DNA from: Pantoea rwandensis
Lineage (GTDB): Bacteria; Pseudomonadota; Gammaproteobacteria; Enterobacterales; Enterobacteriaceae
Reading direction: 5' to 3'
Assembly (NCBI RefSeq): GCF_000759475.1
Contig: NZ_CP009454.1
Span: 2,356,001-2,420,000 of the forward strand
DNA: 64,000 nucleotides
Position 1 is the first letter of the stretch, and every line of letters begins with the position of its first letter. A program made the position numbers and the translations under genes. A model generated the notes under the pieces. That model was given only the letters and a program-made list of their open reading frames with translations, searched no databases and was not told the DNA's origin. This document shows positions 1-64,000 of the stretch, one piece after another.

Positions 1-505
1 TCAGTTGAGCGAGACGTTTACGAATCCCTTCACATTGTGCACGGCCGTTATCGCTACCGCGATAACGGCCTTCATAACCCAGCAGCAGACAGTAATGGAT
101 CAGCTCCAGCAACCACAGGTGTTGCTGCGGGCTTTGCGAGACGCGGGAAAGCAGCTGAAATACTTTTTCGCCGCCCCAGCTTTCATTATGGAAAGTGACC
201 AGCATGCCGTTCCCTGACCACACACCCCGCGTACCCCACGGGGTTTGCGCGGCGGCTTCATCCAGTACGCTGCATAAGCAGTAGCGTGCACCAATAATCA
301 TCTCAAACGGCAAACCGGCTTGCTTACAACGATATTCGAATTGGCGGATCTCTTCAATCAGTAACTGACGTAAACCGGCGGGATCGTCATGCGTAGCAGC
401 CTGCCGTATACGGACAACGGCATTCAATATCGGTGCTGCGGCATTAAGCAAAAGGTTATCGTTGCCCGCGACAATGCCATCGCGGACAACAGAATCCTGG
501 GTCAT
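1..505 (-). CDS. tssL: Type VI secretion protein TssL (DotU/IcmH family), partial
   Basis: The first 168 codons of a DotU-family protein, the inner-membrane part of the type VI secretion membrane complex that contacts TssM and the TssK baseplate (family knowledge). ATG lies at 503-505 and the frame leaves the left edge without a stop, so only the cytoplasmic helical domain is present. The C-terminal membrane segment lies outside. Family-typical blocks are IIGARYCLCSVLDEAA, the TPWG turn, and LLELIHYCLLLGYEGRY near the edge. The next gene upstream on the same strand is a lipoprotein 85 bases away, so this looks like the edge of a T6SS cluster. Confidence 0.88.
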   Translation of the reverse strand, partial: MTQDSVVRDGIVAGNDNLLLNAAAPILNAVVRIRQAATHDDPAGLRQLLIEEIRQFEYRCKQAGLPFEMIIGARYCLCSVLDEAAAQTPWGTRGVWSGNGMLVTFHNESWGGEKVFQLLSRVSQSPQQHLWLLELIHYCLLLGYEGRYRGSDNGRAQCEGIRKRLAQL

Positions 506-590
506 TAAATATCTTTTTTCCTGGCAATGGCGCCAGGGAGCGTCCACAGAGTGCGACCTTGCTGTGAACAATCTGCGCCATATTGCATTA

Positions 591-1082
591 TCAGTCTAGG
601 ATCCAGGTCGCGGTATCGTTGGTGCGGCAAGCCTTGCTGGCACCGCCAACGGCCACGCAGACCTGTTTAGTACGGCGGGGACGTGGACGGTCGCTACGCA
701 CGGTGGCGTCATAACGGCTACTTTCAACCCCGGCTTTCGGCGGGATGTAACCAATCAGCTGTCCATTGGGTTCATCGGCAACGGCTAACCAACTGTGGTC
801 GACACGTCCCAGTACTTCAAACGGTTTCGCGTTATCGAGATAACGAACAACCTTGCCGCCATAATCAGGCGTGGTCATCACCGACGCCGCATAGAGTGCG
901 CGGAAACTCCCATTAACCGGCGTGAATTCGCCTGGCGCTGCCACCGCATGACGGTGGACTAGCTTGACGCCATTGACCTCACTGGTGACCAGGGTGTCAT
1001 CAGTCATCGGCGGTGGTGGCGCTTTACAACCCGCCAACGTCAATACTGCCAGCAGAGTGAGCAACAGACTCTTATTCACCAT
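591..1082 (-). CDS. Putative SH3-like lipoprotein beside the T6SS locus
   Basis: A 163-residue protein with a lipoprotein signal: MVNKSLLLTLLAVLTLAGC, lipobox LAGC, predicted lipidation at Cys19. The middle (about residues 65-115, from ALYAAS through GYIPP) resembles a bacterial SH3 domain: the ends of its strands carry VRYLDNAKPFEVLG, HSWLAV and GQLIGYIPP. The tail is basic and holds two cysteines. I chose ATG 1082 because GAGG sits six bases upstream; a TTG at 1091 is in frame but poorer. It is transcribed towards tssL. It does not look like TssJ, the usual T6SS lipoprotein. A role in T6SS is inferred only from its position. Confidence 0.7.
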   Translation of the reverse strand: MVNKSLLLTLLAVLTLAGCKAPPPPMTDDTLVTSEVNGVKLVHRHAVAAPGEFTPVNGSFRALYAASVMTTPDYGGKVVRYLDNAKPFEVLGRVDHSWLAVADEPNGQLIGYIPPKAGVESSRYDATVRSDRPRPRRTKQVCVAVGGASKACRTNDTATWILD

Positions 1083-1562
1083 GAACCTCAAATTTCATCA
1101 GATTAGCTGCAGATTAATATGTGGCACACGCATCTAAGGCGGGCAGAGTATGCAGCGGGAAAGCCATCAAAAAACAGTCAGATTACAGAAAGATAGTGCT
1201 GTGTTCAGTCTACCTAAGACTTTTGAGAATTCAATCCATTGCATAGCGAGAAAGCCCGTGCTATCGGGCGGAAATAGCGCATATCAGGGTGATAAAAAAC
1301 CTGTGCCTTTAGTGATAGATAAGCTGAGTTTACTTATTTAGTCGTGTAAGCGTGTGACGCAGGCGATAAAGCCGAAGAGCTGCAGAAAGATGTCTCGAAA
1401 TTGATAAATGATCTTAATCTTTTCTTAAGGTTGAAAAAAGATTGCGCAGGTAAACAATTTTCTTACTTTCGGAATTTCCGCGCGCATTTCCGCCAGTGCT
1501 AAAGCCAGTCCGGCACGGCTTTTGCTTAAAATCGTTATGTCTATTTTGCGCGAGAAAACGTG
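1083..1562. other. 480-bp gap between the lipoprotein gene and nasR
   Basis: No convincing gene. A short inverted repeat, GCCCG-TGCTAT-CGGGC, lies at about 1254-1269 and lacks a T-run. The last 200 bases are AT-rich and probably hold the nasR promoter; I could not pick a clear -35/-10 pair. A 63-codon open frame at 1150-1341 has no good ribosome site and no recognisable content. Confidence 0.4.
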
Positions 1563-2783
1563 ATGAGCCGGGCCCTAGAGTATTTGCATGCCAGCCGCGC
1601 CAGCGAAATTGCCAGCTTGCGACGGCTAATGCGCACAGGCGAACAGATTCTCGCCATTAGTGAGTTAATTCACGTGCTGCAACGTGAACGCGGTGCCAGC
1701 AACATCTGGATCTGTTCAGCCGGACGGCTGTTTGGAGATGAGCTGGACGCGCGCGCGCGTGAGGTTGAGCAGCGTCAAAAAATTGCCTTAACAGTCCTGC
1801 CGGAAGCGGTGGCACAGCCGGGTTACAGCCGTTTCTGTATGCTGATTGCGGCAGCACTGCAGTCGTTAGAGAGTCTGCCATCACTACGTCAGCATATTCG
1901 GGAGGGGCAATACAGCCATGCAGAGGCGATGGAGGGCTTTAATCACATTATTCGTACCTTACTGAATCTGGTCTTCGAGGCTACGGATACCGCCAGTGAG
2001 CCCGCAATTTCCCGTGCACTGATTGCGCTCTTTAGCTTTATGCAGGGTAAGGAGCTGGCGGGGCAGGAGCGCGCCACGGGGTCTGCCGGTTTTGCTGCCG
2101 GGCAGTTTACCCCGGAACAGCGTCAGCGGATTCAAATGTTGATTGCCGCTCAGGAGCAAAGCTTCGCAACCTTTAGTCAGTTCGCGGATGCGCAAAATCA
2201 GCAGCAATGGCTGTTGATGGCAAATGCGGACAGCCAGATTGAGCGTCTGCGTCGCATTGCCTGCACCGGTGCGCAGTGCGGTGAAAATGGTGTGTTGCAA
2301 TGGTTCACGCTGCTGAGCCAACGTCTCGATCAAATGAAACAGATCGAGGATGGGTTATGCAGCACATTAATGGCGTGTTGCCAGCGTGCCATTACCACCA
2401 GCGAACAAGCTGAACCGCAACACCTGGCGACCAATCAGGACGCGAGCTTCTCCTTGTATGTCGCAGGCGCCAGCTGGCTGGGTGAACAGGAAGCAACGCT
2501 GGACAGTAACGGCCTTGCCCCTCAACTCGGCCGCTCGGTGTTGTCGCTGATCCGTGAGCAGGCGCAACGTTTACAAGCGCAGGCGGATGAACTTGCCACC
2601 ATGCGTGCTTCTCTGGATGAACGAAAAATTATCGACCAGGCCAAAGGATGGCTGATGCAGCAGCACGGTTTTAGCGAGCAAGATGCGTGGCAAGCGCTGC
2701 GTAAAAGCGCCATGAATCAGAACAAACGCATGCTGGATATTGCGCAGGCGATCCTCGCCGTGGCGGCGACGCTGAAGCCATAA
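1563..2783 (+). CDS. nasR: Nitrate/nitrite-responsive antiterminator NasR
   Basis: A 406-residue NasR. The long helical N-terminal part (about 20-300) corresponds to the nitrate-sensing NIT domain. The C-terminal 60 residues form an ANTAR RNA-binding domain, visible as ERKIIDQAKGWLMQQHGFSE, then DAWQALRKSAM and NQNKRMLDIAQAIL. In Klebsiella, NasR binds a leader hairpin and suppresses a terminator upstream of nasF when nitrate or nitrite is present. The matching hairpin and terminator lie directly downstream here (2934-3021). GTG 1560 is an alternative start in frame with ATG 1563. The gene is codirectional with the nas operon but separated from it by a complete promoter and leader, so it is probably its own transcription unit. 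Confidence 0.92.
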   Translation: MSRALEYLHASRASEIASLRRLMRTGEQILAISELIHVLQRERGASNIWICSAGRLFGDELDARAREVEQRQKIALTVLPEAVAQPGYSRFCMLIAAALQSLESLPSLRQHIREGQYSHAEAMEGFNHIIRTLLNLVFEATDTASEPAISRALIALFSFMQGKELAGQERATGSAGFAAGQFTPEQRQRIQMLIAAQEQSFATFSQFADAQNQQQWLLMANADSQIERLRRIACTGAQCGENGVLQWFTLLSQRLDQMKQIEDGLCSTLMACCQRAITTSEQAEPQHLATNQDASFSLYVAGASWLGEQEATLDSNGLAPQLGRSVLSLIREQAQRLQAQADELATMRASLDERKIIDQAKGWLMQQHGFSEQDAWQALRKSAMNQNKRMLDIAQAILAVAATLKP

Positions 2784-2798
2784 CCCAAAGGAGGTAGT

Positions 2799-2815
2799 TG
2801 CACAAACCTTGTGCG
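2799..2815. promoter_or_regulatory. NtrC-type binding site upstream of nasF
   Basis: TGCACAAACCTTGTGCG has the GCAC-N7-GTGC architecture of NtrC sites. It lies about 120 bp upstream of the predicted start of the sigma-54 promoter at 2900-2915, a typical enhancer distance. This fits general nitrogen control of nas operons in enteric bacteria. Confidence 0.7.
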
Positions 2816-2821
2816 TATTGT

Positions 2822-2836
2822 GCGTCAGGGCAGTGC
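2822..2836. promoter_or_regulatory. Second, weaker NtrC-type site
   Basis: GCGTCAGGGCAGTGC matches GCAC-N7-GTGC with one mismatch in the left arm (GCGT). Its centre is 22 bp, about two helical turns, from the site at 2799-2815, so two NtrC dimers could bind side by side on one face of the DNA. Inferred from pattern only. Confidence 0.45.
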
Positions 2837-2899
2837 AAAGCGTTGTCAGATTCTTGCGTCATTCCCGCGGTAATATTGATTTTTCAGTGAAAAATTTTC

Positions 2900-2915
2900 T
2901 GGCACAGGCTTTGCA
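2900..2915 (+). promoter_or_regulatory. Sigma-54 promoter of the nas operon
   Basis: TGGCACAGGCTTTGCA matches the -24/-12 sigma-54 consensus TGGCAC-N5-TTGCA exactly. GG is at 2901-2902 and GC at 2913-2914, which predicts a start near 2926 and a leader of about 120 nt before nasF. No competing sigma-70 promoter is obvious. Confidence 0.85.
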
Positions 2916-2933
2916 CTAATTCATAGACATTGC

Positions 2934-2967
2934 GCATTTGTTTCGCCAACGGCGGTGAAGCGAGTGC
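2934..2967 (+). promoter_or_regulatory. NasR-binding (ANTAR target) hairpin in the nas leader
   Basis: Bases 2934-2947 pair without interruption with 2954-2967 (14 bp with four G-U pairs). They close a six-base loop AACGGC at 2948-2953. A hexaloop with A at position 1 and G at position 4 is the signature recognised by ANTAR domains (established for NasR and EutV). The stem ends eight bases before the terminator stem at 2975, as expected for an antitermination leader. Confidence 0.85.
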
Positions 2968-2974
2968 TTTGGAT

Positions 2975-3021
2975 AAAGGCGTCCGGCCCCATGTTTTAAC
3001 GACATGCGGGAGGACGCCTTT
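2975..3021 (+). terminator. Regulated terminator in the nasF leader
   Basis: AAAGGCGTCC (2975-2984) pairs with GGACGCCTTT (3012-3021), with an inner CATGT/ACATG stem at 2990-2994 and 3002-3006. It is followed by an almost pure T stretch. It lies between the NasR hairpin and the nasF start, so it should stop transcription unless NasR is active. Confidence 0.88.
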
Positions 3022-3047
3022 TTTTATTTCTTTTTTTCAGGAAGCGC

Positions 3048-4304
3048 ATGATGAGTAAAACGCGGTTTGCAGTCTCACGTCGTCAGTTCCTGCTGGGTAG
3101 CGCGGTGGTGGGGAGCAGTTATTTACTGCCAGGCTTACGTAATGCGGTGTGGGCCGCCGGTTCAGATGCGCCCGAAAAGAGCAGCGTGCGCGTCGGCTTT
3201 ATTCCACTCACTGACTGTGCTCCGGTGGTGATGGCGTCGGTTAAAGGTTTCGACAAAAAATACGGGCTGACGTTACAACCGAGTAAAGAAGCCAGCTGGG
3301 CGGCGGTGCGTGACAAACTCACGGCCGGTGAACTGGATGCCGCGCACGCGCTTTACGGCATGATCTACGGCTTACAGTTGGGTGTGGCAGGGCCACAACA
3401 CGACATGGCCAACCTGATGACGCTGAATAACAACGGTCAGGCCATCACGCTCGCTAATCAATTGAAAGAGCAGAAGATTACAGATGCTGCCAGCTTGCAA
3501 AAGCTGATCGCCAGCCAGGCCAAAGGCACTTACACCTTTGCGCACACTTTCCCCACCAGCACCCACGCGATGTGGCTCTATTACTGGCTGGCAAATGCCA
3601 GCATCGATCCGTTTGAAGATGTGCGCACCGTTGTGGTGCCACCGCCGCAGATGGTGATGAACATGAAGATGGGCAACATGAGCGGATTCTGCGTGGGCGA
3701 GCCATGGAATCAGCGTGCCATCAGCGACAACATCGGTTTTACCGCCACCACCACCCAGCAAATCTGGCCCGATCATCCGGAAAAAATTCTCGCCACCCGT
3801 GCGCAATGGGTCAAAGAAAACCCCAATACCGCGCGTGCGATGACGGCCGCGGTACTGGAAGCGGCGCGCTGGATCGATGCTTCTGATGAAAACCGTAAAG
3901 AGACCGCTGCTGTGTTAGCCGGGCGGGCATGGATCAACACCAAAGTTGAAACCTTAGAAGGGCGCATGCTCGGCCAGTACGAAAACGGACTGGGCCAGCA
4001 ATGGCAGGATGCCCATGCCATGCGTTTCTTCCACGATGGCGAAGTGAGCTACCCGTGGCTGTCTGACGGCATGTGGTTCCTGACGCAAATGAAGCGCTGG
4101 GGCATGGTGAAAACCGCACCGGACTACGCTGCTGTTGCCCGTCAAATCAACCGTATCGATATCTATAAGCAGGCTGCCACGGCAGTCGGCGGTATTTCTG
4201 TTCCCGCCAGCGAAATGCGCAGCAGCACGCTTATCGACGGCAAAGTGTGGGATGGCAGCAATGCTGCCGCCTATGCCGACAGTTTCACCATCAAACGTAG
4301 TTAA
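3048..4304 (+). CDS. nasF: Nitrate ABC transporter, periplasmic binding protein NasF (NrtA family)
   Basis: A 418-residue substrate-binding protein of the NrtA/CmpA family that captures nitrate (and nitrite) in the periplasm for the NasE/NasD importer. The N-terminus carries a Tat signal (SRRQFLLGS, then a hydrophobic stretch ending in NAVWAA). The mature part begins with the family block VRVGFIPLTDCAPVVMA and contains FAHTFPTSTHAMWLYYW and GFCVGEPWN, regions that line the anion pocket in NrtA. It is the first gene of the operon, 27 bases after the leader terminator, and nasE follows after 11 bases. A tandem ATGATG start makes 3048 and 3051 both possible. Confidence 0.92.
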   Translation: MMSKTRFAVSRRQFLLGSAVVGSSYLLPGLRNAVWAAGSDAPEKSSVRVGFIPLTDCAPVVMASVKGFDKKYGLTLQPSKEASWAAVRDKLTAGELDAAHALYGMIYGLQLGVAGPQHDMANLMTLNNNGQAITLANQLKEQKITDAASLQKLIASQAKGTYTFAHTFPTSTHAMWLYYWLANASIDPFEDVRTVVVPPPQMVMNMKMGNMSGFCVGEPWNQRAISDNIGFTATTTQQIWPDHPEKILATRAQWVKENPNTARAMTAAVLEAARWIDASDENRKETAAVLAGRAWINTKVETLEGRMLGQYENGLGQQWQDAHAMRFFHDGEVSYPWLSDGMWFLTQMKRWGMVKTAPDYAAVARQINRIDIYKQAATAVGGISVPASEMRSSTLIDGKVWDGSNAAAYADSFTIKRS

Positions 4305-4315
4305 GTGAGGTCAGC

Positions 4316-5191
4316 ATGAAATCTGAAGCTCGTACGCTGAACGCCGCGACGCCCGTCGTCGCTCAACCGGCGCAGGTGATTGCGCTTAACGTGCCACAGA
4401 AACCGCGCGCACGTCAGCGCTGGCTGCGGCCGCTGCTACAGCGACTGATCCCGGCGAGTTGCGGCGTCATTCTGCTGCTGTTTGTCTGGCAACTGGCATC
4501 AATGTCGAGCAAAGGCTTCCCAACGCCTTTTGCCACCTGGCAGGCGGCCGTGACGTTGTTCGCCGATCCCTTCTATAACAACGGTCCTAACGATCAGGGT
4601 ATTGGCTGGAACGTGGTGGCCTCACTACAACGCGTGGCGGTGGGCTTTGGTCTGGCGGCGCTGGTGGGCATCCCAGCCGGTTTCCTGATTGGCCGCTTCA
4701 CCTTTGTGGCGCGCATGTTTAATCCAATCATCGCGCTGCTGCGTCCGGTCAGCCCACTGGCATGGCTGCCGATTGGTCTGCTGCTGTTCCAGCGTGCGGA
4801 ACCCGCTTCCAGCTGGACCATTTTCATCTGCTCGATCTGGCCGATGGTGATCAACACCGCCGAGGGCGTGCAGCGTATTCCGCAGGATTACCTTAACGTC
4901 GCCCGCGTGCTGCAACTCAACGAATGGACGGTGATGCGGCGCATCCTGTTCCCGGCGGTATTACCCGCGGTGCTCACCGGCATGCGCCTGTCGATGGGCA
5001 TCGCCTGGCTGGTGATCGTCGCTGCCGAGATGCTGACCGGCGGGCTCGGCATTGGTTTCTGGATCTGGAACGAGTGGAACAACCTCAATGTGGAAAACAT
5101 CCTGATCGCCATTGTGGTGATTGGCGTGATCGGGCTGTTGCTGGAGCAGGCACTGATGCTGCTGGCACGTCGTTTTAGCTGGGATAAATAG
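4316..5191 (+). CDS. nasE: Nitrate ABC transporter permease NasE (NrtB family)
   Basis: A 291-residue inner-membrane permease with about six hydrophobic helices. The BPD-type cytoplasmic coupling loop appears as RVLQLNEWTVMRRILFPAVL. A cytoplasmic N-terminal extension of about 45 residues precedes the first membrane helix. GAGG seven bases before the ATG fits the start. It pairs with NasF and the ATPase NasD to import nitrate; nasD starts seven bases after its stop. Confidence 0.92.
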   Translation: MKSEARTLNAATPVVAQPAQVIALNVPQKPRARQRWLRPLLQRLIPASCGVILLLFVWQLASMSSKGFPTPFATWQAAVTLFADPFYNNGPNDQGIGWNVVASLQRVAVGFGLAALVGIPAGFLIGRFTFVARMFNPIIALLRPVSPLAWLPIGLLLFQRAEPASSWTIFICSIWPMVINTAEGVQRIPQDYLNVARVLQLNEWTVMRRILFPAVLPAVLTGMRLSMGIAWLVIVAAEMLTGGLGIGFWIWNEWNNLNVENILIAIVVIGVIGLLLEQALMLLARRFSWDK

Positions 5192-5198
5192 GGAGCCG

Positions 5199-5990
5199 AT
5201 GATGAATCCGATTATTCGCGTACAACAGGTGAGTCAGCGTTTTAATACCGCCAGCGGTGAATTTCTGGCTCTCGATAACGTGAGTTTTGATATCCACGCG
5301 GGCGAAACATTGAGCCTGATTGGTCACTCCGGCTGCGGTAAATCCACCTTGCTCAACCTGATTGCTGGCCTAACCCAACCCAGCAGCGGTGTGCTGCTGT
5401 GTGAAAACCGTGAAATCAGCGGCCCCGGCCCCGAGCGTGCGGTGGTGTTCCAGAACCATTCATTGCTGCCATGGCTGACCGCGTATCAAAACGTCGAGCT
5501 GGCGGTGCAGCAGGTGTTTAAAGGGCAAATGAGCAAAGGCGAGATGAGCGAGTGGATCGAACACAACCTCAATCGTGTGCAGATGGGCCATGCCATGCAC
5601 AAGCGTCCCTCGGAAATCTCCGGCGGCATGAAACAGCGCGTGGGTATTGCACGTGCGCTGGCGATGAAACCGCGCGTGCTGCTTTTAGATGAACCCTTTG
5701 GGGCTCTCGACGCCTTAACGCGTGCCCATCTGCAAGACAGCGTGATGCGCATCCAGCAGGAGCTGAAAACCACCATTGTGCTGATCACCCATGACGTGGA
5801 TGAAGCGGTGTTGCTGTCGGATCGCGTGCTGATGATGACTAACGGCCCGGCGGCGCAGGTTGGCGAGATCCTCACGATTGATCTGCCACGCCCACGTTCC
5901 CGCGTGGCGCTGGCGGATGAGCCGCGCTACCACCAGCTACGCCAGCAGGTTCTGCATTTCCTCTACGAAAAACAGACGGCAGTGGCGTAA
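5199..5990 (+). CDS. nasD: Nitrate ABC transporter ATP-binding protein NasD
   Basis: A 263-residue ATPase that powers nitrate uptake. Walker A is GHSGCGKST, the signature is ISGGMKQR, Walker B is VLLLDEPFGALD, and the switch His is in LITHDVDEA. It has the single-domain size of NrtD-type subunits and lacks the extra binding-protein domain of NrtC. It is preceded by a GGGAG ribosome site, and the fused nasC-nasB gene begins ten bases downstream. Confidence 0.92.
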   Translation: MMNPIIRVQQVSQRFNTASGEFLALDNVSFDIHAGETLSLIGHSGCGKSTLLNLIAGLTQPSSGVLLCENREISGPGPERAVVFQNHSLLPWLTAYQNVELAVQQVFKGQMSKGEMSEWIEHNLNRVQMGHAMHKRPSEISGGMKQRVGIARALAMKPRVLLLDEPFGALDALTRAHLQDSVMRIQQELKTTIVLITHDVDEAVLLSDRVLMMTNGPAAQVGEILTIDLPRPRSRVALADEPRYHQLRQQVLHFLYEKQTAVA

Positions 5991-6000
5991 GGAGCGGGCG

Positions 6001-9000
6001 ATGGTACAGCATCTGGTGGTGATTGGTAACGGGATGGCGGCGATGCGCATGGTGGAAACCTTGTTGCAACGGGCGCCAGGCTGCTATGCCATCACGGTGA
6101 TTGGCCGTGAAGCACAGGGCAATTACAACCGTGTGCTGCTGTCACCGGTGCTGTCTGGGGAAAAAGACTTCGCTGACACGTTGATTCACACGCCGGAATG
6201 GTATGTCGCACACGACGTGCAACTGCTGATGGGTGAAGAAGCGCTGCAGGTGGATCTCATTGCACGGACGGTATTCACCGACCAACGCACGCTGCACTGG
6301 GACAAGCTGGTGTTCGCCTGTGGTTCACAACCCCGAATGCCGGATCTGCCGGGTGTTGAGCGCCCGCAGGTGTTGGGATTTCGCACCTTGCGCGATGTCG
6401 ACACCATGCTGGCACAGGATGGACCCGTGGTGGTGCTGGGCGGCGGATTGATTGGGGTGGAAGCGGCTGCGGCGCTGCGCCTGCGCGGGCGCGACGTCAC
6501 GCTGCTGCATCACCGTCCATGGCTGCTAGATCGCCAACTGGATCAACAGGCAGGCGCGCTGTTGACCCAGCATCTCACCCAGCGCGGGATCCACTGCCGG
6601 CTTGGCGTGTCGCTGCAATCGATCCATCGCGATCACGTTACGCTCACCGATGGCACGTCACTGCTTGCTCAGCAGGTGGTGATGGCGATTGGCGTCGTGC
6701 CTGAAATCGCACTGGCACAGCAGGCTGGCGTACCGTGCCAGCGCGGGATTCTGGTCAACCGTCAGCTGCAAACCTCGGTCGCTCACGTCTATGCACTGGG
6801 CGAATGCTGTGAAATCGACGGTGAAACTTTTGGTCTGGTGGCACCTTGCCTCGCTCAGGCTGAGGTGCTGGCGGCACAGCTGGCCGGCGAGCCAGTGGCG
6901 GATTTTCACCATCAGGAGAGCGGTACGCGGCTCAAAGTCACTGGCATTGAGATGTTCAGTGCGGGCGACATCCGCGAAGGTGAATCCATCATCAGTTTTG
7001 ATCCTTTCGACGGCCACTATCGCCGTCTGTTCTTACGCGATGGCGCACTGCGCGGCGTGCTGCTGTTTGGTGACAGCCAGGGCGCCAGCACGCTGCTAAC
7101 CCAATTACAACAGGCGGAACACGTAGGCATTCACGCGCTGTTCGGTCTGGATAATCCCTTAACGCAGCCTGGTGCTGCAGGAAGCAATGTGATGAGCAAA
7201 CCTCTTCTCGCCGTGGTGGGCCACGGCATGGTCAGCCACCATTTTCTTGAGCAGCTGGTGAGTCGCGAACTGCATCACCACTACCATGTCGTGGTGTATG
7301 GCGACGAACCTCAAATGGCGTATGACCGTGTGCACCTGACGGAATACTTCACCGGAAAAAGCGCCGACGATCTGTCACTGGTCAGCGACAACTTCTTCGC
7401 GCAACACGGAATAGAACTGCGCACGGGGTGCGAAGTGCTGGCGATTGATACCGACAAGCGCAGTCTGCGTGATGCCAGCGGAGCAGAACTGGCGTGGGAC
7501 AAACTGGTGCTGGCCACGGGTTCCGTACCCTTTGTGCCACCGGTGCCGGGACGAGAGAGCCCACGCTGTTTTGTCTATCGCACGTTGGCCGATCTGGATG
7601 CCATCGCGGCCTGCGCCAACCAGGCCACGCGCGGTGTGGTGATCGGGGGTGGTTTACTGGGTCTGGAAGCGGCTAATGCGCTCAAGCAACTGGGACTGGA
7701 AACCCACGTGGTGGAGTTCGCTCCGCGTCTGATGGCGGTGCAGCTGGATGACGGCGGCGCGCAGATGCTGCGCGGCAAAATTAGCGCACTGGGCGTGCAG
7801 ATCCACACCAGCAAACAGACCGAAGCGATTGAAAGTCAGCCGGACGGCAGCGTGCAGCTGCGCTTTGCCGATGGCAGTGTGTTAGAAACCGATCTGATTG
7901 TGTTCTCAGCGGGTATCCGACCCCGTGATGCACTGGCGCGGGCGGCGGGTATTCAGCTCGGCGAACGGGGCGGCATTGCCATTAACGACGGCTGTGAAAC
8001 CAACGTCGTAGGCGTCTATGCGATAGGCGAGTGTGCGCTGTGGCAAGGACAGATTTTTGGGCTGGTCGCGCCGGGCTATCAGATGGCGCGGGTGCTGGCA
8101 GCACAGCTGGCACAGGAGGAACTGGCGTTCAACGGCGCGGACATGAGCACCAAACTCAAACTGCTTGGTGTAGAAGTGGCATCGTTCGGTGATGCGCATG
8201 GCCGTACCGCAGACAGCCAGAGTTATCACTGGACCGACAATCCCAAAGGCATCTACAAAAAGCTGGTGGTGTGCAAAGACAGTAAAACATTGCTCGGCGG
8301 GGTACTGGTCGGTGACAGCGGTGATTACAGCAACCTGTTACAGATGATGCTCAACAAGATGCCACTGCCGAGTGAACCAGAAAGCCTGATTCTGCCGCAG
8401 CTGGCAGGCGCGCCCTCTAAAGCGCTGGGCGTGGCCGCGTTACCGGAAACCGCACAAATCTGCTCCTGCCATAACGTCAGCAAAGGCGACATTTGTGACG
8501 CCGTGCAGGCTGGTTGCGGCGATATGGCCGCGATCAAAAGCTGCACCAAAGCCGCTACCGGCTGTGGCGGCTGCAGCGCACTGGTGAAACAGGTCATGGA
8601 ACTGGAGCTGGCGAATCAGGGCGTGGTGGTCAAAAAGGATATCTGCGAGCACTTTGCCTACTCAAGGCAGGAGTTGTATCACCTGATTCGCGTCGGCAAA
8701 ATCACCACCTTTGATCAACTGATTCAGCAACATGGTCGTGGCCATGGCTGTGAAGTGTGCAAGCCGCTGGTGGGCTCGCTGCTGGCTTCTTGCTGGAACG
8801 AGTATCTGCTTAAGCCGCAGCATTTGCCGTTGCAGGACACCAATGACCGCTACTTTGCCAACATCCAGAAAGATGGCACTTACTCGGTGGTGCCACGTGT
8901 GCCTGCCGGGGAAATCACACCCAAGGGGCTGATTGCGATTGGTGAAGTGGCGGCACGCTACGATCTCTATACCAAGATTACCGGCGGACAGCGCATCGAT

Positions 9001-10068
9001 CTGTTTGGTGCACGACTCGAACAGTTGCCTGACATCTGGGAAACTCTCATTGCGGCGGGCTTTGAAACCGGCCATGCCTATGGCAAATCATTGCGCACCG
9101 TGAAGTCCTGTGTGGGGTCGACCTGGTGCCGTTATGGCGTACAGGACTCCACCGCGTTCGCTATCGCGCTGGAGAACCGCTACAAAGGGCTGCGTGCCCC
9201 GCACAAGATTAAAATGGCGGTGTCGGGCTGTACGCGTGAGTGTGCGGAGGCACAGAGCAAAGACATTGGGGTGATCGCCACTGACAAAGGCTGGAACCTT
9301 TATGTCTGTGGTAACGGTGGCATGAAACCGCGCCATGCCGATCTGTTCGCCAGCGACCTGGACGATGCGACACTGCTACGTTATGTAGACCGCATTCTGA
9401 TGTTTTATGTGCGTACCGCCGACCGTTTACAGCGCACCAGCGTGTGGATGGACAACATGGAAGGTGGGCTCGATTACCTGCGCAGCGTCATTATCGAGGA
9501 TGCCCTCGGCATTGGCGACATGCTGGAGCAGGAGATGCAAGTGGTGGTGGATCGCTACCAGTGCGAATGGCAGAGCACGCTACAGGATCCCTCCCGTCGT
9601 GCACTGTTTACTACCACGATTAACAGTCAACAAATGGATGAGACCCTCAACTATGTGCGTGTGCGCGAACAACGCCAACCTGCCGCCATGGACATCATTC
9701 CGGTCACCAACGTGCCTGCCGAACCCTGGAGTGAAATCTGCGATGTGACCGCCATTCCTGAGGCTGCGGGCATGGGCGCACGACTGGGAAGCCAACGCGT
9801 GGCGCTATTCCGTTTTGGCGAAACCTTTTACGCGCTAGAGGATATCGAACCGGGCACGCAAGCCAGCGTGCTGTCTCGCGGCATTCTGGGTGATGTTGCG
9901 GGTGAGCCGGTGGTGATCTCCCCGCTGTACAAGCAGCGCATACGTTTACGTGATGGGCAAAGTTTAGATAACGCCGAGCATCAACTACGCTGCTGGCCAG
10001 TGCGCGTGGAGGGCAGCAAAGTGTGGCTGGGCCATCAGCCCATTCTTGCGCTCGCGGCGGCATCATGA
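6001..10068 (+). CDS. nasB: Fused NasC-NasB: nitrate reductase electron-transfer flavoprotein plus assimilatory nitrite reductase
   Basis: One uninterrupted frame of 1355 codons that covers two proteins separate in Klebsiella. Residues 1 to about 395 are a NasC-type FAD/NADH reductase (GNGMAAM at the start, GGGLIGVE in the NAD fold), which feeds electrons to NasA. Residues 398-1355 are NasB, an NADH nitrite reductase: an FAD/NAD module (GHGMVSHH, GGGLLGLE), a BFD [2Fe-2S] cluster motif CSCHN...CTKAATGCGGC, the siroheme/4Fe-4S cysteines in VKSCVGSTWC and VSGCTREC, and a NirD-like Rieske-fold tail lacking cluster ligands. ATG 7192 (MSKPLL) has AGGAAG eight bases upstream and would give a 958-residue NasB, the normal length. 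Independent NasB translation is therefore possible as well as a fusion protein. The start at 6001 has AAGGAG. Confidence 0.9.
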   Translation: MVQHLVVIGNGMAAMRMVETLLQRAPGCYAITVIGREAQGNYNRVLLSPVLSGEKDFADTLIHTPEWYVAHDVQLLMGEEALQVDLIARTVFTDQRTLHWDKLVFACGSQPRMPDLPGVERPQVLGFRTLRDVDTMLAQDGPVVVLGGGLIGVEAAAALRLRGRDVTLLHHRPWLLDRQLDQQAGALLTQHLTQRGIHCRLGVSLQSIHRDHVTLTDGTSLLAQQVVMAIGVVPEIALAQQAGVPCQRGILVNRQLQTSVAHVYALGECCEIDGETFGLVAPCLAQAEVLAAQLAGEPVADFHHQESGTRLKVTGIEMFSAGDIREGESIISFDPFDGHYRRLFLRDGALRGVLLFGDSQGASTLLTQLQQAEHVGIHALFGLDNPLTQPGAAGSNVMSKPLLAVVGHGMVSHHFLEQLVSRELHHHYHVVVYGDEPQMAYDRVHLTEYFTGKSADDLSLVSDNFFAQHGIELRTGCEVLAIDTDKRSLRDASGAELAWDKLVLATGSVPFVPPVPGRESPRCFVYRTLADLDAIAACANQATRGVVIGGGLLGLEAANALKQLGLETHVVEFAPRLMAVQLDDGGAQMLRGKISALGVQIHTSKQTEAIESQPDGSVQLRFADGSVLETDLIVFSAGIRPRDALARAAGIQLGERGGIAINDGCETNVVGVYAIGECALWQGQIFGLVAPGYQMARVLAAQLAQEELAFNGADMSTKLKLLGVEVASFGDAHGRTADSQSYHWTDNPKGIYKKLVVCKDSKTLLGGVLVGDSGDYSNLLQMMLNKMPLPSEPESLILPQLAGAPSKALGVAALPETAQICSCHNVSKGDICDAVQAGCGDMAAIKSCTKAATGCGGCSALVKQVMELELANQGVVVKKDICEHFAYSRQELYHLIRVGKITTFDQLIQQHGRGHGCEVCKPLVGSLLASCWNEYLLKPQHLPLQDTNDRYFANIQKDGTYSVVPRVPAGEITPKGLIAIGEVAARYDLYTKITGGQRIDLFGARLEQLPDIWETLIAAGFETGHAYGKSLRTVKSCVGSTWCRYGVQDSTAFAIALENRYKGLRAPHKIKMAVSGCTRECAEAQSKDIGVIATDKGWNLYVCGNGGMKPRHADLFASDLDDATLLRYVDRILMFYVRTADRLQRTSVWMDNMEGGLDYLRSVIIEDALGIGDMLEQEMQVVVDRYQCEWQSTLQDPSRRALFTTTINSQQMDETLNYVRVREQRQPAAMDIIPVTNVPAEPWSEICDVTAIPEAAGMGARLGSQRVALFRFGETFYALEDIEPGTQASVLSRGILGDVAGEPVVISPLYKQRIRLRDGQSLDNAEHQLRCWPVRVEGSKVWLGHQPILALAAAS

Positions 10069-12668
10069 AAACCACCTGCCCATACTGTGGCGTCGGCTGT
10101 GGCGTGGAGATTAAGGCGCCGGATCAGCTGGTAAGCGGTGATCTGCAGCATCCGGCGAACTTTGGTCGCCTGTGTGTCAAAGGATCTGCGTTGGGTGAAA
10201 CGCTGTCTCATGAGGGGCGTTTGCTTTGGCCGCAGATCCATGGCGAACGCGTCAGCATGGATGAAGCGCTGGATCATGTCGCACAGGGCTTGCGCGATAT
10301 TATCGACAAGCATGGCCCGCAGGCCGTAGCGTTTTACGGTTCCGGCCAGCTGCTTACTGAGGATTACTATACCGCCAACAAGCTGATGAAGGGCTTTATC
10401 GGCGCCGCCAATATCGATACCAACTCACGCTTATGTATGGCATCGGCGGTGGTGGGCTACAAACGTGCATTCGGTGCCGATGCCGTGCCCTGCTGTTATG
10501 AAGACATCGAGCAGGCGGATATGGTGGTGCTGGTGGGTTCAAACGCGGCGTGGGCGCATCCGGTGGCGTGGCAGCGCCTGGTGCAGGCGAAAACCGATCG
10601 ACCAGAAATGCAGCTGGTGGTGATCGACCCACGTCGCACCGCCAGCTGTGATATCGCCGATCTGCATCTGGCTCTGCAGCCGGGATCGGACAGTGCGCTC
10701 TTCGCCGGGCTGCTTAACTGGCTGAACGAGAATGAGGCGGTGGATGAAACGATGCTGCCGCATCTGGCGAACGTCGAAACCACGCTGGAGGCCTGCAAAG
10801 CGTGGGATCTGGCCACGGTGGCCGTCGCCTGTCAACTCAGTGAGCACGCTATTCTCAGCTTCTGGCAGCGGTTTGCTGCACAACCACGCGTACTCACGCT
10901 GTGGTGTATGGGCATTAACCAGTCACAAACCGGCAGTGACAATAACAATGCGATTATCAATGCGCATCTGCTGAGTGGAAAAATCGGCTATGCAGGCGCG
11001 GGTCCCTTTTCATTAACCGGACAGCCGAATGCCATGGGCGGGCGTGAGGTCGGTGGCTTAGCGAATCAGTTGGCGGCGCACATGGGGTTCAGCGCAGTGG
11101 AAGTGGATCGCGTCAGTCGCTTCTGGAACAGCCCTCATGTGGCGCGTCAGCCCGGTTTAACCGCGGTTAATCTGTTCAATGCAATTAATCGTGGCGAAGT
11201 CAAAGCGGTGTGGATCATGGGCACCAATCCGGCGGTGTCGATGCCGGAAGGCAATCGTGTCGCTCAGGCATTGGCCCGGTGCGAATTGGTGGTGGTATCA
11301 GAAGTGAGCGCGCGCAGTGATACGGCTGATTTAGCTGACGTATTGCTGCCCGCGCAAGGGTGGGGCGAAAAGAACGGCACGGTGACCAATTCTGAACGCC
11401 GTATCTCACGTCAGCGCAGTTTTATCGCCCCAGCCGGCGAAGCGAAACCTGACTGGTGGTTACTGGCGCAAGTCGCTCAGCGTCTGGGATATACCGAAGC
11501 CTTTGCCTGGCAGCACCCCAGCGAAATTTTCGCCGAGCATGCCGCACTGTCTGGCTTCGAAAACCATGGCCGCCGCGCCTTCGATATCAGCGCACTGGCA
11601 CATATTACGCGAGAACAATATGACCAGCTCGCACCCGTACAGTGGCCGCTGAATGACCGCGCGCCGACGGGCACCGCACGGCTGTTTGCCGATCGTCGTT
11701 TCTTTCACGTGGATGGCAAAGCACGTTTGCTGCCGCCCGCCATTCCAGTTAAGACGCTGACCAGTTCGCATTATCCCTTATTGATGAACACCGGGCGCAT
11801 TCGTGATCAGTGGCACACCATGACGCGCACCGGCAACGTGCCGCGCCTGATGCAGCATTACGATGAGCCTTTTGTCGCGCTGCATCCGCATGATGCTGCG
11901 GCGCACGGCTTGAGCCAGGGCGACCTGACACGCGTACAGTCTGCGCTCGGCTGGTGGAGCGGCCGCGTGGTGATCGACAGCGGGTTAATGCGTGGTCAGC
12001 TGTTTATCCCGATGCACTGGACACGCCAGTTTAGTGCACAGGCAAATGTAGACGGCTTAGTGGCGGCTCACTGCTGTCCTGACTCTGGGCAACCTGCGTT
12101 GAAGCAGACCGCCGTGCGTTTGCAACCTCTGCGTCCGGCATGGCAGGGATGGCTGTTCCTGCCTGAGGTGATAACGCCGCAGCCAGTGCTGTATTGGTCG
12201 CGTGCGCCGCAGCAGGGGGCACAGCGTTATGTGCTGGCGGGCGAGGCGCAGGCAGCGGATTGGTTAATGCAGCTCCCCACGATGCAGGAACTGCAGTGGC
12301 AACAGGCGCGGGCGGGACAGCAGCTGCACATGCTGGGCTGGCGTAACGGTCGATTAATGTGTGCGTTTTATGCTGCTCCCTGGCTGCCAGAGATCGATCA
12401 TGGCTTTGTGGCGCGAGCCTTTACGGAAACACCCTCTTCTCCACAGCAGCGCCATGTGCTATTGGGCGGACGTCCCGCATTGGGTGAAAGCCAGGGGCGG
12501 ACGATTTGCAGTTGTTTCGGCGTGGGTGAAGTGGCAATCCGTCGGGCGATTGAGCAGGGCTGCGATTCTCCAGCGGCACTCGGTGCAGCGCTGAAGTGCG
12601 GCACCAACTGTGGCTCCTGTATTCCGGAGCTAAAAAACTTACTGGCAACCCTGCGCGTGGCGCAGTAG
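10065..12668 (+). CDS. nasA: Assimilatory nitrate reductase large subunit NasA
   Basis: An 867-residue molybdopterin (bis-MGD) nitrate reductase that reduces nitrate to nitrite in the cytoplasm. The [4Fe-4S] ligands are at the N-terminus (CPYCGVGCGVEI, then LCVKG). The molybdopterin domains follow (WCMGINQSQTGSDN, then PNAMGGREVGG) and the MoCo-binding domain is near 580-690. The C-terminus has a BFD-like [2Fe-2S] domain (ICSCFGVGE, then CGTNCGSC), presumably the port for electrons from NasC. Its ATG overlaps the nasC-nasB stop (ATGA), implying translational coupling. Confidence 0.94.
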   Translation: MKTTCPYCGVGCGVEIKAPDQLVSGDLQHPANFGRLCVKGSALGETLSHEGRLLWPQIHGERVSMDEALDHVAQGLRDIIDKHGPQAVAFYGSGQLLTEDYYTANKLMKGFIGAANIDTNSRLCMASAVVGYKRAFGADAVPCCYEDIEQADMVVLVGSNAAWAHPVAWQRLVQAKTDRPEMQLVVIDPRRTASCDIADLHLALQPGSDSALFAGLLNWLNENEAVDETMLPHLANVETTLEACKAWDLATVAVACQLSEHAILSFWQRFAAQPRVLTLWCMGINQSQTGSDNNNAIINAHLLSGKIGYAGAGPFSLTGQPNAMGGREVGGLANQLAAHMGFSAVEVDRVSRFWNSPHVARQPGLTAVNLFNAINRGEVKAVWIMGTNPAVSMPEGNRVAQALARCELVVVSEVSARSDTADLADVLLPAQGWGEKNGTVTNSERRISRQRSFIAPAGEAKPDWWLLAQVAQRLGYTEAFAWQHPSEIFAEHAALSGFENHGRRAFDISALAHITREQYDQLAPVQWPLNDRAPTGTARLFADRRFFHVDGKARLLPPAIPVKTLTSSHYPLLMNTGRIRDQWHTMTRTGNVPRLMQHYDEPFVALHPHDAAAHGLSQGDLTRVQSALGWWSGRVVIDSGLMRGQLFIPMHWTRQFSAQANVDGLVAAHCCPDSGQPALKQTAVRLQPLRPAWQGWLFLPEVITPQPVLYWSRAPQQGAQRYVLAGEAQAADWLMQLPTMQELQWQQARAGQQLHMLGWRNGRLMCAFYAAPWLPEIDHGFVARAFTETPSSPQQRHVLLGGRPALGESQGRTICSCFGVGEVAIRRAIEQGCDSPAALGAALKCGTNCGSCIPELKNLLATLRVAQ

Positions 12669-12679
12669 CGGAGAGCATC

Positions 12680-13501
12680 ATGACTCAGGCCATTGGGCGT
12701 CTCGATAAACTGTTCAACCCCCAGAATGGAGAGGCGACGCCAGGGGGTGTCTGGCTGGTGGGGGCCGGGCCGGGCGATGTCGAACTGCTGACGGTAAAAG
12801 CGTTGCGTTTGATCAAAAGCGCGGACGTGGTGGTGTATGACCGCCTGGTGAGCGACGCGATCATGGCTGAAGTCCCGTCCGGTACGCTGGCGATTGATGT
12901 CGGTAAAAAGCCGGGCAGCCATGGCCTGAAGCAGGCGCAGATTAATCAGCTGCTGGCGGATCTGGCGGCCAGTGGTCGATCGGTGGTGCGTTTGAAGGGC
13001 GGCGATCCCTTCATTTTCGGCCGCGGCGGGGAAGAGATGCTGTTTCTGCAGCAGGCGGGCATTGCCTGCCATGTTGTGCCCGGTATCACCGCAGCGGCAG
13101 GTTGTGCGGCGGCAAGTGGCATCCCGTTGACGCATCGTGACTGTGCGCAGTCTTTGCGGTTAATCACCGGACATGGCAAAAGCGGCGAGCCGCAGCTTGG
13201 CGACGCCAGCCTGGCCGCCGCCAATCAGACGCTGGTGTTCTATATGGGGCTGAAATGGAGCGAGAGCATCAGCGCTCAGTTACAAGCCCATGGACGCGCT
13301 GCCACTACGCCAGTGGCGATCATTGAAAATGGTACACGGCCTGACCAGCGCGTGATGGTGACGACGCTGTCGGACCTGAGCGCCACTATTGCACGTGAGC
13401 AGGCGCAATCCCCCGCATTGTTGCTGGTGGGAGAGGTGGTGCGCTTTTATCGCCAGCCCCATACTGCTGATCTCAGCGCAATTTCACTTATGGCTAAATA
13501 A
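12680..13501 (+). CDS. cobA: Uroporphyrinogen-III C-methyltransferase (SUMT)
   Basis: A 273-residue single-domain SUMT that methylates uroporphyrinogen III at C2 and C7 using S-adenosylmethionine to give precorrin-2, the precursor of siroheme. Family motifs are VGAGPGDVELLTVKA at the N-terminus, VVVYDRLVS, and RLKGGDPFIFGRGGEE. It lacks the dehydrogenase/ferrochelatase half of CysG, so another protein must finish siroheme. It is the last gene of the nas operon, 11 bases after nasA, which fits demand from the siroheme nitrite reductase. Confidence 0.93.
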   Translation: MTQAIGRLDKLFNPQNGEATPGGVWLVGAGPGDVELLTVKALRLIKSADVVVYDRLVSDAIMAEVPSGTLAIDVGKKPGSHGLKQAQINQLLADLAASGRSVVRLKGGDPFIFGRGGEEMLFLQQAGIACHVVPGITAAAGCAAASGIPLTHRDCAQSLRLITGHGKSGEPQLGDASLAAANQTLVFYMGLKWSESISAQLQAHGRAATTPVAIIENGTRPDQRVMVTTLSDLSATIAREQAQSPALLLVGEVVRFYRQPHTADLSAISLMAK

Positions 13502-13588
13502 ACTCGTATTTTCCCCCCTTAATCCACGCTTTAGCCTTGGCGGGTTTTGGCATCCTATGCTCAGAATTCCTGCCAGCTGAGGTATGTC

Positions 13589-14740
13589 GTGGCTGAAGAG
13601 AGCGACGAGGACAAAACAGAATCGCCCACGGCGCACCGACTAGAGAAGGCGCGAGAAGAGGGGCAGATTCCGCGATCGCGCGAGCTGACATCGGTACTGA
13701 TGCTGCTGGCGGGCTTGCTGATCCTGTGGCTTGGCGGCGAACTGATGGCTGAACAGCTGGCCAGCATGTTGGCCACTGGCTTTCGTTTCGATCATGCCAT
13801 GGTGACCGATGACAAAATGATCATCGCCCACATCAGCAACCTGATCGGCCAGGCAGTGATGGCGCTGCTGCCGTTGATGGCAGGTCTGGTGATCGTGGCG
13901 ATTGCTGCACCGATGCTGCTGGGTGGGATCAATATCAGCGGTAAATCGATCAAGCTGGATTTCAACAAGCTGAACCCGTTGAGTGGTCTTAAACGCATGG
14001 TTTCCTCCCAGACCTGGGCGGAACTGCTAAAAGCCATTTTGAAGGCGGTGCTGGTGGGGCTGGTGGGTGGCTGGTACATCTGGTCACACTGGCAGGAGAT
14101 GCTGCGGTTAATCAGTGAATCACCCGTCAACGCGCTTCATCACGGTTTAACCATGATTGCCATTAGCTGTGCGTTGATCATGCTGGGCCTGGTACCCATG
14201 GTCGGTTTCGACGTGTTCTGGCAGCTCTACAGCCATTTCAAAAAGCTGAAAATGTCCCGCCAGGAAATCCGCGACGAACACAAACAAAACGAAGGTGACC
14301 CGCACGTCAAAGGGCGCATTCGTCAGGCGATGCGTGCGGCGGCCCGCCGTCGCATGATGGCAGATGTACCGAAAGCCGACGTTATCGTCACCAACCCAAC
14401 GCACTACTCGGTGGCGTTGCAGTATCAGGAAGGCAAGATGAGCGCGCCAAAGGTGATTGCGAAAGGGGCCGGCGATATTGCGTTAAAAATTCGTGAGCTG
14501 GCAAAAGAACATCGCATTCCGATTTTAGAAGCACCGCCGCTGGCGCGTGCGCTGTATCGACACACGGAAATTGGTCAGTTCATCCCCGGCGCGCTTTACG
14601 GTGCCGTGGCGGAAGTGCTGGCCTGGGTATGGCAACTGCGTCGCTGGAAACGTGAAGGTGGCCTGATCCCAACCAAACCAAAACAGCTGCCGGTTCCGGC
14701 AGACATGGACTTTGCAGGAGAGAACAGAAACGATGGCTAA
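13589..14740 (+). CDS. flhB: Flagellar type III export switch protein FlhB
   Basis: A 383-residue export-gate protein with four N-terminal membrane helices and a cytoplasmic domain with the self-cleaving NPTH motif (VIVTNPTHYSVAL). FlhB switches export from rod/hook to filament substrates. I chose GTG 13589 (VAEESDEDKTESPTAHR) because it matches the family N-terminus and has GAGG upstream; the frame is open further upstream but with no family sequence. Its stop overlaps flhA by eight bases. The upstream neighbour is cobA rather than cheZ, so the usual chemotaxis genes are not adjacent here. Confidence 0.93.
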   Translation: MAEESDEDKTESPTAHRLEKAREEGQIPRSRELTSVLMLLAGLLILWLGGELMAEQLASMLATGFRFDHAMVTDDKMIIAHISNLIGQAVMALLPLMAGLVIVAIAAPMLLGGINISGKSIKLDFNKLNPLSGLKRMVSSQTWAELLKAILKAVLVGLVGGWYIWSHWQEMLRLISESPVNALHHGLTMIAISCALIMLGLVPMVGFDVFWQLYSHFKKLKMSRQEIRDEHKQNEGDPHVKGRIRQAMRAAARRRMMADVPKADVIVTNPTHYSVALQYQEGKMSAPKVIAKGAGDIALKIRELAKEHRIPILEAPPLARALYRHTEIGQFIPGALYGAVAEVLAWVWQLRRWKREGGLIPTKPKQLPVPADMDFAGENRNDG

Positions 14741-16820
14741 TCTGGCCGAAAAGCTGCGTTTACCGGGCAACTTTAAAGACACGCAGTGGAAGGTGCTGGC
14801 TGGACCGATACTGATCATGTTGATCCTGTCGATGATGGTGCTGCCGTTACCTGCCTTCATTCTCGACCTGCTGTTCACCTTCAACATTGCCTTATCGATC
14901 ATGGTGTTGTTGGTGGCAATGTTTACCCAGCGTACGCTTGAATTCGCTGCATTCCCGACCATTTTGCTGTTCTCCACGTTGCTGCGCCTGGCGCTGAACG
15001 TCGCCTCAACCCGTATTATCCTGCTCGAGGGCCATACGGGTGCTGATGCCGCCGGACGCGTGGTTGAAGCTTTCGGCCACTTCCTCGTGGGCGGTAACTT
15101 TGCCATCGGTATCGTGGTGTTCATCATCCTCGTTATCATCAACTTTATGGTTATCACCAAAGGTGCCGGACGTATCGCCGAAGTGGGCGCGCGTTTTGTG
15201 TTGGATGGGATGCCCGGTAAGCAGATGGCGATCGATGCCGACCTTAACGCCGGTTTAATCGGTGAAGAGGAAGCCAAACGTCGACGTAGCGAAGTGACCC
15301 AGGAAGCCGATTTCTACGGTTCAATGGACGGTGCGAGTAAGTTCGTACGTGGTGACGCCATCGCCGGTATTTTGATTATGGTGATTAACGTCATCGGCGG
15401 TCTGTTGGTGGGCGTGGTGCAGCATGGCATGGATCTGGGGCACGCAGGTGAAACCTATACACTGCTGACCATCGGTGACGGCCTGGTGGCACAGATCCCG
15501 GCGCTGGTCATCTCTACCGCTGCGGGTGTTATCGTGACGCGCGTCAGCACCGATCAGGATGTGGGCGATCAGATGGTCTCCCAGCTGTTCAGCAATCCGC
15601 GCGTGTTGATGCTGAGTGGTGGTGTTATCGGTCTGCTCGGCCTGGTGCCGGGTATGCCCAACTTTGTCTTCCTGCTGTTTACCGCCGCGTTGCTCGGTCT
15701 GGCCTGGTGGTTGCGCGGTCGGGAGATGAAACCGAAGACTTCCTCGGAACCCACTAGTCTGGTCAAAACGCAGGAGACCCCCGCCACGGTGGAAGCTTCC
15801 TGGAAAGACGTACTGCTGGAAGATTCGCTGGGTCTCGAAGTGGGTTATCGCCTGATTCCCATGGTTGATCATCTGCAAAACGGTGAGCTGCTGGGCCGCA
15901 TCCGCAGTATCCGTAAAAAAGTGGCACAGGAGGTGGGCTTCCTGCCGCCGGTGGTGCACATCCGCGACAACATGGAGTTGCCGCCTGCGCGTTACCGCAT
16001 CCTGATGAAAGGCGTGGAAATTGGCAGCGGTGATGCCTATCCGGGGCGCTGGATGGCGATCAACCCTGGTACCGCAGCCGGCTCTTTGCCGGGTGAACCG
16101 ACAGTCGATCCTGCCTTCGGTTTAGCGGCAATCTGGATTGATAGTGCGTTGAAAGAGCAGGCGCAGATTCAGGGCTTTACCGTGGTAGAAGCCAGTACCG
16201 TGGTGGCAACGCATCTGAACCACCTGATTGGTCAATACGCCAGCGAGTTGTTTGGCCGTCAGGAAGCGCAGCAGCTGCTGGATCGTGTGACCCAGGAGAT
16301 GCCGAAGCTGACGGAAGATCTGGTGCCGGGCGTCATCACCCTGACCACCCTGCACAAAGTGTTGCAGAACCTCTTGATTGAGCGCGTTTCGATCCGCGAT
16401 ATGCGCACCATCATCGAAACCCTGGCGGAACATGCGCCGGTCCAGACCGATCCGCAAGAGCTGACCAGCGTGGTACGTGTGGCGCTGGGCCGTGCGATTA
16501 CTCAGCAGTGGTTCCCGGGTAACGGTGAAGTGCAGGTGATTGGACTGGATGCCACCTTAGAACGCCTGCTGCTGCAAGCCTTGCAGGGCGGCGGCGGGCT
16601 GGAGCCCGGTCTGGCCGATCGTCTGTTAGTGCAGACGCAAGGCGCATTGCAACAGCAAGAGATGACAGGAGCACCGCCGGTGTTGCTGGTGAACCACCCG
16701 CTGCGTGCCTTACTGGCACGATTCCTGCGCCGCAATCTGCCACAGTTGGTGGTGCTGTCAAATATGGAACTGACCGACAATCGCCAGATCCGTATGACCG
16801 CCACCATCGGAGGTAAATAA
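14733..16820 (+). CDS. flhA: Flagellar export apparatus protein FlhA
   Basis: A 695-residue integral membrane protein of the flagellar type III export gate. About eight membrane helices lie within the first 330 residues, with the conserved FHIPEP region (here RFVLDGMPGKQMAIDADLNA). They are followed by a large cytoplasmic domain that forms the nonameric ring docking chaperone-substrate complexes. The start overlaps the flhB stop (ATGGCTAA), indicating coupled translation in the flhBAE operon. Confidence 0.95.
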   Translation: MANLAEKLRLPGNFKDTQWKVLAGPILIMLILSMMVLPLPAFILDLLFTFNIALSIMVLLVAMFTQRTLEFAAFPTILLFSTLLRLALNVASTRIILLEGHTGADAAGRVVEAFGHFLVGGNFAIGIVVFIILVIINFMVITKGAGRIAEVGARFVLDGMPGKQMAIDADLNAGLIGEEEAKRRRSEVTQEADFYGSMDGASKFVRGDAIAGILIMVINVIGGLLVGVVQHGMDLGHAGETYTLLTIGDGLVAQIPALVISTAAGVIVTRVSTDQDVGDQMVSQLFSNPRVLMLSGGVIGLLGLVPGMPNFVFLLFTAALLGLAWWLRGREMKPKTSSEPTSLVKTQETPATVEASWKDVLLEDSLGLEVGYRLIPMVDHLQNGELLGRIRSIRKKVAQEVGFLPPVVHIRDNMELPPARYRILMKGVEIGSGDAYPGRWMAINPGTAAGSLPGEPTVDPAFGLAAIWIDSALKEQAQIQGFTVVEASTVVATHLNHLIGQYASELFGRQEAQQLLDRVTQEMPKLTEDLVPGVITLTTLHKVLQNLLIERVSIRDMRTIIETLAEHAPVQTDPQELTSVVRVALGRAITQQWFPGNGEVQVIGLDATLERLLLQALQGGGGLEPGLADRLLVQTQGALQQQEMTGAPPVLLVNHPLRALLARFLRRNLPQLVVLSNMELTDNRQIRMTATIGGK

Positions 16821-16822
16821 CC

Positions 16823-17227
16823 ATGCGTCGTTGGTGCTGGGCATTAATGATGTTACCGATGATGGCGTTGCCGCTCTATGTGGATGCAGCCGGATCCTGG
16901 AATGACAGTGCCAGTGGCCCGAGCCTCGGCGTGCGCGGCAACTGGCACACGACGCCGGCTTTAAAGGCCCCTTCGCCCGCTGTGGGCACCATCACGGTGG
17001 TGAACTGGCGTTACCAGTTGAGCCGTCCAGCCCCCTCGGGGTTGATTGTGCGTTTGTGTGCGACTCAGCGTTGCGTAGAGATTGAGGGCGGCAGTGGTTC
17101 AACGCGTAGCCTGGCGAATATTCCGGCTGACGAAACGTTGCATCTGGCGTTCGGTTTTCAGGGGAAGGGCGCGTTACCGCCGGGATTACGAGTGGTGAGC
17201 AGTGAAGTGACGGTGAATTACCAATAG
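16823..17227 (+). CDS. flhE: Flagellar protein FlhE
   Basis: A 134-residue secreted protein: signal peptide with the cleavage region LYVDAAGSW, then a beta-rich domain with two cysteines (LCATQRCVEI) that probably form a disulphide. FlhE is the third gene of flhBAE in enteric bacteria and is reported to act as a periplasmic chaperone or plug that limits proton leakage through the export gate. It starts two bases after the flhA stop and ends at a shared terminator. Confidence 0.9.
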   Translation: MRRWCWALMMLPMMALPLYVDAAGSWNDSASGPSLGVRGNWHTTPALKAPSPAVGTITVVNWRYQLSRPAPSGLIVRLCATQRCVEIEGGSGSTRSLANIPADETLHLAFGFQGKGALPPGLRVVSSEVTVNYQ

Positions 17228-17232
17228 CCCAT

Positions 17233-17258
17233 AAAAAACCCGCCGAGGCGGGTTTTTT
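17233..17258. terminator. Bidirectional terminator between flhE and argS
   Basis: A-rich arm AAAAAACCCGCC (17233-17244) pairs with GGCGGGTTTTTT (17247-17258). With A and T runs on both sides it can stop both convergent genes. Confidence 0.93.
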
Positions 17259-17262
17259 GTTA

Positions 17263-18993
17263 TTACATACGCTCGACGGTTTTGATACCCAGCGTATCCA
17301 GACCTTGTTTCAGCGTTTTAGCGGTCAATGCAGCCAGTTGCAGACGGCTTTTACGCACCTGCTCATCCTCGGCGGAGAGGATTGGGCAGTGCTCGTAGAA
17401 GCCAGAGAACAGGCCAGCCAGATCGTACAGGTAAGCACACATCACATGCGGTGTGCCATCACGCGCAACCAGGGTGATCACCTCTTCAAACTGCAACAGG
17501 CGAGTCGCCAGTTGCGCTTCACGCTCTTCGGTCAGCACGATGTCGCCGCTCAGGCTGTCAGCTTCAATGCCGGCTTTACGGAACACAGAAAGCACGCGCG
17601 TGTAGGCATATTGCATGTAGGGTGCAGTGTTGCCCTCAAACGCCAGCATGTTATCCCAGTCGAAGATGTAATCGGTGGTGCGGCTTTTTGACAGATCGGC
17701 ATATTTCACCGCGCCGATACCCACCACTTCCGCCAGATCCTTCAGCTCTTGCGCTGACATTTCCGGGTTTTTCTCGCTGACCAGCGCATGCGCACGTTCA
17801 ACAGCTTCATCCAGCAGATCGGCCAGCTTAATGGTGCCACCGCTGCGGGTTTTAAATGGACGACCATCTTTGCCCAGCATCATGCCAAACGCATGGTGCT
17901 CCAACGGCACAGACTCGGGCACGTATCCGGCTTTACGCACAATGGTCCACGCCTGTTGCAGATGTTGATGCTGGCGCGAATCGATGTAGTAAAGCACACG
18001 GTCGGCATGCAAGGTTTCATAGCGGTATTTGGCGCAGGCGATATCGGTGGTGGTGTAGAGGTAGCCGCCATCCTTTTTCTGGATGATCACCCCCATCGCT
18101 TCGCCTTCCTTGTTTTTAAACTCATCAAGGAACACCACGGTTGCGCCTTCGCTGGTCACGGCCAGCCCCTTTTCACGCAGGTCGCTTACGATGCCAGGCA
18201 ACATATCGTTGTACAGGCTTTCACCCATCACATCTTTACGCGTCAGCGTCACGTTCAGGCGGTCATAGACTTCCTGATTCTGGCTCATGGTGATATCAAC
18301 CAGTTTTTTCCACATTGCGCGGCAATATTCGTCGCCGCCTTGCAGTTTCACCACATAACCACGGGCGCGTTCGGCGAAGGCTTCGTCCGCATCATAGGTG
18401 ACCTTGGCTTCGCGGTAGAATTCTTCCAGGTCCGCCAGCGCGATATCTTCGTGATGCTCATTCTGCTGCTTTTCCAGATAGGCAATCAGCATACCGAACT
18501 GGGTGCCCCAATCGCCGACGTGGTTGGCGCGGATCACGTTGTGGCCGAGAAATTCCAGCGTACGTACCGCAGCGTCACCGATGATGGTGGAACGGACGTG
18601 ACCGACGTGCATCTGCTTGGCGACGTTGGGTGCCGAGTAGTCAATGACAACGGTTTGTGGCTTGAGGCTGCTGACGCCAAGGCGCGGCAATTGCAGAGCC
18701 TGCGCGGCCTGGGTAGCCAGCCAGTTGCGATCGAGGAAGATATTGATGAAGCCGGGGCCGGCGATTTCGACTTTGCTGGCGATGCCGGCGAGATCCAGAT
18801 GCTGAATCACCTGTTCAGCCAGCTGGCGCGGAGCCTGACCGAGCTTTTTCGCCACAGCCATGATACCGTTCGCCTGATAATCACCGAACTGCACTTTAGC
18901 CGACTGACGAACCTGAGGTTCACAATCCGCTGGCGCACCCGCCGCTACCATTGCCTGACCGACTTTATCGGATAGAAGAGCCTGAATATTCAC
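17263..18993 (-). CDS. argS: Arginyl-tRNA synthetase
   Basis: A 576-residue class I aminoacyl-tRNA synthetase that charges tRNA-Arg. The HIGH-like motif is MHVGHVRST, and the KMSKS region is the degenerate form usual in ArgS (KTRSGG). The N-terminal additional domain and C-terminal DALR anticodon domain (FYEHCPIL) are complete. The start is GTG 18993 ([13 protein letters not shown]), as in E. coli, with AAGG upstream; in-frame ATG 19050 would add a non-conserved leader. Confidence 0.96.
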
Positions 18994-19161
18994 CGCGTTA
19001 CCTTCATATGCTGAAAAGGCCCGCCAGTGGCGGCGAGCCGATGCCTTCATCCCGCAACAGCGCGGCGGGACGGAAAAATAAGAGGGGAAGTATACGTGAA
19101 ATGTTAAAGTGCGTCAGCTTTTAGCATGCGCAATGGCGGGTAACAGCAACCCGCGCGCCGA

Positions 19162-19284
19162 TTAACGGCGACGCGGGTGACGACGAGGATTTTTAACGCT
19201 TTTGTCTTCACGCACCTTCCAGTGGCGGGAAATTGCAAATCCCATCAATGCAATCAGGACCGCGACAACAATGAGCATAGACAT
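19162..19284 (-). CDS. Small single-span membrane protein, 40 aa
   Basis: A short frame, MSMLIVVAVLIALMGFAI followed by a basic tail rich in Arg, Lys and His. It has AAGGA eight bases before the ATG. The layout is one N-terminal membrane helix with a positively charged cytoplasmic tail. It sits upstream of argS on the same strand. The stop codon lies inside an 11-bp GC-rich stem-loop (19150-19160 with 19166-19177). I do not recognise the protein. Confidence 0.65.
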   Translation of the reverse strand: MSMLIVVAVLIALMGFAISRHWKVREDKSVKNPRRHPRRR

Positions 19285-19603
19285 AGAGCCATTCCTTGTG
19301 GTTGTGAAACACAAATTTATAAGAAAGGGTATCAAGCTGCAATTGTTTGCAACTGAAATAAGACTTATCTCATTGTATTAATTATCGTTAATATTAACAG
19401 TGATTTAAGGTGTTTTCATAAAGTAACTGCTGGACCTATTTAGGCGAATAATCCTAAAGAGAGGGCCTATTTATGCGGTTTCAGGTCTTTTCCATGATGA
19501 AATCGGAGGAATCCGACGACTTTGTCAAGGGGATTCTGAAGCGCTGCTGTTTTTAAATTGATTAAAATAATTGAACTAATATTGATGTATCTGGAGTGTT
19601 GAG
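19285..19603. other. AT-rich divergent intergenic region
   Basis: The region between the small membrane protein gene (minus) and yecM (plus). The stretch 19320-19440 is strongly AT-rich and probably holds promoters for both directions. A 27-codon frame at 19473-19556 is described separately. Nothing else was recognised. Confidence 0.4.
19473..19556 (+). CDS. Possible 27-aa upstream ORF before yecM
   Basis: ATG CGG ... TAA encodes MRFQVFSMMKSEESDDFVKG plus seven more residues (ILKRCCF). AGAGAGGG lies seven bases before the ATG. It ends 47 bases before yecM on the same strand. It could be a leader peptide or a chance frame; conservation would decide. Confidence 0.25.
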   Translation: MRFQVFSMMKSEESDDFVKGILKRCCF

Positions 19604-20158
19604 ATGAATTTTCCTGCGGAACTGAGTGATTTAGAACAAGACCTGGCTCGATTTGAGCGCTCCTTGCAGCAATTTGCTGAAAGATTAGGGCTGCGGTTAT
19701 CCGAACATGAGGCTGATCACCTGGCGGTGCGCTGCCATCAGTTCGCAACGGCGGAGCGCTGGAAGGCGGGATTGCTGCAGATGGGCAGTCAGTTTTCCGA
19801 AGCGATGATCAACGGGCGTCCGATCTGCTTGTTCAAATTGCATCAGCCGTTAACGCTCGCGGGATGGCAGGTCGATGTGATTGAGTTACCCTGGCCGGGT
19901 GAGAAATTGTATCGCCATGAAGGCTGGGAACATGTGGAAATTGTGTTGCGCGGTGAGCCAGAAACATTGGGTATGCGCGCGATGGCCTTGCTCTCCGATC
20001 ATGCACTGACGCAACCCGGCATTTCGTTTAAAACCAGCGCGCCAAAAGGTGAGCATGAGCGTTTGCCCAACCCGACACTGGCGGTGACGGACGGGCAAAC
20101 CACCATCAAGTTTCATCCCTGGCGATTAGAAGAGATTGTCGCCAGTGAACAAGGCTAA
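19604..20158 (+). CDS. yecM: YecM family protein (VOC/glyoxalase-like fold)
   Basis: A 184-residue cytosolic protein of the YecM family, whose E. coli member has a metal-binding vicinal-oxygen-chelate fold of unknown substrate. Typical blocks are HEADHLAVRC near residue 45, GRPICLFKLHQPL, and the end KFHPW. In E. coli it neighbours argS and cutC, as here. Its stop codon overlaps the stop of the convergent aminotransferase pseudogene. Confidence 0.88.
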   Translation: MNFPAELSDLEQDLARFERSLQQFAERLGLRLSEHEADHLAVRCHQFATAERWKAGLLQMGSQFSEAMINGRPICLFKLHQPLTLAGWQVDVIELPWPGEKLYRHEGWEHVEIVLRGEPETLGMRAMALLSDHALTQPGISFKTSAPKGEHERLPNPTLAVTDGQTTIKFHPWRLEEIVASEQG

Positions 20159-21293
20159 CGCCGTGCCAAGACCGCGCTGTGCAATCGGCTCACCGCCTGC
20201 TCCAGTAAAGCGCGCGTGCAGCCGAAGTTAAAGCGCACGAAGTTGTCATCCCCAAAATCGCGGCCGGGTGAAAAACCGAGGCCGTGTTTTTCAAAATAGA
20301 GAGCGGGACTGGCCACATCCAGCTGGCTGGCATCAATCCAGCCGAGATAGGTCGCTTCGGGCGAATTCATGTGCAGTTCGGGGAGTGCATTCACCTGCGC
20401 CACCAGCCAGTCGCGATTCGCTCGCAAGTACTGGATTTGCGCCTCCAGCCATGCATCACCTTCACGCCAGGCTGCTTCTGCTGCCACCAGTGCGAGAATA
20501 TCGACCCCTGGCACAATACCTTCGCGTACCTGTTTAAACCGTTTGCGTAATTCAGGATTGGGGATAATCGCCATTGATGCGCCCAGACCGGCGATGTTGA
20601 AGGTTTTCGACGGCGAGATGAGCGTAATGCTGCGCTGTGCGGCATCATCACTCAATGCCGCGAAAGGCGTGTGGCGGGCATCAGGCGACAAAATCAAATC
20701 ACAGTGAATTTCATCAGAACAAACGATTAAATCGTGTTGCTGAGCAAACGCCAGTTGCGCCTCCAGTTCCTCGCGACGATACACCGTGCCGCCGGGGTTT
20801 TGCGGATTGCACAGCATCAGCAGACGTTCATTACCCTGCATCGCAGCCGTATCGAGATCGACGACCCAGCGGTCGTGCTGTAATTGCAGCGGCAAATTGA
20901 TCTGTTCACGCTCGGCGAGTTTTGAGGCAGCGCGGAACGGTGGGTAAATCGGTGTTGGCGCGACTGTGCGTTGCCCAGCCTCGGTAAACGCGCGGACCGA
21001 AAGGTTAAGGCCACTGACGACACCAGGCAGCATAACGATCCATTCCGGCTGAATAGGCCAGTTGTAGCGCTGCGCCAGGCGGGAAACAGTGATATCAATC
21101 AATCCCGTGGGCGTACCGCCATAGCCAAAACACCGTGATCGGCGCGTTTTTTAATGGCCTCAATAATGCAGGGTGGCGAGCGAAAATCCGTGTCTGCAAC
21201 CCATAAAGGCAGCACATCACGATCGCCATATTTGTGCCACTTCAAACTATCGCTGTGACGACGGTCTATCCATTGATCAAAATCGAATGCCAT
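20155..21293 (-). pseudogene. PatB/MalY-type PLP aminotransferase (C-S lyase), frameshifted
   Basis: Two adjacent frames together give a complete class I/II aminotransferase-fold beta-C-S lyase. The first (ATG 21293, MAFDFDQWIDRRHSDS) ends in DHGV then a wrong-frame tail. The second resumes at about GLIDITVSRLAQRYNWPI and carries the PLP lysine in SPSKTFNIAGLG and NPQNPGG. The break lies in a four-base A run at 21127-21130 (T4 on the coding strand). One extra T would restore the family sequence VFGYGGTPTGLIDI. Nothing else is damaged, so either the loss is recent or the assembly has a homopolymer error. The intact enzyme would cleave cystathionine or related C-S substrates. Confidence 0.85.
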
Positions 21294-21378
21294 AGTGAGG
21301 TTTCCACGTAAACTGTCCAATTAAGCAGACTAACTTAAGCCATCCTCTCGAGCCAGAAGTCATGAAAAGGAGCAAGCT

Positions 21379-22131
21379 ATGACGAAACTGGAAATTTGTT
21401 GCTACGGCATCGACTGTGCAATGACTGCACAGCAGTCCGGTGCCGATCGCGTGGAACTGTGCAGTGCCCCACGCGAAGGCGGGCTGACGCCGTCAGCTGG
21501 CGTGCTGGAAGCCGCACAGCGTGAACTGTCCATACCGGTTCACCCGATTGTTCGCCCGCGTGGCGGCGATTTTTGTTACACCGCACAGGAATTTGAGGTG
21601 ATGAAATCCGACGTGGCGCTGATGCGTGAACTCGGTTTCCCCGGCGTGGTGATCGGCATGCTAGATGAAGATGCCCATGTGGATATTGTGCGCATGCGGC
21701 AGATCATGGCGCTTAGTGATGGCATGGCGGTGACCTTCCACCGCGCTTTTGATTTGTGCCACAGCCCCAAACGTTCGCTGGACGTACTGGCGGATTTAGG
21801 CGTTGCGCGTATTTTGACTTCCGGCCAGCAGCAGAGCGCGGAAACGGGAATTGCATTGTTGCGGGAACTAAATGAACTGAGCACGGGTCCAATTATTATG
21901 GCCGGTGCCGGAGTCCGTTTGAGCAATTTGCAGAAATTTATTGATAGTGGGCTGCAGGAAGTCCACAGCTCCGCAAGCCGATTAGTTGCTTCGCCGATGC
22001 GCTACCGTAAAGCCGGTGTTTCTATGTGCTCCGAAGCAGAAGTCGACGAATTCAGCCGAACTTGTGTCGACGGCGATGTGGTCGAAGCGATGAAAAGTAT
22101 GCTGGAAATGACCGCGGTTCGTGTCGCCTGA
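21379..22131 (+). CDS. cutC: Copper homeostasis protein CutC
   Basis: A 250-residue TIM-barrel protein of the CutC family ([50 protein letters not shown]). Its biochemical role is unsettled. In E. coli the copper phenotype of cutC deletions was traced to the MicL small RNA that starts inside the gene, and the same arrangement is visible here (21864-22222). The start has AAGGAG-type spacing. Confidence 0.93.
21864..21892 (+). promoter_or_regulatory. Sigma-E-like promoter inside cutC for MicL
   Basis: GGAACT (21864-21869) and TCCAA (21888-21892) are separated by 18 bases, close to the sigma-E consensus (GGAACTT and TCTGA/TCAAA types). It lies in the 3' half of cutC, where E. coli has the sigma-E promoter of micL. 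Confidence 0.6.
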
Positions 22132-22222
22132 GTTCGCACCCGTTTTGCCGCGCAGCACGCCAAAACTCTGACGTGATGTTTGCAAGTACCAAACCCCAGT
22201 GAATTTTGCTGGGGTTCTTTTT
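21899..22222 (+). ncRNA. micL: Probable MicL small RNA (3' end of cutC)
   Basis: From the predicted sigma-E start (about 21899) to the cutC terminator is about 324 nt, close to the 307 nt of E. coli MicL. That RNA is processed to an 80-nt 3' form that represses lpp. The last 80 nt (22143-22222) lie outside cutC and end in the terminator at 22192-22220. The call rests on position, promoter, length and terminator; I could not check the lpp seed pairing. Confidence 0.65.
22192..22220 (+). terminator. Terminator of cutC/micL
   Basis: AACCCCAG (22192-22199) pairs with CTGGGGTT (22209-22216) around a nine-base loop, followed by CTTTTT. Confidence 0.88.
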
Positions 22223-22300
22223 GTCTGCCGTATAGCCGTTGATAGCGCATTGTTAAAAAAGATGCTTTGATTACTCTATGGCTTAGCGCGGATAACATTC

Positions 22301-23161
22301 ATGAAATCCTACTCTTGTGCTGTTTTAGTGCTGCTGTTCCCCCTGTCTGGCACGGCGCTGGCGGTGAGCACTGCCTGTCCGCCTCTGAGCAAAAACATTA
22401 CCAGCAGCAACAACTGGATTATGCTGGGGGGTGATGCCAAAGGCGCGGTACGTCAGGTGGTGGCAGGGGAATTCGGTAAAGATGTCGATTCGCAGAAACG
22501 CGTGCTGGGGCAGTTCGATCAGTGCGGGGATTTGATGGTTGCCGACATTACGTATGACAAGAACGAAGGCAACGTGGTGCTGACCATGGAGCAGCACATC
22601 GCCCGCGTGCAGCGAGGTTGGGTGGCGGAGTATGCCTACCTGGTCAAAGTGGTAAAAGCGGGCAAAGAGGAAGTGGTGGATAACCGCCAGGGCACCATCA
22701 GTTGGCAAATGGGCCAGCATGGCAACATCATCAGTTCGTCCGACAAATTCACCAGTATGGGCAAAGATGGCTTCACCGATACCACCTACCGCTACGATAA
22801 ACATTTCCGCCTGGAGAAGAGCGTCGCGCGCGGCAGTGATGTGATGACCAACGGAGAGAGCACCTGGCGCTGGAATCCACAAGGGCTGGTCACCTCATCG
22901 TCCAGTGCGCGCGGTAAAGACACCTACAGTTATGATAAGCAGTGGCGAGAGCTGCGGCTTAATGGCTTCGCTACCACGCCTGTCAGTACCTTAAGTTCAG
23001 TTGATGAGTGTCAGTTATGGGATGAGGTGGGCAACTGTACGTTGAGTTATCTGCATGAAACCGAGGTGTTTGCCAAAGGCACCATCGAGCGTCACCTGAG
23101 CTCTGCCTATAAATATCAGTATTGGGATCGCCCGCCAGCCGTGGCGGATGAGGGGGAATAA
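22301..23161 (+). CDS. Exported protein, YnfC-like (tentative)
   Basis: A 286-residue protein with a Sec signal peptide (cleavage near TALA-VST) and no lipobox. The mature part is rich in beta-forming, Tyr/Trp-containing repeats such as DTTYRYDKHF, ESTWRWNPQG and DTYSYDKQW, reminiscent of YD-type strands. Layout and spacing resemble the YnfC lipoprotein family, but the lipid-attachment cysteine is missing. Cys26, Cys75 and a late pair (DECQLWDEVGNC) may form disulphides. Function unknown. It is a single gene between the cutC terminator and a LysE-type exporter. Confidence 0.6.
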   Translation: MKSYSCAVLVLLFPLSGTALAVSTACPPLSKNITSSNNWIMLGGDAKGAVRQVVAGEFGKDVDSQKRVLGQFDQCGDLMVADITYDKNEGNVVLTMEQHIARVQRGWVAEYAYLVKVVKAGKEEVVDNRQGTISWQMGQHGNIISSSDKFTSMGKDGFTDTTYRYDKHFRLEKSVARGSDVMTNGESTWRWNPQGLVTSSSSARGKDTYSYDKQWRELRLNGFATTPVSTLSSVDECQLWDEVGNCTLSYLHETEVFAKGTIERHLSSAYKYQYWDRPPAVADEGE

Positions 23162-23276
23162 GCCGTTTTATCATTGCTGGCAAGTTGACAATTATTATCA
23201 ATTGCTGACGGAAGGTAACTATCGTCAAGATGTTGCGGCAAGGTTAAGATAGTGGCCAACTGACAGGGAGCTCGCC

Positions 23277-23897
23277 ATGACACTGATATTCTCATTTCTT
23301 TTTGCCATTACTATTCTGACGTTAACGCCAGGCTTTGATACCGCGCTGGTGCTGCGTTCCGCAGCCGCACAAGGCTGGAAACGGGCATCAGCCACCGCTT
23401 TGGGCGTCACCATGGGCTGTCTGGTGTGGGGCGTAGCGGTGGGGCTGGGTCTTGGCGCGCTGCTGCTGGCTTCCGAAATGGCGTATAACCTGCTGAAGTG
23501 GGTCGGCGCCGCCTATCTGCTCTATCTCGGCGTTAAGTTGCTGTTGAATCCCCGCACTCAGGCGGAAGAGAGCCAGAGTGTGCAGGGCAAAGAGCAAAGC
23601 TATTTCGCCTGCTTCTCGCGAGGATTATTCGGCAATCTGTTAAATCCGAAAGTCGGTGTGTTTTATGTCACTTTCCTGCCACAGTTTATTCCGGCCGGTG
23701 CGTCAGTGGCGCTATGGTGCACCCTGATGGCGTTAACGCATATGATGATTGGCCTGGTATGGAATGCGGTATTGATTGGCGGCAGTCAGTATTTTGCTGC
23801 GCATCTGCGTCGTCCAACCGTGCTGAAAGTGATGGATCGTTTGACTGGCTGTGTGTTTATCGGTTTCGCCGCGAAGCTGGCGCTGTCGCGGCGTTAA
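23277..23897 (+). CDS. LysE/RhtB family amino acid exporter
   Basis: A 206-residue inner-membrane protein with about six helices. It has the family N-terminus (TILTLTPGFDTALVLRSA), the GxxxG-rich second helix (ALGVTMGCLVWGVAVGLG) and the KWVGAAYLLYLGVKLL segment. Members export amino acids such as homoserine, threonine or lysine; the substrate cannot be told from sequence. It stands alone, convergent with cmoB. Confidence 0.88.
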   Translation: MTLIFSFLFAITILTLTPGFDTALVLRSAAAQGWKRASATALGVTMGCLVWGVAVGLGLGALLLASEMAYNLLKWVGAAYLLYLGVKLLLNPRTQAEESQSVQGKEQSYFACFSRGLFGNLLNPKVGVFYVTFLPQFIPAGASVALWCTLMALTHMMIGLVWNAVLIGGSQYFAAHLRRPTVLKVMDRLTGCVFIGFAAKLALSRR

Positions 23898-23900
23898 GCA

Positions 23901-26493
<2,593 letters not shown>

Positions 26494-26636
26494 ACGTGGC
26501 TCCTGAATCCTTTTGCGGGCGGGAATAGGCCAGGTAATGTACCCTGTTTTGGTGTTGGCAGGAAAATCCGTGCGATAAACCGCAATGTTTTGTCCGCTTT
26601 GATCTGGCTCTACTTATCCTGCCTGGGTTTTTCCAT

Positions 26637-26694
26637 TATAATAGCCGCCTTTTTTGCGACAGCATCTCAGAAGGTTACGCGGCCTGATGCTGTC
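26637..26694 (+). promoter_or_regulatory. aspS promoter -10 and leader stem-loop
   Basis: TATAAT at 26637-26642 is a perfect -10 hexamer with only a weak -35 (TTATCC, 26614-26619). Just after the expected start, GACAGCATC (26658-26666) pairs perfectly with GATGCTGTC (26686-26694) to form a 9-bp stem in the 5' untranslated region, 32 bases before the aspS ATG. Confidence 0.5.
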
Positions 26695-26726
26695 TGGCAG
26701 CAGCGGCGAAGTTAAAAGGATACGTT

Positions 26727-28508
26727 ATGCGTACAGAATATTGCGGACAGCTCAATCTGTCTCACGTGGGTCAGCAAGTCACTCTCTGCGGTTGGGTTAA
26801 CCGCCGTCGCGATCTGGGTAGCCTGATTTTTATCGATATGCGCGACCGTGAAGGTATCGCACAGGTATTCTTCGACGCCGATCATCAGGACGCTTTCCAG
26901 CTGGCCTCTGAGCTGCGTAACGAATTCTGTATCCAGATCACCGGCACCGTGCGTGCGCGTGAAGAGAAAAACCGCAACAGCGATATGGCCACCGGCGATG
27001 TCGAAGTGTTTGCTCATGCGCTGAACATCATCAACCGCGCTGAACCACTGCCGCTGGACTCTAACCAGACCAACAGCGAAGAAGCGCGTCTGACCTATCG
27101 CTATCTGGACCTGCGTCGTCCGGAAATGGCGCAGCGCCTGAAAACCCGTGCGAAAATCACCAGCTTCGTGCGTCGCTTTATGGATAACGAGGGCTTCCTC
27201 GATATCGAAACCCCGATGCTGACCAAAGCCACGCCAGAAGGTGCGCGTGACTATCTGGTGCCAAGCCGCGTGCATAAAGGCAAATTCTATGCGCTGCCGC
27301 AGTCCCCACAGCTGTTCAAACAGCTGCTGATGATGTCCGGTTTCGACCGCTACTATCAGATCGTTAAATGCTTCCGTGATGAAGACTTGCGTGCTGACCG
27401 TCAGCCAGAATTCACCCAGATCGACGTGGAAACCTCTTTCATGACCGCCGAGCAGGTGCGTGAAAAGATGGAGCGTCTGATTCGTGAACTGTGGATCGAC
27501 GTGAAAGGCGTGGATCTCGGTGATTTCCCGCAAATGACCTTTGCCGAAGCCATGAACCGTTACGGTTCTGACAAACCCGATCTGCGTAACCCAATGGAGC
27601 TGGTGGACGTGGCTGATCTGCTGAAAAGCGTGGAATTCCAGGTGTTCGCTGGCCCGGCTAACGATCCGAAAGGTCGTGTTGCCGCGCTGCGTGTGCCGGG
27701 TGGCGCAGCGCTGACGCGTAAACAGATTGATGAGTACACCAAGTTTGTTGAGATTTATGGCGCCAAAGGTCTGGCGTGGATGAAGATCAACGAGCGTGCA
27801 AAAGGCTTCGAGGGTGTACAGAGCCCGGTCGCGAAGTTCCTGACGCCAGAAATCGTGGAAGCGATTCTGAACCGCACCACTGCGCAAGATGGCGATCTGA
27901 TCTTCTTCGGCGCTGACCGTGCCAAAATTGTCACAGATGCTCTGGGTGCACTGCGTCTGAAAGTGGGCCGTGACCTGAAGATCACTGACGAAAGCATGTG
28001 GGCACCGCTGTGGGTCATCGACTTCCCAATGTTTGAAGCGGATGAAGAGGGCGGTCTGGCTGCGATGCACCACCCGTTCACCTCGCCGAAAGAACTGACG
28101 GCTGAACAGCTGGCGGTTGACCCGACGCAGGCCGTGGCGAACGCTTACGATATGGTGATCAATGGCTACGAAGTGGGCGGCGGTTCCGTGCGTATCCACA
28201 ACGGCAAAATGCAGCAGACCGTGTTCAGCATTCTCGGTCTTACCGAAGAAGAGCAGCGCGAAAAGTTTGGCTTCCTGCTGGATGCCCTGAAATACGGTAC
28301 ACCACCGCATGCGGGCCTGGCCTTTGGTCTGGACCGTCTGACCATGCTGCTGACCGGCACCGATAACATCCGTGATGTTATCGCGTTCCCGAAAACCACT
28401 GCAGCGGCGTGCCTGATGACCGAAGCGCCAAGCGAAGCCAACCCGGCAGCGCTGTTGGATCTCGGCATTCTTGTGGCGCCGAAGAAAGAAAAGTCAGAGA
28501 ACAAGTAA
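26727..28508 (+). CDS. aspS: Aspartyl-tRNA synthetase
   Basis: A 593-residue class II synthetase that charges tRNA-Asp. The N-terminal OB-fold anticodon domain ([20 protein letters not shown]), the motif 2 region ([20 protein letters not shown]), the bacterial GAD insertion and motif 3 ([13 protein letters not shown]) are all present. It ends in TAATG shared with nudB. Confidence 0.97.
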
Positions 28509-28939
28509 TGGGCTATAAACATCCGGTTTCAGTGCTGGTGGTGATTTTTGCGCGAGATACTGGCCGGGTGTTAATGCTGCAGCGACAGGATGATGAAAGT
28601 TTCTGGCAATCTGTGACGGGCAGCCTGGAAGCGGGTGAAAGTCCGCGCCAGGCGGCAGAACGCGAAGTGTCGGAAGAGCTGGGTATCGATGTCGCGGGCG
28701 AACAGCTGGTGCTGGATGATTGCCACAAGCATATTGAGTTTGAAATCTTCCCGCACTATCGCCATCGCTACACACCTGGCATCACGCACAACCGTGAGCA
28801 CTGGTTCCGGCTGGCACTTCCGCAAGAGCGCGATCTCCTTCTTACGGAGCATCTCGCCGCGCGCTGGCTCGATGCTGCCGCAGCCGCAGCCCTGACCAAG
28901 TCCTGGAGTAACCGCCAGGCAATCGAAGAATTTACCTGA
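28508..28939 (+). CDS. nudB: Dihydroneopterin triphosphate diphosphatase NudB
   Basis: A 143-residue Nudix hydrolase that removes pyrophosphate from dihydroneopterin triphosphate in folate synthesis. The Nudix box is complete: GSLEAGESPRQAAEREVSEE followed by LGI. ATG 28508 overlaps the aspS stop by one base, so an aspS-nudB operon is likely. Confidence 0.93.
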   Translation: MGYKHPVSVLVVIFARDTGRVLMLQRQDDESFWQSVTGSLEAGESPRQAAEREVSEELGIDVAGEQLVLDDCHKHIEFEIFPHYRHRYTPGITHNREHWFRLALPQERDLLLTEHLAARWLDAAAAAALTKSWSNRQAIEEFT

Positions 28940-29264
28940 ATGCCCGCCGCCGCGCGTTTTTCCGGCGGCAATTAAGGTAGATTCCACGAATTCGACGAAG
29001 CGTATACCCTTCGTACTTAAATCCGGTGCCAGGCATTCATCTTGCACCGCTAAAATTGAACAGATGGGCGTAATCGGCACAAAGTGTCAGTTACAGGTTG
29101 CCCAATAATGAACAGTCAGGCGTTATCGGCGCAGCAAGGTTGTTCACCGCCAGCGCACAGCAACCGGAGCGTACTTTTGTACGTGAGGATTGCGAGCACT
29201 GCCGGGGGACAAGATTGCAAGTGAGATAGCCTGCACCCTGTTAAAGATCGGAGAAACAGTAAAG
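28940..29264. other. 325-bp gap between nudB and yebC with structured leader
   Basis: A weak GCCGCC/GGCGGC inverted repeat without T-run follows nudB (28946-28969). Near yebC, CGTAC-TTTT-GTACG forms a hairpin at 29170-29183 within a stretch (about 29150-29250) that is GC-rich and looks like a structured 5' leader. No gene was found. Confidence 0.4.
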
Positions 29265-30008
29265 ATGGCTGGACATAGTAAATGGGCGAATACCAAGCAC
29301 CGCAAGGCGGCGCAGGACGCTAAGCGCGGTAAAATCTTCACCAAAATCATTCGTGAGCTGGTGACCGCAGCGAAACTGGGCGGCGGCGATGCCGGCTCGA
29401 ACCCGCGTCTGCGCGCAGCAATGGACAAAGCCCTGTCCAACAACATGACCCGTGACACCATGAACCGTGCGATTGCACGCGGCGTGGGCGGCGAAGATGA
29501 TTCCAACATGGAAACCATCATCTATGAAGGTTACGGTCCAGGCGGCTCAGCGGTGATGATTGAGTGTCTGAGTGACAACCGTAACCGTACCGTGGGCGAA
29601 GTGCGTCACGCCTTCACCAAAACTGGTGGCAACCTCGGCACCGACGGTTCCGTTTCTTACCTGTTCAGCAAAAAGGGTGTGATCTCCTTTGCGCCAGGCC
29701 AGGATGAAGATGCGGTCATGGAAGCGGCGCTGGAAGCCGGTGCGGAAGACGTGGTGAGCTACGACGACGGTGCGATTGATGTGTTTACCGCGTGGGAAGA
29801 ACTGGGTGCAGTGCGTGATGCGCTGGAAGCCGGTGGCCTGAAAGCGGATACCGCTGAAGTCTCAATGATCCCTTCCACCAAAGCGGAAATGGATGCGGAA
29901 ACGGCACCGAAACTGTTGCGTCTGATCGACATGCTGGAAGATTGCGACGATGTGCAGGAAGTTTATCATAATGGTGAAATTTCTGATGAGATCGCGGAAA
30001 CGCTGTAA
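29265..30008 (+). CDS. yebC: YebC/TACO1 family protein
   Basis: A 247-residue YebC-type protein with the family start [18 protein letters not shown] and the acidic end region DEIAETL. Such proteins are annotated as transcriptional regulators, and recent work on the family points to a role in translation of stalling (proline-rich) sequences. It precedes ruvC, as in E. coli. GGAGA precedes the ATG. Confidence 0.93.
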
Positions 30009-30045
30009 TGGCGTTTTCCATTAACCGAACAGCCGGAGGCGCGTA

Positions 30046-30573
30046 GTGGCGATCATTCTCGGGATTGACCCCGGCTCGCGCGTCACCGGTTACGGTGTGA
30101 TTCGTCAGGTTGGCCGCCAGCTCAGCTATCTGGGCAGCGGCTGTATCCGCACCAACGTTACCGATCTACCTTCTCGCCTCAAATTGATTTACGCCGGGGT
30201 GACGGAAATCATCACCCAATTCTCGCCAGACTATTTTGCTATCGAGCAGGTATTTATGGCGAAGAATGCAGACTCAGCGCTAAAGCTGGGCCAGGCGCGC
30301 GGCGCAGCGATTGTGGCGGCGGTGAATCTCGATTTGCCGGTGTTCGAATATGCAGCGCGTCAGGTCAAACAAACGGTAACCGGCACCGGTGGGGCAGAAA
30401 AAAGTCAGGTTCAGCACATGGTGCGCACCTTGCTGAAACTACCCGCTAACCCGCAAGCCGATGCCGCTGATGCGCTGGCCATCGCCATCACCCATTGTCA
30501 CCTGAGCCAAAACACCACGCGATTGAGTGACGCTAAGCTGGTGATGACGCGTGGACGATTGCGGTCCGGCTGA
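30046..30573 (+). CDS. ruvC: Holliday junction resolvase RuvC
   Basis: A 175-residue endonuclease that nicks Holliday junctions symmetrically together with RuvAB. The four acidic catalytic residues are visible in LGIDPGS, FAIEQVF and [12 protein letters not shown]. It starts at GTG 30046 behind GGAGG. It ends before a terminator that overlaps the LexA site of ruvAB. Confidence 0.95.
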
Positions 30574-30590
30574 CGAAAACCCAAACATTG

Positions 30591-30618
30591 AAGGCTGGAT
30601 ATTGATCCAGCCTTTTTT
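30591..30618 (+). terminator. ruvC terminator overlapping the ruvAB operator
   Basis: AAGGCTGGAT (30591-30600) pairs with ATCCAGCCTT (30605-30614) across a four-base loop and is followed by TTTT. The same palindrome is the SOS box at 30595-30610. Confidence 0.8.
30595..30610. promoter_or_regulatory. LexA (SOS) box of ruvAB
   Basis: CTGGATATTGATCCAG is a palindrome of the CTGG-N8-CCAG type used as SOS box upstream of E. coli ruvA. It overlaps a possible -35 (TTGATC 30602-30607) with an AT-rich -10 region at 30618-30630. ruvAB, but not ruvC, should be SOS-induced. Confidence 0.75.
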
Positions 30619-30780
30619 ATGATATAAATACCCGTCATATTTCCACTGTCTGATGCGCGGGCTGCCCTTGTTCACCTGAATCACTGACCTCAGTGCGTTC
30701 ATCGTGATGCGCTCGCTTGCCGCTTTAACGTCAGCGGAAATCAATCAGGTATTTTTAGGATTATATAAGGAACTGCTCAG

Positions 30781-31395
30781 GTGATTGGTCGCTTACGAGG
30801 CAATATTCTGGAAAAACAGCCGCCGCTGGTGTTAATTGAGGCGCACGGTGTGGGTTATGAAGTGCACATGCCAATGACCTGCTTCTACGAGCTGCCGGAG
30901 ATCAATCAGGAAGCGATTATCTTCACCCAGTTTGTGGTGCGTGAAGATGCGCAGCTGCTGTTCGGCTTCAATAACAAACAAGAGCGTGCGCTGTTCCGTG
31001 AACTGGTAAAAGTGAATGGCGTGGGGCCAAAGCTGGCACTGGCGATCCTTTCTGGCATGTCAGCACAACAGTTTGTGACCGCCGTTGAGCGTGAAGAGAT
31101 CGCGTCATTGATCAAGTTGCCTGGCGTCGGCAAGAAAACCGCCGAGCGTCTGGTGGTGGAGATGAAAGACCGCTTTAAAGGCATGCACGGCGATCTGTTT
31201 GGCAGTGACTCGACCTTCACATTGACCACGCCGTCTGAAGCACCAGCAGCGAATGACGCTGAGGCCGAAGCGGTGGCTGCACTGGTGGCGCTTGGCTATA
31301 AACCGCAAGAAGCCAGCCGCATGATCAGTAAAGTCGGCAAACCTGATGCGGATTGCGAAACGCTGATCCGTGAAGCTCTGCGCGCAGCTATTTGA
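30781..31395 (+). CDS. ruvA: Holliday junction branch migration protein RuvA
   Basis: A 204-residue junction-binding subunit. The N-terminal OB-fold begins [14 protein letters not shown], two helix-hairpin-helix motifs follow ([12 protein letters not shown] and [17 protein letters not shown]), and the C-terminal domain contacts RuvB. It has a GTG start. ruvB follows after eight bases. Confidence 0.96.
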
Positions 31396-31403
31396 GGTAA
31401 TGC

Positions 31404-32408
31404 ATGATTGAAGCCGATCGCCTGGTCTCGGGCGGCTCTATAAATGAAGAAGAGAGCCTCGACCGTGCCATTCGCCCTAAGCTCCTGGCGGAATACGTGG
31501 GGCAACCGCAGGTGCGCGAGCAGATGGAGATCTTCATCAAAGCAGCGCAACTGCGTGGCGATGCGCTGGACCATCTGCTGATTTTCGGCCCGCCGGGATT
31601 AGGTAAAACCACGCTGGCTAACATTGTGGCGAATGAGATGGGCGTGAATTTACGTACCACCTCCGGTCCGGTGCTGGAAAAAGCGGGCGATCTGGCTGCG
31701 ATGCTGACCAACCTCGAACCTCATGACGTGCTGTTTATCGATGAGATCCACCGCTTATCACCGGTGGTGGAAGAGGTGCTCTATCCGGCGATGGAAGATT
31801 ATCAGCTGGATATCATGATTGGCGAAGGCCCAGCGGCGCGCTCAATTAAACTCGATTTGCCCCCCTTTACCCTGATTGGCGCCACCACGCGCGCGGGCTC
31901 GCTGACATCACCGCTGCGCGATCGCTTTGGCATCGTGCAACGTCTTGAGTTTTACAACGTACCGGACCTGCAACACATCGTCAGCCGCAGTGCAGCGTGC
32001 TTAGGATTGGCGTTGAGTGAAGAGGGCGCGCTAGAAGTGGCGCGCCGTGCCCGTGGTACACCGCGAATCGCCAACCGTTTATTGCGTCGTGTACGCGATT
32101 ACGCTGAAGTTCGTGCCAGTGGTGTGATGAGTGGGGAAGTCTCTGCCAGCGCACTCGATATGCTCAACGTCGATAATCAGGGTTTCGATTACATGGACCG
32201 CAAGCTTTTGCTTGCGATCATCGACAAGTTCTCGGGTGGTCCGGTAGGGTTGGATAACCTGGCGGCGGCGATTGGTGAAGAACGGGAAACCATTGAAGAT
32301 GTGATTGAACCCTTCCTGATTCAACAAGGATTTATTCAGCGCACGCCGCGCGGCCGTCTGGCCACGCAGCATGCCTATAAGCATTTCGGCATCAGCCGCG
32401 AAGAGTAA
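31404..32408 (+). CDS. ruvB: Holliday junction helicase RuvB
   Basis: A 334-residue AAA+ motor for branch migration. Walker A is GPPGLGKTT, Walker [10 protein letters not shown], sensor I region [18 protein letters not shown], and the C-terminal winged helix ends the protein ([16 protein letters not shown]). It is the last gene of ruvAB. Confidence 0.97.
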
Positions 32409-32478
32409 AGCCGGCGTTTGTCCGGCTTAGCGATTTCACGATCGGGCATTCACGAAGGGGCCATTAATGGCCCCTTTA

Positions 32479-33264
32479 TTACGACGCCGGCTTTTTCGCC
32501 ATGCTGATGATGAACAGCACAGCGGCGCAGAGTACGACGGAAGGGCCAGCGGGCGTGTCGTAAGTGGCAGAGAACGTCAGTCCGCCAGTGACCGCCAGAA
32601 TGCCAATTATCACCGCAAACCCGGCCATCTGTTCTGGTGAACGGGAAAAACGACGCGCTGTGGCGGCGGGAATAATCAGCAGTGAGGTGATAATCAGTGC
32701 ACCGACAAACTTCATTGCCACACCAATGGTCAAGGCGGTGACCAGCATCAGCATCAGGCGCGTGCGTTGAATGTTGACGCCATCCACTTGAGCCAACTCC
32801 GGGCTGATGGTCATCGACAGCAGTGAGCGCCACTGCCATGCCATTACTGCCAGTACAATGGCCACGCCAGCGCCCATCATCCACAAATCATCCGGTGTGA
32901 CCGCCAGCAAATCGCCAAACAGATACGCCATTAAATCGACGCGTACACCCTGCATCAGGCTGACCACCACCAAACCCAGCGACAGCGCGCTGTGCGCCAT
33001 AATGCCGAGTAACGTATCAATGGCCAGATGCGGACGACGCTCCAGCCACACTAAGCCCAGAGCCAGAAATACAGTCACCAGAATCACGGCATAATAGGGA
33101 TTCACATTGAGCAGCAGGCCAAAGGCCACGCCGAGCAGCGAAGCGTGCGCAAGGGTATCGCCGAAATAAGACATGCGACGCCAGACCACAAACGAGCCAA
33201 GCGGACCCGCCGCCAGCGCCAGCAGCACGCCACCGAGCCAGCCGGGTAATAACAGTTCAATCAT
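32479..33264 (-). CDS. znuB: Zinc ABC transporter permease ZnuB
   Basis: A 261-residue inner-membrane permease of the high-affinity zinc importer with about eight helices ([19 protein letters not shown] at the start, [20 protein letters not shown] in the core). Its ATG overlaps the znuC stop (ATGA), so the two subunits are coupled. It is convergent with ruvB. Confidence 0.95.
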
Positions 33265-34016
33265 GACGGACCATTTCCTTTACGCAGCACAATTCGTCCC
33301 TGTAAATCGTGACGGTGATTGTGATGATGGCGATAGATTGCCAGTTGCTGCGCGCCACGTGGGCCGAACATGGCGATAAATTCTGGATGCTGAGACACCG
33401 CTTCTGGCGTGCCGGAACAGCAGATGTGGTGGTTGAGACACAGCACTTCGTCAGTTTTTGCCATCACCAAATGCAGATCGTGCGAAACCATCAGCACGCC
33501 ACAGTTGAGTTCCTGGCGAAGCTGATCGATTAAATCGTAGAGCGCCACTTGCCCATTCACGTCAACGCCTTGCGTAGGTTCATCTAACACCAGTAACTGG
33601 GGTTGATTGAGCAGGGCACGCGCCAGCAGCACACGCTGGGTTTCACCACCCGAAAGTTTTTGCAGAGGCGCATTGAGCAGATGTCCGGCCTGCACGCGTT
33701 TCAAAGCCGGGAGAATAGCATCACGCTTGCTGCCACGCGTCAGACGCATAAACCGCTCAACGGTGATCGGCAACGTCGGGTCAATGTGCAATTTCTGTGG
33801 CACATAGCCGATGCGTAAACCGGGGGTGCGTTTGACGCTACCGCTTGTTGGCGTAAGAAGGCCGAGCACCGTCCGGACCAGCGTCGATTTGCCCGCGCCG
33901 TTCGGCCCAAGCAGCGTCAGTATTTTCCCCGGCTCCAGTGTCAGGCTGATACCTGCTAGCACAGGGCGCTGGGAAAACTTCACGGAGATGTTTTCAAGTG
34001 TAACAAGTGACGACAT
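33261..34016 (-). CDS. znuC: Zinc ABC transporter ATPase ZnuC
   Basis: A 251-residue ATPase of the ZnuABC importer: Walker [10 protein letters not shown], signature LSGGETQR, Walker [13 protein letters not shown], and the His-rich C-terminus ([15 protein letters not shown]). I chose ATG 34016 ([12 protein letters not shown]), which matches the E. coli start. ATG 34034 is in frame but lies only nine bases from the Zur box, which would leave almost no leader. Confidence 0.93.
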
Positions 34017-34042
34017 ATTATTTACGGGTTGCATTGAATTTC

Positions 34043-34063
34043 GAATGTTATAATATCACATTC
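34043..34063. promoter_or_regulatory. Zur box between znuC and znuA
   Basis: A 21-bp palindrome beginning GAATGTTATAATATC and ending ACATTC closely resembles the E. coli znu operator. It contains TATAAT-like -10 sequence and lies between the divergent znuCB and znuA genes, so one Zur site can repress both under zinc sufficiency. Confidence 0.85.
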
Positions 34064-34093
34064 CATCAACAGGTCACGATGGAATGACGCATT

Positions 34094-35065
34094 ATGTTAC
34101 ACATTAAGCAGCGCTTCGCTTTCACTCTTCCTGCTGCGGCACTCGCCGCCGCCTGCGCGATGCCCGCGCACTCAGCCGTAGTCGCTTCAATCAAACCGAT
34201 CGGATTTATCGCAGCGGCGATTGCCGATGGCGTGACGCCAGTGGAAGTGCTGTTGCCAGATGGCGCTTCAGAGCATGATTATGCTTTACGTCCTTCTGAT
34301 GTAAAACGTATTAAAAACGCGGACTTAGTGGTATGGGTTGGACCAGAAATGGAGGCGTTTCTGACCAAGTCTGCGGCAGAGTTACCTGAGGCTAAAAATC
34401 TCGAAATAGCGGCGATGCCAGGGGTGAAACCGCTGCTGATTCGTGGTGGTGAAGACGAGGACGAACATGAGCACGGTCACGATCATGACCATGACTCAGA
34501 TAAGTCTGAAGACCAGGAGCCGTCTCATACACACCACCACCATGGTGAGTTTAATATGCACCTGTGGATGTCACCTGAGATTGCGCGACAATCTGCGGTT
34601 GCAATCCACGGAAAATTATTGGAACTTATGCCGCAAAGCAGAGCCAAACTTGACGCGAACCTGCAGCAGTTTGAAGCAGAATTAGCAGATGCGGATAAGC
34701 ATATTGGCGCGCAGCTTGCCCCCGTTAAGAGTAAGGGTTATTTCGTTTTTCACGATGCGTACAGCTACTTTGAAAAACACTACGGTTTGTCCCCTGCTGG
34801 ACATTTCACCGTCAACCCTGAGATCCAACCGGGCGCCCAGCGTTTACATCAAATACGAACACAGTTGGTTGAGCAGAAAGCCGTATGCGTTTTTGCTGAA
34901 CCACAATTTAGGCCGGCCGTCATCGATGCCGTGTCTCGCGGAACCAGCGTGCGCAAAGGCACACTTGATCCGCTGGGCATGGGAATCAGCTTAACCAAAG
35001 ACAGCTATGTGAAATTCCTCTCACAGTTGTCGAGCCAGTATGCGAGCTGCCTGAATGGAGCATAG
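34094..35065 (+). CDS. znuA: Zinc-binding periplasmic protein ZnuA
   Basis: A 323-residue cluster A-I binding protein with a Sec signal (cleavage near AHSA-VV). Metal-ligand histidines occur in [21 protein letters not shown] and [15 protein letters not shown] His/Asp/Glu-rich loop at about 117-155 ([19 protein letters not shown]) is typical of ZnuA and thought to collect zinc. Confidence 0.95.
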
Positions 35066-35079
35066 AGGAATAAGTAAAA

Positions 35080-36408
35080 GTGCAGCAGATAGCCCGCTCT
35101 GTCGCCCTCGCATTTAATAATTTGCCGCGTCCCCACCGCGTTATGCTGGGTTCATTAACTGTTATCACGTTGGCCGTCGCTGTTTGGCGGCCTTACGTTT
35201 ACCATCCCCATGATGTTGCCCCCATCGTGAAAGACATCACGCTGGACAAAAACGAATTGCGCACGCTGTTACCCGAAGCCAGTGAGCCGATCGATCAGAC
35301 CACGGTTGAACCGGAAGAAGAGATTCCGGCCGATGACATCGATAAAGATGTGCAGGACAACCCGAATCAACACGATTACACCGTTTCCTCTGGCGATACC
35401 CTGAGCAGCGCACTGAATCAGTACGGTATTGATCTCAGTGATATCAATGCGTTAGTCAGTAGCGATAAAGACTTCCGTAACCTGCGCGTCGGCCAGCAAC
35501 TCAGCTGGACGCTGGATGCGGATGGTCAACTGCAAAACTTTACCTGGGAAGTGGATCGCCGCGAAACCCGCACTTACGAGCGTCAGCCGAATGGCAGCTT
35601 TAAGATGCAGCAGGAGATGCAAAAGGGTGAGTGGCAGAATAGTGTGCTGAAAGGTGAAGTGCGTGGCAGCTTTGGCGCCAGCGCCCAGCGGGCAGGCTTG
35701 ACCAGTGCTGAAACCAGCAACGTCATTAAAGCCATGCAGTGGCAGATGGATTTCCGCAAACTGCGCGCCGGGGATGATTTCAGCGTGCTGATGTCCCGCG
35801 AGATGCTGGATGGCAAAAGTGCGCAGAGCCAGCTGCTCGGCGTGCGTCTGCGTACCGGCGGCAAAGATTACTACGCGTTCCGCGCTGAAGATGGCAAATT
35901 CTACGATCGTAACGGCTCAGGCCTTGCCCGTGGTTTTATGCGCTTCCCGACGGTGAAACAGTATCGCGTCTCCTCCAACTTTAATCCGCGCCGTCTTAAC
36001 CCGGTAACGGGCCGCATCGCGCCGCACAAGGGTGTCGATTTCGCACTGCCTATCGGCACACCGGTGCTTGCCGTCGGTGATGGAGAAGTGGTGATGGCAA
36101 AAAATGGCGGGGCGGCAGGTAACTATGTGGCGATTCGTCACGGTCGTCAGTATATGACCCGTTATATGCACCTGAGTAAGGCGCTGGTGAAACCAGGACA
36201 GAAAGTGAAGCGCGGTGACCGTATTGCGCTGTCCGGCAACACCGGGCGTTCTACGGGGCCACATCTGCATTACGAAGTGTGGATCAACAATCAGGCCGTC
36301 AATCCACTCACGGCAAAACTGCCGCGTATGGAAGGGCTGACGGGTAAAGACCGCAGCAACTATCTGGCGGACGTGAAGAGTTATCTGCCACAGCTGGCAC
36401 TGAAATAA
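35080..36408 (+). CDS. mepM: Murein DD-endopeptidase MepM
   Basis: A 442-residue peptidoglycan hydrolase that cuts D-Ala-mDAP crosslinks to allow new glycan insertion. It has an N-terminal membrane anchor (MLGSLTVITLAVAVW), a LysM-like domain (YTVSSGDTLSSALNQYG), and a LytM/M23 zinc peptidase with HKGVDFALP and HLHYEVWIN. GTG start 35080 matches the family N-terminus MQQIARSVALAFNNLPRP. It follows znuA by 14 bases and may be cotranscribed with it. Confidence 0.95.
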   Translation: MQQIARSVALAFNNLPRPHRVMLGSLTVITLAVAVWRPYVYHPHDVAPIVKDITLDKNELRTLLPEASEPIDQTTVEPEEEIPADDIDKDVQDNPNQHDYTVSSGDTLSSALNQYGIDLSDINALVSSDKDFRNLRVGQQLSWTLDADGQLQNFTWEVDRRETRTYERQPNGSFKMQQEMQKGEWQNSVLKGEVRGSFGASAQRAGLTSAETSNVIKAMQWQMDFRKLRAGDDFSVLMSREMLDGKSAQSQLLGVRLRTGGKDYYAFRAEDGKFYDRNGSGLARGFMRFPTVKQYRVSSNFNPRRLNPVTGRIAPHKGVDFALPIGTPVLAVGDGEVVMAKNGGAAGNYVAIRHGRQYMTRYMHLSKALVKPGQKVKRGDRIALSGNTGRSTGPHLHYEVWINNQAVNPLTAKLPRMEGLTGKDRSNYLADVKSYLPQLALK

Positions 36409-36430
36409 CCCATTTCTGTAGCCAATATTG

Positions 36431-36461
36431 AAAAAACCGACGAATTATTCGTCGGTTTTTT
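36431..36461 (+). terminator. Terminator after mepM
   Basis: AAAAAACCGACGAA (36431-36444) pairs with TTCGTCGGTTTTTT (36448-36461) with a three-base loop. Confidence 0.92.
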
Positions 36462-36535
36462 GCTATCTGACGCATGATGATTGCAAAATTAACCACCGTC
36501 ACTATCATTGTCCCGTCATTGTCAGAGGCGAGTGC

Positions 36536-37513
36536 ATGGAAACCCGAAAGAAAAATAACAGTGAATTTATTCCCGTTTTTCAACGTTCTTTTTTAAAACC
36601 GAAATATTGGGGCAACTGGCTGGCGATTGGTGCGCTGGCGGGCATGGCAATGCTGCCAGCCAAAGTGCGTGACCCGATTTTGGGTGGATTGGGGCGCTTT
36701 GCCGGTAAGCTGGCAAAAAGTGCGCGTCGTCGTGCGCTGATCAATCTCTATTATTGCCTGCCGGAGTTAAGCGAAGCACAGCGCGAAGAGATTGCTGATC
36801 GTATGTTTGCCACCGCGCCACAGGCGATGGTGATGATGGCTGAGTTGGGGATGCGCGATCCTGCTCGTGTGCGCCAACGCGTTGACTGGCACGGCCGTGA
36901 AATTATCGAAGCCTTGCAGGCCAACAAAGAGAACGTGATTTTTCTGGTGCCGCACGGTTGGGCCGTGGATATCCCGGCGATGCTGCTGGCGTCAGAGGGC
37001 CAGATGATGGCGGCCATGTTCCATAATCAGAGCGATCCGCTGCTGGATTATGTGTGGAACACCGTACGCCGTCGCTTTGGTGGCCGCATGCATGCACGTA
37101 ATGACGGTATTAAGCCATTTATCGCTTCGGTGCGTCAGGGCTATTACGGTTACTATCTGCCGGACCAGGATCATGGCCCGGAGCACAGTGAGTTCGTGGA
37201 TTTCTTTGCCACCTACAAAGCAACACTGCCCGCAGTCGGCCGTTTGATGAAAGTGTGTCGAGCGCGCGTGGTGCCACTGTTTCCGGTGTACAACAGCGAG
37301 ACACATCGTCTGGAAATCTATGTGCGACCACCGATGGACGATTTGCTGGATGCCGACGATAACACACTGGCGCGGCGAATGAATGAGGAAGTTGAGATAT
37401 TTGTGCGGCCGCATCCAGAGCAATACACCTGGATTTTAAAGCTGCTGAAAACGCGCAAAGAAGGGGATATTGAACCTTATGCGCGCAAGGAGCTTTATCC
37501 TCGCAAGAAATAA
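36536..37513 (+). CDS. lpxM: Lipid A late acyltransferase LpxM
   Basis: A 325-residue inner-membrane enzyme that adds the secondary myristoyl chain to lipid A. The catalytic HX4D motif is HGWAVD, and [18 protein letters not shown] is the usual second block. I chose ATG 36536 ([13 protein letters not shown]) because the family starts there and AGAGGCGAG lies upstream; an in-frame ATG at 36428 sits in the mepM terminator. Confidence 0.93.
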
Positions 37514-37515
37514 CG

Positions 37516-37535
37516 AAGGGGCCGATTGGCCCCTT
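37516..37535. terminator. Terminator between lpxM and the MdfA-type exporter
   Basis: AAGGGGCC (37516-37523) pairs with GGCCCCTT (37528-37535) around GATT. It lies between convergent genes. Confidence 0.75.
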
Positions 37536-37538
37536 TGA

Positions 37539-38774
37539 TTATTCTACCGATTCAACGTGGCTGCGTCGGATACGTTCACGCAGGAACAGCGTCACCAGGC
37601 CAAACCACAGCACACCCGCCGCAAAATTGATGCCGCTGAACCATGGCGTACCGCCACTGAAGTAGCCTGCTTTCGCCAGTTCAATCCCGATAGCCAGCGT
37701 CAGAATACTGATCATACCCAGCATGGCTGCCACGCTGCCTTTCCCTTCGCTGCTGGAATACAGCGTCAGACGATACAGACCGGCGTTGACCATGCCCGCA
37801 CCAAAGGCATACAGACTTAATCCTGCGGTCAGCAGCAGGTAGGTGTGGCTGTCGAGCAGGTTTGCCAGCCACGAGATACTTAAACCTATCAAAATCGGCC
37901 ACGCAGCGAATTTGACCGGCTGCTCGATGGGAACGCGACCCGCCAGTTTACCCAGCGTCAGGTTACCAGCGATCATGGCGAGGAACACCGGCAGTTGCAG
38001 CAGCGCATACTCCATGCGCGATAAGCCCTCGTCATGCATCAGAATCACGGGCGACAGGGCAACCCAGGTCAGAATCGGAATAAACACCAGGCCAATAGCG
38101 AAAGATCCATACATCACCTGACGATCGCGTGCCAGACGGCCATAGGCGCGTGCCAGATTGGGCAGGGCAATGGAATGACTGCGATCGCCAGCGGTTTCCG
38201 GCATGATGCGCCACAGCACCACAAAAGCCACCACGCTACAAATCGCAAACAGCCAGAACATGCTACGCCATTCACCCACGGTCAACCAGGCGGCACCCGC
38301 CAGCGGACCGGCCAGCGGGGCTAAGAGGGCCACGTTAGCCATTAACGCCATCATGCGCACCGCTAAAGCCTCATCAAACGCTTCCTGCACTGCGGCATAA
38401 CTGACTGCACCGATAAAGCACAGGCTGATGCCCTGGATAAAGCGCAGGGTGACAAACTGTTCGATGTTCGTGACCCAGGTGGTCAGAATGCAGGCCGCAG
38501 CAAAGAACAGAATGCCGAACAGCAGGACTGGACGGCGACCATATTTGTCCGAGAGCGGACCGAGCAGCCACTGCAGCACCACGCCGCCCATTAGATAAGC
38601 AGTAAGAGAAGTCGACACCCATTCCGGGCCGACGTTGAATTCAGAAGTGACCAGCAGCATGCCGGGCTGAATCATGTCATGGGCGATGTAAGTCGCGAAC
38701 TCAAACAACACCAGCGCGAGCGGGAACAGCAGCACCCGTCCGGTGAGTTGGGTAATCGGTTGATAGCGGGCCAT
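37539..38774 (-). CDS. mdfA: MdfA-type multidrug MFS exporter
   Basis: A 411-residue major facilitator with 12 predicted helices. It closely follows MdfA/Cmr: LFPLALVLFEFATYIAHDMI with the acidic residue in helix 1 that MdfA uses for cation recognition, motif A GPLSDKYGRRPVL, and motif C-like GPLAGPLAGAAW-type stretch. MdfA exports cationic and neutral drugs by proton exchange. In E. coli mdfA is elsewhere, so its place downstream of pykA is lineage-specific. It is separated from pykA by a terminator. Confidence 0.8.
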   Translation of the reverse strand: MARYQPITQLTGRVLLFPLALVLFEFATYIAHDMIQPGMLLVTSEFNVGPEWVSTSLTAYLMGGVVLQWLLGPLSDKYGRRPVLLFGILFFAAACILTTWVTNIEQFVTLRFIQGISLCFIGAVSYAAVQEAFDEALAVRMMALMANVALLAPLAGPLAGAAWLTVGEWRSMFWLFAICSVVAFVVLWRIMPETAGDRSHSIALPNLARAYGRLARDRQVMYGSFAIGLVFIPILTWVALSPVILMHDEGLSRMEYALLQLPVFLAMIAGNLTLGKLAGRVPIEQPVKFAAWPILIGLSISWLANLLDSHTYLLLTAGLSLYAFGAGMVNAGLYRLTLYSSSEGKGSVAAMLGMISILTLAIGIELAKAGYFSGGTPWFSGINFAAGVLWFGLVTLFLRERIRRSHVESVE

Positions 38775-38799
38775 CTGGCCTCCTTGTCAGAAAAAATAA

Positions 38800-38826
38800 A
38801 AACGCGACTGCCAGGCAGTCGCGTTT
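38800..38826 (-). terminator. Terminator of pykA
   Basis: A 13-bp perfect inverted repeat with arms AAACGCGACTGCC (38800-38812) and GGCAGTCGCGTTT (38814-38826). On the minus strand it is followed by TTTATTTTTT. It lies between pykA and the downstream exporter gene. Confidence 0.85.
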
Positions 38827-38866
38827 ATCCATGTTGTTACAGCCGCTGTTGGTGGAGCGTGCGCGT

Positions 38867-40309
38867 TTAGTCTACGCGCAGAACACGGCTGGTGTTGGTG
38901 GTGCCGGTGGTCGCCATCACGTCGCCCTGGGTGACAATCACCAGGTCGCCCGAGACGAGGAAACCTTTGTCGCGCAGCAGGTTCACTGCATCATGCGCGG
39001 CGGCTACACCATCATTGTTGCTGTCGAAATAAACTGGCGTCACGCCGCGATACAGCGCAGTCAGGTTCAATGTACGTTCGTGACGTGACATGGCGAAGAT
39101 CGGTAGGCCAGAAGTGATACGTGAGGTCATCAGCGCGGTACGGCCCGATTCGGTCATGGTGATGATGGCAGAAACACCCTGCAGGTGGTTGGCTGCATAC
39201 ATCGCGGACATCGCAATCGCTTCTTCCACGTTGTCGAACTGCACTTCAAGACGGTGCTTAGACACGTTGACGCTTGGGATTTTTTCCGCACCGAGGCATA
39301 CTTTCGCCATCGCAGACACGGTTTCCGCTGGATACTGGCCAGCAGCCGTTTCAGCTGACAACATCACAGCATCGGTACCATCCAGCACGGCGTTCGCCAC
39401 GTCCATCACTTCAGCGCGGGTTGGCATCGGGTTAGTGATCATCGACTCCATCATCTGCGTGGCGGTGATGATGGTACGGTTCAGCTGACGCGCACGACGA
39501 ATCAGCGCCTTCTGGATACCCACCAGTTCTGGATCACCAATCTCAACGCCGAGGTCGCCACGTGCCACCATCACTACGTCAGAGGCGAGGATGATATCAT
39601 CCATCGCTTCTTGTGACGCAACGGCTTCAGCACGTTCGACTTTGGCCACCAGTTTGGCATCACAACCTGCATCGCGCGCCAGGCGGCGAGCGTAGTTCAT
39701 GTCTTCCCCATTACGTGGGAAGGACACGGCAAGATAATCCACGCCGATTTTCGCGGCGGTGATGATATCGACTTTATCTTTCTCCGTCAGCGCTTCTGCA
39801 GACAGACCGCCACCGAGTTTATTGATGCCTTTATTGTTGGAAAGCGGGCCGCCGACGGTGACTTCGGTGAAGACTTTCACACCCTGAACTTCCAGCACCT
39901 TCAACTGCACACGACCATCATCCAGCAGCAGGATGTCGCCAGGCACCACGTCTTCTGGCAGGCCTTTGTAGTCGATACCGACTTTCTCTTTATCGCCTTC
40001 GCCTTTGCCCATATCCGCATCCAGCAGGAAGCGATCGCCGACATTCAGGAAGACTTTGCCTTCTTTGAAGGTGGAAACACGAATTTTTGGACCTTGCAGG
40101 TCGCCCAGAATCGCCACGTGACGGCCAAGCTTAGCGGCAATCTCACGCACCTTGTTGGCGCGCATCTGGTGGTCTTCCGGGGTGCCGTGGGAGAAATTGA
40201 GTCGCACCACGTTCGCGCCCGCCGCGATGATTTTTTCGAGGTTATTGTCGCGATCGGTGGCTGGGCCGAGGGTAGTTACGATCTTGGTTCTTCTGAGACG
40301 TCTTGACAT
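38867..40309 (-). CDS. pykA: Pyruvate kinase II
   Basis: A 480-residue AMP-type pyruvate kinase that converts phosphoenolpyruvate and ADP to pyruvate and ATP. Substrate-site blocks are [37 protein letters not shown] and [10 protein letters not shown]. Length and sequence match PykA rather than PykF. ATG 40309 (MSRRLRRTK) is the family start. It lies downstream of hexR on the same strand, with its own 117-bp upstream region. Confidence 0.96.
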
Positions 40310-40426
40310 GAAGGACTCCGTTGACAAAGGTTCGTGTCACTCTCAAGGGGACACGGTGTAATCGCATATTCTATATGATCGATGGGCTGTGATTCGACTC
40401 ACATTGTGAATGTGATGTTAATTATT

Positions 40427-41272
40427 TTACTGCACCCGCTTTTCAAGGCGCGAATCTTTGAGCGCTTCTTTCACCCGTTTCAGATTTTCGCGGAAAGCCG
40501 CGCCAAGCTCAAGGGTAAAACCTGTCGCCAAAACATCAACCACGGTTAATTGCGCAAGGCGGGAAACCATCGGCAGGTAGATATCCGTATCTTCAGGTAC
40601 ATCGAGCGTCAGTGCGAGGGTTGCTTCTGCCGCAAGGGGTGAACCCGGAGAGGTGATAGCCAGTACTGTGGAAGCGTTTACACGCGCCAGGCGAGCCAGT
40701 TCTATCATATTTTTGGTTCGACCAGTATGTGATATGAGAACAAAAACGTCATTTGGCCCACTATTTATGCAACTCATGCGCTGGATCACAATATCCTCTG
40801 ACCAGATGACTGGCAGATTAAAGCGCAGGAATTTATTGGTCGCGTCGTGCGCCACAACCGCTGAGGCGCCAAGACCAAAGAAGGCGATTTTTCGGGCCTG
40901 AGTCAGAGCCAAAACGGCTTGATCAATGACCTGTAGATCCAACTGTTGGCGCACATGGCTTAAGCCGGCGAGGGCGGAATCAAAAATCTTGTGGCTGTAA
41001 CTTTCAACGCTGTCATTTTCTTCCACATCGCGACTGACCCAGTTCGGTCCTTTCGCCAGACTCTGCGCCAGCCGTAACTTGAAGTCGGGGAAGCCGCGCG
41101 TGCCCATACGATGACAAAAGCGATTAACGGTCGGTTCGCTGACATCGGCGGCACGGGCCAGGGTAGCGATGCTGGAGTGCATCGCCTGCTGCGGAGCGGC
41201 AAGAATCTGTTCTGCCACTTTCCGTTCTGATTTGCTCAGCGCGTGAAGTTGCGCCTGAATATGTTCCAGCAT
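40427..41272 (-). CDS. hexR: Transcriptional repressor HexR
   Basis: A 281-residue RpiR-family regulator: an N-terminal HTH (SIATLARAADVSEPTVNRFC) and a C-terminal SIS domain (KIAFFGLGASAVVAHDATNK, VLISHTGRTKN). HexR represses zwf and other carbon genes and is released by 2-keto-3-deoxy-6-phosphogluconate, the substrate of the Eda enzyme encoded nearby. ATG 41272 (MLEHIQAQLHAL) matches the usual start; ATG 41314 gives 14 extra residues. It is divergent from zwf, whose promoter carries a HexR site. Confidence 0.92.
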   Translation of the reverse strand: MLEHIQAQLHALSKSERKVAEQILAAPQQAMHSSIATLARAADVSEPTVNRFCHRMGTRGFPDFKLRLAQSLAKGPNWVSRDVEENDSVESYSHKIFDSALAGLSHVRQQLDLQVIDQAVLALTQARKIAFFGLGASAVVAHDATNKFLRFNLPVIWSEDIVIQRMSCINSGPNDVFVLISHTGRTKNMIELARLARVNASTVLAITSPGSPLAAEATLALTLDVPEDTDIYLPMVSRLAQLTVVDVLATGFTLELGAAFRENLKRVKEALKDSRLEKRVQ

Positions 41273-41645
41273 GTCGTTAACCCGATGCGTCTCAATCACT
41301 TTCGTCGCGTTCATCACATGATAAAACGCTGCCAATTCACAACAATATACCGTGTAATACACCCTCGCACGCAGCAGCGGACAAATGTAAGCGCGTTTTT
41401 TTTGTCATACTTTGATCGTTGCCGGGTTTTATCCCGACAAACATCGAAACAGAAAAAGCGGCAAAAGCGCACACCACAACACACCTTTGTTCGCCATCAT
41501 GTTCAAAGTAATGGCTAATGCCACACCGCGTCTGGGTTGTTCCGATGCGGGGAAAAAAGTACATTGTGCTGTAAGAAAATTACAATAAGGACCTGGGATG
41601 ATGAGGACGCTCAAACCGGGTATATCCTGCAACGAGGAGAGGAAA
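41273..41645. other. hexR-zwf divergent regulatory region
   Basis: A 373-bp region with promoters for hexR and zwf. A clear HexR operator lies at 41570-41584. A run of T after AAATGTAAGCGCG at about 41395 lies on the plus strand. I see no further gene. A short in-frame extension upstream of zwf (from 41598) is unlikely to be the true start. Confidence 0.5.
41570..41584. promoter_or_regulatory. HexR operator at zwf
   Basis: TGTAAGAAAATTACA matches the HexR consensus (TGTAAT-N3-ATTACA) with perfect outer TGTAA/TTACA arms. It overlaps a TACAAT -10-like hexamer at 41581-41586, so bound HexR would block the zwf promoter. Confidence 0.82.
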
Positions 41646-43121
41646 ATGTCGGTAACACAAACAGCCCAGGCATGCGATCTGGTTATTTTCGGTGCCAAAG
41701 GCGATCTTGCTCGCCGGAAACTGTTGCCTTCACTGTATCAGCTGGAGAAAGCCGGTCAGATTCACGACACCACACGCATCATCGGCGTGGGGCGCGCGGA
41801 GTGGGACAAAGACGCGTACACCAAAGTGGTCCGTGAAGCGCTGGAAACCTTCATGAAGGAGAAAATCGACGAAGCGCTGTGGGATAAACTCAGCAGCCGT
41901 CTCGATTTCTGCAACCTCGACGTTAACGACACCTCGCATTTCACCAAACTGGGCAAGATGCTTGACCAGAAAGATCGTGTCACCATCAACTACTTCGCCA
42001 TGCCGCCGAGCACCTTTGGTGCCATTTGCGACGGTCTGGGCGCCGCCAAGCTGAATGCTAAACCGGCGCGTGTGGTGATGGAGAAGCCGCTCGGCACCTC
42101 GCTCGAGACCTCGCAAGAGATCAATGACAGCGTTGGCAAGTACTTCGAAGAGAGCCAGGTGTTCCGTATTGACCACTATCTCGGTAAAGAGACGGTATTG
42201 AACCTGCTGGCACTGCGTTTCGCCAACTCCATCTTCGTCAATAACTGGGATAACCGCACCATCGATCACGTGCAGATTACCGTGGCGGAAGAGGTGGGTA
42301 TCGAAGGCCGTTGGGGTTACTTCGATAAAGCTGGCCAGATGCGCGACATGATCCAGAACCACCTGTTGCAGATTCTCACCATGATCGCCATGTCACCGCC
42401 ATCCGATCTCAGTGCGGATGCCATCCGTGATGAGAAAGTGAAGGTACTGCGTTCGCTGCGTCGTATCGACCAAACCAACGTGCGTGAAAAAACCGTGCGT
42501 GGCCAGTACACCGCCGGCTTCGTGCAGGGCAAAAAAGTGCCAGGCTACCTGGAAGAAGAGGGCGCGAACAAGCAGAGCGCCACCGAGAGCTTCGTGGCGA
42601 TCCGTGTTGATATCGACAACTGGCGCTGGGCGGGCGTGCCGTTCTACCTGCGTACCGGTAAGCGCTTGCCGACCAAATGCTCTGAGGTTGTGGTGTACTT
42701 CAAGAACCCAGAGATGAACCTGTTTAAAGACTCCTACGCTGAACTGCCGCAGAACAAGCTGACGATTCGTCTGCAGCCAGATGAAGGTGTGGATATCGAG
42801 ATCCTGAACAAAGTGCCGGGTCTGGATCACAAGCACAAACTGCAGACCACCAAGCTGGATCTGAGCTACTCCGAGACCTTCAACCAGTCGCATCTGGCGG
42901 ATGCCTATGAGCGTCTGCTGCTGGAAACCATGCGCGGTATTCAGGCGCTGTTTGTACGCCGCGACGAAGTGGAAGCGGCGTGGGGCTGGGTAGATTCCAT
43001 CATTGATGCCTGGAACGCCGATGCCGAAGCGCCTAAGCCATACCAGGCCGGCACCTGGGGCCCGGTGGCTTCCGTCGCGATGATTACGCGTGATGGCCGT
43101 TCGTGGAATGAGTTTGAATAA
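41646..43121 (+). CDS. zwf: Glucose-6-phosphate 1-dehydrogenase
   Basis: A 491-residue NADP-dependent dehydrogenase that starts the oxidative pentose phosphate pathway. The nucleotide fold is [19 protein letters not shown] and the active-site peptide is [12 protein letters not shown] 41646 ([11 protein letters not shown]) has a strong GAGGAGAGG site. In E. coli the gene is followed by edd-eda; here eda comes next and edd is missing. Confidence 0.96.
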
Positions 43122-43133
43122 GCCTTAAAATCC

Positions 43134-43159
43134 AAGCCCGCCATTGAGCGGGCTTTTTT
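43134..43159 (+). terminator. zwf terminator
   Basis: AAGCCCGC (43134-43141) pairs with GCGGGCTT (43148-43155) around CATTGA, followed by TTTT. It separates zwf from eda. Confidence 0.9.
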
Positions 43160-43306
43160 GTGCCCAAAATTCATTTCTCTTAAAACTGAACCAGAGTTTC
43201 AAAAAATTTTGATATCCGATAGACGCCGCTCCAGCCAATCTTGTATGGTAGAGCCCAAACATTGACAGCCGGATGTGAGTCGGGCTGATGCAACCAAGGA
43301 AACGTG

Positions 43307-43945
43307 ATGAAGAACTGGAAAACCACTGCTGAACAGATCATGACGACGGGCCCGGTTGTGCCGGTGATCGTGGTGAATAAACTGGAACACGCCGTGCCGA
43401 TGGCCAAAGCGCTGGTGGCTGGTGGTGTGCGCGTACTGGAAGTGACGCTGCGTACGCCGGTCGCGATGGATGCGCTGCGTGCGATGATCAAAGAAGTGCC
43501 AGAAGCGATTGTCGGCGCGGGCACAGTGATCAACACCCAGCAGCTGAAAGAGGTGACTGACGCCGGTGCGCAGTTCGTGATCAGCCCAGGTTTGACCGAG
43601 CCGTTGCTGAAAGCCGCAGTTGAAGGTCCGGTGCCACTGATTCCGGGCATCAGTACCGTTTCTGAACTGATGTTGGGTATGGATTATGGCCTGCGCGAGT
43701 TTAAGTTCTTCCCGGCTGAGGCGAATGGGGGTGTTAAAGCGCTGTCAGCGATTGGCGGTCCGTTCCCGCAGGTGCGTTTCTGCCCAACCGGCGGTATTTC
43801 ACCCGCCAACTATCGTGACTACCTGGCGCTGAAAAGCGTGCTCTGTATTGGTGGTTCGTGGTTGGTGCCGAATGATGCGCTGGAAAGCGGCGATTGGGAT
43901 CGCATTACGCGTCTGGCTCGCGAAGCCGTTGAAGGCGCGAAATAA
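43307..43945 (+). CDS. eda: KHG/KDPG aldolase
   Basis: A 212-residue class I aldolase that splits 2-keto-3-deoxy-6-phosphogluconate into pyruvate and glyceraldehyde 3-phosphate. It has [13 protein letters not shown], the proton-relay Glu in [10 protein letters not shown], and the Schiff-base lysine in [14 protein letters not shown] 43307 has AAGGA six bases upstream. Without edd beside it, it more likely serves uronate/KDG catabolism unless edd lies elsewhere. Confidence 0.95.
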
Positions 43946-43985
43946 CGCATTTGCAGATTTAATCGAGCGCGCATCATTGGAACTG

Positions 43986-44012
43986 AAAGGGCGGCCTGGT
44001 GGCCGCCCTTTT
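43986..44012. terminator. Terminator between eda and purT
   Basis: AAAGGGCGGCC (43986-43996) pairs with GGCCGCCCTTT (44001-44011) around TGGT, followed by T. It lies between convergent genes. Confidence 0.88.
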
Positions 44013-44047
44013 ACGCTTTCTCAATAGACGAATAGCAGCCGAGGGGA

Positions 44048-45226
44048 TTAGCCCTCAACTTTCACGGCTGCGGCGCTTGCTACGGCACGTGCAATCGCCT
44101 CGTCGGTATTGTCACCGGTTGCCAGTGCTACGCCGAGGCGACGCTGACCGGCAATTTCCGGCTTGCCGAACAGGCGCAGTTGCAGACCGGCACCCAATGC
44201 CGCTTCGATGTTCACAAACTGCACATTGTTGCTGTCCAGCTGTGGCAGAATCACCGCCGAAGCCGCCGGGCCATACTGGCGAATGCCACCGATTGGCAAG
44301 CCGAGGAACGCACGCACATGCAGTGCAAACTCGGACAGATCCTGAGAAATCAGCGTCACCATGCCGGTATCGTGTGGGCGTGGCGAGACTTCGCTAAACA
44401 CCACCTCATCACCGCAGACAAACAGCTCAACGCCAAACAGACCGTATCCACCTAATGCTTTCACCACGTTGGCTGCGATATCCTGAGCGCGTTGCAGCGC
44501 CAGGTCGGTCATCTGCTGTGGCTGCCAGGATTCACGGTAATCGCCATCTTCCTGACGATGGCCAATCGGCGCGCAGAAATGGATGCCATCTACTGCGCTG
44601 ATGGTCAGCAGGGTGATTTCGAAATCAAATTTCACCACGCCTTCAACGATCACGCGACCGGCACCGGCACGACCACCTTGCTGTGCGTAATCCCAGGCTT
44701 TATCCAACTGGCTCGCTTCGCGGATGAAGCTCTGACCTTTGCCCGATGAACTCATCACCGGTTTAACGATGCACGGGAAGCCAATTTCATTGGCGGCCGC
44801 TACGAAATTCTCTTTGCTGTCAGCGAACTGATAGGTTGAAGTCGGTAACGACAACTCTTCTGCCGCCAGACGGCGAATACCTTCGCGGTTCATGGTCAGG
44901 CGCGCAGCACGCGCGGTAGGCACCACTTTCTGGCCTTGTGCTTCCAGTTCCAGCAGTTTTTCAGTGGCAATAGCTTCAATTTCTGGCACCACAAAGTGCG
45001 GTTTTTCCTGCGCGATTAACGCAGCCAGCGCATCACCGTCCAGCATATTGATCACATGGCTACGGTGCGCAACGTGCATTGCAGGTGCATCGGCATAACG
45101 ATCCACGGCAATCACTTCCACACCCAGACGCTGACACTCCAGCGCCACTTCTTTGCCCAATTCGCCTGAACCTAACAGCATCACACGCGTTGCGGCAGGG
45201 CGCAGCGCGGTTCCGAGAGTCGTCAT
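44048..45226 (-). CDS. purT: Formate-dependent phosphoribosylglycinamide formyltransferase PurT
   Basis: A 392-residue ATP-grasp enzyme that formylates GAR with formate and ATP in purine synthesis, a folate-free alternative to PurN. Blocks include [38 protein letters not shown] and [27 protein letters not shown] precedes the ATG. A PurR operator lies 39 bases upstream. Confidence 0.96.
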
Positions 45227-45264
45227 AATTTCACCTTAGCAGTCAAAATGCGCGCGCAGTATAT

Positions 45265-45280
45265 ACGAAAACGTTTGCGT
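45265..45280. promoter_or_regulatory. PurR operator upstream of purT
   Basis: ACGAAAACGTTTGCGT (minus strand ACGCAAACGTTTTCGT) is a full match to the PUR box consensus ANGCAAACGTTTNCGT. It sits upstream of purT, a known PurR target in E. coli. Confidence 0.92.
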
Positions 45281-45387
45281 ACTCACGCATTCGCCTTCAT
45301 CAGGTTTGCCATACTTTTCCCGCTCTGACGTTACCTGACACAAGCTGCGGCAGCATGGAACGCGGAAACTTAAACGGGAGTTAAACG

Positions 45388-46029
45388 ATGAGCAATTGGT
45401 TGCAGCAAATCCAGTCGGTGCTGGCGAAGAAGGGCGGCGACGGCAAAGCCGGTGGTTTGAGCGATATGCTGGCACCCGGCGCGCTGGGTGGGTTAGCGGG
45501 ATTGCTGGTGGCGAGCAAGTCTACACGAAGCCTGTTGACCAAATATGGCGGCAAAGCCTTGCTGGTCGGTGGCGGTGCGGCAGCGGGTGCCGTGCTGTGG
45601 AATAAATACAAACAGCGTGTGCGTGAAACGCATCAGGATGAGCCGGGATTTGGTCAGTTGCAGACGCCCGTTGATCAGCGCGCTGAACGTCTGGTGACGG
45701 CGTTAGTATTCGCCGCCAAAAGTGATGGTCATATTGACGATCGTGAACGCGCCGCCATTGAGCAGAATATCCATCAGGCGGGTTATGGTTCACAGGCGGA
45801 AACGCTGATACAGCAAGCGATGAACCGTCCGCTCGATCCACAGTGGCTGGCAGCAGATGTGAAAAACGAAGAAGAGGCGCTAGAACTCTATTTCCTGAGT
45901 TGCGCCGCTATCGATGTGGATCACTTTATGGAGCGCAGCTATCTCTCTGCACTGGGCGATGCCCTGAAGATCCCGCAGGATGTGCGCGACGGTATTCAGC
46001 GCGATATTCAGGCGGAGAAAGCCGCATAA
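45388..46029 (+). CDS. yebE: Inner-membrane protein YebE (DUF533/TerB-like)
   Basis: A 213-residue protein with a Gly/Ala-rich membrane segment near residues 55-75 ([18 protein letters not shown]), then a cytoplasmic helical TerB-like domain with the acidic motif [17 protein letters not shown]. The family is of unknown function; E. coli yebE is envelope-stress (Cpx) responsive, but I found no clear CpxR site. GGGAG precedes the ATG. Confidence 0.88.
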
Positions 46030-46147
46030 TTGAACGGAGGGCCTGGTCATGGGGCCCTTCACTGTACTTCCTGTGCGCTGCTGCTTGGCTTCCCGCGTGA
46101 TAAGTGCCACGCTTGCTGAATGTTGTCTTTCAGGGAAAGGAGCCAGA

Positions 46148-48211
46148 ATGAACCAGCCGCAAGCGAAGAAAATCCCCCACGTCATGAACCTGCACGGTGA
46201 ATCGCGTACCGATAACTATTATTGGCTGCGCGATGACGAGCGTGAAAACCCAGAGATTCTGGCACATCTGCACGCCGAGAATGCTTACGGTAAAGCGATG
46301 ATGGCGTCACAGGACCCACTGCAGGAGCGGGTATTAAAAGAGATTGTCGACCGCATCCCGCCGCAGGACCACTCCGTCCCCTACGTAAAAAACGGCTATC
46401 GCTATCAAAGCCGCTACGAGGTGGGCAACGAATATCCGCTCTATTTTCGTCAGTCGGTGAACGCACCAGCGGATGAACCCTGGCAACTGCTGATCGACGG
46501 TAACCAGCGTGCCTCCCACAGCGATTTCTACACCATGGGCGCACTGGCCATTTCTCCTGATAACCAGGTGATGGCGCTGGCGGAAGATTTTCTGTCGCGT
46601 CGTCAGTATGGCATCCGTTTCCGTAACCTCGAGAGTGGTAGCTGGTATCCGGAAGTGCTGAGCAATGCTTCTTCCAGCGTGGCGTGGGCCAATGATTCGC
46701 GCACGCTGTACTACGTGCGCAAGCACCCGAAAACGCTACTCGCGTACCAGGTGTGGCGCCATGAGTTGGGCCATCCGCAATCGGACGATCAGCTGGTGTA
46801 TGAAGAGCAGGATGAGAGCTTCCACCTCAGCGTGCATAAAACCACCTCCGAGCACTTCATCCTGATTGCGATGTACAGCACCACCACCAGCGAGATCCAG
46901 CTGATTGATGCTGAGTATCCGGATGCGCAGCCGCAGGTGTTCTGCCCGCGTCGCCGCGATCATGAATACAGCATCGATCACTACAATCATCAGTTCTACA
47001 TCCGCTCGAATCGCGACGGCAAAAACTTTGGCCTGTACCGCAGCGCGTGGCTGGCCGAGAACCGCTGGCAGGCGTTGATTCCGGCACGCGATAACGTGGT
47101 GCTGGAGGATTTCCAGCTGTTCCGGCATTGGCTGGTGGTGGAAGAGCGCCAGCGCGGCGTCAACACGCTACGCCAAATCAACTGGGAAAGCGGAGAAAGC
47201 ATCGGGATCGCCTTTGACGATCCGGCTTATGTCACCTGGCTGGCCTACAATCCTACCCCGGAAAGTGACACGCTGCGTTATGGCTACTCATCCATGACCA
47301 CGCCGACCACGCTGTTTGAACTCAATATGGAGACGGGCGATCGCCGTGTGTTGAAACAGACGCCAGTGCCGGGCTTCCACTCAGAGGACTACAAAAGCGA
47401 ACATCACTGGATCACGGTGCGTGATGGCACAGAAGTGCCGGTATCGCTGGTCTATCACCGCAAGCATTTCAAACCGGGCAGTAATCCCCTGCTGGCATAC
47501 GGCTATGGCGCTTACGGCAGTAGCATGGATGCCAGTTTTGGCACCAGCCGCATCAGCCTGCTGGAGCGCGGCTTTGTCTACGCGATTATCCATGTGCGCG
47601 GTGGTGGCGAGTTGGGGCAGCAGTGGTATGACGATGGTCGCCTGAAGAATAAGATGAATAGCTTCACCGACTTCATTGATGTGACGCAGGCGCTGGTGGC
47701 GAAAGGCTACGGCAATCCGCAGCAGCTGTATGCGATGGGCGGCAGTGCGGGCGGCTTATTGATGGGCGGTGTGATTAACCTAGCCCCCGAACTGTTCCAC
47801 GGTGTCGTGGCACAAGTGCCGTTTGTCGATGTGGTGACGACGATGCTGGACCCATCGATCCCGCTGACCACCGGCGAATATGACGAGTGGGGCAACCCGG
47901 AGCAAGAAGAGTTTTATCACATCATTCGTCAGTACAGCCCGTATGACAACATCGAAGCGAAAGCCTACCCGCATCTGTTAGTGACGACAGGATTGCACGA
48001 TTCCCAGGTGCAGTATTGGGAACCGGCGAAGTGGGTAGCAAAACTGCGTGAGCTGAAAACCAACGATACGTTACTGCTGCTGTGTACCGAGATGGATTCC
48101 GGTCACGGCGGTAAATCGGGGCGTTTTAAAGCGTATGAAGGAGTCGCGCAGGAGTTTACTTTCCTGATTGGTCTGGCGCAGGGCAGCTTGCCAGACCGCG
48201 TCGATTATTGA
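46148..48211 (+). CDS. ptrB: Oligopeptidase B (protease II)
   Basis: A 687-residue serine peptidase of the prolyl oligopeptidase family that cuts short peptides after Lys/Arg. It has a beta-propeller N-terminal domain and a C-terminal hydrolase domain with the nucleophile motif GGSAGG, the [12 protein letters not shown] block and a late His in [14 protein letters not shown] 46148 has AAGGAG upstream. Its end overlaps the convergent exoX stop by seven bases. Confidence 0.95.
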
Positions 48212-48873
48212 TCGACCTTCACGTACTTGCGCAGCGCCTGCCGTAACGGTGGGCGCAAATCGCGCACATTTTCCAGCACCCAGCGCAAGTAGCCGGGATC
48301 TTTGCGCGCAATGCTACCGATGCTTTGCCCACGATATTTACCAAATGGGAACACATCACCGCTGACTTCTGCGGGCTGACAGCGGCCGACCATATCACTG
48401 ACGCTCCAGCCGGAGGTCTCCATGATGCGGATCAGCAGCGCAGCGGTGACATAGCAGTCATACAATGCACGGTGCGCATGCAGTTCGGCAGGTGGCGTGA
48501 CGTCCAGCTTCAGGCTGTGACGCAGTGCCTGATTACCGTATTTAATGCCCGGCCACAGCTGGCGTGCCAGCGTCATGGTGCAAATCCATTCACCGGGCAT
48601 GATGGGCAGCATGCGACGATCGAAACTGGCATTGTGCGCGACATAATGTGGGCTGCCATGATAGCGACCAATCGCTTCTTCAATGGTCGGCTTATCGGCG
48701 ACCATCGCTTCCGTAATGCGATGCACCGCCATGGCCTGACGGCTGATAGGGCGGTCCGGGCAAATCAAATCGCTCATCGGATTGACGATCTGTCCGTCGA
48801 TCACATCCACCGACGCGACTTCGACCACGCCGCCTTGCAAGCCACAGGTTTCGGTATCGATAACGCGTAACAT
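48205..48873 (-). CDS. exoX: Exodeoxyribonuclease X
   Basis: A 222-residue DnaQ-type 3'-5' exonuclease for repair. Exo I is [12 protein letters not shown], Exo [15 protein letters not shown], and Exo [16 protein letters not shown]. The C-terminal part has the FGKYRGQSI region. holE lies seven bases upstream on the same strand. Confidence 0.93.
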
Positions 48874-48880
48874 AGGTTAA

Positions 48881-49111
48881 TTACTTCTGTTTGGGTTCGT
48901 AGGGCAGGCGAGAGAGGCTGAGCGATGTCTGGCGATAGCTCATCAAACGCTGGCGGAACCACTCGCGCAGGGCTTCCGGTTGCTCGCGCTCAACCATTTC
49001 CGCGATCACGGGCATGTTGTAGCGCTCTTTAAAGGCCACACCTGCGGCGGCCAGATCGACATTCACTTTGTCTTTCTCTTCCTGCGACAACAGGGCAAGG
49101 TTTTGGCTCAT
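48881..49111 (-). CDS. holE: DNA polymerase III theta subunit
   Basis: A 76-residue helical protein that stabilises the epsilon proofreading subunit. It has [20 protein letters not shown], the core [20 protein letters not shown] and a basic tail. Length equals E. coli HolE. ATG 49111 has GGAGAA upstream. It is likely cotranscribed with exoX. Confidence 0.94.
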
Positions 49112-49264
49112 GCATTTCTCCTGATAAACAGGGGCAAAAGTAATGGTTTCCTCTTTACGGATCAAGGAAATTGGATCGCACCGCAAGTCTCGACACGTCT
49201 TTGCCAGCGGCGTATCCTGCTGCCACGTTTGCGGCAGAGCGCCGCATGGCAAAGGGAAGAAGTG

Positions 49265-49642
49265 ATGAAGAAAACTGCGTTAAACCCGATTATGGCGCTG
49301 TTGCTGGCGTCATCCACGTTGGTCTTCAGTCAGTTTGCACTGGCACATGCTCACCTGAAAACGCCGGTTCCCGCCGATAAAGCGGTGATCGACAGCTCGC
49401 CACAAAATCTTACGCTGACCTTCACTGAAGATGTTGAGCCTGCCTTCAGTGGTGTTGAGGTGCTCAATGCCCAGAATCAGCCAATGGCCGTGGAAAAAGC
49501 CAAACTCAACGACAAGCAGCATGATCAGTTGATCGTACCGATCAGCAAACCGCTGCCGTCAGGTCACTATCAGGTGAACTGGCATGTGTTGTCCGTTGAT
49601 GGTCACAAAACCAAGGGAAGTTACGCGTTCAGCGTGAAGTAA
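49265..49642 (+). CDS. yobA: Periplasmic copper-binding protein YobA (CopC family)
   Basis: A 125-residue protein with a signal peptide (cleavage before [12 protein letters not shown]) and a CopC beta-barrel. The N-terminal His after cleavage, HLKTPVPA, and the late [11 protein letters not shown] block match the CopC copper site. It is followed after three bases by yebZ (CopD) and then yebY, the usual copper-handling trio. Confidence 0.93.
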
Positions 49643-49645
49643 TCG

Positions 49646-50527
49646 ATGAGCCTGAGCACGTTGTGGATTGGTCTGCGCGCCCTGCATTTTATTGCGGTGT
49701 TATTGCTGGCTGGCAGCGCGTTCTATACGGCTCTGCTGGCGCCACGGCGTTATCGCCCGGTGCTGGCGCAACGTCTGCACTCAATTTTAGTGACGACAGC
49801 GCTATTGAGTTTGCTCAGCGCGGTATTCATGCTGGCCACGCAAACCGGTTTGATGAGCGGCGACTGGCGCAATGTCGGTGACGTGGAAACCTGGCAAGCG
49901 GTATTAGCCACGCGCTTCGGCGCGGTGTGGCGTTGGGAGCTGGGGTTCGCACTGCTCACCACGCTGGTTTTGCTGCTGCGTGGCACACTGCGCCAGCAGC
50001 TCTTGCTGATCAGTGGCCTGTTGCAGTTGGTGGCGCTGGCTGGCGTCGGGCACGCCGCGATGCGCGATGGTTTACCCGGCTTATTGCAGCAGAGCAATCA
50101 CGCGCTGCATTTGATTGCTGCTGCATTCTGGACCGGCGGCTTACTGCCTCTGTTAATACTGATGCGTGAAGCCCGACAGATTACGTATCGCACCGATGCG
50201 ATTCGCTGCATGATGCGCTTTTCGCGTTATGGGCATCTGGCTGTCGCACTGGCGTTGCTGACCGGGATGATCAACAGCCTGATGATTGGCGGCACGCCGC
50301 TCAATTGGGGTGCCACGCTGTGGGGTGCGATGCTGGTGGTTAAAGTGATGCTGGTGATGATGATGGTGGGCATTGCGCTGATCAATCGCTATATTCTGGT
50401 GCCACGTTTTCGCGTCGCGGGCAGCCACGCGCCGCAGCAGTTTATTCGCCTGACGCAGCTTGAGCTGCTGCTGGCCATTGTTGTTGTCGGATTGGTTAGC
50501 GTGTTTGCCACGCTGTCACCGGCCTGA
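49646..50527 (+). CDS. yebZ: Copper resistance membrane protein YebZ (CopD family)
   Basis: A 293-residue inner-membrane protein with about eight helices. Conserved His residues occur in LRALHFIAVLLLAGSAFY, GVGHAAM, NHALHLIAAAFWTGGLLPL and FSRYGHLAVALALL. The CopD domain probably moves copper across the membrane with CopC-type YobA. Confidence 0.92.
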   Translation: MSLSTLWIGLRALHFIAVLLLAGSAFYTALLAPRRYRPVLAQRLHSILVTTALLSLLSAVFMLATQTGLMSGDWRNVGDVETWQAVLATRFGAVWRWELGFALLTTLVLLLRGTLRQQLLLISGLLQLVALAGVGHAAMRDGLPGLLQQSNHALHLIAAAFWTGGLLPLLILMREARQITYRTDAIRCMMRFSRYGHLAVALALLTGMINSLMIGGTPLNWGATLWGAMLVVKVMLVMMMVGIALINRYILVPRFRVAGSHAPQQFIRLTQLELLLAIVVVGLVSVFATLSPA

Positions 50528-50558
50528 ATTGTAATGAATGAAAAATGAGGTCGATATT

Positions 50559-50903
50559 TTGCTGAAGAAATTGATTCCAGCCTGCATTCTGATGGCGCTG
50601 TGCAGCCAGGCGATGGCCGCACAGATTATTACCGTCAGCCGCTTTGAGATTGGCAAGGACAAATGGCCCTTCACCCGCGAAGAGGTGATGCTGACCTGTG
50701 AGAAAGATGGCGCGCTGTTTGCCATCAATCCGAGCACCTTGCTGCAATATCCGCTGAATGATAAAGCCCATGCACGCGCTGACGCGGGTAAAGGCACTCA
50801 GCAATCCATCGATACCATCGTGGCGGAAGACAAAGCGCATTCTGGCCAGAAAATGAGCCTGCAACCGATCGTTGATCGCGCGCAACAGCTGTGCGGTAAG
50901 TAA
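50559..50903 (+). CDS. yebY: Exported protein YebY (DUF2511)
   Basis: A 114-residue exported protein: signal peptide [19 protein letters not shown], then the family core [20 protein letters not shown] and [20 protein letters not shown], ending with a Cys. It is the third gene of the yobA-yebZ-yebY copper operon. I prefer TTG 50559, because GAGG lies eight bases upstream and the length fits E. coli YebY (113 aa). ATG 50538 in the same frame has no ribosome site. Confidence 0.88.
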
Positions 50904-51047
50904 TCCCTGCAAAATTCGGGCGTAGCGCACAGTTTTGCCGCTACGCTTGCTTTCCTGATGTGCCAGCACGATCACAGAGTTGGCAGCTTCCTGCCCGCAT
51001 CATGACGCTTGGCTGGAAAATAACCACCCTTGGACTACCTTTAAATG

Positions 51048-51147
51048 GCAAGGCGAACTCGCCTTCAAAAATGCCAACTTTTAGCGCACGGCTCTCAAAG
51101 AGCCATTTCCCTGGACCCGATACAGGAATCGTATTGGGTCTTTTTTT
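51048..51147 (+). ncRNA. sdsR: SdsR (RyeB) small RNA
   Basis: The sequence follows Salmonella/E. coli SdsR: 5' GCAAGGCGA, the single-stranded seed region ATGCCAACTTTTAGCGCACG, hairpin GGCTCTCAAAGAGCC, CATTTCCCTGGACC, and a terminator stem GACCCGATAC/GTATTGGGTC (51114-51123, 51131-51140) with a T7 tail. An AT-rich element CTACCTTTAAAT upstream is compatible with the sigma-S -10. SdsR represses ompD, tolC, mutS and others in stationary phase via Hfq. E. coli also has it between yebY and pphA. Its 3' end is the attachment site of the prophage remnant. Confidence 0.9.
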
Positions 51148-51151
51148 GTTC
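51133..51151. repeat. attL: left direct repeat at the sdsR terminator
   Basis: ATTGGGTCTTTTTTTGTTC, overlapping the descending arm and T-run of the SdsR terminator. It matches 59595-59612 except for one extra T. The integrase stop codon lies 66 bp inside. Confidence 0.85.
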
Positions 51152-51216
51152 GCTATTCAACATCAATAACCTATCTATTTATCAATAAGTTATCACCCAT
51201 CCTGCTACACTGAGTT

Positions 51217-51769
51217 CTATCCTGTTATAACTCCCGCCGCCATTTTGCCGCCATTTTTGGCGGCCATGACCGCCAACGGATTGCAGTGAATAGCATCTTC
51301 GAGATGCTTAGGCGCGAAGTGGGTATAACGCATGATTACGCGTATGTCCGGGTGCCCGAGGATGCGCTGCAGCACCAGTATGTTGCTATCGGTCATCATA
51401 AAGTGGCTGGCGAAACTATGGCGCAGCACATGGCTCATTTGTCCTTCTGGCAGCTCAATACCGGCGAGACGTATCACCCGATAAAACTGGCGATAATACT
51501 CCGCGAATAACTTTCCCTCTTTGTCTTTCAACTCATCGTGCAGCTCTTTACCGATCGGTACAGTGCGATTGCGTATGCCTTTGGTATTAATGAAGGTGAT
51601 TTTCTGTGGGGAAATCTTTGAGGATTTTAAAGCTGCAGCTTCATTCCAGCAGCATCCGGTCGAAAGACAGATTCTAATTATAAGCGTCAGCTCTGGATTG
51701 CCATGCATTTCACAGGCCGCAAACAGTTTCTTAATTTGCGCCTCGTTTAAGCGCAACATTCTGGCGTCA
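51217..51769 (-). pseudogene. int: P2-type tyrosine integrase, C-terminal fragment
   Basis: Only the catalytic half of a P2-like integrase remains (from about DARMLRLNEAQIKKL to the stop). The core has the beta-hairpin Lys (TKGIRNRTVP), box II HVLRHSF, GHPDI and the nucleophile Tyr in RYTHFAP. The first catalytic Arg, normally in an STGxRW-type motif, is Cys here (STGCCWNEA; codon TGC, one transition from CGC). The N-terminal core-binding half is missing, and the coding homology stops where portal sequence begins (about 51767). Not expected to be active. Confidence 0.88.
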
Positions 51770-52513
51770 ACGTTTATCCCGCACCCGCTGCTGAGCCAGC
51801 AGGAGTTCAGCAAGTTTGCGCTCGACTATCTGGTGTTCGGCAACGCCTTCGCCGAGCTGCGCCGCAACGCGCTCGGCAAACCGCTGCGTCTGGAAACGTC
51901 ACCGGCCAAGTATACGCGGCGCGGCGTGGAGGATGGGGTTTACTGGTTCGTGAACGAGTGGAAGGGGGCGCACCAGTTCGACGTGGATCAGGAGCTGTAC
52001 GGCCTGCCGGAATATCTTAGCGCATTAAATTCCGCCTGGCTGAACGAGGCGGCAACGCTGTTCCGCCGCAAGTATTACCAGAACGGCACGCACGCCGGTT
52101 ACATCCTGTACATGACCGACGCGGCGCAGAGCAGCAGCGACATCGAGCGCATGCGCCAGGCGATTCGCGATACCAAAGGGATCGGCAACTTCCGCAACCT
52201 GTTTATGTACGCGCCCAACGGCAAGCCGGACGACATCAAGATTTTGCCGCTGAGCGAAGTGGCTACCAAAGATGACTTTTTCAATATCAAGAAGGCCAGC
52301 CGTGATGACCTGCTCAGCGCGCACCGCGTACCGCCGCAGATGATGGGGATTATCCCGGACAGCGCAGGCGGGTTCGGGGATGCGGTGAAGGCGGCGCAGG
52401 TGTTTGTGAGGAATGAATTAACACCGTTGTAAGAGAGAATGAAAGAACTTAATCACTGGTTAAATGAAGAAGTAATAAAATTCCAAAAATATAAATTGGA
52501 AGTAGGTGAATAA
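51770..52513 (+). pseudogene. Phage portal protein (P2 gpQ family), 5'-truncated with nonsense codon
   Basis: Homology to the P2 portal begins at TFIPHPLLSQQEFSKFALDY, just after the integrase junction. It continues through LVFGNAFAELRRN, RRKYYQNGTHAGYILYM and AHRVPPQMMGIIPDS to VFVRNELTPL, where TAA (52430-52432) interrupts the frame. The same frame then reads ERMKELNHWLNEEVIKFQKY...EVGE to a TAA at 52511-52513, which is the family's natural C-terminus, so TAA replaced a sense codon (probably CAA). The N-terminal third is lost. Confidence 0.88.
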
Positions 52514-52524
52514 TAAAAATTGGC

Positions 52525-52543
52525 GGCGGTAGATTGTACCGCC
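52525..52543 (-). terminator. Terminator of the three-gene cargo operon
   Basis: GGCGGTA (52525-52531) pairs with TACCGCC (52537-52543) around GATTG. On the minus strand it is followed by ATTTTTATTATT. It lies just after the last gene's stop codon at 52550. Confidence 0.8.
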
Positions 52544-52549
52544 GGAACT

Positions 52550-53251
52550 TCAAATTTCTTTTTTGAGTAAGTGTTCGCTTATGGTTGTGTCAAAAAAAGG
52601 GATTAGATTTTCAGCAGTGCAAAGAGAACCACTTCTTGAAAGCTCAAATTCGCATTTTTCTTCTAACAAGAAACCTGAAGCCTTTACTTTGTCTAAAGAA
52701 TAACCCCTATTATTAATGATGCTTTCTATATCGGAAATGGCATTCTTTTTAGACGTTATTTCTATGGATGCTTTTGCGTTATCATTAATCACCAAGCTGC
52801 TAATCTTAACCTTTTTAATATTTATAAGGTTTAGATGGTAATTGGAATGCAATACTTTAATGTATTCATCTATCTGAATATCAACCAAACCAAACCCAAT
52901 CTTGTATTTTGATATAGAACTAAGTTTATCCGTAAGAGGACGCAAAGATTTTGGTGGATTGATTATACATAGTAAATATAACTTATTGGTTATCTTGGAA
53001 ATTGAAAATTCAAATGACTCGTATGTTAAAAGCTCTTGAGAATTTTCATTACCGTAAGGATCTACAGAGAAATTTATGTTTATCTTTTCCTCTGTGTAAG
53101 TAGATAGGATCTTGTCATTTTTTAATGAGGTGTTTGAGTATCCATGTCCTTGTGATTGAGAGTAGGGATGCGATTTAATCAGTAAAAACATTTCATCTAT
53201 GGATAAATTACTTTTAAGTCTGTTGTACTTGACCCGCACTTGATTTCTCAT
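52550..53251 (-). CDS. Third gene of the cargo operon, unknown protein (233 aa)
   Basis: A 233-residue soluble protein with no signal or membrane segment and no family I recognise. It is rich in Lys, Ile, Ser and Asn, with short alternating strands (KIGFGLVDIQIDEYIKV, KVKISSLVINDNAK) that suggest an alpha/beta fold. Its ATG overlaps the stop of the preceding gene (ATGA), so it is coupled to it. Codon use is AT-rich, unlike the chromosome around it. A role as partner or effector in the adjacent putative defence system is inference from operon structure. Confidence 0.7.
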   Translation of the reverse strand: MRNQVRVKYNRLKSNLSIDEMFLLIKSHPYSQSQGHGYSNTSLKNDKILSTYTEEKININFSVDPYGNENSQELLTYESFEFSISKITNKLYLLCIINPPKSLRPLTDKLSSISKYKIGFGLVDIQIDEYIKVLHSNYHLNLINIKKVKISSLVINDNAKASIEITSKKNAISDIESIINNRGYSLDKVKASGFLLEEKCEFELSRSGSLCTAENLIPFFDTTISEHLLKKEI

Positions 53252-54345
53252 GATTCGCCTCCTTGAGCCATTTCAGTTATATCAATTATAATTGAACGGG
53301 CTGTTTTTTCAATGAGTCGATTAAAAAACAATTCTTTCTCATCTCTCAATGGATAAAATGTTTTGTTATATTTCCCATCCCCTTTATATTTTTTCTCTCC
53401 TCTTGAAATATAAGAAAACCCGCTAAAAGAATCAGCGTCATCAAATTGGGCTTCAAACTCATAGATGTTTTTATCTGCACTCTTATCTATTACTCGCCAC
53501 TTAATACGACAAATGTAAAAGCCTCTATCATACAACGAATTTATTTCATCAGACTTTAAAACTCCCTGACCTTTTAGCGATGCTTTATCAACATGAATTC
53601 CATTACTTCCATCTCCATCACTGCCATCTGGCTTGGGATGATACACATAAGCATCCGTTACATCATCAAGTTCATAACCTTCCATTTCAGTTATCAATCT
53701 AGTAAAGAAGTCTGTTCTATATTGTGGGTCGTCAATGTTTTCTAAGCTTACACTCTTTATATCAAGCTGAGCATCGGATATAGAGGAACCTTCTTCGATT
53801 GCTTTATCGGTGGAAAGCCTTTCAATAAGGTCTAGAAACTGTTTTTCATAAGATTCTGTTTGCTCATTGTCAGGACGACGAATGACATAACCCTCATCTT
53901 GAGGCTCTAGTTCAATCAGTGCTTGCTTCTTTACCACCTGTTTGAAATCACTCTTAGAGAAATTAGTAGACATATACGTGACATATATTTTAACCACTCC
54001 GCTTTTGTCAGCAATTACATGGCAAAGATCCTTTTTTTCAATAAGAATTTGCTTGAAATCCTCAGCAGCAGAGAGGATTGTTCCTTTGTCAGGCATGTTA
54101 TATATTTCCTTAGAAGTTACCCTTTCCCTTCTAGGTTCACTGCCTAACATTGATGCTATTTTTTGATGATCGTAATAATCATGAGTAAATTTTGAGAAGT
54201 TCTTAGATAAAACTTTTTTGGAGGTTTTTTTTGAGATGATGATCCCCCGAGATAGAAACAGTTCTCTAAGTTCGTTTTGAGTTACTTGTGATTGGTTTAA
54301 TGCATCACAAAGTACTTTATCAGTAACACTATAAATATCGTTCAT
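53248..54345 (-). CDS. Second gene of the cargo operon, unknown protein (365 aa)
   Basis: A 365-residue acidic soluble protein. The first 90 residues are helical and may form a winged-helix-like region (YSVTDKVLCDALNQSQVTQN followed by ELRELFLSRGI). The middle is charged, and the last third has a beta-rich block (FYICRIKWRVID, YEFEAQFDD, FSGFSYISRGEKKYKG) ending in helices (FFNRLIEKTARSIIIDITEM). I recognise no catalytic motif. It starts one base after the first gene's stop and overlaps the third gene by four bases. Confidence 0.7.
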   Translation of the reverse strand: MNDIYSVTDKVLCDALNQSQVTQNELRELFLSRGIIISKKTSKKVLSKNFSKFTHDYYDHQKIASMLGSEPRRERVTSKEIYNMPDKGTILSAAEDFKQILIEKKDLCHVIADKSGVVKIYVTYMSTNFSKSDFKQVVKKQALIELEPQDEGYVIRRPDNEQTESYEKQFLDLIERLSTDKAIEEGSSISDAQLDIKSVSLENIDDPQYRTDFFTRLITEMEGYELDDVTDAYVYHPKPDGSDGDGSNGIHVDKASLKGQGVLKSDEINSLYDRGFYICRIKWRVIDKSADKNIYEFEAQFDDADSFSGFSYISRGEKKYKGDGKYNKTFYPLRDEKELFFNRLIEKTARSIIIDITEMAQGGES

Positions 54346-54346
54346 C

Positions 54347-55411
54347 TTATCTTTCCCAAGACATAGCTTCTGAACTATAGAATTCTTTAACGGTTGGAAC
54401 TAAATGGAGTTCCATTGCTAACAACTTCTGCTTAGCACTTTCGTCATAGTTCCAATCTAAGGCGTATTTTTCTAATGCTCTTTGAAAATGCGATCTTATA
54501 GAATCATTTCTATCACTCGTAGCGATGCGAATACGAATGTTATTTTTTCCATTTAAAATTTGATAGTTCGATAAAAGATCTAGCAAATAATAAAATTCCA
54601 TATCAGAAGAACCGGGGCGATTATAATAAACAATATATCCTGGAGGATAACATTCAAACTCTTTTTGGGTTTCTCTGTTAAATGAATATACTGCATCATG
54701 TTTGATTATTAAAAAGGGTGCAGTTAAAGACTCTACAGTGGCTGGGAAGTAATCGTCCGTAACCACAACTTTGTGATAGACCAATTGTGGGTAATAGAAT
54801 CCATATTCTTCCCTAGGGAATTGGTTGTCTCTAACCAATTCATTCATGTCCGCTATTATGGACAGCATATAACTAATTGTCTTTGGTTCTATTATATGGA
54901 GTTGCTGACCTTCAGATATATTTATATTATCTAACTTAATGGACTTAGGACGTTTTCCTCTTCCCTTCGGCGGTGGAGGATCAAAGAAATTATAAAAATT
55001 ATGTTCAAAGTCATTATCATGATTATATACAAATAGCAGGCCGCGAACTTCACTATCACCTGCACAAATGTTATATTTTTCACGCCATTGAGAACTGTAT
55101 CTAGCACAAGATATTGTTTCTCCCAATGAGGATAACGCACCTTCAATCATATCAACATTAATTGAACCTTTAGCATAACTTTTAAGGTCTGTATTCAGAA
55201 GTATCGTTTTATTAAGATAGGGGTCTTTATAACTAAATACGACATCGACAGGATGCGTATGGGCTTGTTTTTTATCAATGGGTTTATGATTATCTTCATC
55301 GATACATGCAAAGTCTTGATCGAAGGGACCAGAAATTTTCCATTTAAACCGCTCAAAAATTTTTGACGAAACAATTTTAGCTAACTCTTCAATTGGTCCA
55401 TTCTCTGCCAC
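54347..55411 (-). CDS. First gene of the cargo operon, PD-(D/E)XK nuclease-like protein (354 aa)
   Basis: A 354-residue soluble protein whose N-terminus has a restriction-endonuclease-like pattern: Glu9 in the first helix (IEELAKIVSS), Asp56 in HPVDVVFS, and Asp75-x-Lys77 in ILLNTDLKSYA. It contains a proline/basic linker (DPPPPKGRGKRPKS) at about residues 145-158. The C-terminal half has no recognised domain. I chose GTG 55411 (AENGPIEELAKI) because AAGGGG lies seven bases upstream; the longer in-frame ATG at 55474 has none. The nuclease assignment is by motif only. Location in a phage remnant and AT-rich composition suggest imported defence cargo. Confidence 0.7.
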   Translation of the reverse strand: MAENGPIEELAKIVSSKIFERFKWKISGPFDQDFACIDEDNHKPIDKKQAHTHPVDVVFSYKDPYLNKTILLNTDLKSYAKGSINVDMIEGALSSLGETISCARYSSQWREKYNICAGDSEVRGLLFVYNHDNDFEHNFYNFFDPPPPKGRGKRPKSIKLDNINISEGQQLHIIEPKTISYMLSIIADMNELVRDNQFPREEYGFYYPQLVYHKVVVTDDYFPATVESLTAPFLIIKHDAVYSFNRETQKEFECYPPGYIVYYNRPGSSDMEFYYLLDLLSNYQILNGKNNIRIRIATSDRNDSIRSHFQRALEKYALDWNYDESAKQKLLAMELHLVPTVKEFYSSEAMSWER

Positions 55412-55680
55412 AAGTACACCCCTTATAAACTGTGAGATATTTCCTATGGACAAGATAAGGAATCGTAAAAACATTTACAATACTTATGTAAGTTCAAAAG
55501 TGGTTTTCGCAACAGCGTCTGCGCGCAATGCTACCCCCCACGCCTGCCCGCTTTATGCATCGCTTTTCATGCAGATGCATGCACTACGTGAAGCCGCGGC
55601 AGCAGTGAGCACCATAGCGATTGACGATCCTTTCAGGATCATGCGAAATCATGCACAAAAATGCGGTTTGCTGCACTACG

Positions 55681-55703
55681 AAAAAATCCACCAAAATGGT
55701 GGC
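55681..55703 (-). terminator. Terminator after the SOS mini-operon
   Basis: On the minus strand CCACCA-TTT-TGGTGG is followed by ATTTTTT (the A run at 55681-55686). It would end the transcript from the SOS promoter before the cargo operon. Confidence 0.75.
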
Positions 55704-55731
55704 TTAGGGCAGGGGAGTTACCGAGATGAAA

Positions 55732-55791
55732 TCATTCAGCTTGGCGGAAAATGGCATCCTGATAAATCGCCGTATCAATCATTCCCGCCAT
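55732..55791 (-). pseudogene. 19-codon remnant after the SOS-controlled ORF
   Basis: ATG 55791 reads MAGMIDTAIYQDAIFRQAE then stop. It begins one base after the TGA of the 38-codon ORF. Its start resembles those of phage TraR/DksA-like proteins, which occupy this position in P2-like early operons, but the zinc-finger part is absent. Probably a truncated gene. Confidence 0.3.
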
Positions 55792-55792
55792 C

Positions 55793-55909
55793 TCACTTAT
55801 CATCGACAGAGCCGTTTTTTAACTCGTCTTCTTTGCAATGTGCGACAAGTGATACGTCAGTAATGAACTGAATTCTTGCCAAGGTCGCGCTAAGATTATC
55901 TCTATCCAT
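55793..55909 (-). CDS. 38-aa phage ORF under an SOS box
   Basis: MDRDNLSATLARIQFITDVS followed by an acidic tail ending NGSVDDK. AGAGGAG lies 12 bases before the ATG. A near-consensus LexA box lies 30 bp upstream (55939-55958). I do not recognise the protein. It lies in the early-operon position of a P2/186-like phage, between fil/cII and the lost replication gene. Confidence 0.5.
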   Translation of the reverse strand: MDRDNLSATLARIQFITDVSLVAHCKEDELKNGSVDDK

Positions 55910-55938
55910 CAGTCGATTAACTCCTCTTTTTAATGAAC

Positions 55939-55958
55939 TACTGTATATATAAGCAGTA
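55939..55958. promoter_or_regulatory. LexA (SOS) box in the prophage remnant
   Basis: TACTGTATATATAAGCAGTA keeps perfect TACTG/CAGTA ends and the AT core of the LexA consensus, with one change in the right half (GCAG for ACAG). It lies directly upstream of the 38-codon ORF on the minus strand. Phage 186 uses a LexA-controlled gene (tum) for induction, so damage-linked control is plausible here. Confidence 0.75.
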
Positions 55959-55991
55959 TCATAGTGATAAGGAATCGTAAAGAATCGTGCA

Positions 55992-56027
55992 GCTCGGATT
56001 GGTCCGAGCGCTGCTTTAATGAGCAGC
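55992..56027. other. Two tandem perfect stem-loops
   Basis: GCTCGGA-TTGG-TCCGAGC (55992-56009) is followed directly by GCTGCT-TTAATG-AGCAGC (56010-56027). There is no T-run on either side. They lie between the fil-like ORF and the SOS box, so they could be an RNA structure or protein site. Function unknown. Confidence 0.45.
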
Positions 56028-56068
56028 TCTACTAGTTTTATGTCGTTTTGCTAGCGAAGCAAATCCTT

Positions 56069-56182
56069 CTAGAACTGTTGAGGGCTTCCTTCTGTCCCTG
56101 AACAGATGTCACCTAAAATCCAGCCGTGTCCGTAGGACATTGACGGGCTTTGCCTTTTGAGCTGTGCAGCAAATGAAATCAT
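56069..56182 (-). CDS. Fil-like phage filamentation protein, shortened (37 aa)
   Basis: MISFAAQLKRQSPSMSYGHG followed by WILGD matches the N-terminal signature of the Fil (DUF2724) family of P2/186-like phages, which is associated with host filamentation. The usual C-terminal part is missing or replaced after about residue 25, and the frame stops at 56069. It starts nine bases after the cox-cII stop, in the expected position downstream of cII. Confidence 0.5.
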   Translation of the reverse strand: MISFAAQLKRQSPSMSYGHGWILGDICSGTEGSPQQF

Positions 56183-56191
56183 GACTGCACC

Positions 56192-57091
56192 TCAGACCGC
56201 GCAAAACGAAGCGCCAAGACCGCTGATCGCATCGACTGTTGAAGACAGAGCAGGGTTAGACTGTATGCGCGCTTGAACGGGCAGCGCTGCAAGCGTTAAG
56301 CAACGAATGCCGCTGTTAACGTTTTGCAGCAGGCCGCGTTTGCAGCTCGCGTTCATTTGCTCATTGGAGATCGCGCCTGCCGCGAGTTGACCAACCTCGG
56401 CGGTAGCCTTCATCACATACAGCGGCAGCTTATCGTTCGCCACTTCGTTTATCGGCACGCAAGGCAAGCACTGGATTTGCGCAAGCAGGCCATCAATCAG
56501 CGTTGCGTCTTCGGTGACATCGGTAAGCACTAACACTTCTTGCACGGTGAGCTGGTGCGGCTGATTGGGATTCAGTTTGGTACACAGCGTTTGCGCCCGC
56601 AGGCCTGCCTGCTGTGCAACGTCTTCCATGTTGTGCGTTAACGCGAACTTGCGACAGGCATCGTCGTAATGTGCATGGTTAGAAACTTTGAAATCAAACA
56701 TGTTTAAAATGCCCTCGACTTGCAAAATCAAATTAGGGTTTGATGTAGCGACATTTGATTGCGTGTTGAGGGTTTTTTCACGCCATGCAGCAACATTGAT
56801 AAGTGGGTTGCCATGTTTGGTCATTGTGGTTGGTACTTTCTCACCGGTCTTTTTGTTAGTGTGGTTCTGTGTGTAGATGAACGAAGGGGTGGGGGCTAGT
56901 AATACCACTCCGTTAGAGATCCATTTCTCTAGCACCGACTCGCTGATACGGTTGGCTGCTGCGAAGTCTTGTTTAGACATGGTTGGTGAAATTGCGAGCG
57001 CGACAGCTTTGTTCACGGCATCGTTAACCACTTCACTGATGGCGGGCATTAAAATAGCAGCGACATTGGCAATGAAATCTTTAGATTGCAA
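56192..57091 (-). CDS. Fused Cox-CII phage regulator (299 aa)
   Basis: Residues 1 to about 105 resemble P2-like Cox excision/repressor proteins (MSKQDFAAANRISESVLEKW, then LINVAAWREK). From residue 131 (MFDFKVSNHAHYDDACRKFA) the protein is a CII-type regulator (Phage_CP76 family). In known phages these are two genes. Here no stop separates them, and the CII start ATG survives with GAGG 12 bases upstream, so CII could also be made alone. It is divergent from cI. Confidence 0.75.
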   Translation of the reverse strand: MQSKDFIANVAAILMPAISEVVNDAVNKAVALAISPTMSKQDFAAANRISESVLEKWISNGVVLLAPTPSFIYTQNHTNKKTGEKVPTTMTKHGNPLINVAAWREKTLNTQSNVATSNPNLILQVEGILNMFDFKVSNHAHYDDACRKFALTHNMEDVAQQAGLRAQTLCTKLNPNQPHQLTVQEVLVLTDVTEDATLIDGLLAQIQCLPCVPINEVANDKLPLYVMKATAEVGQLAAGAISNEQMNASCKRGLLQNVNSGIRCLTLAALPVQARIQSNPALSSTVDAISGLGASFCAV

Positions 57092-57197
57092 TTAGTCAAA
57101 TGCGTTTTGGCTGTTTGCATTTTCTGTATGCATAACGCAGTATCTCCCATTAAATAGCGTGTTCTACGGTGTTACATGTGGTGTGTACATACGGTGG

Positions 57198-57211
57198 ATC
57201 ACAATTGTGAT
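57198..57211. promoter_or_regulatory. Palindromic operator candidate between cox and cI
   Basis: ATCACAATTGTGAT is a perfect 14-bp palindrome in the 150-bp region between the divergent cox-cII and cI genes. A CI or Cox operator is the simplest reading. Confidence 0.5.
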
Positions 57212-57241
57212 TGTGTAAACTGCTTTTGTGGTTGGTTATGT

Positions 57242-58083
57242 ATGTCTAATTTAGAGCCTAATCCTCAAGAGGTGATTGAGGGGCTGCTTTCGGCTTATGG
57301 TGTAGCAACACAACGCGCATTAGCAAAGGCGCTCAATGTGCCATCAAATAATGTAAGTGCTTGGTCTCAACGCAACAGCGTTCCAGGTAGTGCGATTATC
57401 AAGTGCGTTCTTGATACTGGTGTTGACCTGCAGTGGCTTGTTAACGGGAAATTTGCAAAAGCAAATTTAAAGCGGGTTGGTGGATTGCCTTCTGGTGCAG
57501 AACTTTTAAATGAGATCATGTCCAGTGGAGGAAAAGCAGTTCTGCGCAGAATCATGGATGCATATGGATTCACTCTTCAAAAACAACTTTGCGAGCTTCT
57601 AGGTATTTCGTCTGGAACGGTAAGCACTTGGGTTAGAAGAAATTACTTTCCCGGAGATGTAGTTGTCGCTTGCGCACTTGACACTGGCGTTTCTTTGCAA
57701 TGGTTGGCAACCGGAAAAGGTTCAACTCGAAACGAAAATCAGCAAGATAGTCGAAACTATTCAATACCTCATAAAAATTTGACTGCTGGGATTTTACAAG
57801 ATGCAGGTTGTTGGAATATAAACCTGCGTTTTTTCCGCAAAAAATCAGCGAGCCGACTTTCGTATCAAGCAGCACTGGCTCTTGGGTTTTAGATATGAAA
57901 ATTACTGGTTTAAGCAATGGTCAATGGCTGCTAGGAATCGATGATGCGCATGATATGTATGAAGTTACACTTCTGCCTGGTAAAAAAATTAGTGTATTAA
58001 AAAATGGTTCAGGTTTTACCTGTTCCATTAGTGAGGTGAATATAGTTGGGAAAGTCGTCTTAATAATGACGTATAGTCTTTGA
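57242..58083 (+). pseudogene. 186-type CI repressor with duplicated HTH, frameshifted
   Basis: The frame from ATG 57242 holds two copies of the CI N-terminal HTH domain: EVIEGLLSAYGVATQRALAK...DTGVDLQWLVNGK and VLRRIMDAYGFTLQKQLCEL...DTGVSLQWLATGKG. It then goes out of frame near 57806-57812. The expected C-terminal oligomerisation domain continues in another frame as EYKPAFFPQKISEPTFVSSS through NIVGKVVLIMTYSL to 58083. Loss of one base explains the break. Without the fix the product is a 216-residue protein with both HTHs and a wrong tail. Double-HTH CI proteins are, to my knowledge, found in related prophages. Confidence 0.82.
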
Positions 58084-58085
58084 TT

Positions 58086-58107
58086 GGGTAATTACCCCAG
58101 GGTTTTT
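58086..58107 (+). terminator. Possible terminator after cI
   Basis: GGGTAATTACCC (58086-58097) is a self-complementary sequence followed within five bases by GTTTTTT. The hairpin is short, so confidence is modest. Confidence 0.45.
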
Positions 58108-58165
58108 TCTAGGTTTTTAATATCAAAATAATGAATTCATAGCTAATTTTTAAGGAGGAGCTTGA

Positions 58166-59482
58166 GTGCTAAGAAAATCATCAGAATTACTCAGGGAATT
58201 TATTGAATATGAAAAAAAGGTGCTGGCAGAACTTCCGGACATGCCACACATGCCAACTTTAGGGGATGCCTATGAAGAAATAACTAAAACTATGCTTGAA
58301 AAAGATTATGTTTTGCCACCTGAGTTTGATTTACATGTTGTTTCAGGATTTATAACTGTTAATGGAAAATTATTACCCCAGCAAATTGATTGCATGCTTG
58401 TTGTTGGAAAGGGGGTAAGATACGGACGTACAGACAAATATCTATGCGAAATAGACCAAGTTTTATGCGTTTTTGAAGTAAAAAAAACCTTAAACAAGGC
58501 AGACCTTAGCGATGCTATGGAACATTTGGCAGCTATTCGACGTGCCCACACTGATAACTTCGAACGGAAGGTTGAAGAAGGATTTTTACCAAAAATAGAT
58601 AATGCTAGTAAGCATTTTTCACAATTAACTGGAAGGGAAACTATTGTTAATTATGAACAAATCAATTCTCTGCCTCCAGAGGATGGGATTTTACTCTATT
58701 CATTAGTTCAAGAGATTTTAGCACCAGTAACGATCATACATGGCTATGCCGGATATAAAAAAGAAAGTGGGTTGAGGGGAGCATTTGGAGACATTCTTCA
58801 GGAGAAGTTTGATAGTGGGGATAATTCATTCGGCGTTCTGTCCTTACCAAATATAGTAACGTCAAATGAATTCAGTCTCGTAAAAACAGGAGGACTTCCA
58901 TTTATTGTCCCAAACAAAAACTCAGAATGGGTTTCAATTATATCGACTAGATTCAATCCATTGGAGATAATATTAGAGGTCGTCTGGTCTAAAATATCCA
59001 GTCATTTTGAAGTGGCTATGCCATGGGATGATGATGTTTATATGAATAATATATCACCTTTCATGCTGGCAATACCTAAAGCTCAAGGCGAACAGGTTGG
59101 GTGGAAGTATGAAACGATAGATTGGAATGAAAAAAAATTATTAAGGAGTGATGATAATACTTGGTCGCCAGATTTTTTAAATCCGGCTCAAATGTCCATA
59201 ATGAGGTTGATATCAGCTTATGGTGAGTTAGAGATTAATTTTGAGAATGAAAAATACTTCGAAGAAAGATATGGCGTTGAATTGAAAACTGAGATTGCTG
59301 CTCTCATCTCAACCCGCATTTTTATGATGAGCCGCGATTCTATCAAACCAATCAATCAGCATACTCTTTTGTTAGATGGAGAAGATGGCACTGGGTATGT
59401 TGCAAGTGATAGAGACAGATTTGATAGTTGGTGCTCGATCAACGATATTGAGCCACATTATACTCACATGGTTATATATTGA
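58166..59482 (+). CDS. PD-(D/E)XK-like protein, DUF6602 type (438 aa)
   Basis: A 438-residue soluble protein with a restriction-endonuclease-like core near the N-terminus: Glu37 in LGDAYEE, Asp75 in PQQIDCMLVV, and Glu104-x-Lys106 in VFEVKKTL. The arrangement resembles DUF6602 proteins, which I recall from mobile and defence contexts; target unknown. The rest (about 150-438) has no domain I recognise. The start is GTG 58166 behind an optimal TAAGGAGGAG. It is AT-rich and lies between cI and attR, the place where int would stand in an intact phage, so it is probably cargo. Confidence 0.72.
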   Translation: MLRKSSELLREFIEYEKKVLAELPDMPHMPTLGDAYEEITKTMLEKDYVLPPEFDLHVVSGFITVNGKLLPQQIDCMLVVGKGVRYGRTDKYLCEIDQVLCVFEVKKTLNKADLSDAMEHLAAIRRAHTDNFERKVEEGFLPKIDNASKHFSQLTGRETIVNYEQINSLPPEDGILLYSLVQEILAPVTIIHGYAGYKKESGLRGAFGDILQEKFDSGDNSFGVLSLPNIVTSNEFSLVKTGGLPFIVPNKNSEWVSIISTRFNPLEIILEVVWSKISSHFEVAMPWDDDVYMNNISPFMLAIPKAQGEQVGWKYETIDWNEKKLLRSDDNTWSPDFLNPAQMSIMRLISAYGELEINFENEKYFEERYGVELKTEIAALISTRIFMMSRDSIKPINQHTLLLDGEDGTGYVASDRDRFDSWCSINDIEPHYTHMVIY

Positions 59483-59832
59483 TTATGAAATGACTAGGGA
59501 GTTTACATTTCATCCTTTTGCTAATATGGCGATAAGAAGCCAATTTGTCGCCACATCCCATTGTAACCTATTGATGTTAAATGGTTATGATAGCATTGGG
59601 TCTTTTTTGTTCTATTGATTTTTATGATTAAAATTTTATTTTCACCCAGATTTCCCGAAATTTGTCCGAATCTTTATATCCGAATCAAATTCCTACCCCT
59701 CAATCCTTACCCAATCTTTGCGCAAAATACCCGCAATTCCCCCCAGCTAATCCGCCAATCGCGCCACGCTTCACGTGCTACATTTCGTCTCAGCCACACG
59801 CCAACCCTGCCAGCCTAAACGAGAGTCTTGCG
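59483..59832. other. attR and the junction back to chromosome
   Basis: AT-rich phage DNA up to the repeat at 59595-59612, then about 220 bases of chromosomal sequence before the lipoprotein gene. No gene is visible. Confidence 0.5.
59595..59612. repeat. attR: right direct repeat
   Basis: ATTGGGTCTTTTTTGTTC matches attL (51133-51151) except for one T in the T-run. The sequence left of it lacks the ascending arm of the SdsR terminator, as expected if the crossover took place in this core. Confidence 0.82.
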
Positions 59833-60159
59833 ATGTTAAAACCTGCTGTCCTGTTTACCGCGATGCTGCTTCTCAGCGGCTGCGCACTGAAGCAATACCC
59901 GCAATCACCCAAAGTCAGTGATGAAGAAGCGCAAACCTACAACTGCGCGGCACTGGATCAGGAGATCGCGAAATCCCACAGCGTCCAGCAGCAAATCGAC
60001 AAAACCGGCGAGTTTGATGCGCTCACGGTGATTGGTTTTATCGGCGATTTTGGTATTGGCAACGGTATCGCCAAGGCCAGCGCTAACAAGCATGCGACTG
60101 CGCGGTTGAATCAGCTGGAACAATTAAAAACGGTGCGTTGCGGGCATCCAACGGCGTAA
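59833..60159 (+). CDS. Small lipoprotein, unknown function
   Basis: A 108-residue protein with signal MLKPAVLFTAMLLLSGC (lipobox LLSGC). The mature part is helical at first (VSDEEAQTYNCAALDQEIAK), then has a Gly-rich hydrophobic stretch (VIGFIGDFGIGNGIAKASA) and two more Cys. The stretch may insert in or lie on a membrane. ATG 59833 gives the signal directly at the N-terminus; upstream in-frame codons do not look coding. First chromosomal gene after attR. Confidence 0.72.
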   Translation: MLKPAVLFTAMLLLSGCALKQYPQSPKVSDEEAQTYNCAALDQEIAKSHSVQQQIDKTGEFDALTVIGFIGDFGIGNGIAKASANKHATARLNQLEQLKTVRCGHPTA

Positions 60160-60267
60160 TAGATCTATGCCAGCACGAAAGATGCGGACATTTAACAGCA
60201 GCCAGATAGCGTGAAAAATGGTATAAGAGTGCGCACTGTTTGTATTGCCGATTAATAAGGATCCTTC

Positions 60268-60435
60268 ATGGCAAATGCGCAATATCTTCTCTGGGTAATG
60301 ATTGGTACCTTAACGCTGCTGAGTCTCTTTATTGGTGTTGTCGTCGGGCGGACGAAAACCCCGCGTGTAGGCTTTGCGACCTTCGCCGGATTGTGGGTAT
60401 TCTTCTTGCTAGCGATATTCTTCCTCTCGCGCTAG
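60268..60435 (+). CDS. Small two-helix membrane protein (55 aa)
   Basis: Two hydrophobic segments, YLLWVMIGTLTLLSLFIGVV and GFATFAGLWVFFLLAIFFL, are joined by a basic loop (GRTKTPR), giving a hairpin with the loop in the cytoplasm. AAGGA lies six to eight bases before the ATG. Not recognised. It is too short and tidy to dismiss: codon use and ribosome site both support translation. Confidence 0.7.
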   Translation: MANAQYLLWVMIGTLTLLSLFIGVVVGRTKTPRVGFATFAGLWVFFLLAIFFLSR

Positions 60436-60477
60436 AGAACACCGTTTGCCACACGGCTTGTGTGGCAAATCAGTTGG

Positions 60478-60756
60478 TTAAGCAGTGTGGTGTAAAGCGG
60501 CACGATGCTGAGCAATTAGCGTGTTAGCCAGGTAACGATCTTCTTCATGTTGCGACACGTAATATTCATATGGGTCGCGCACGCCAAGGCTATAAATATA
60601 ATCCAGGTGAGCTTGTTTAACTTCCCGATTAATATATTGCACTACCTCTAATCCCAATTCATCCGCATAGACTGGCGCTTTGCTTTTAATGTCGCGAATC
60701 AAGTCCGCGTTATTTTGCATGAAAAGCTCCAGATCGATTTTGTAATAGTCTTTCAT
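60478..60756 (-). CDS. Small cytosolic protein, unknown (92 aa)
   Basis: A 92-residue helical protein, MKDYYKIDLELFMQNNADLI followed by many charged and Tyr residues (EVVQYINREVKQAHLDYIY, DPYEYYVSQHEEDRYLAN). AAGGAG lies seven bases before the ATG. There is no signal or membrane helix. I do not recognise the family. Confidence 0.65.
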   Translation of the reverse strand: MKDYYKIDLELFMQNNADLIRDIKSKAPVYADELGLEVVQYINREVKQAHLDYIYSLGVRDPYEYYVSQHEEDRYLANTLIAQHRAALHHTA

Positions 60757-60818
60757 TGCTCACTCCTTAAGAAAATACTGTCCTTTAAGTCTGGCACACG
60801 CTGTTAATTGCGTGTGGC

Positions 60819-61079
60819 TTAAGATGCCAGCCACGCCGCAACGCCGCCGTGACGCGAGCAGGTGCCGCGATGATGGGTGCTAAAATTGTATGAACCATCG
60901 CGGCAACGGGCCGTTGCGCCTTCGGGTACGTCATTATTTTGCGTATGCGCGGGGCGATGGATCGACTGTCCTTCGCTGTTGATATAACTGCCTTGCTCGA
61001 TCAGTTCAACGTGCCTTTTGGCGTGTGAGGGCATGCTGACCAGCAACAGCATCAGTGTGATTACAGAAAGCCTTTTCAT
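60819..61079 (-). CDS. Exported DUF3761-type protein (86 aa)
   Basis: An 86-residue exported protein. The signal peptide MKRLSVITLMLLLVSMPSHA precedes a small domain with YINSEGQSIHRP, GATARCRDGSYNFSTHHRGT and CSRHGGVAAWL, the pattern of DUF3761. Two Cys and several His might bind metal or form a disulphide. ATG 61079 has AAGAG upstream; the longer in-frame start at 61124 is poorer. A Fur-box-like site lies about 100 bp upstream. Confidence 0.75.
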   Translation of the reverse strand: MKRLSVITLMLLLVSMPSHAKRHVELIEQGSYINSEGQSIHRPAHTQNNDVPEGATARCRDGSYNFSTHHRGTCSRHGGVAAWLAS

Positions 61080-61179
61080 GATCTCTTTGCGGTGGAAAGG
61101 GGGATAGGAGGTTATCGGCAGCAAGGATAAAAGCTTAAATCACCATCACTAATGTAAGCGAAGCGTAAAATACAATGAT

Positions 61180-61198
61180 GAGAATGATAGTTAATATC
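61180..61198. promoter_or_regulatory. Fur-box-like sequence upstream of the DUF3761 gene
   Basis: GAGAATGATAGTTAATATC matches 15 of 19 positions of the Fur consensus GATAATGATAATCATTATC. It lies 101 bp upstream of ATG 61079. Iron control is inferred from this match alone. Confidence 0.4.
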
Positions 61199-61354
61199 AT
61201 TTAACTTGTTCGGCATTGTCTGGATTGATAGAGTAGCCGCCGTCCCGCACAGAGCTAACGCCTTTAATGAGCGCCGGAGATAAGCGCCGGACGGGACTTT
61301 CATCAGGGCTGCAGGACGCGGCCGCTGTTGAAACTTCTGAGATGACAAAATCCT

Positions 61355-61462
61355 TCAGCCCACAAACAGCAGATGCACCAATCGCGCCAGCGATTCCAGC
61401 AGCAACAGGCTGCCGAGAAATATAAACACCAGTACACCGATAAATTGTTTACGGCTGCTCAC
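61355..61462 (-). CDS. Small single-span membrane protein (35 aa)
   Basis: GTG 61462 reads MSSRKQFIGVLVFIFLGSLL followed by LLESLARLVHLLFVG, one hydrophobic helix after a basic N-terminus. GGGGAGGGAG ends about four bases before the GTG, a very strong ribosome site. Not recognised. Confidence 0.55.
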   Translation of the reverse strand: MSSRKQFIGVLVFIFLGSLLLLESLARLVHLLFVG

Positions 61463-61545
61463 GCTGCTCCCTCCCCTGGCTTCATCTCACCGGACTATAC
61501 TTTATGCCGGGTTCACTAAACTTCCAGTCAACCGGGGAAGATTAC

Positions 61546-62193
61546 ATGTTTTACCAGACGGTGAGTGCCAAAACGTGGCGTAACATTTGGGTGGTGGGTG
61601 ATTTGCATGGTTGCCGCGCTCAACTGGATTCGCAACTGATTCTGCATGACTTCGATAAAGAGCGAGACCTGCTGCTGTCAGTGGGGGATTTAATCGATCG
61701 CGGGCCCGACAGCCCTGGCTGCTTGCAACTGTTGCAGGAGCCATGGTTTCGCTGTGTGCGTGGTAATCACGAACAGATGGCATTGTCGGCGCTGGAAGGC
61801 CAGGATCCGATGCTGTGGATGATGAACGGCGGTGACTGGTTCTGGCAGTTAAAAGGCGCGGATTTAATTGCGGCACGTCATGCGCTTAAACGCTGTGCCG
61901 ATCTCCCGCTGATTTTGCATCTGGAGTTAGCCGATCGCGTGGTGGTGATCGCCCATGCCGACTATCCAGCCAGCCATTATGAGTTGGGTCAGGACGTGGA
62001 CTGGCATCAGGTGGTGTGGAGCCGCGATCGTCTCGGCCGCCATCATCGTGGCGCTTCCGCCAGTATTGACGGTGCGAGCGATTTCTATTTTGGCCACACG
62101 CCGCTGGAACAGCCGCTCAATGTGGCGAACCAGCATTACATCGACACCGGAGCAGTATTCGGTAATCGCTTAACGCTGGTTCAGCTGCAGTAG
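61546..62193 (+). CDS. pphA: Serine/threonine protein phosphatase PphA-type
   Basis: A 215-residue PPP-family metallophosphatase. Metal-ligand motifs are VVGDLHGC, SVGDLIDRGP and VRGNHEQM, with later His in VIAHADYP and YFGHTPLEQP. In E. coli PphA signals protein misfolding and is the neighbour of sdsR, supporting the symbol over pphB. ATG 61546 has GGGGAAG upstream; ATG 61504 adds a non-conserved leader. The gene is convergent with rsmF. Confidence 0.88.
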   Translation: MFYQTVSAKTWRNIWVVGDLHGCRAQLDSQLILHDFDKERDLLLSVGDLIDRGPDSPGCLQLLQEPWFRCVRGNHEQMALSALEGQDPMLWMMNGGDWFWQLKGADLIAARHALKRCADLPLILHLELADRVVVIAHADYPASHYELGQDVDWHQVVWSRDRLGRHHRGASASIDGASDFYFGHTPLEQPLNVANQHYIDTGAVFGNRLTLVQLQ

Positions 62194-62195
62194 AG

Positions 62196-63620
62196 TTAAC
62201 GGAACAAACGCCCGTCGCGCACCAGTTCACGTGGATAGCTATTTTTGATGCGGTTACTGACTTTCTTGGCTAAACCCAATGGCTGTTGCTGATAGGTGAC
62301 GATCACTTCATCGCGAGCCGGGGCAGTTTCAGGGTGAATATCCTGGCCGCGATACCAGCTTTCTGCTTCCGTTTCCGTCAATTCGAAATCCAGTGCGCTG
62401 CCAGGTTTTGTCAGGGCAACCACGGCTTCATGCTGCCAGCGATAGCCTTTCGGGAAAGTCTCTGCCAGCTTCAGGCCAATGCGTGAGAACCGGACTCTGC
62501 CGAGCCAGTTTTCCAGCGCAGCCGGGAACAGCCACAGTTCTTTATCACGCAGCCACAGCGAGTGATGTTCATCCCACTCGATACCCACCTTAGCTGCCGC
62601 CTGTTGCACTTCAGCAACCAGCTTGCGGCTGGCAGGCGAGAAGGGCAATTTACCCACTTTATAGGTGGGCACGGGCAACGCCGGGATACTGGCGGTTTTG
62701 CGCAGGCGTGCGACAAAGAAGCCTTCACTGTCGAAAATCTGTGGGAAGACATGCAGGAAGCCTTCCGGCGTCAATGCACGCTCGGCACCGTCAAACAGCT
62801 CGCCCAGAGGCACGATTTCAACCGCATCGGGATAGCGCTGCTGCAACCAGGCGATGACCTGTTGGTTCTCAATCTGGTTCAGCGTGCAGGTGGAGTAGAT
62901 CAACGTGCCGCCAGGTTGTAATGCATGGAATGCACTGTCGATCAGGTCACGCTGGGTTGCGGCAATCTCTTCAGTACTGGCCAGCGTCCAATTACGCAGG
63001 GCGTCGGCATCTTTGCGCACTACGCCTTCGCCGGAGCAGGGTGCATCCAGCAGGATGGCATCAAACTGTTCAGGAAGGGCGGCGCCAAACACGCGGCCAT
63101 CAAAGTGCGTTAATGCCACGTTGCTGACGCCACAGCGGCTGATATTGGCATGAAGCACTTTTACTCGACTGGCTGAATATTCATTGGCGAGGATCGCACC
63201 TTCGTTGCGCATCAACGCTGCCATTTGCGTGGTTTTGGAACCGGGTGCCGCAGCGACATCCATCACCTTACGTGCTTCCGGCGCGGCATCAAATAACGCG
63301 GTCACCGGCAGCATTGAACTGGCTTCCTGAATGTAGAACAAACCACTCAGGTGCTCAGCCACACTGCCCAGCGGCAATGTCTCATCTTCCCGCTCGATCC
63401 AGAATCCTTCGGCGCACCAGGGAACCGGCGTTAAGCGCCAGCCATAGTGCGCGGTGCGTGCTAAAAACGCCTCCACGCTAATTTTCAACGTATTGACGCG
63501 CAGGCTGCGGCGCAGCGGCTGTTGGCTAATCGCCAGGAAACGCTGCAGTTCATTTTCGTCAGCCAGGCTGGTGCGCATCAGCGCAAGGAAATCTTCAGGA
63601 AAGCGATCGGACACGGACAT
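62196..63620 (-). CDS. rsmF: 16S rRNA m5C1407 methyltransferase RsmF
   Basis: A 474-residue SAM-dependent RNA cytosine methyltransferase. Motif I is [16 protein letters not shown], motif IV has the DAPCSGEG cysteine, and motif VI has the nucleophile Cys in [11 protein letters not shown]. The C-terminal PUA-like extension is present. It modifies C1407 in the 30S subunit. It stops two bases from the pphA stop on the other strand. Confidence 0.95.
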
Positions 63621-63668
63621 TTACCGGGGTATCAAATTTAGCGCGAAGTGTAACACGTGCAAATAAAA

Positions 63669-63690
63669 CGGGCAGCCCGCAGGCTGCCCG
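63669..63690 (-). terminator. Terminator of letB
   Basis: CGGGCAGCC (63669-63677) pairs with GGCTGCCCG (63682-63690) around CGCA. On the minus strand TTTTATTT follows. It separates letB from rsmF. Confidence 0.85.
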
Positions 63691-63695
63691 ATTGC

Positions 63696-64000
63696 TTAAT
63701 TGGGATCCGGAATCGCCGTTCCCCAACTGCGCCACTCTTTCGGCGCTTCATCCTGCAACAGGAAGTGTTTATCAGCACCGGCCTGTGGCGCCAGCGGCAC
63801 CGTCGGCGGTGTGGCAAATTGAATGCCGCCACGAATGAACTGCTGGAAGGTGCCGGTTTTCACTACGCCACCAATCAGACCGAAGTCGAGGTTATAGCCA
63901 GACGCCAGCCAGAACACGGAGTTATTACGCACCAGATGCTGATATTTTTTGCTGATGCGCAGCGCGATCTGTACGCGATCCGCCATGTTGCCCAGCGAAG
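63696..64000 (-). CDS. letB: Lipid transport protein LetB (YebT), C-terminal part
   Basis: The last 101 codons of LetB, a large periplasmic MCE protein that forms a tunnel carrying lipids between inner and outer membranes, partnered with LetA. The visible stretch has NMADRVQIALRISKKYQHLV and SGYNLDFGLIGGVVKTGTFQ, typical of an MCE repeat end. The 5' part lies beyond the right edge. In E. coli letA-letB-rsmF is the same order. Confidence 0.92.
   Translation of the reverse strand, partial: SLGNMADRVQIALRISKKYQHLVRNNSVFWLASGYNLDFGLIGGVVKTGTFQQFIRGGIQFATPPTVPLAPQAGADKHFLLQDEAPKEWRSWGTAIPDPN

Follow-up and report, generated by a model that had tools for sequence, protein, structure and literature searches.

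A divergent 3HP operon in a decayed P2-like prophage of Pantoea rwandensis, with a candidate nuclease and a predicted DNA-clamp fold

Among the anti-phage operons of the P2 hotspot, a three-gene prototype has been reported to protect against P1, its genes being described by the same authors as having 'no clear predicted domain' (Rousset et al. 2022, PMC9122126). DefenseFinder employs the name Rst_3HP for a system stated to be mostly prophage-borne (PMC9090908), a table of 2024 places 3HP under unknown mechanism (PMC10855318), and elsewhere the 'HP + HP + HP' of Rousset is listed under PF08878 (CAP4-SAVED), a hint of a nuclease-type domain (PMC10952713). A second system of interest, GAPS4, involves two genes, which encode GapS4a and GapS4b. 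The names 3HP and Rst_3HP are taken here to mean the trio under study, an assumption that agrees with its gene number, its place and its PADLOC names.

The trio (Hp1, Hp2 and Hp3) was analysed within a stretch of 64,000 nucleotides of the Pantoea rwandensis contig NZ_CP009454.1 (positions 2,356,001 to 2,420,000), called the window below. An earlier note on this DNA had proposed an undescribed anti-phage operon of the P2-hotspot type, composed of a nuclease and two accessory proteins, naming GAPS-type systems as the closest comparison without confirming homology. The comparisons that follow place the operon within 3HP, and suggest how its three products could work together.

The operon and the prophage remnant that surrounds it

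Three intact genes, all of full length, lie on the minus strand and are followed by a hairpin:

55411-54347, minus strand: Hp1, GTG start, 354 amino acids
54345-53248, minus strand: Hp2, 365 amino acids
53251-52550, minus strand: Hp3, 233 amino acids
52544-52524, minus strand: terminator-like hairpin of 8 pairs (6 G-C) with a T-rich tail, 3' of Hp3, where operon and portal remnant converge

The strand, the single base (54346) between Hp1 and Hp2, the ATGA shared by Hp2 and Hp3 (53251-53248) and the AT-richness are all as the earlier note had read them, with a GC content of 0.341 over 52550-55411 versus 0.536 over the whole window, a value as low being reached by 4 of 1223 segments of equal length (step 50). 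The GTG is taken as the start of Hp1 because relatives align from it, most of the 120 listed measuring 350-360 amino acids; an alternative ATG at 55474 also lies in the open frame. As for the terminator that had been claimed for the operon, a hairpin with a T-rich tail is indeed present, but it carries little weight as a motif: three such sites occur in the stretch versus 2.0 (sd 1.5) in shuffles. Promoter-like sites in the stretch equal the shuffles in number, and none is located immediately upstream of Hp1. An exact 16-base direct repeat (55454-55469 and 55966-55981) is found between the operon and a CII-type gene, one copy being directly upstream of Hp1.

The three products match, in order, on adjacent genes and on one strand, the PADLOC models Hp1 (PDLC03004; E 8e-65, residues 3-327, 217.6 bits), Hp2 (PDLC03005; E 1.5e-40, residues 3-351) and Hp3 (PDLC03006; E 1.1e-7, residues 6-208); in addition, Hp1 corresponds to PHROG 7059 and Hp3 to PHROG 5850. 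We thus hold with high confidence that the operon is a member of 3HP, with which it shares the three genes, by homology and by order, and, as in other P2-type loci, an adjoining portal gene. This copy belongs to a divergent branch of the system: its Hp1 scores 217.6 bits versus 791 bits for L098, a P2-type viral contig for which the three models give 791, 820 and 519 bits, and its Hp3 is approximately 21% identical to that of L098. The P2 prophage around it has decayed. The anti-phage reading of the earlier note, with an operon of the P2-hotspot type, is upheld, and protection by the present copy is predicted; 3HP is, however, a closer relative than GAPS.

The surroundings are those of a broken prophage:

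51217..51813, minus strand: integrase C-terminal fragment (PF00589; PHROG 1, positions 266-444 of 611)
51737..52432, plus strand: remnant of a P2-type portal, gene Q (PHROG 68, positions 73-316 of 344; TIGR01540, 215.8 bits)
56192..57091, minus strand: phage CII-type regulator, CP76 (PF06892, 144 bits)
57176..57892, plus strand: phage CI-type repressor (PF07022, 159 bits)

The first part of the portal gene is missing, position 51737 being computed from the first matched residue, and an in-frame stop (52430-52432) lies near its end; the integrase fragment, on the opposite strand, covers part of its front end. The operon thus does adjoin gene Q, as the earlier note had it, next to a remnant rather than a whole portal. 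The P2 hotspot between genes A and Q, a typical though not universal site of 3HP, is where the nearest relatives (L061-L063) are located, and the P2-type A protein of locus L024 found no match among the window ORFs at E 1e-4. Beside the CI-type repressor lies a DUF6602 gene (58166-59482, plus strand; PF20247, 54.5 bits; PADLOC PD_DExK, 2e-10), possibly a second defence gene of the same prophage remnant. The only candidate for an att-like repeat is a 19-base near-repeat (17 of 19 positions; 51128-51146 and 59590-59608), which brackets the remnant and could be such a trace.

Distribution and inheritance of the trio

3HP is a rare system. Of 5426 E. coli genomes, 18 contain matches to the L098 trio (13 at 95-99% identity and 5 at 80-90%), and 11 to that of L069, on the window's side of the tree (2 at 95-99%, 9 at 80-90%). 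Within the family of the host, Hp1 was matched in 5 of 295 genomes, the weakest match (G235) being a GAPS4-like locus.

Among 105 loci (the window, 4 from whole genomes, 33 from genome contigs and 67 viral), Hp1, Hp2 and Hp3 follow each other in order in 99, window included; the six exceptions are viral contigs whose match sits at the edge of the available sequence or close to it (three without a recognised ORF of the trio, two with Hp1 only and one with Hp1 and Hp2). Since the loci were chosen by Hp1 or Hp2, it is Hp3 that provides the real test of a unit, and the ORF that directly follows Hp2 in other loci proved in all 97 cases to be a relative of Hp3 by profile iteration. Furthermore, pairwise distances show correlations of 0.956, 0.890 and 0.883 between the three proteins (65 non-redundant loci); between trio and portal the correlations are weaker, at 0.32-0.43 (23 loci), and both sets exceed all 2000 permutations. 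In other loci, the trio is inherited as a single unit.

Of the 67 viral loci, 47 have this unit between A and Q, and in either orientation (15 along A, 32 against it); the same holds for 1 of the 4 loci from whole genomes and for none of the 33 from genome contigs. The unit also occurs on plasmids and in a filamentous Pseudomonas phage. In the latter, phage 99-2, the trio (L151, 5992-8889) is found near the record end, beside a repeat region. The plasmid-borne trios L148 (4495-7488) and L149 (4501-7474) are very divergent, with an Hp1 approximately 24.5% identical to that of the window and an Hp2 of 403-415 amino acids, and in L022 (6534-7647), near the type clade, Hp2 is split into two ORFs (225 and 77 amino acids). 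The Hp1 tree places the window together with L062, L064 and a Buttiauxella locus (L028), apart from the clade of the type contigs.

Hp3 is the fastest-evolving subunit, with a mean distance of 0.784 versus 0.670 and 0.581 for the other two, and a pN/pS against L061 of 0.39 versus 0.24 and 0.12; raw pN and pS alone were employed, as silent sites are saturated against L061-L063.

Hp1, its relation to GAPS4, and the predicted fold of Hp2, with hints for Hp3

Hp1 is a candidate nuclease of the PD-(D/E)XK type, judged by residues that follow the pattern of a helix-1 acid and D ... (D/E)-x-K: E3, D56, D75 and K77. In an alignment of the window and 91 of 120 listed relatives (fragments and near-duplicates left out, 303 found in all; an Hp2 alignment was built likewise, with 162 found in all), D56 and the D75-x-K77 motif never vary (92 of 92 rows) and Glu3 is kept in 91. 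The earlier note had named these aspartates and the lysine, which stand, together with Glu9, which was dropped as a catalytic residue, being Glu in just 45 of 92 rows. A Pfam search gave no match for either Hp1 or Hp2; the PF08878 assignment mentioned above was not reproduced, nor was PF26115 returned. In a sequence search of solved structures, no match of Hp1, Hp2, Hp3, GapS4a or GapS4b went below E 0.2. Listed relatives of Hp1 do carry a precomputed PF26115 label, and some are named 'GAPS4 PD-(D/E)XK nuclease domain-containing' in UniRef.

That label and profile matches turn the GAPS hunch of the earlier note into homology. The GapS4a model is matched by the window Hp1 at 5.1e-8 (32.5 bits, versus a curated cut-off of 270) and by 82 of 92 Hp1 rows at E up to 0.001, and hhalign gives 97.7-98.2% for Hp1 versus GapS4a, with at most 0.8% for 14 decoy families (of 17 comparison families, three are Hp1, Hp2 and Hp3 again). 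Profile comparison thus identifies Hp1 as a remote homologue of GapS4a. For the second gene the indications are weaker: the window Hp2 matches no family, 5 of 92 Hp2 rows match GapS4b at E up to 0.1, two unrelated models match more rows (at weaker E-values), and the hhalign value shifts strongly with the alignment used, so that homology of Hp2 to GapS4b is weakly suggested.

GAPS4, with the same gene order, is related to the Hp1-Hp2 core as a remote system of two genes. It differs in that the seven GAPS4 loci examined hold no Hp3, the third gene of 3HP, in that Hp1 falls far under the GapS4a cut-off, and in that six GapS4a sequences (L017-L021, L026) display S-x-K where Hp1 has D-x-K, the first Asp being kept. 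The latter comparison was read by eye, at a place where the alignment puts a one-residue gap; GAPS4 may therefore use a variant active site. Among the literature matches listed, no paper joins 3HP to GAPS4 or to RdgC; most subscription journals lie outside this scope, and absence from print is not claimed.

Hp2 is predicted to consist of an N-terminal helical part followed by a tandem two-unit domain of the RdgC / Iml3 fold. This assignment, to the RdgC / RexA / Iml3-CENP-L fold, comes from one model and the re-alignment of its best 1000 Foldseek chains, and the model superposes on RdgC with an rmsd of 4.5 A; at the sequence level, Hp2 and RdgC give 0.2-0.3% in hhalign, no better than decoys. 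RexA has been described as having the RdgC fold, and its absence from the Foldseek matches listed for Hp2 counts neither way. With respect to RdgC, RexA and Iml3-Chl4, Hp2 differs by its extra N-terminal helical part and its candidate nuclease partner. Solved members of this fold form rings or horseshoes on DNA, and the 15 columns of Hp2 that are at least 90% Lys or Arg are compatible with DNA binding, and no more.

For Hp3 (an alignment of 54 of 57 non-redundant sequences), comparison with RdgC yields weak hhalign values of 10.3% (0.003) and 6.6% (0.0055), which only its own family exceeds among the 18 compared, 15 of them true decoys, with an RdgC profile built from 48 of 49 loci fetched; a CENP-L match in 1 of 54 rows (0.0074) is within the noise of the same scan. 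By analogy, Hp3 is possibly the clamp partner of Hp2. Several other candidates were set aside. DUF7632 for Hp3 (Pfam, 0.025) and the scattered matches in scans of 92 Hp2 and 54 Hp3 rows, the best for Hp2 being Pox_E6 (7 of 92, 2.6e-4), were taken as noise, and a Chou-Fasman guess for Hp3 was abandoned, being right in just 56% on Hp2. The N-terminus of Hp2 has a SAP-like look, but 0 of 10 N-terminal pieces matched SAP, the best other match being DUF4518 at 0.0021.

A proposed nuclease guided by a DNA clamp, and its alternatives

The identity of the system, its inheritance as a unit, the conservation of the catalytic residues, the homology of Hp1 to GapS4a and the predicted fold of Hp2 are supported by the data above. 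The fold match of Hp2, together with the homology of Hp1-Hp2 to GapS4a-GapS4b, turns three hypothetical proteins into a testable model of a nuclease plus a DNA clamp. Hp1 would be the effector, a DNA nuclease of the PD-(D/E)XK type with Glu3, Asp56, Asp75 and Lys77 as candidate catalytic residues. Hp2, probably paired with Hp3 as in the Iml3-Chl4 pair, described as a heterodimer, would clamp phage DNA or an intermediate of replication or recombination, and thereby position Hp1 to cut the bound DNA, recognition being most likely tuned by Hp3, which varies most among the subunits. We infer the assembly of the clamp, the Hp2-Hp3 pairing, the trigger, and phage rather than host DNA as the target. 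Taken whole, the statement that an intact, divergent 3HP of a decayed P2-like prophage has its nuclease effector Hp1 placed by an Hp2(-Hp3) clamp is one towards which we lean on balance.

The same anatomy and conservation would also fit an abortive-infection switch, in which Hp2-Hp3 restrain Hp1, a toxic nuclease, and a phage protein or a DNA structure sets it free to cut host DNA (or RNA). Separate sensors and effectors are common in defence systems, and Hp3, evolving fastest, could sense a phage protein; the modelled fold of Hp2, on the other hand, suggests DNA binding and not a protein inhibitor. This switch is doubtful in our view, if well worth keeping in mind, and between direct restriction of phage DNA and abortive cutting of host DNA we favour the former, as a preference rather than a decision. 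Should Hp1 not be a working nuclease, Hp2-Hp3 could bind DNA and disturb phage development in an exclusion or regulation of the RexA type, as the fold reported for RexA and the loss from GapS4a, the homologue of Hp1, of the acidic residue of D-x-K might suggest; conservation of the four candidate catalytic residues in 91-92 of 92 relatives makes this quite improbable.

Two further readings concern the locus itself. Broken integrase and portal genes, the A gene that was not found and the shuffle-like number of promoter-like sites are what one would expect of a dead cassette in a dead prophage, neither expressed nor working in the present host. Three full-length frames with their catalytic candidates speak against this, as do the pN/pS values against L061, though these mostly reflect selection that predates the decay, and we regard such a cassette as unlikely. 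The earlier idea of an undescribed system, in which a nuclease and two accessory proteins resemble GAPS but stand apart from it, could draw on the modest match of Hp3 to its PADLOC model and on an Hp1 clade apart from the type clade; yet three named models match in order, and intermediates bridge the gap in one alignment and tree. 'Undescribed' is thereby refuted, and what is left of that version is very improbable.

The locus is in itself ordinary, another divergent copy of a named defence system, and it is the mechanism that could matter. The homology of Hp1-Hp2 to GapS4a-GapS4b joins two systems that have been catalogued apart. More tentatively, and with somewhat less than an even chance in our estimation, 3HP and GAPS4 may form one superfamily of clamp-guided nucleases, in which a ring or horseshoe of the RdgC fold (Hp2, or an Hp2-Hp3 heterodimer on the plan of Iml3-Chl4) is loaded onto phage DNA and brings a PD-(D/E)XK nuclease to it. 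If true, this would give yet another biological role to a fold that serves in the control of recombination (RdgC), in phage exclusion (RexA) and at kinetochores (CENP-L/N).
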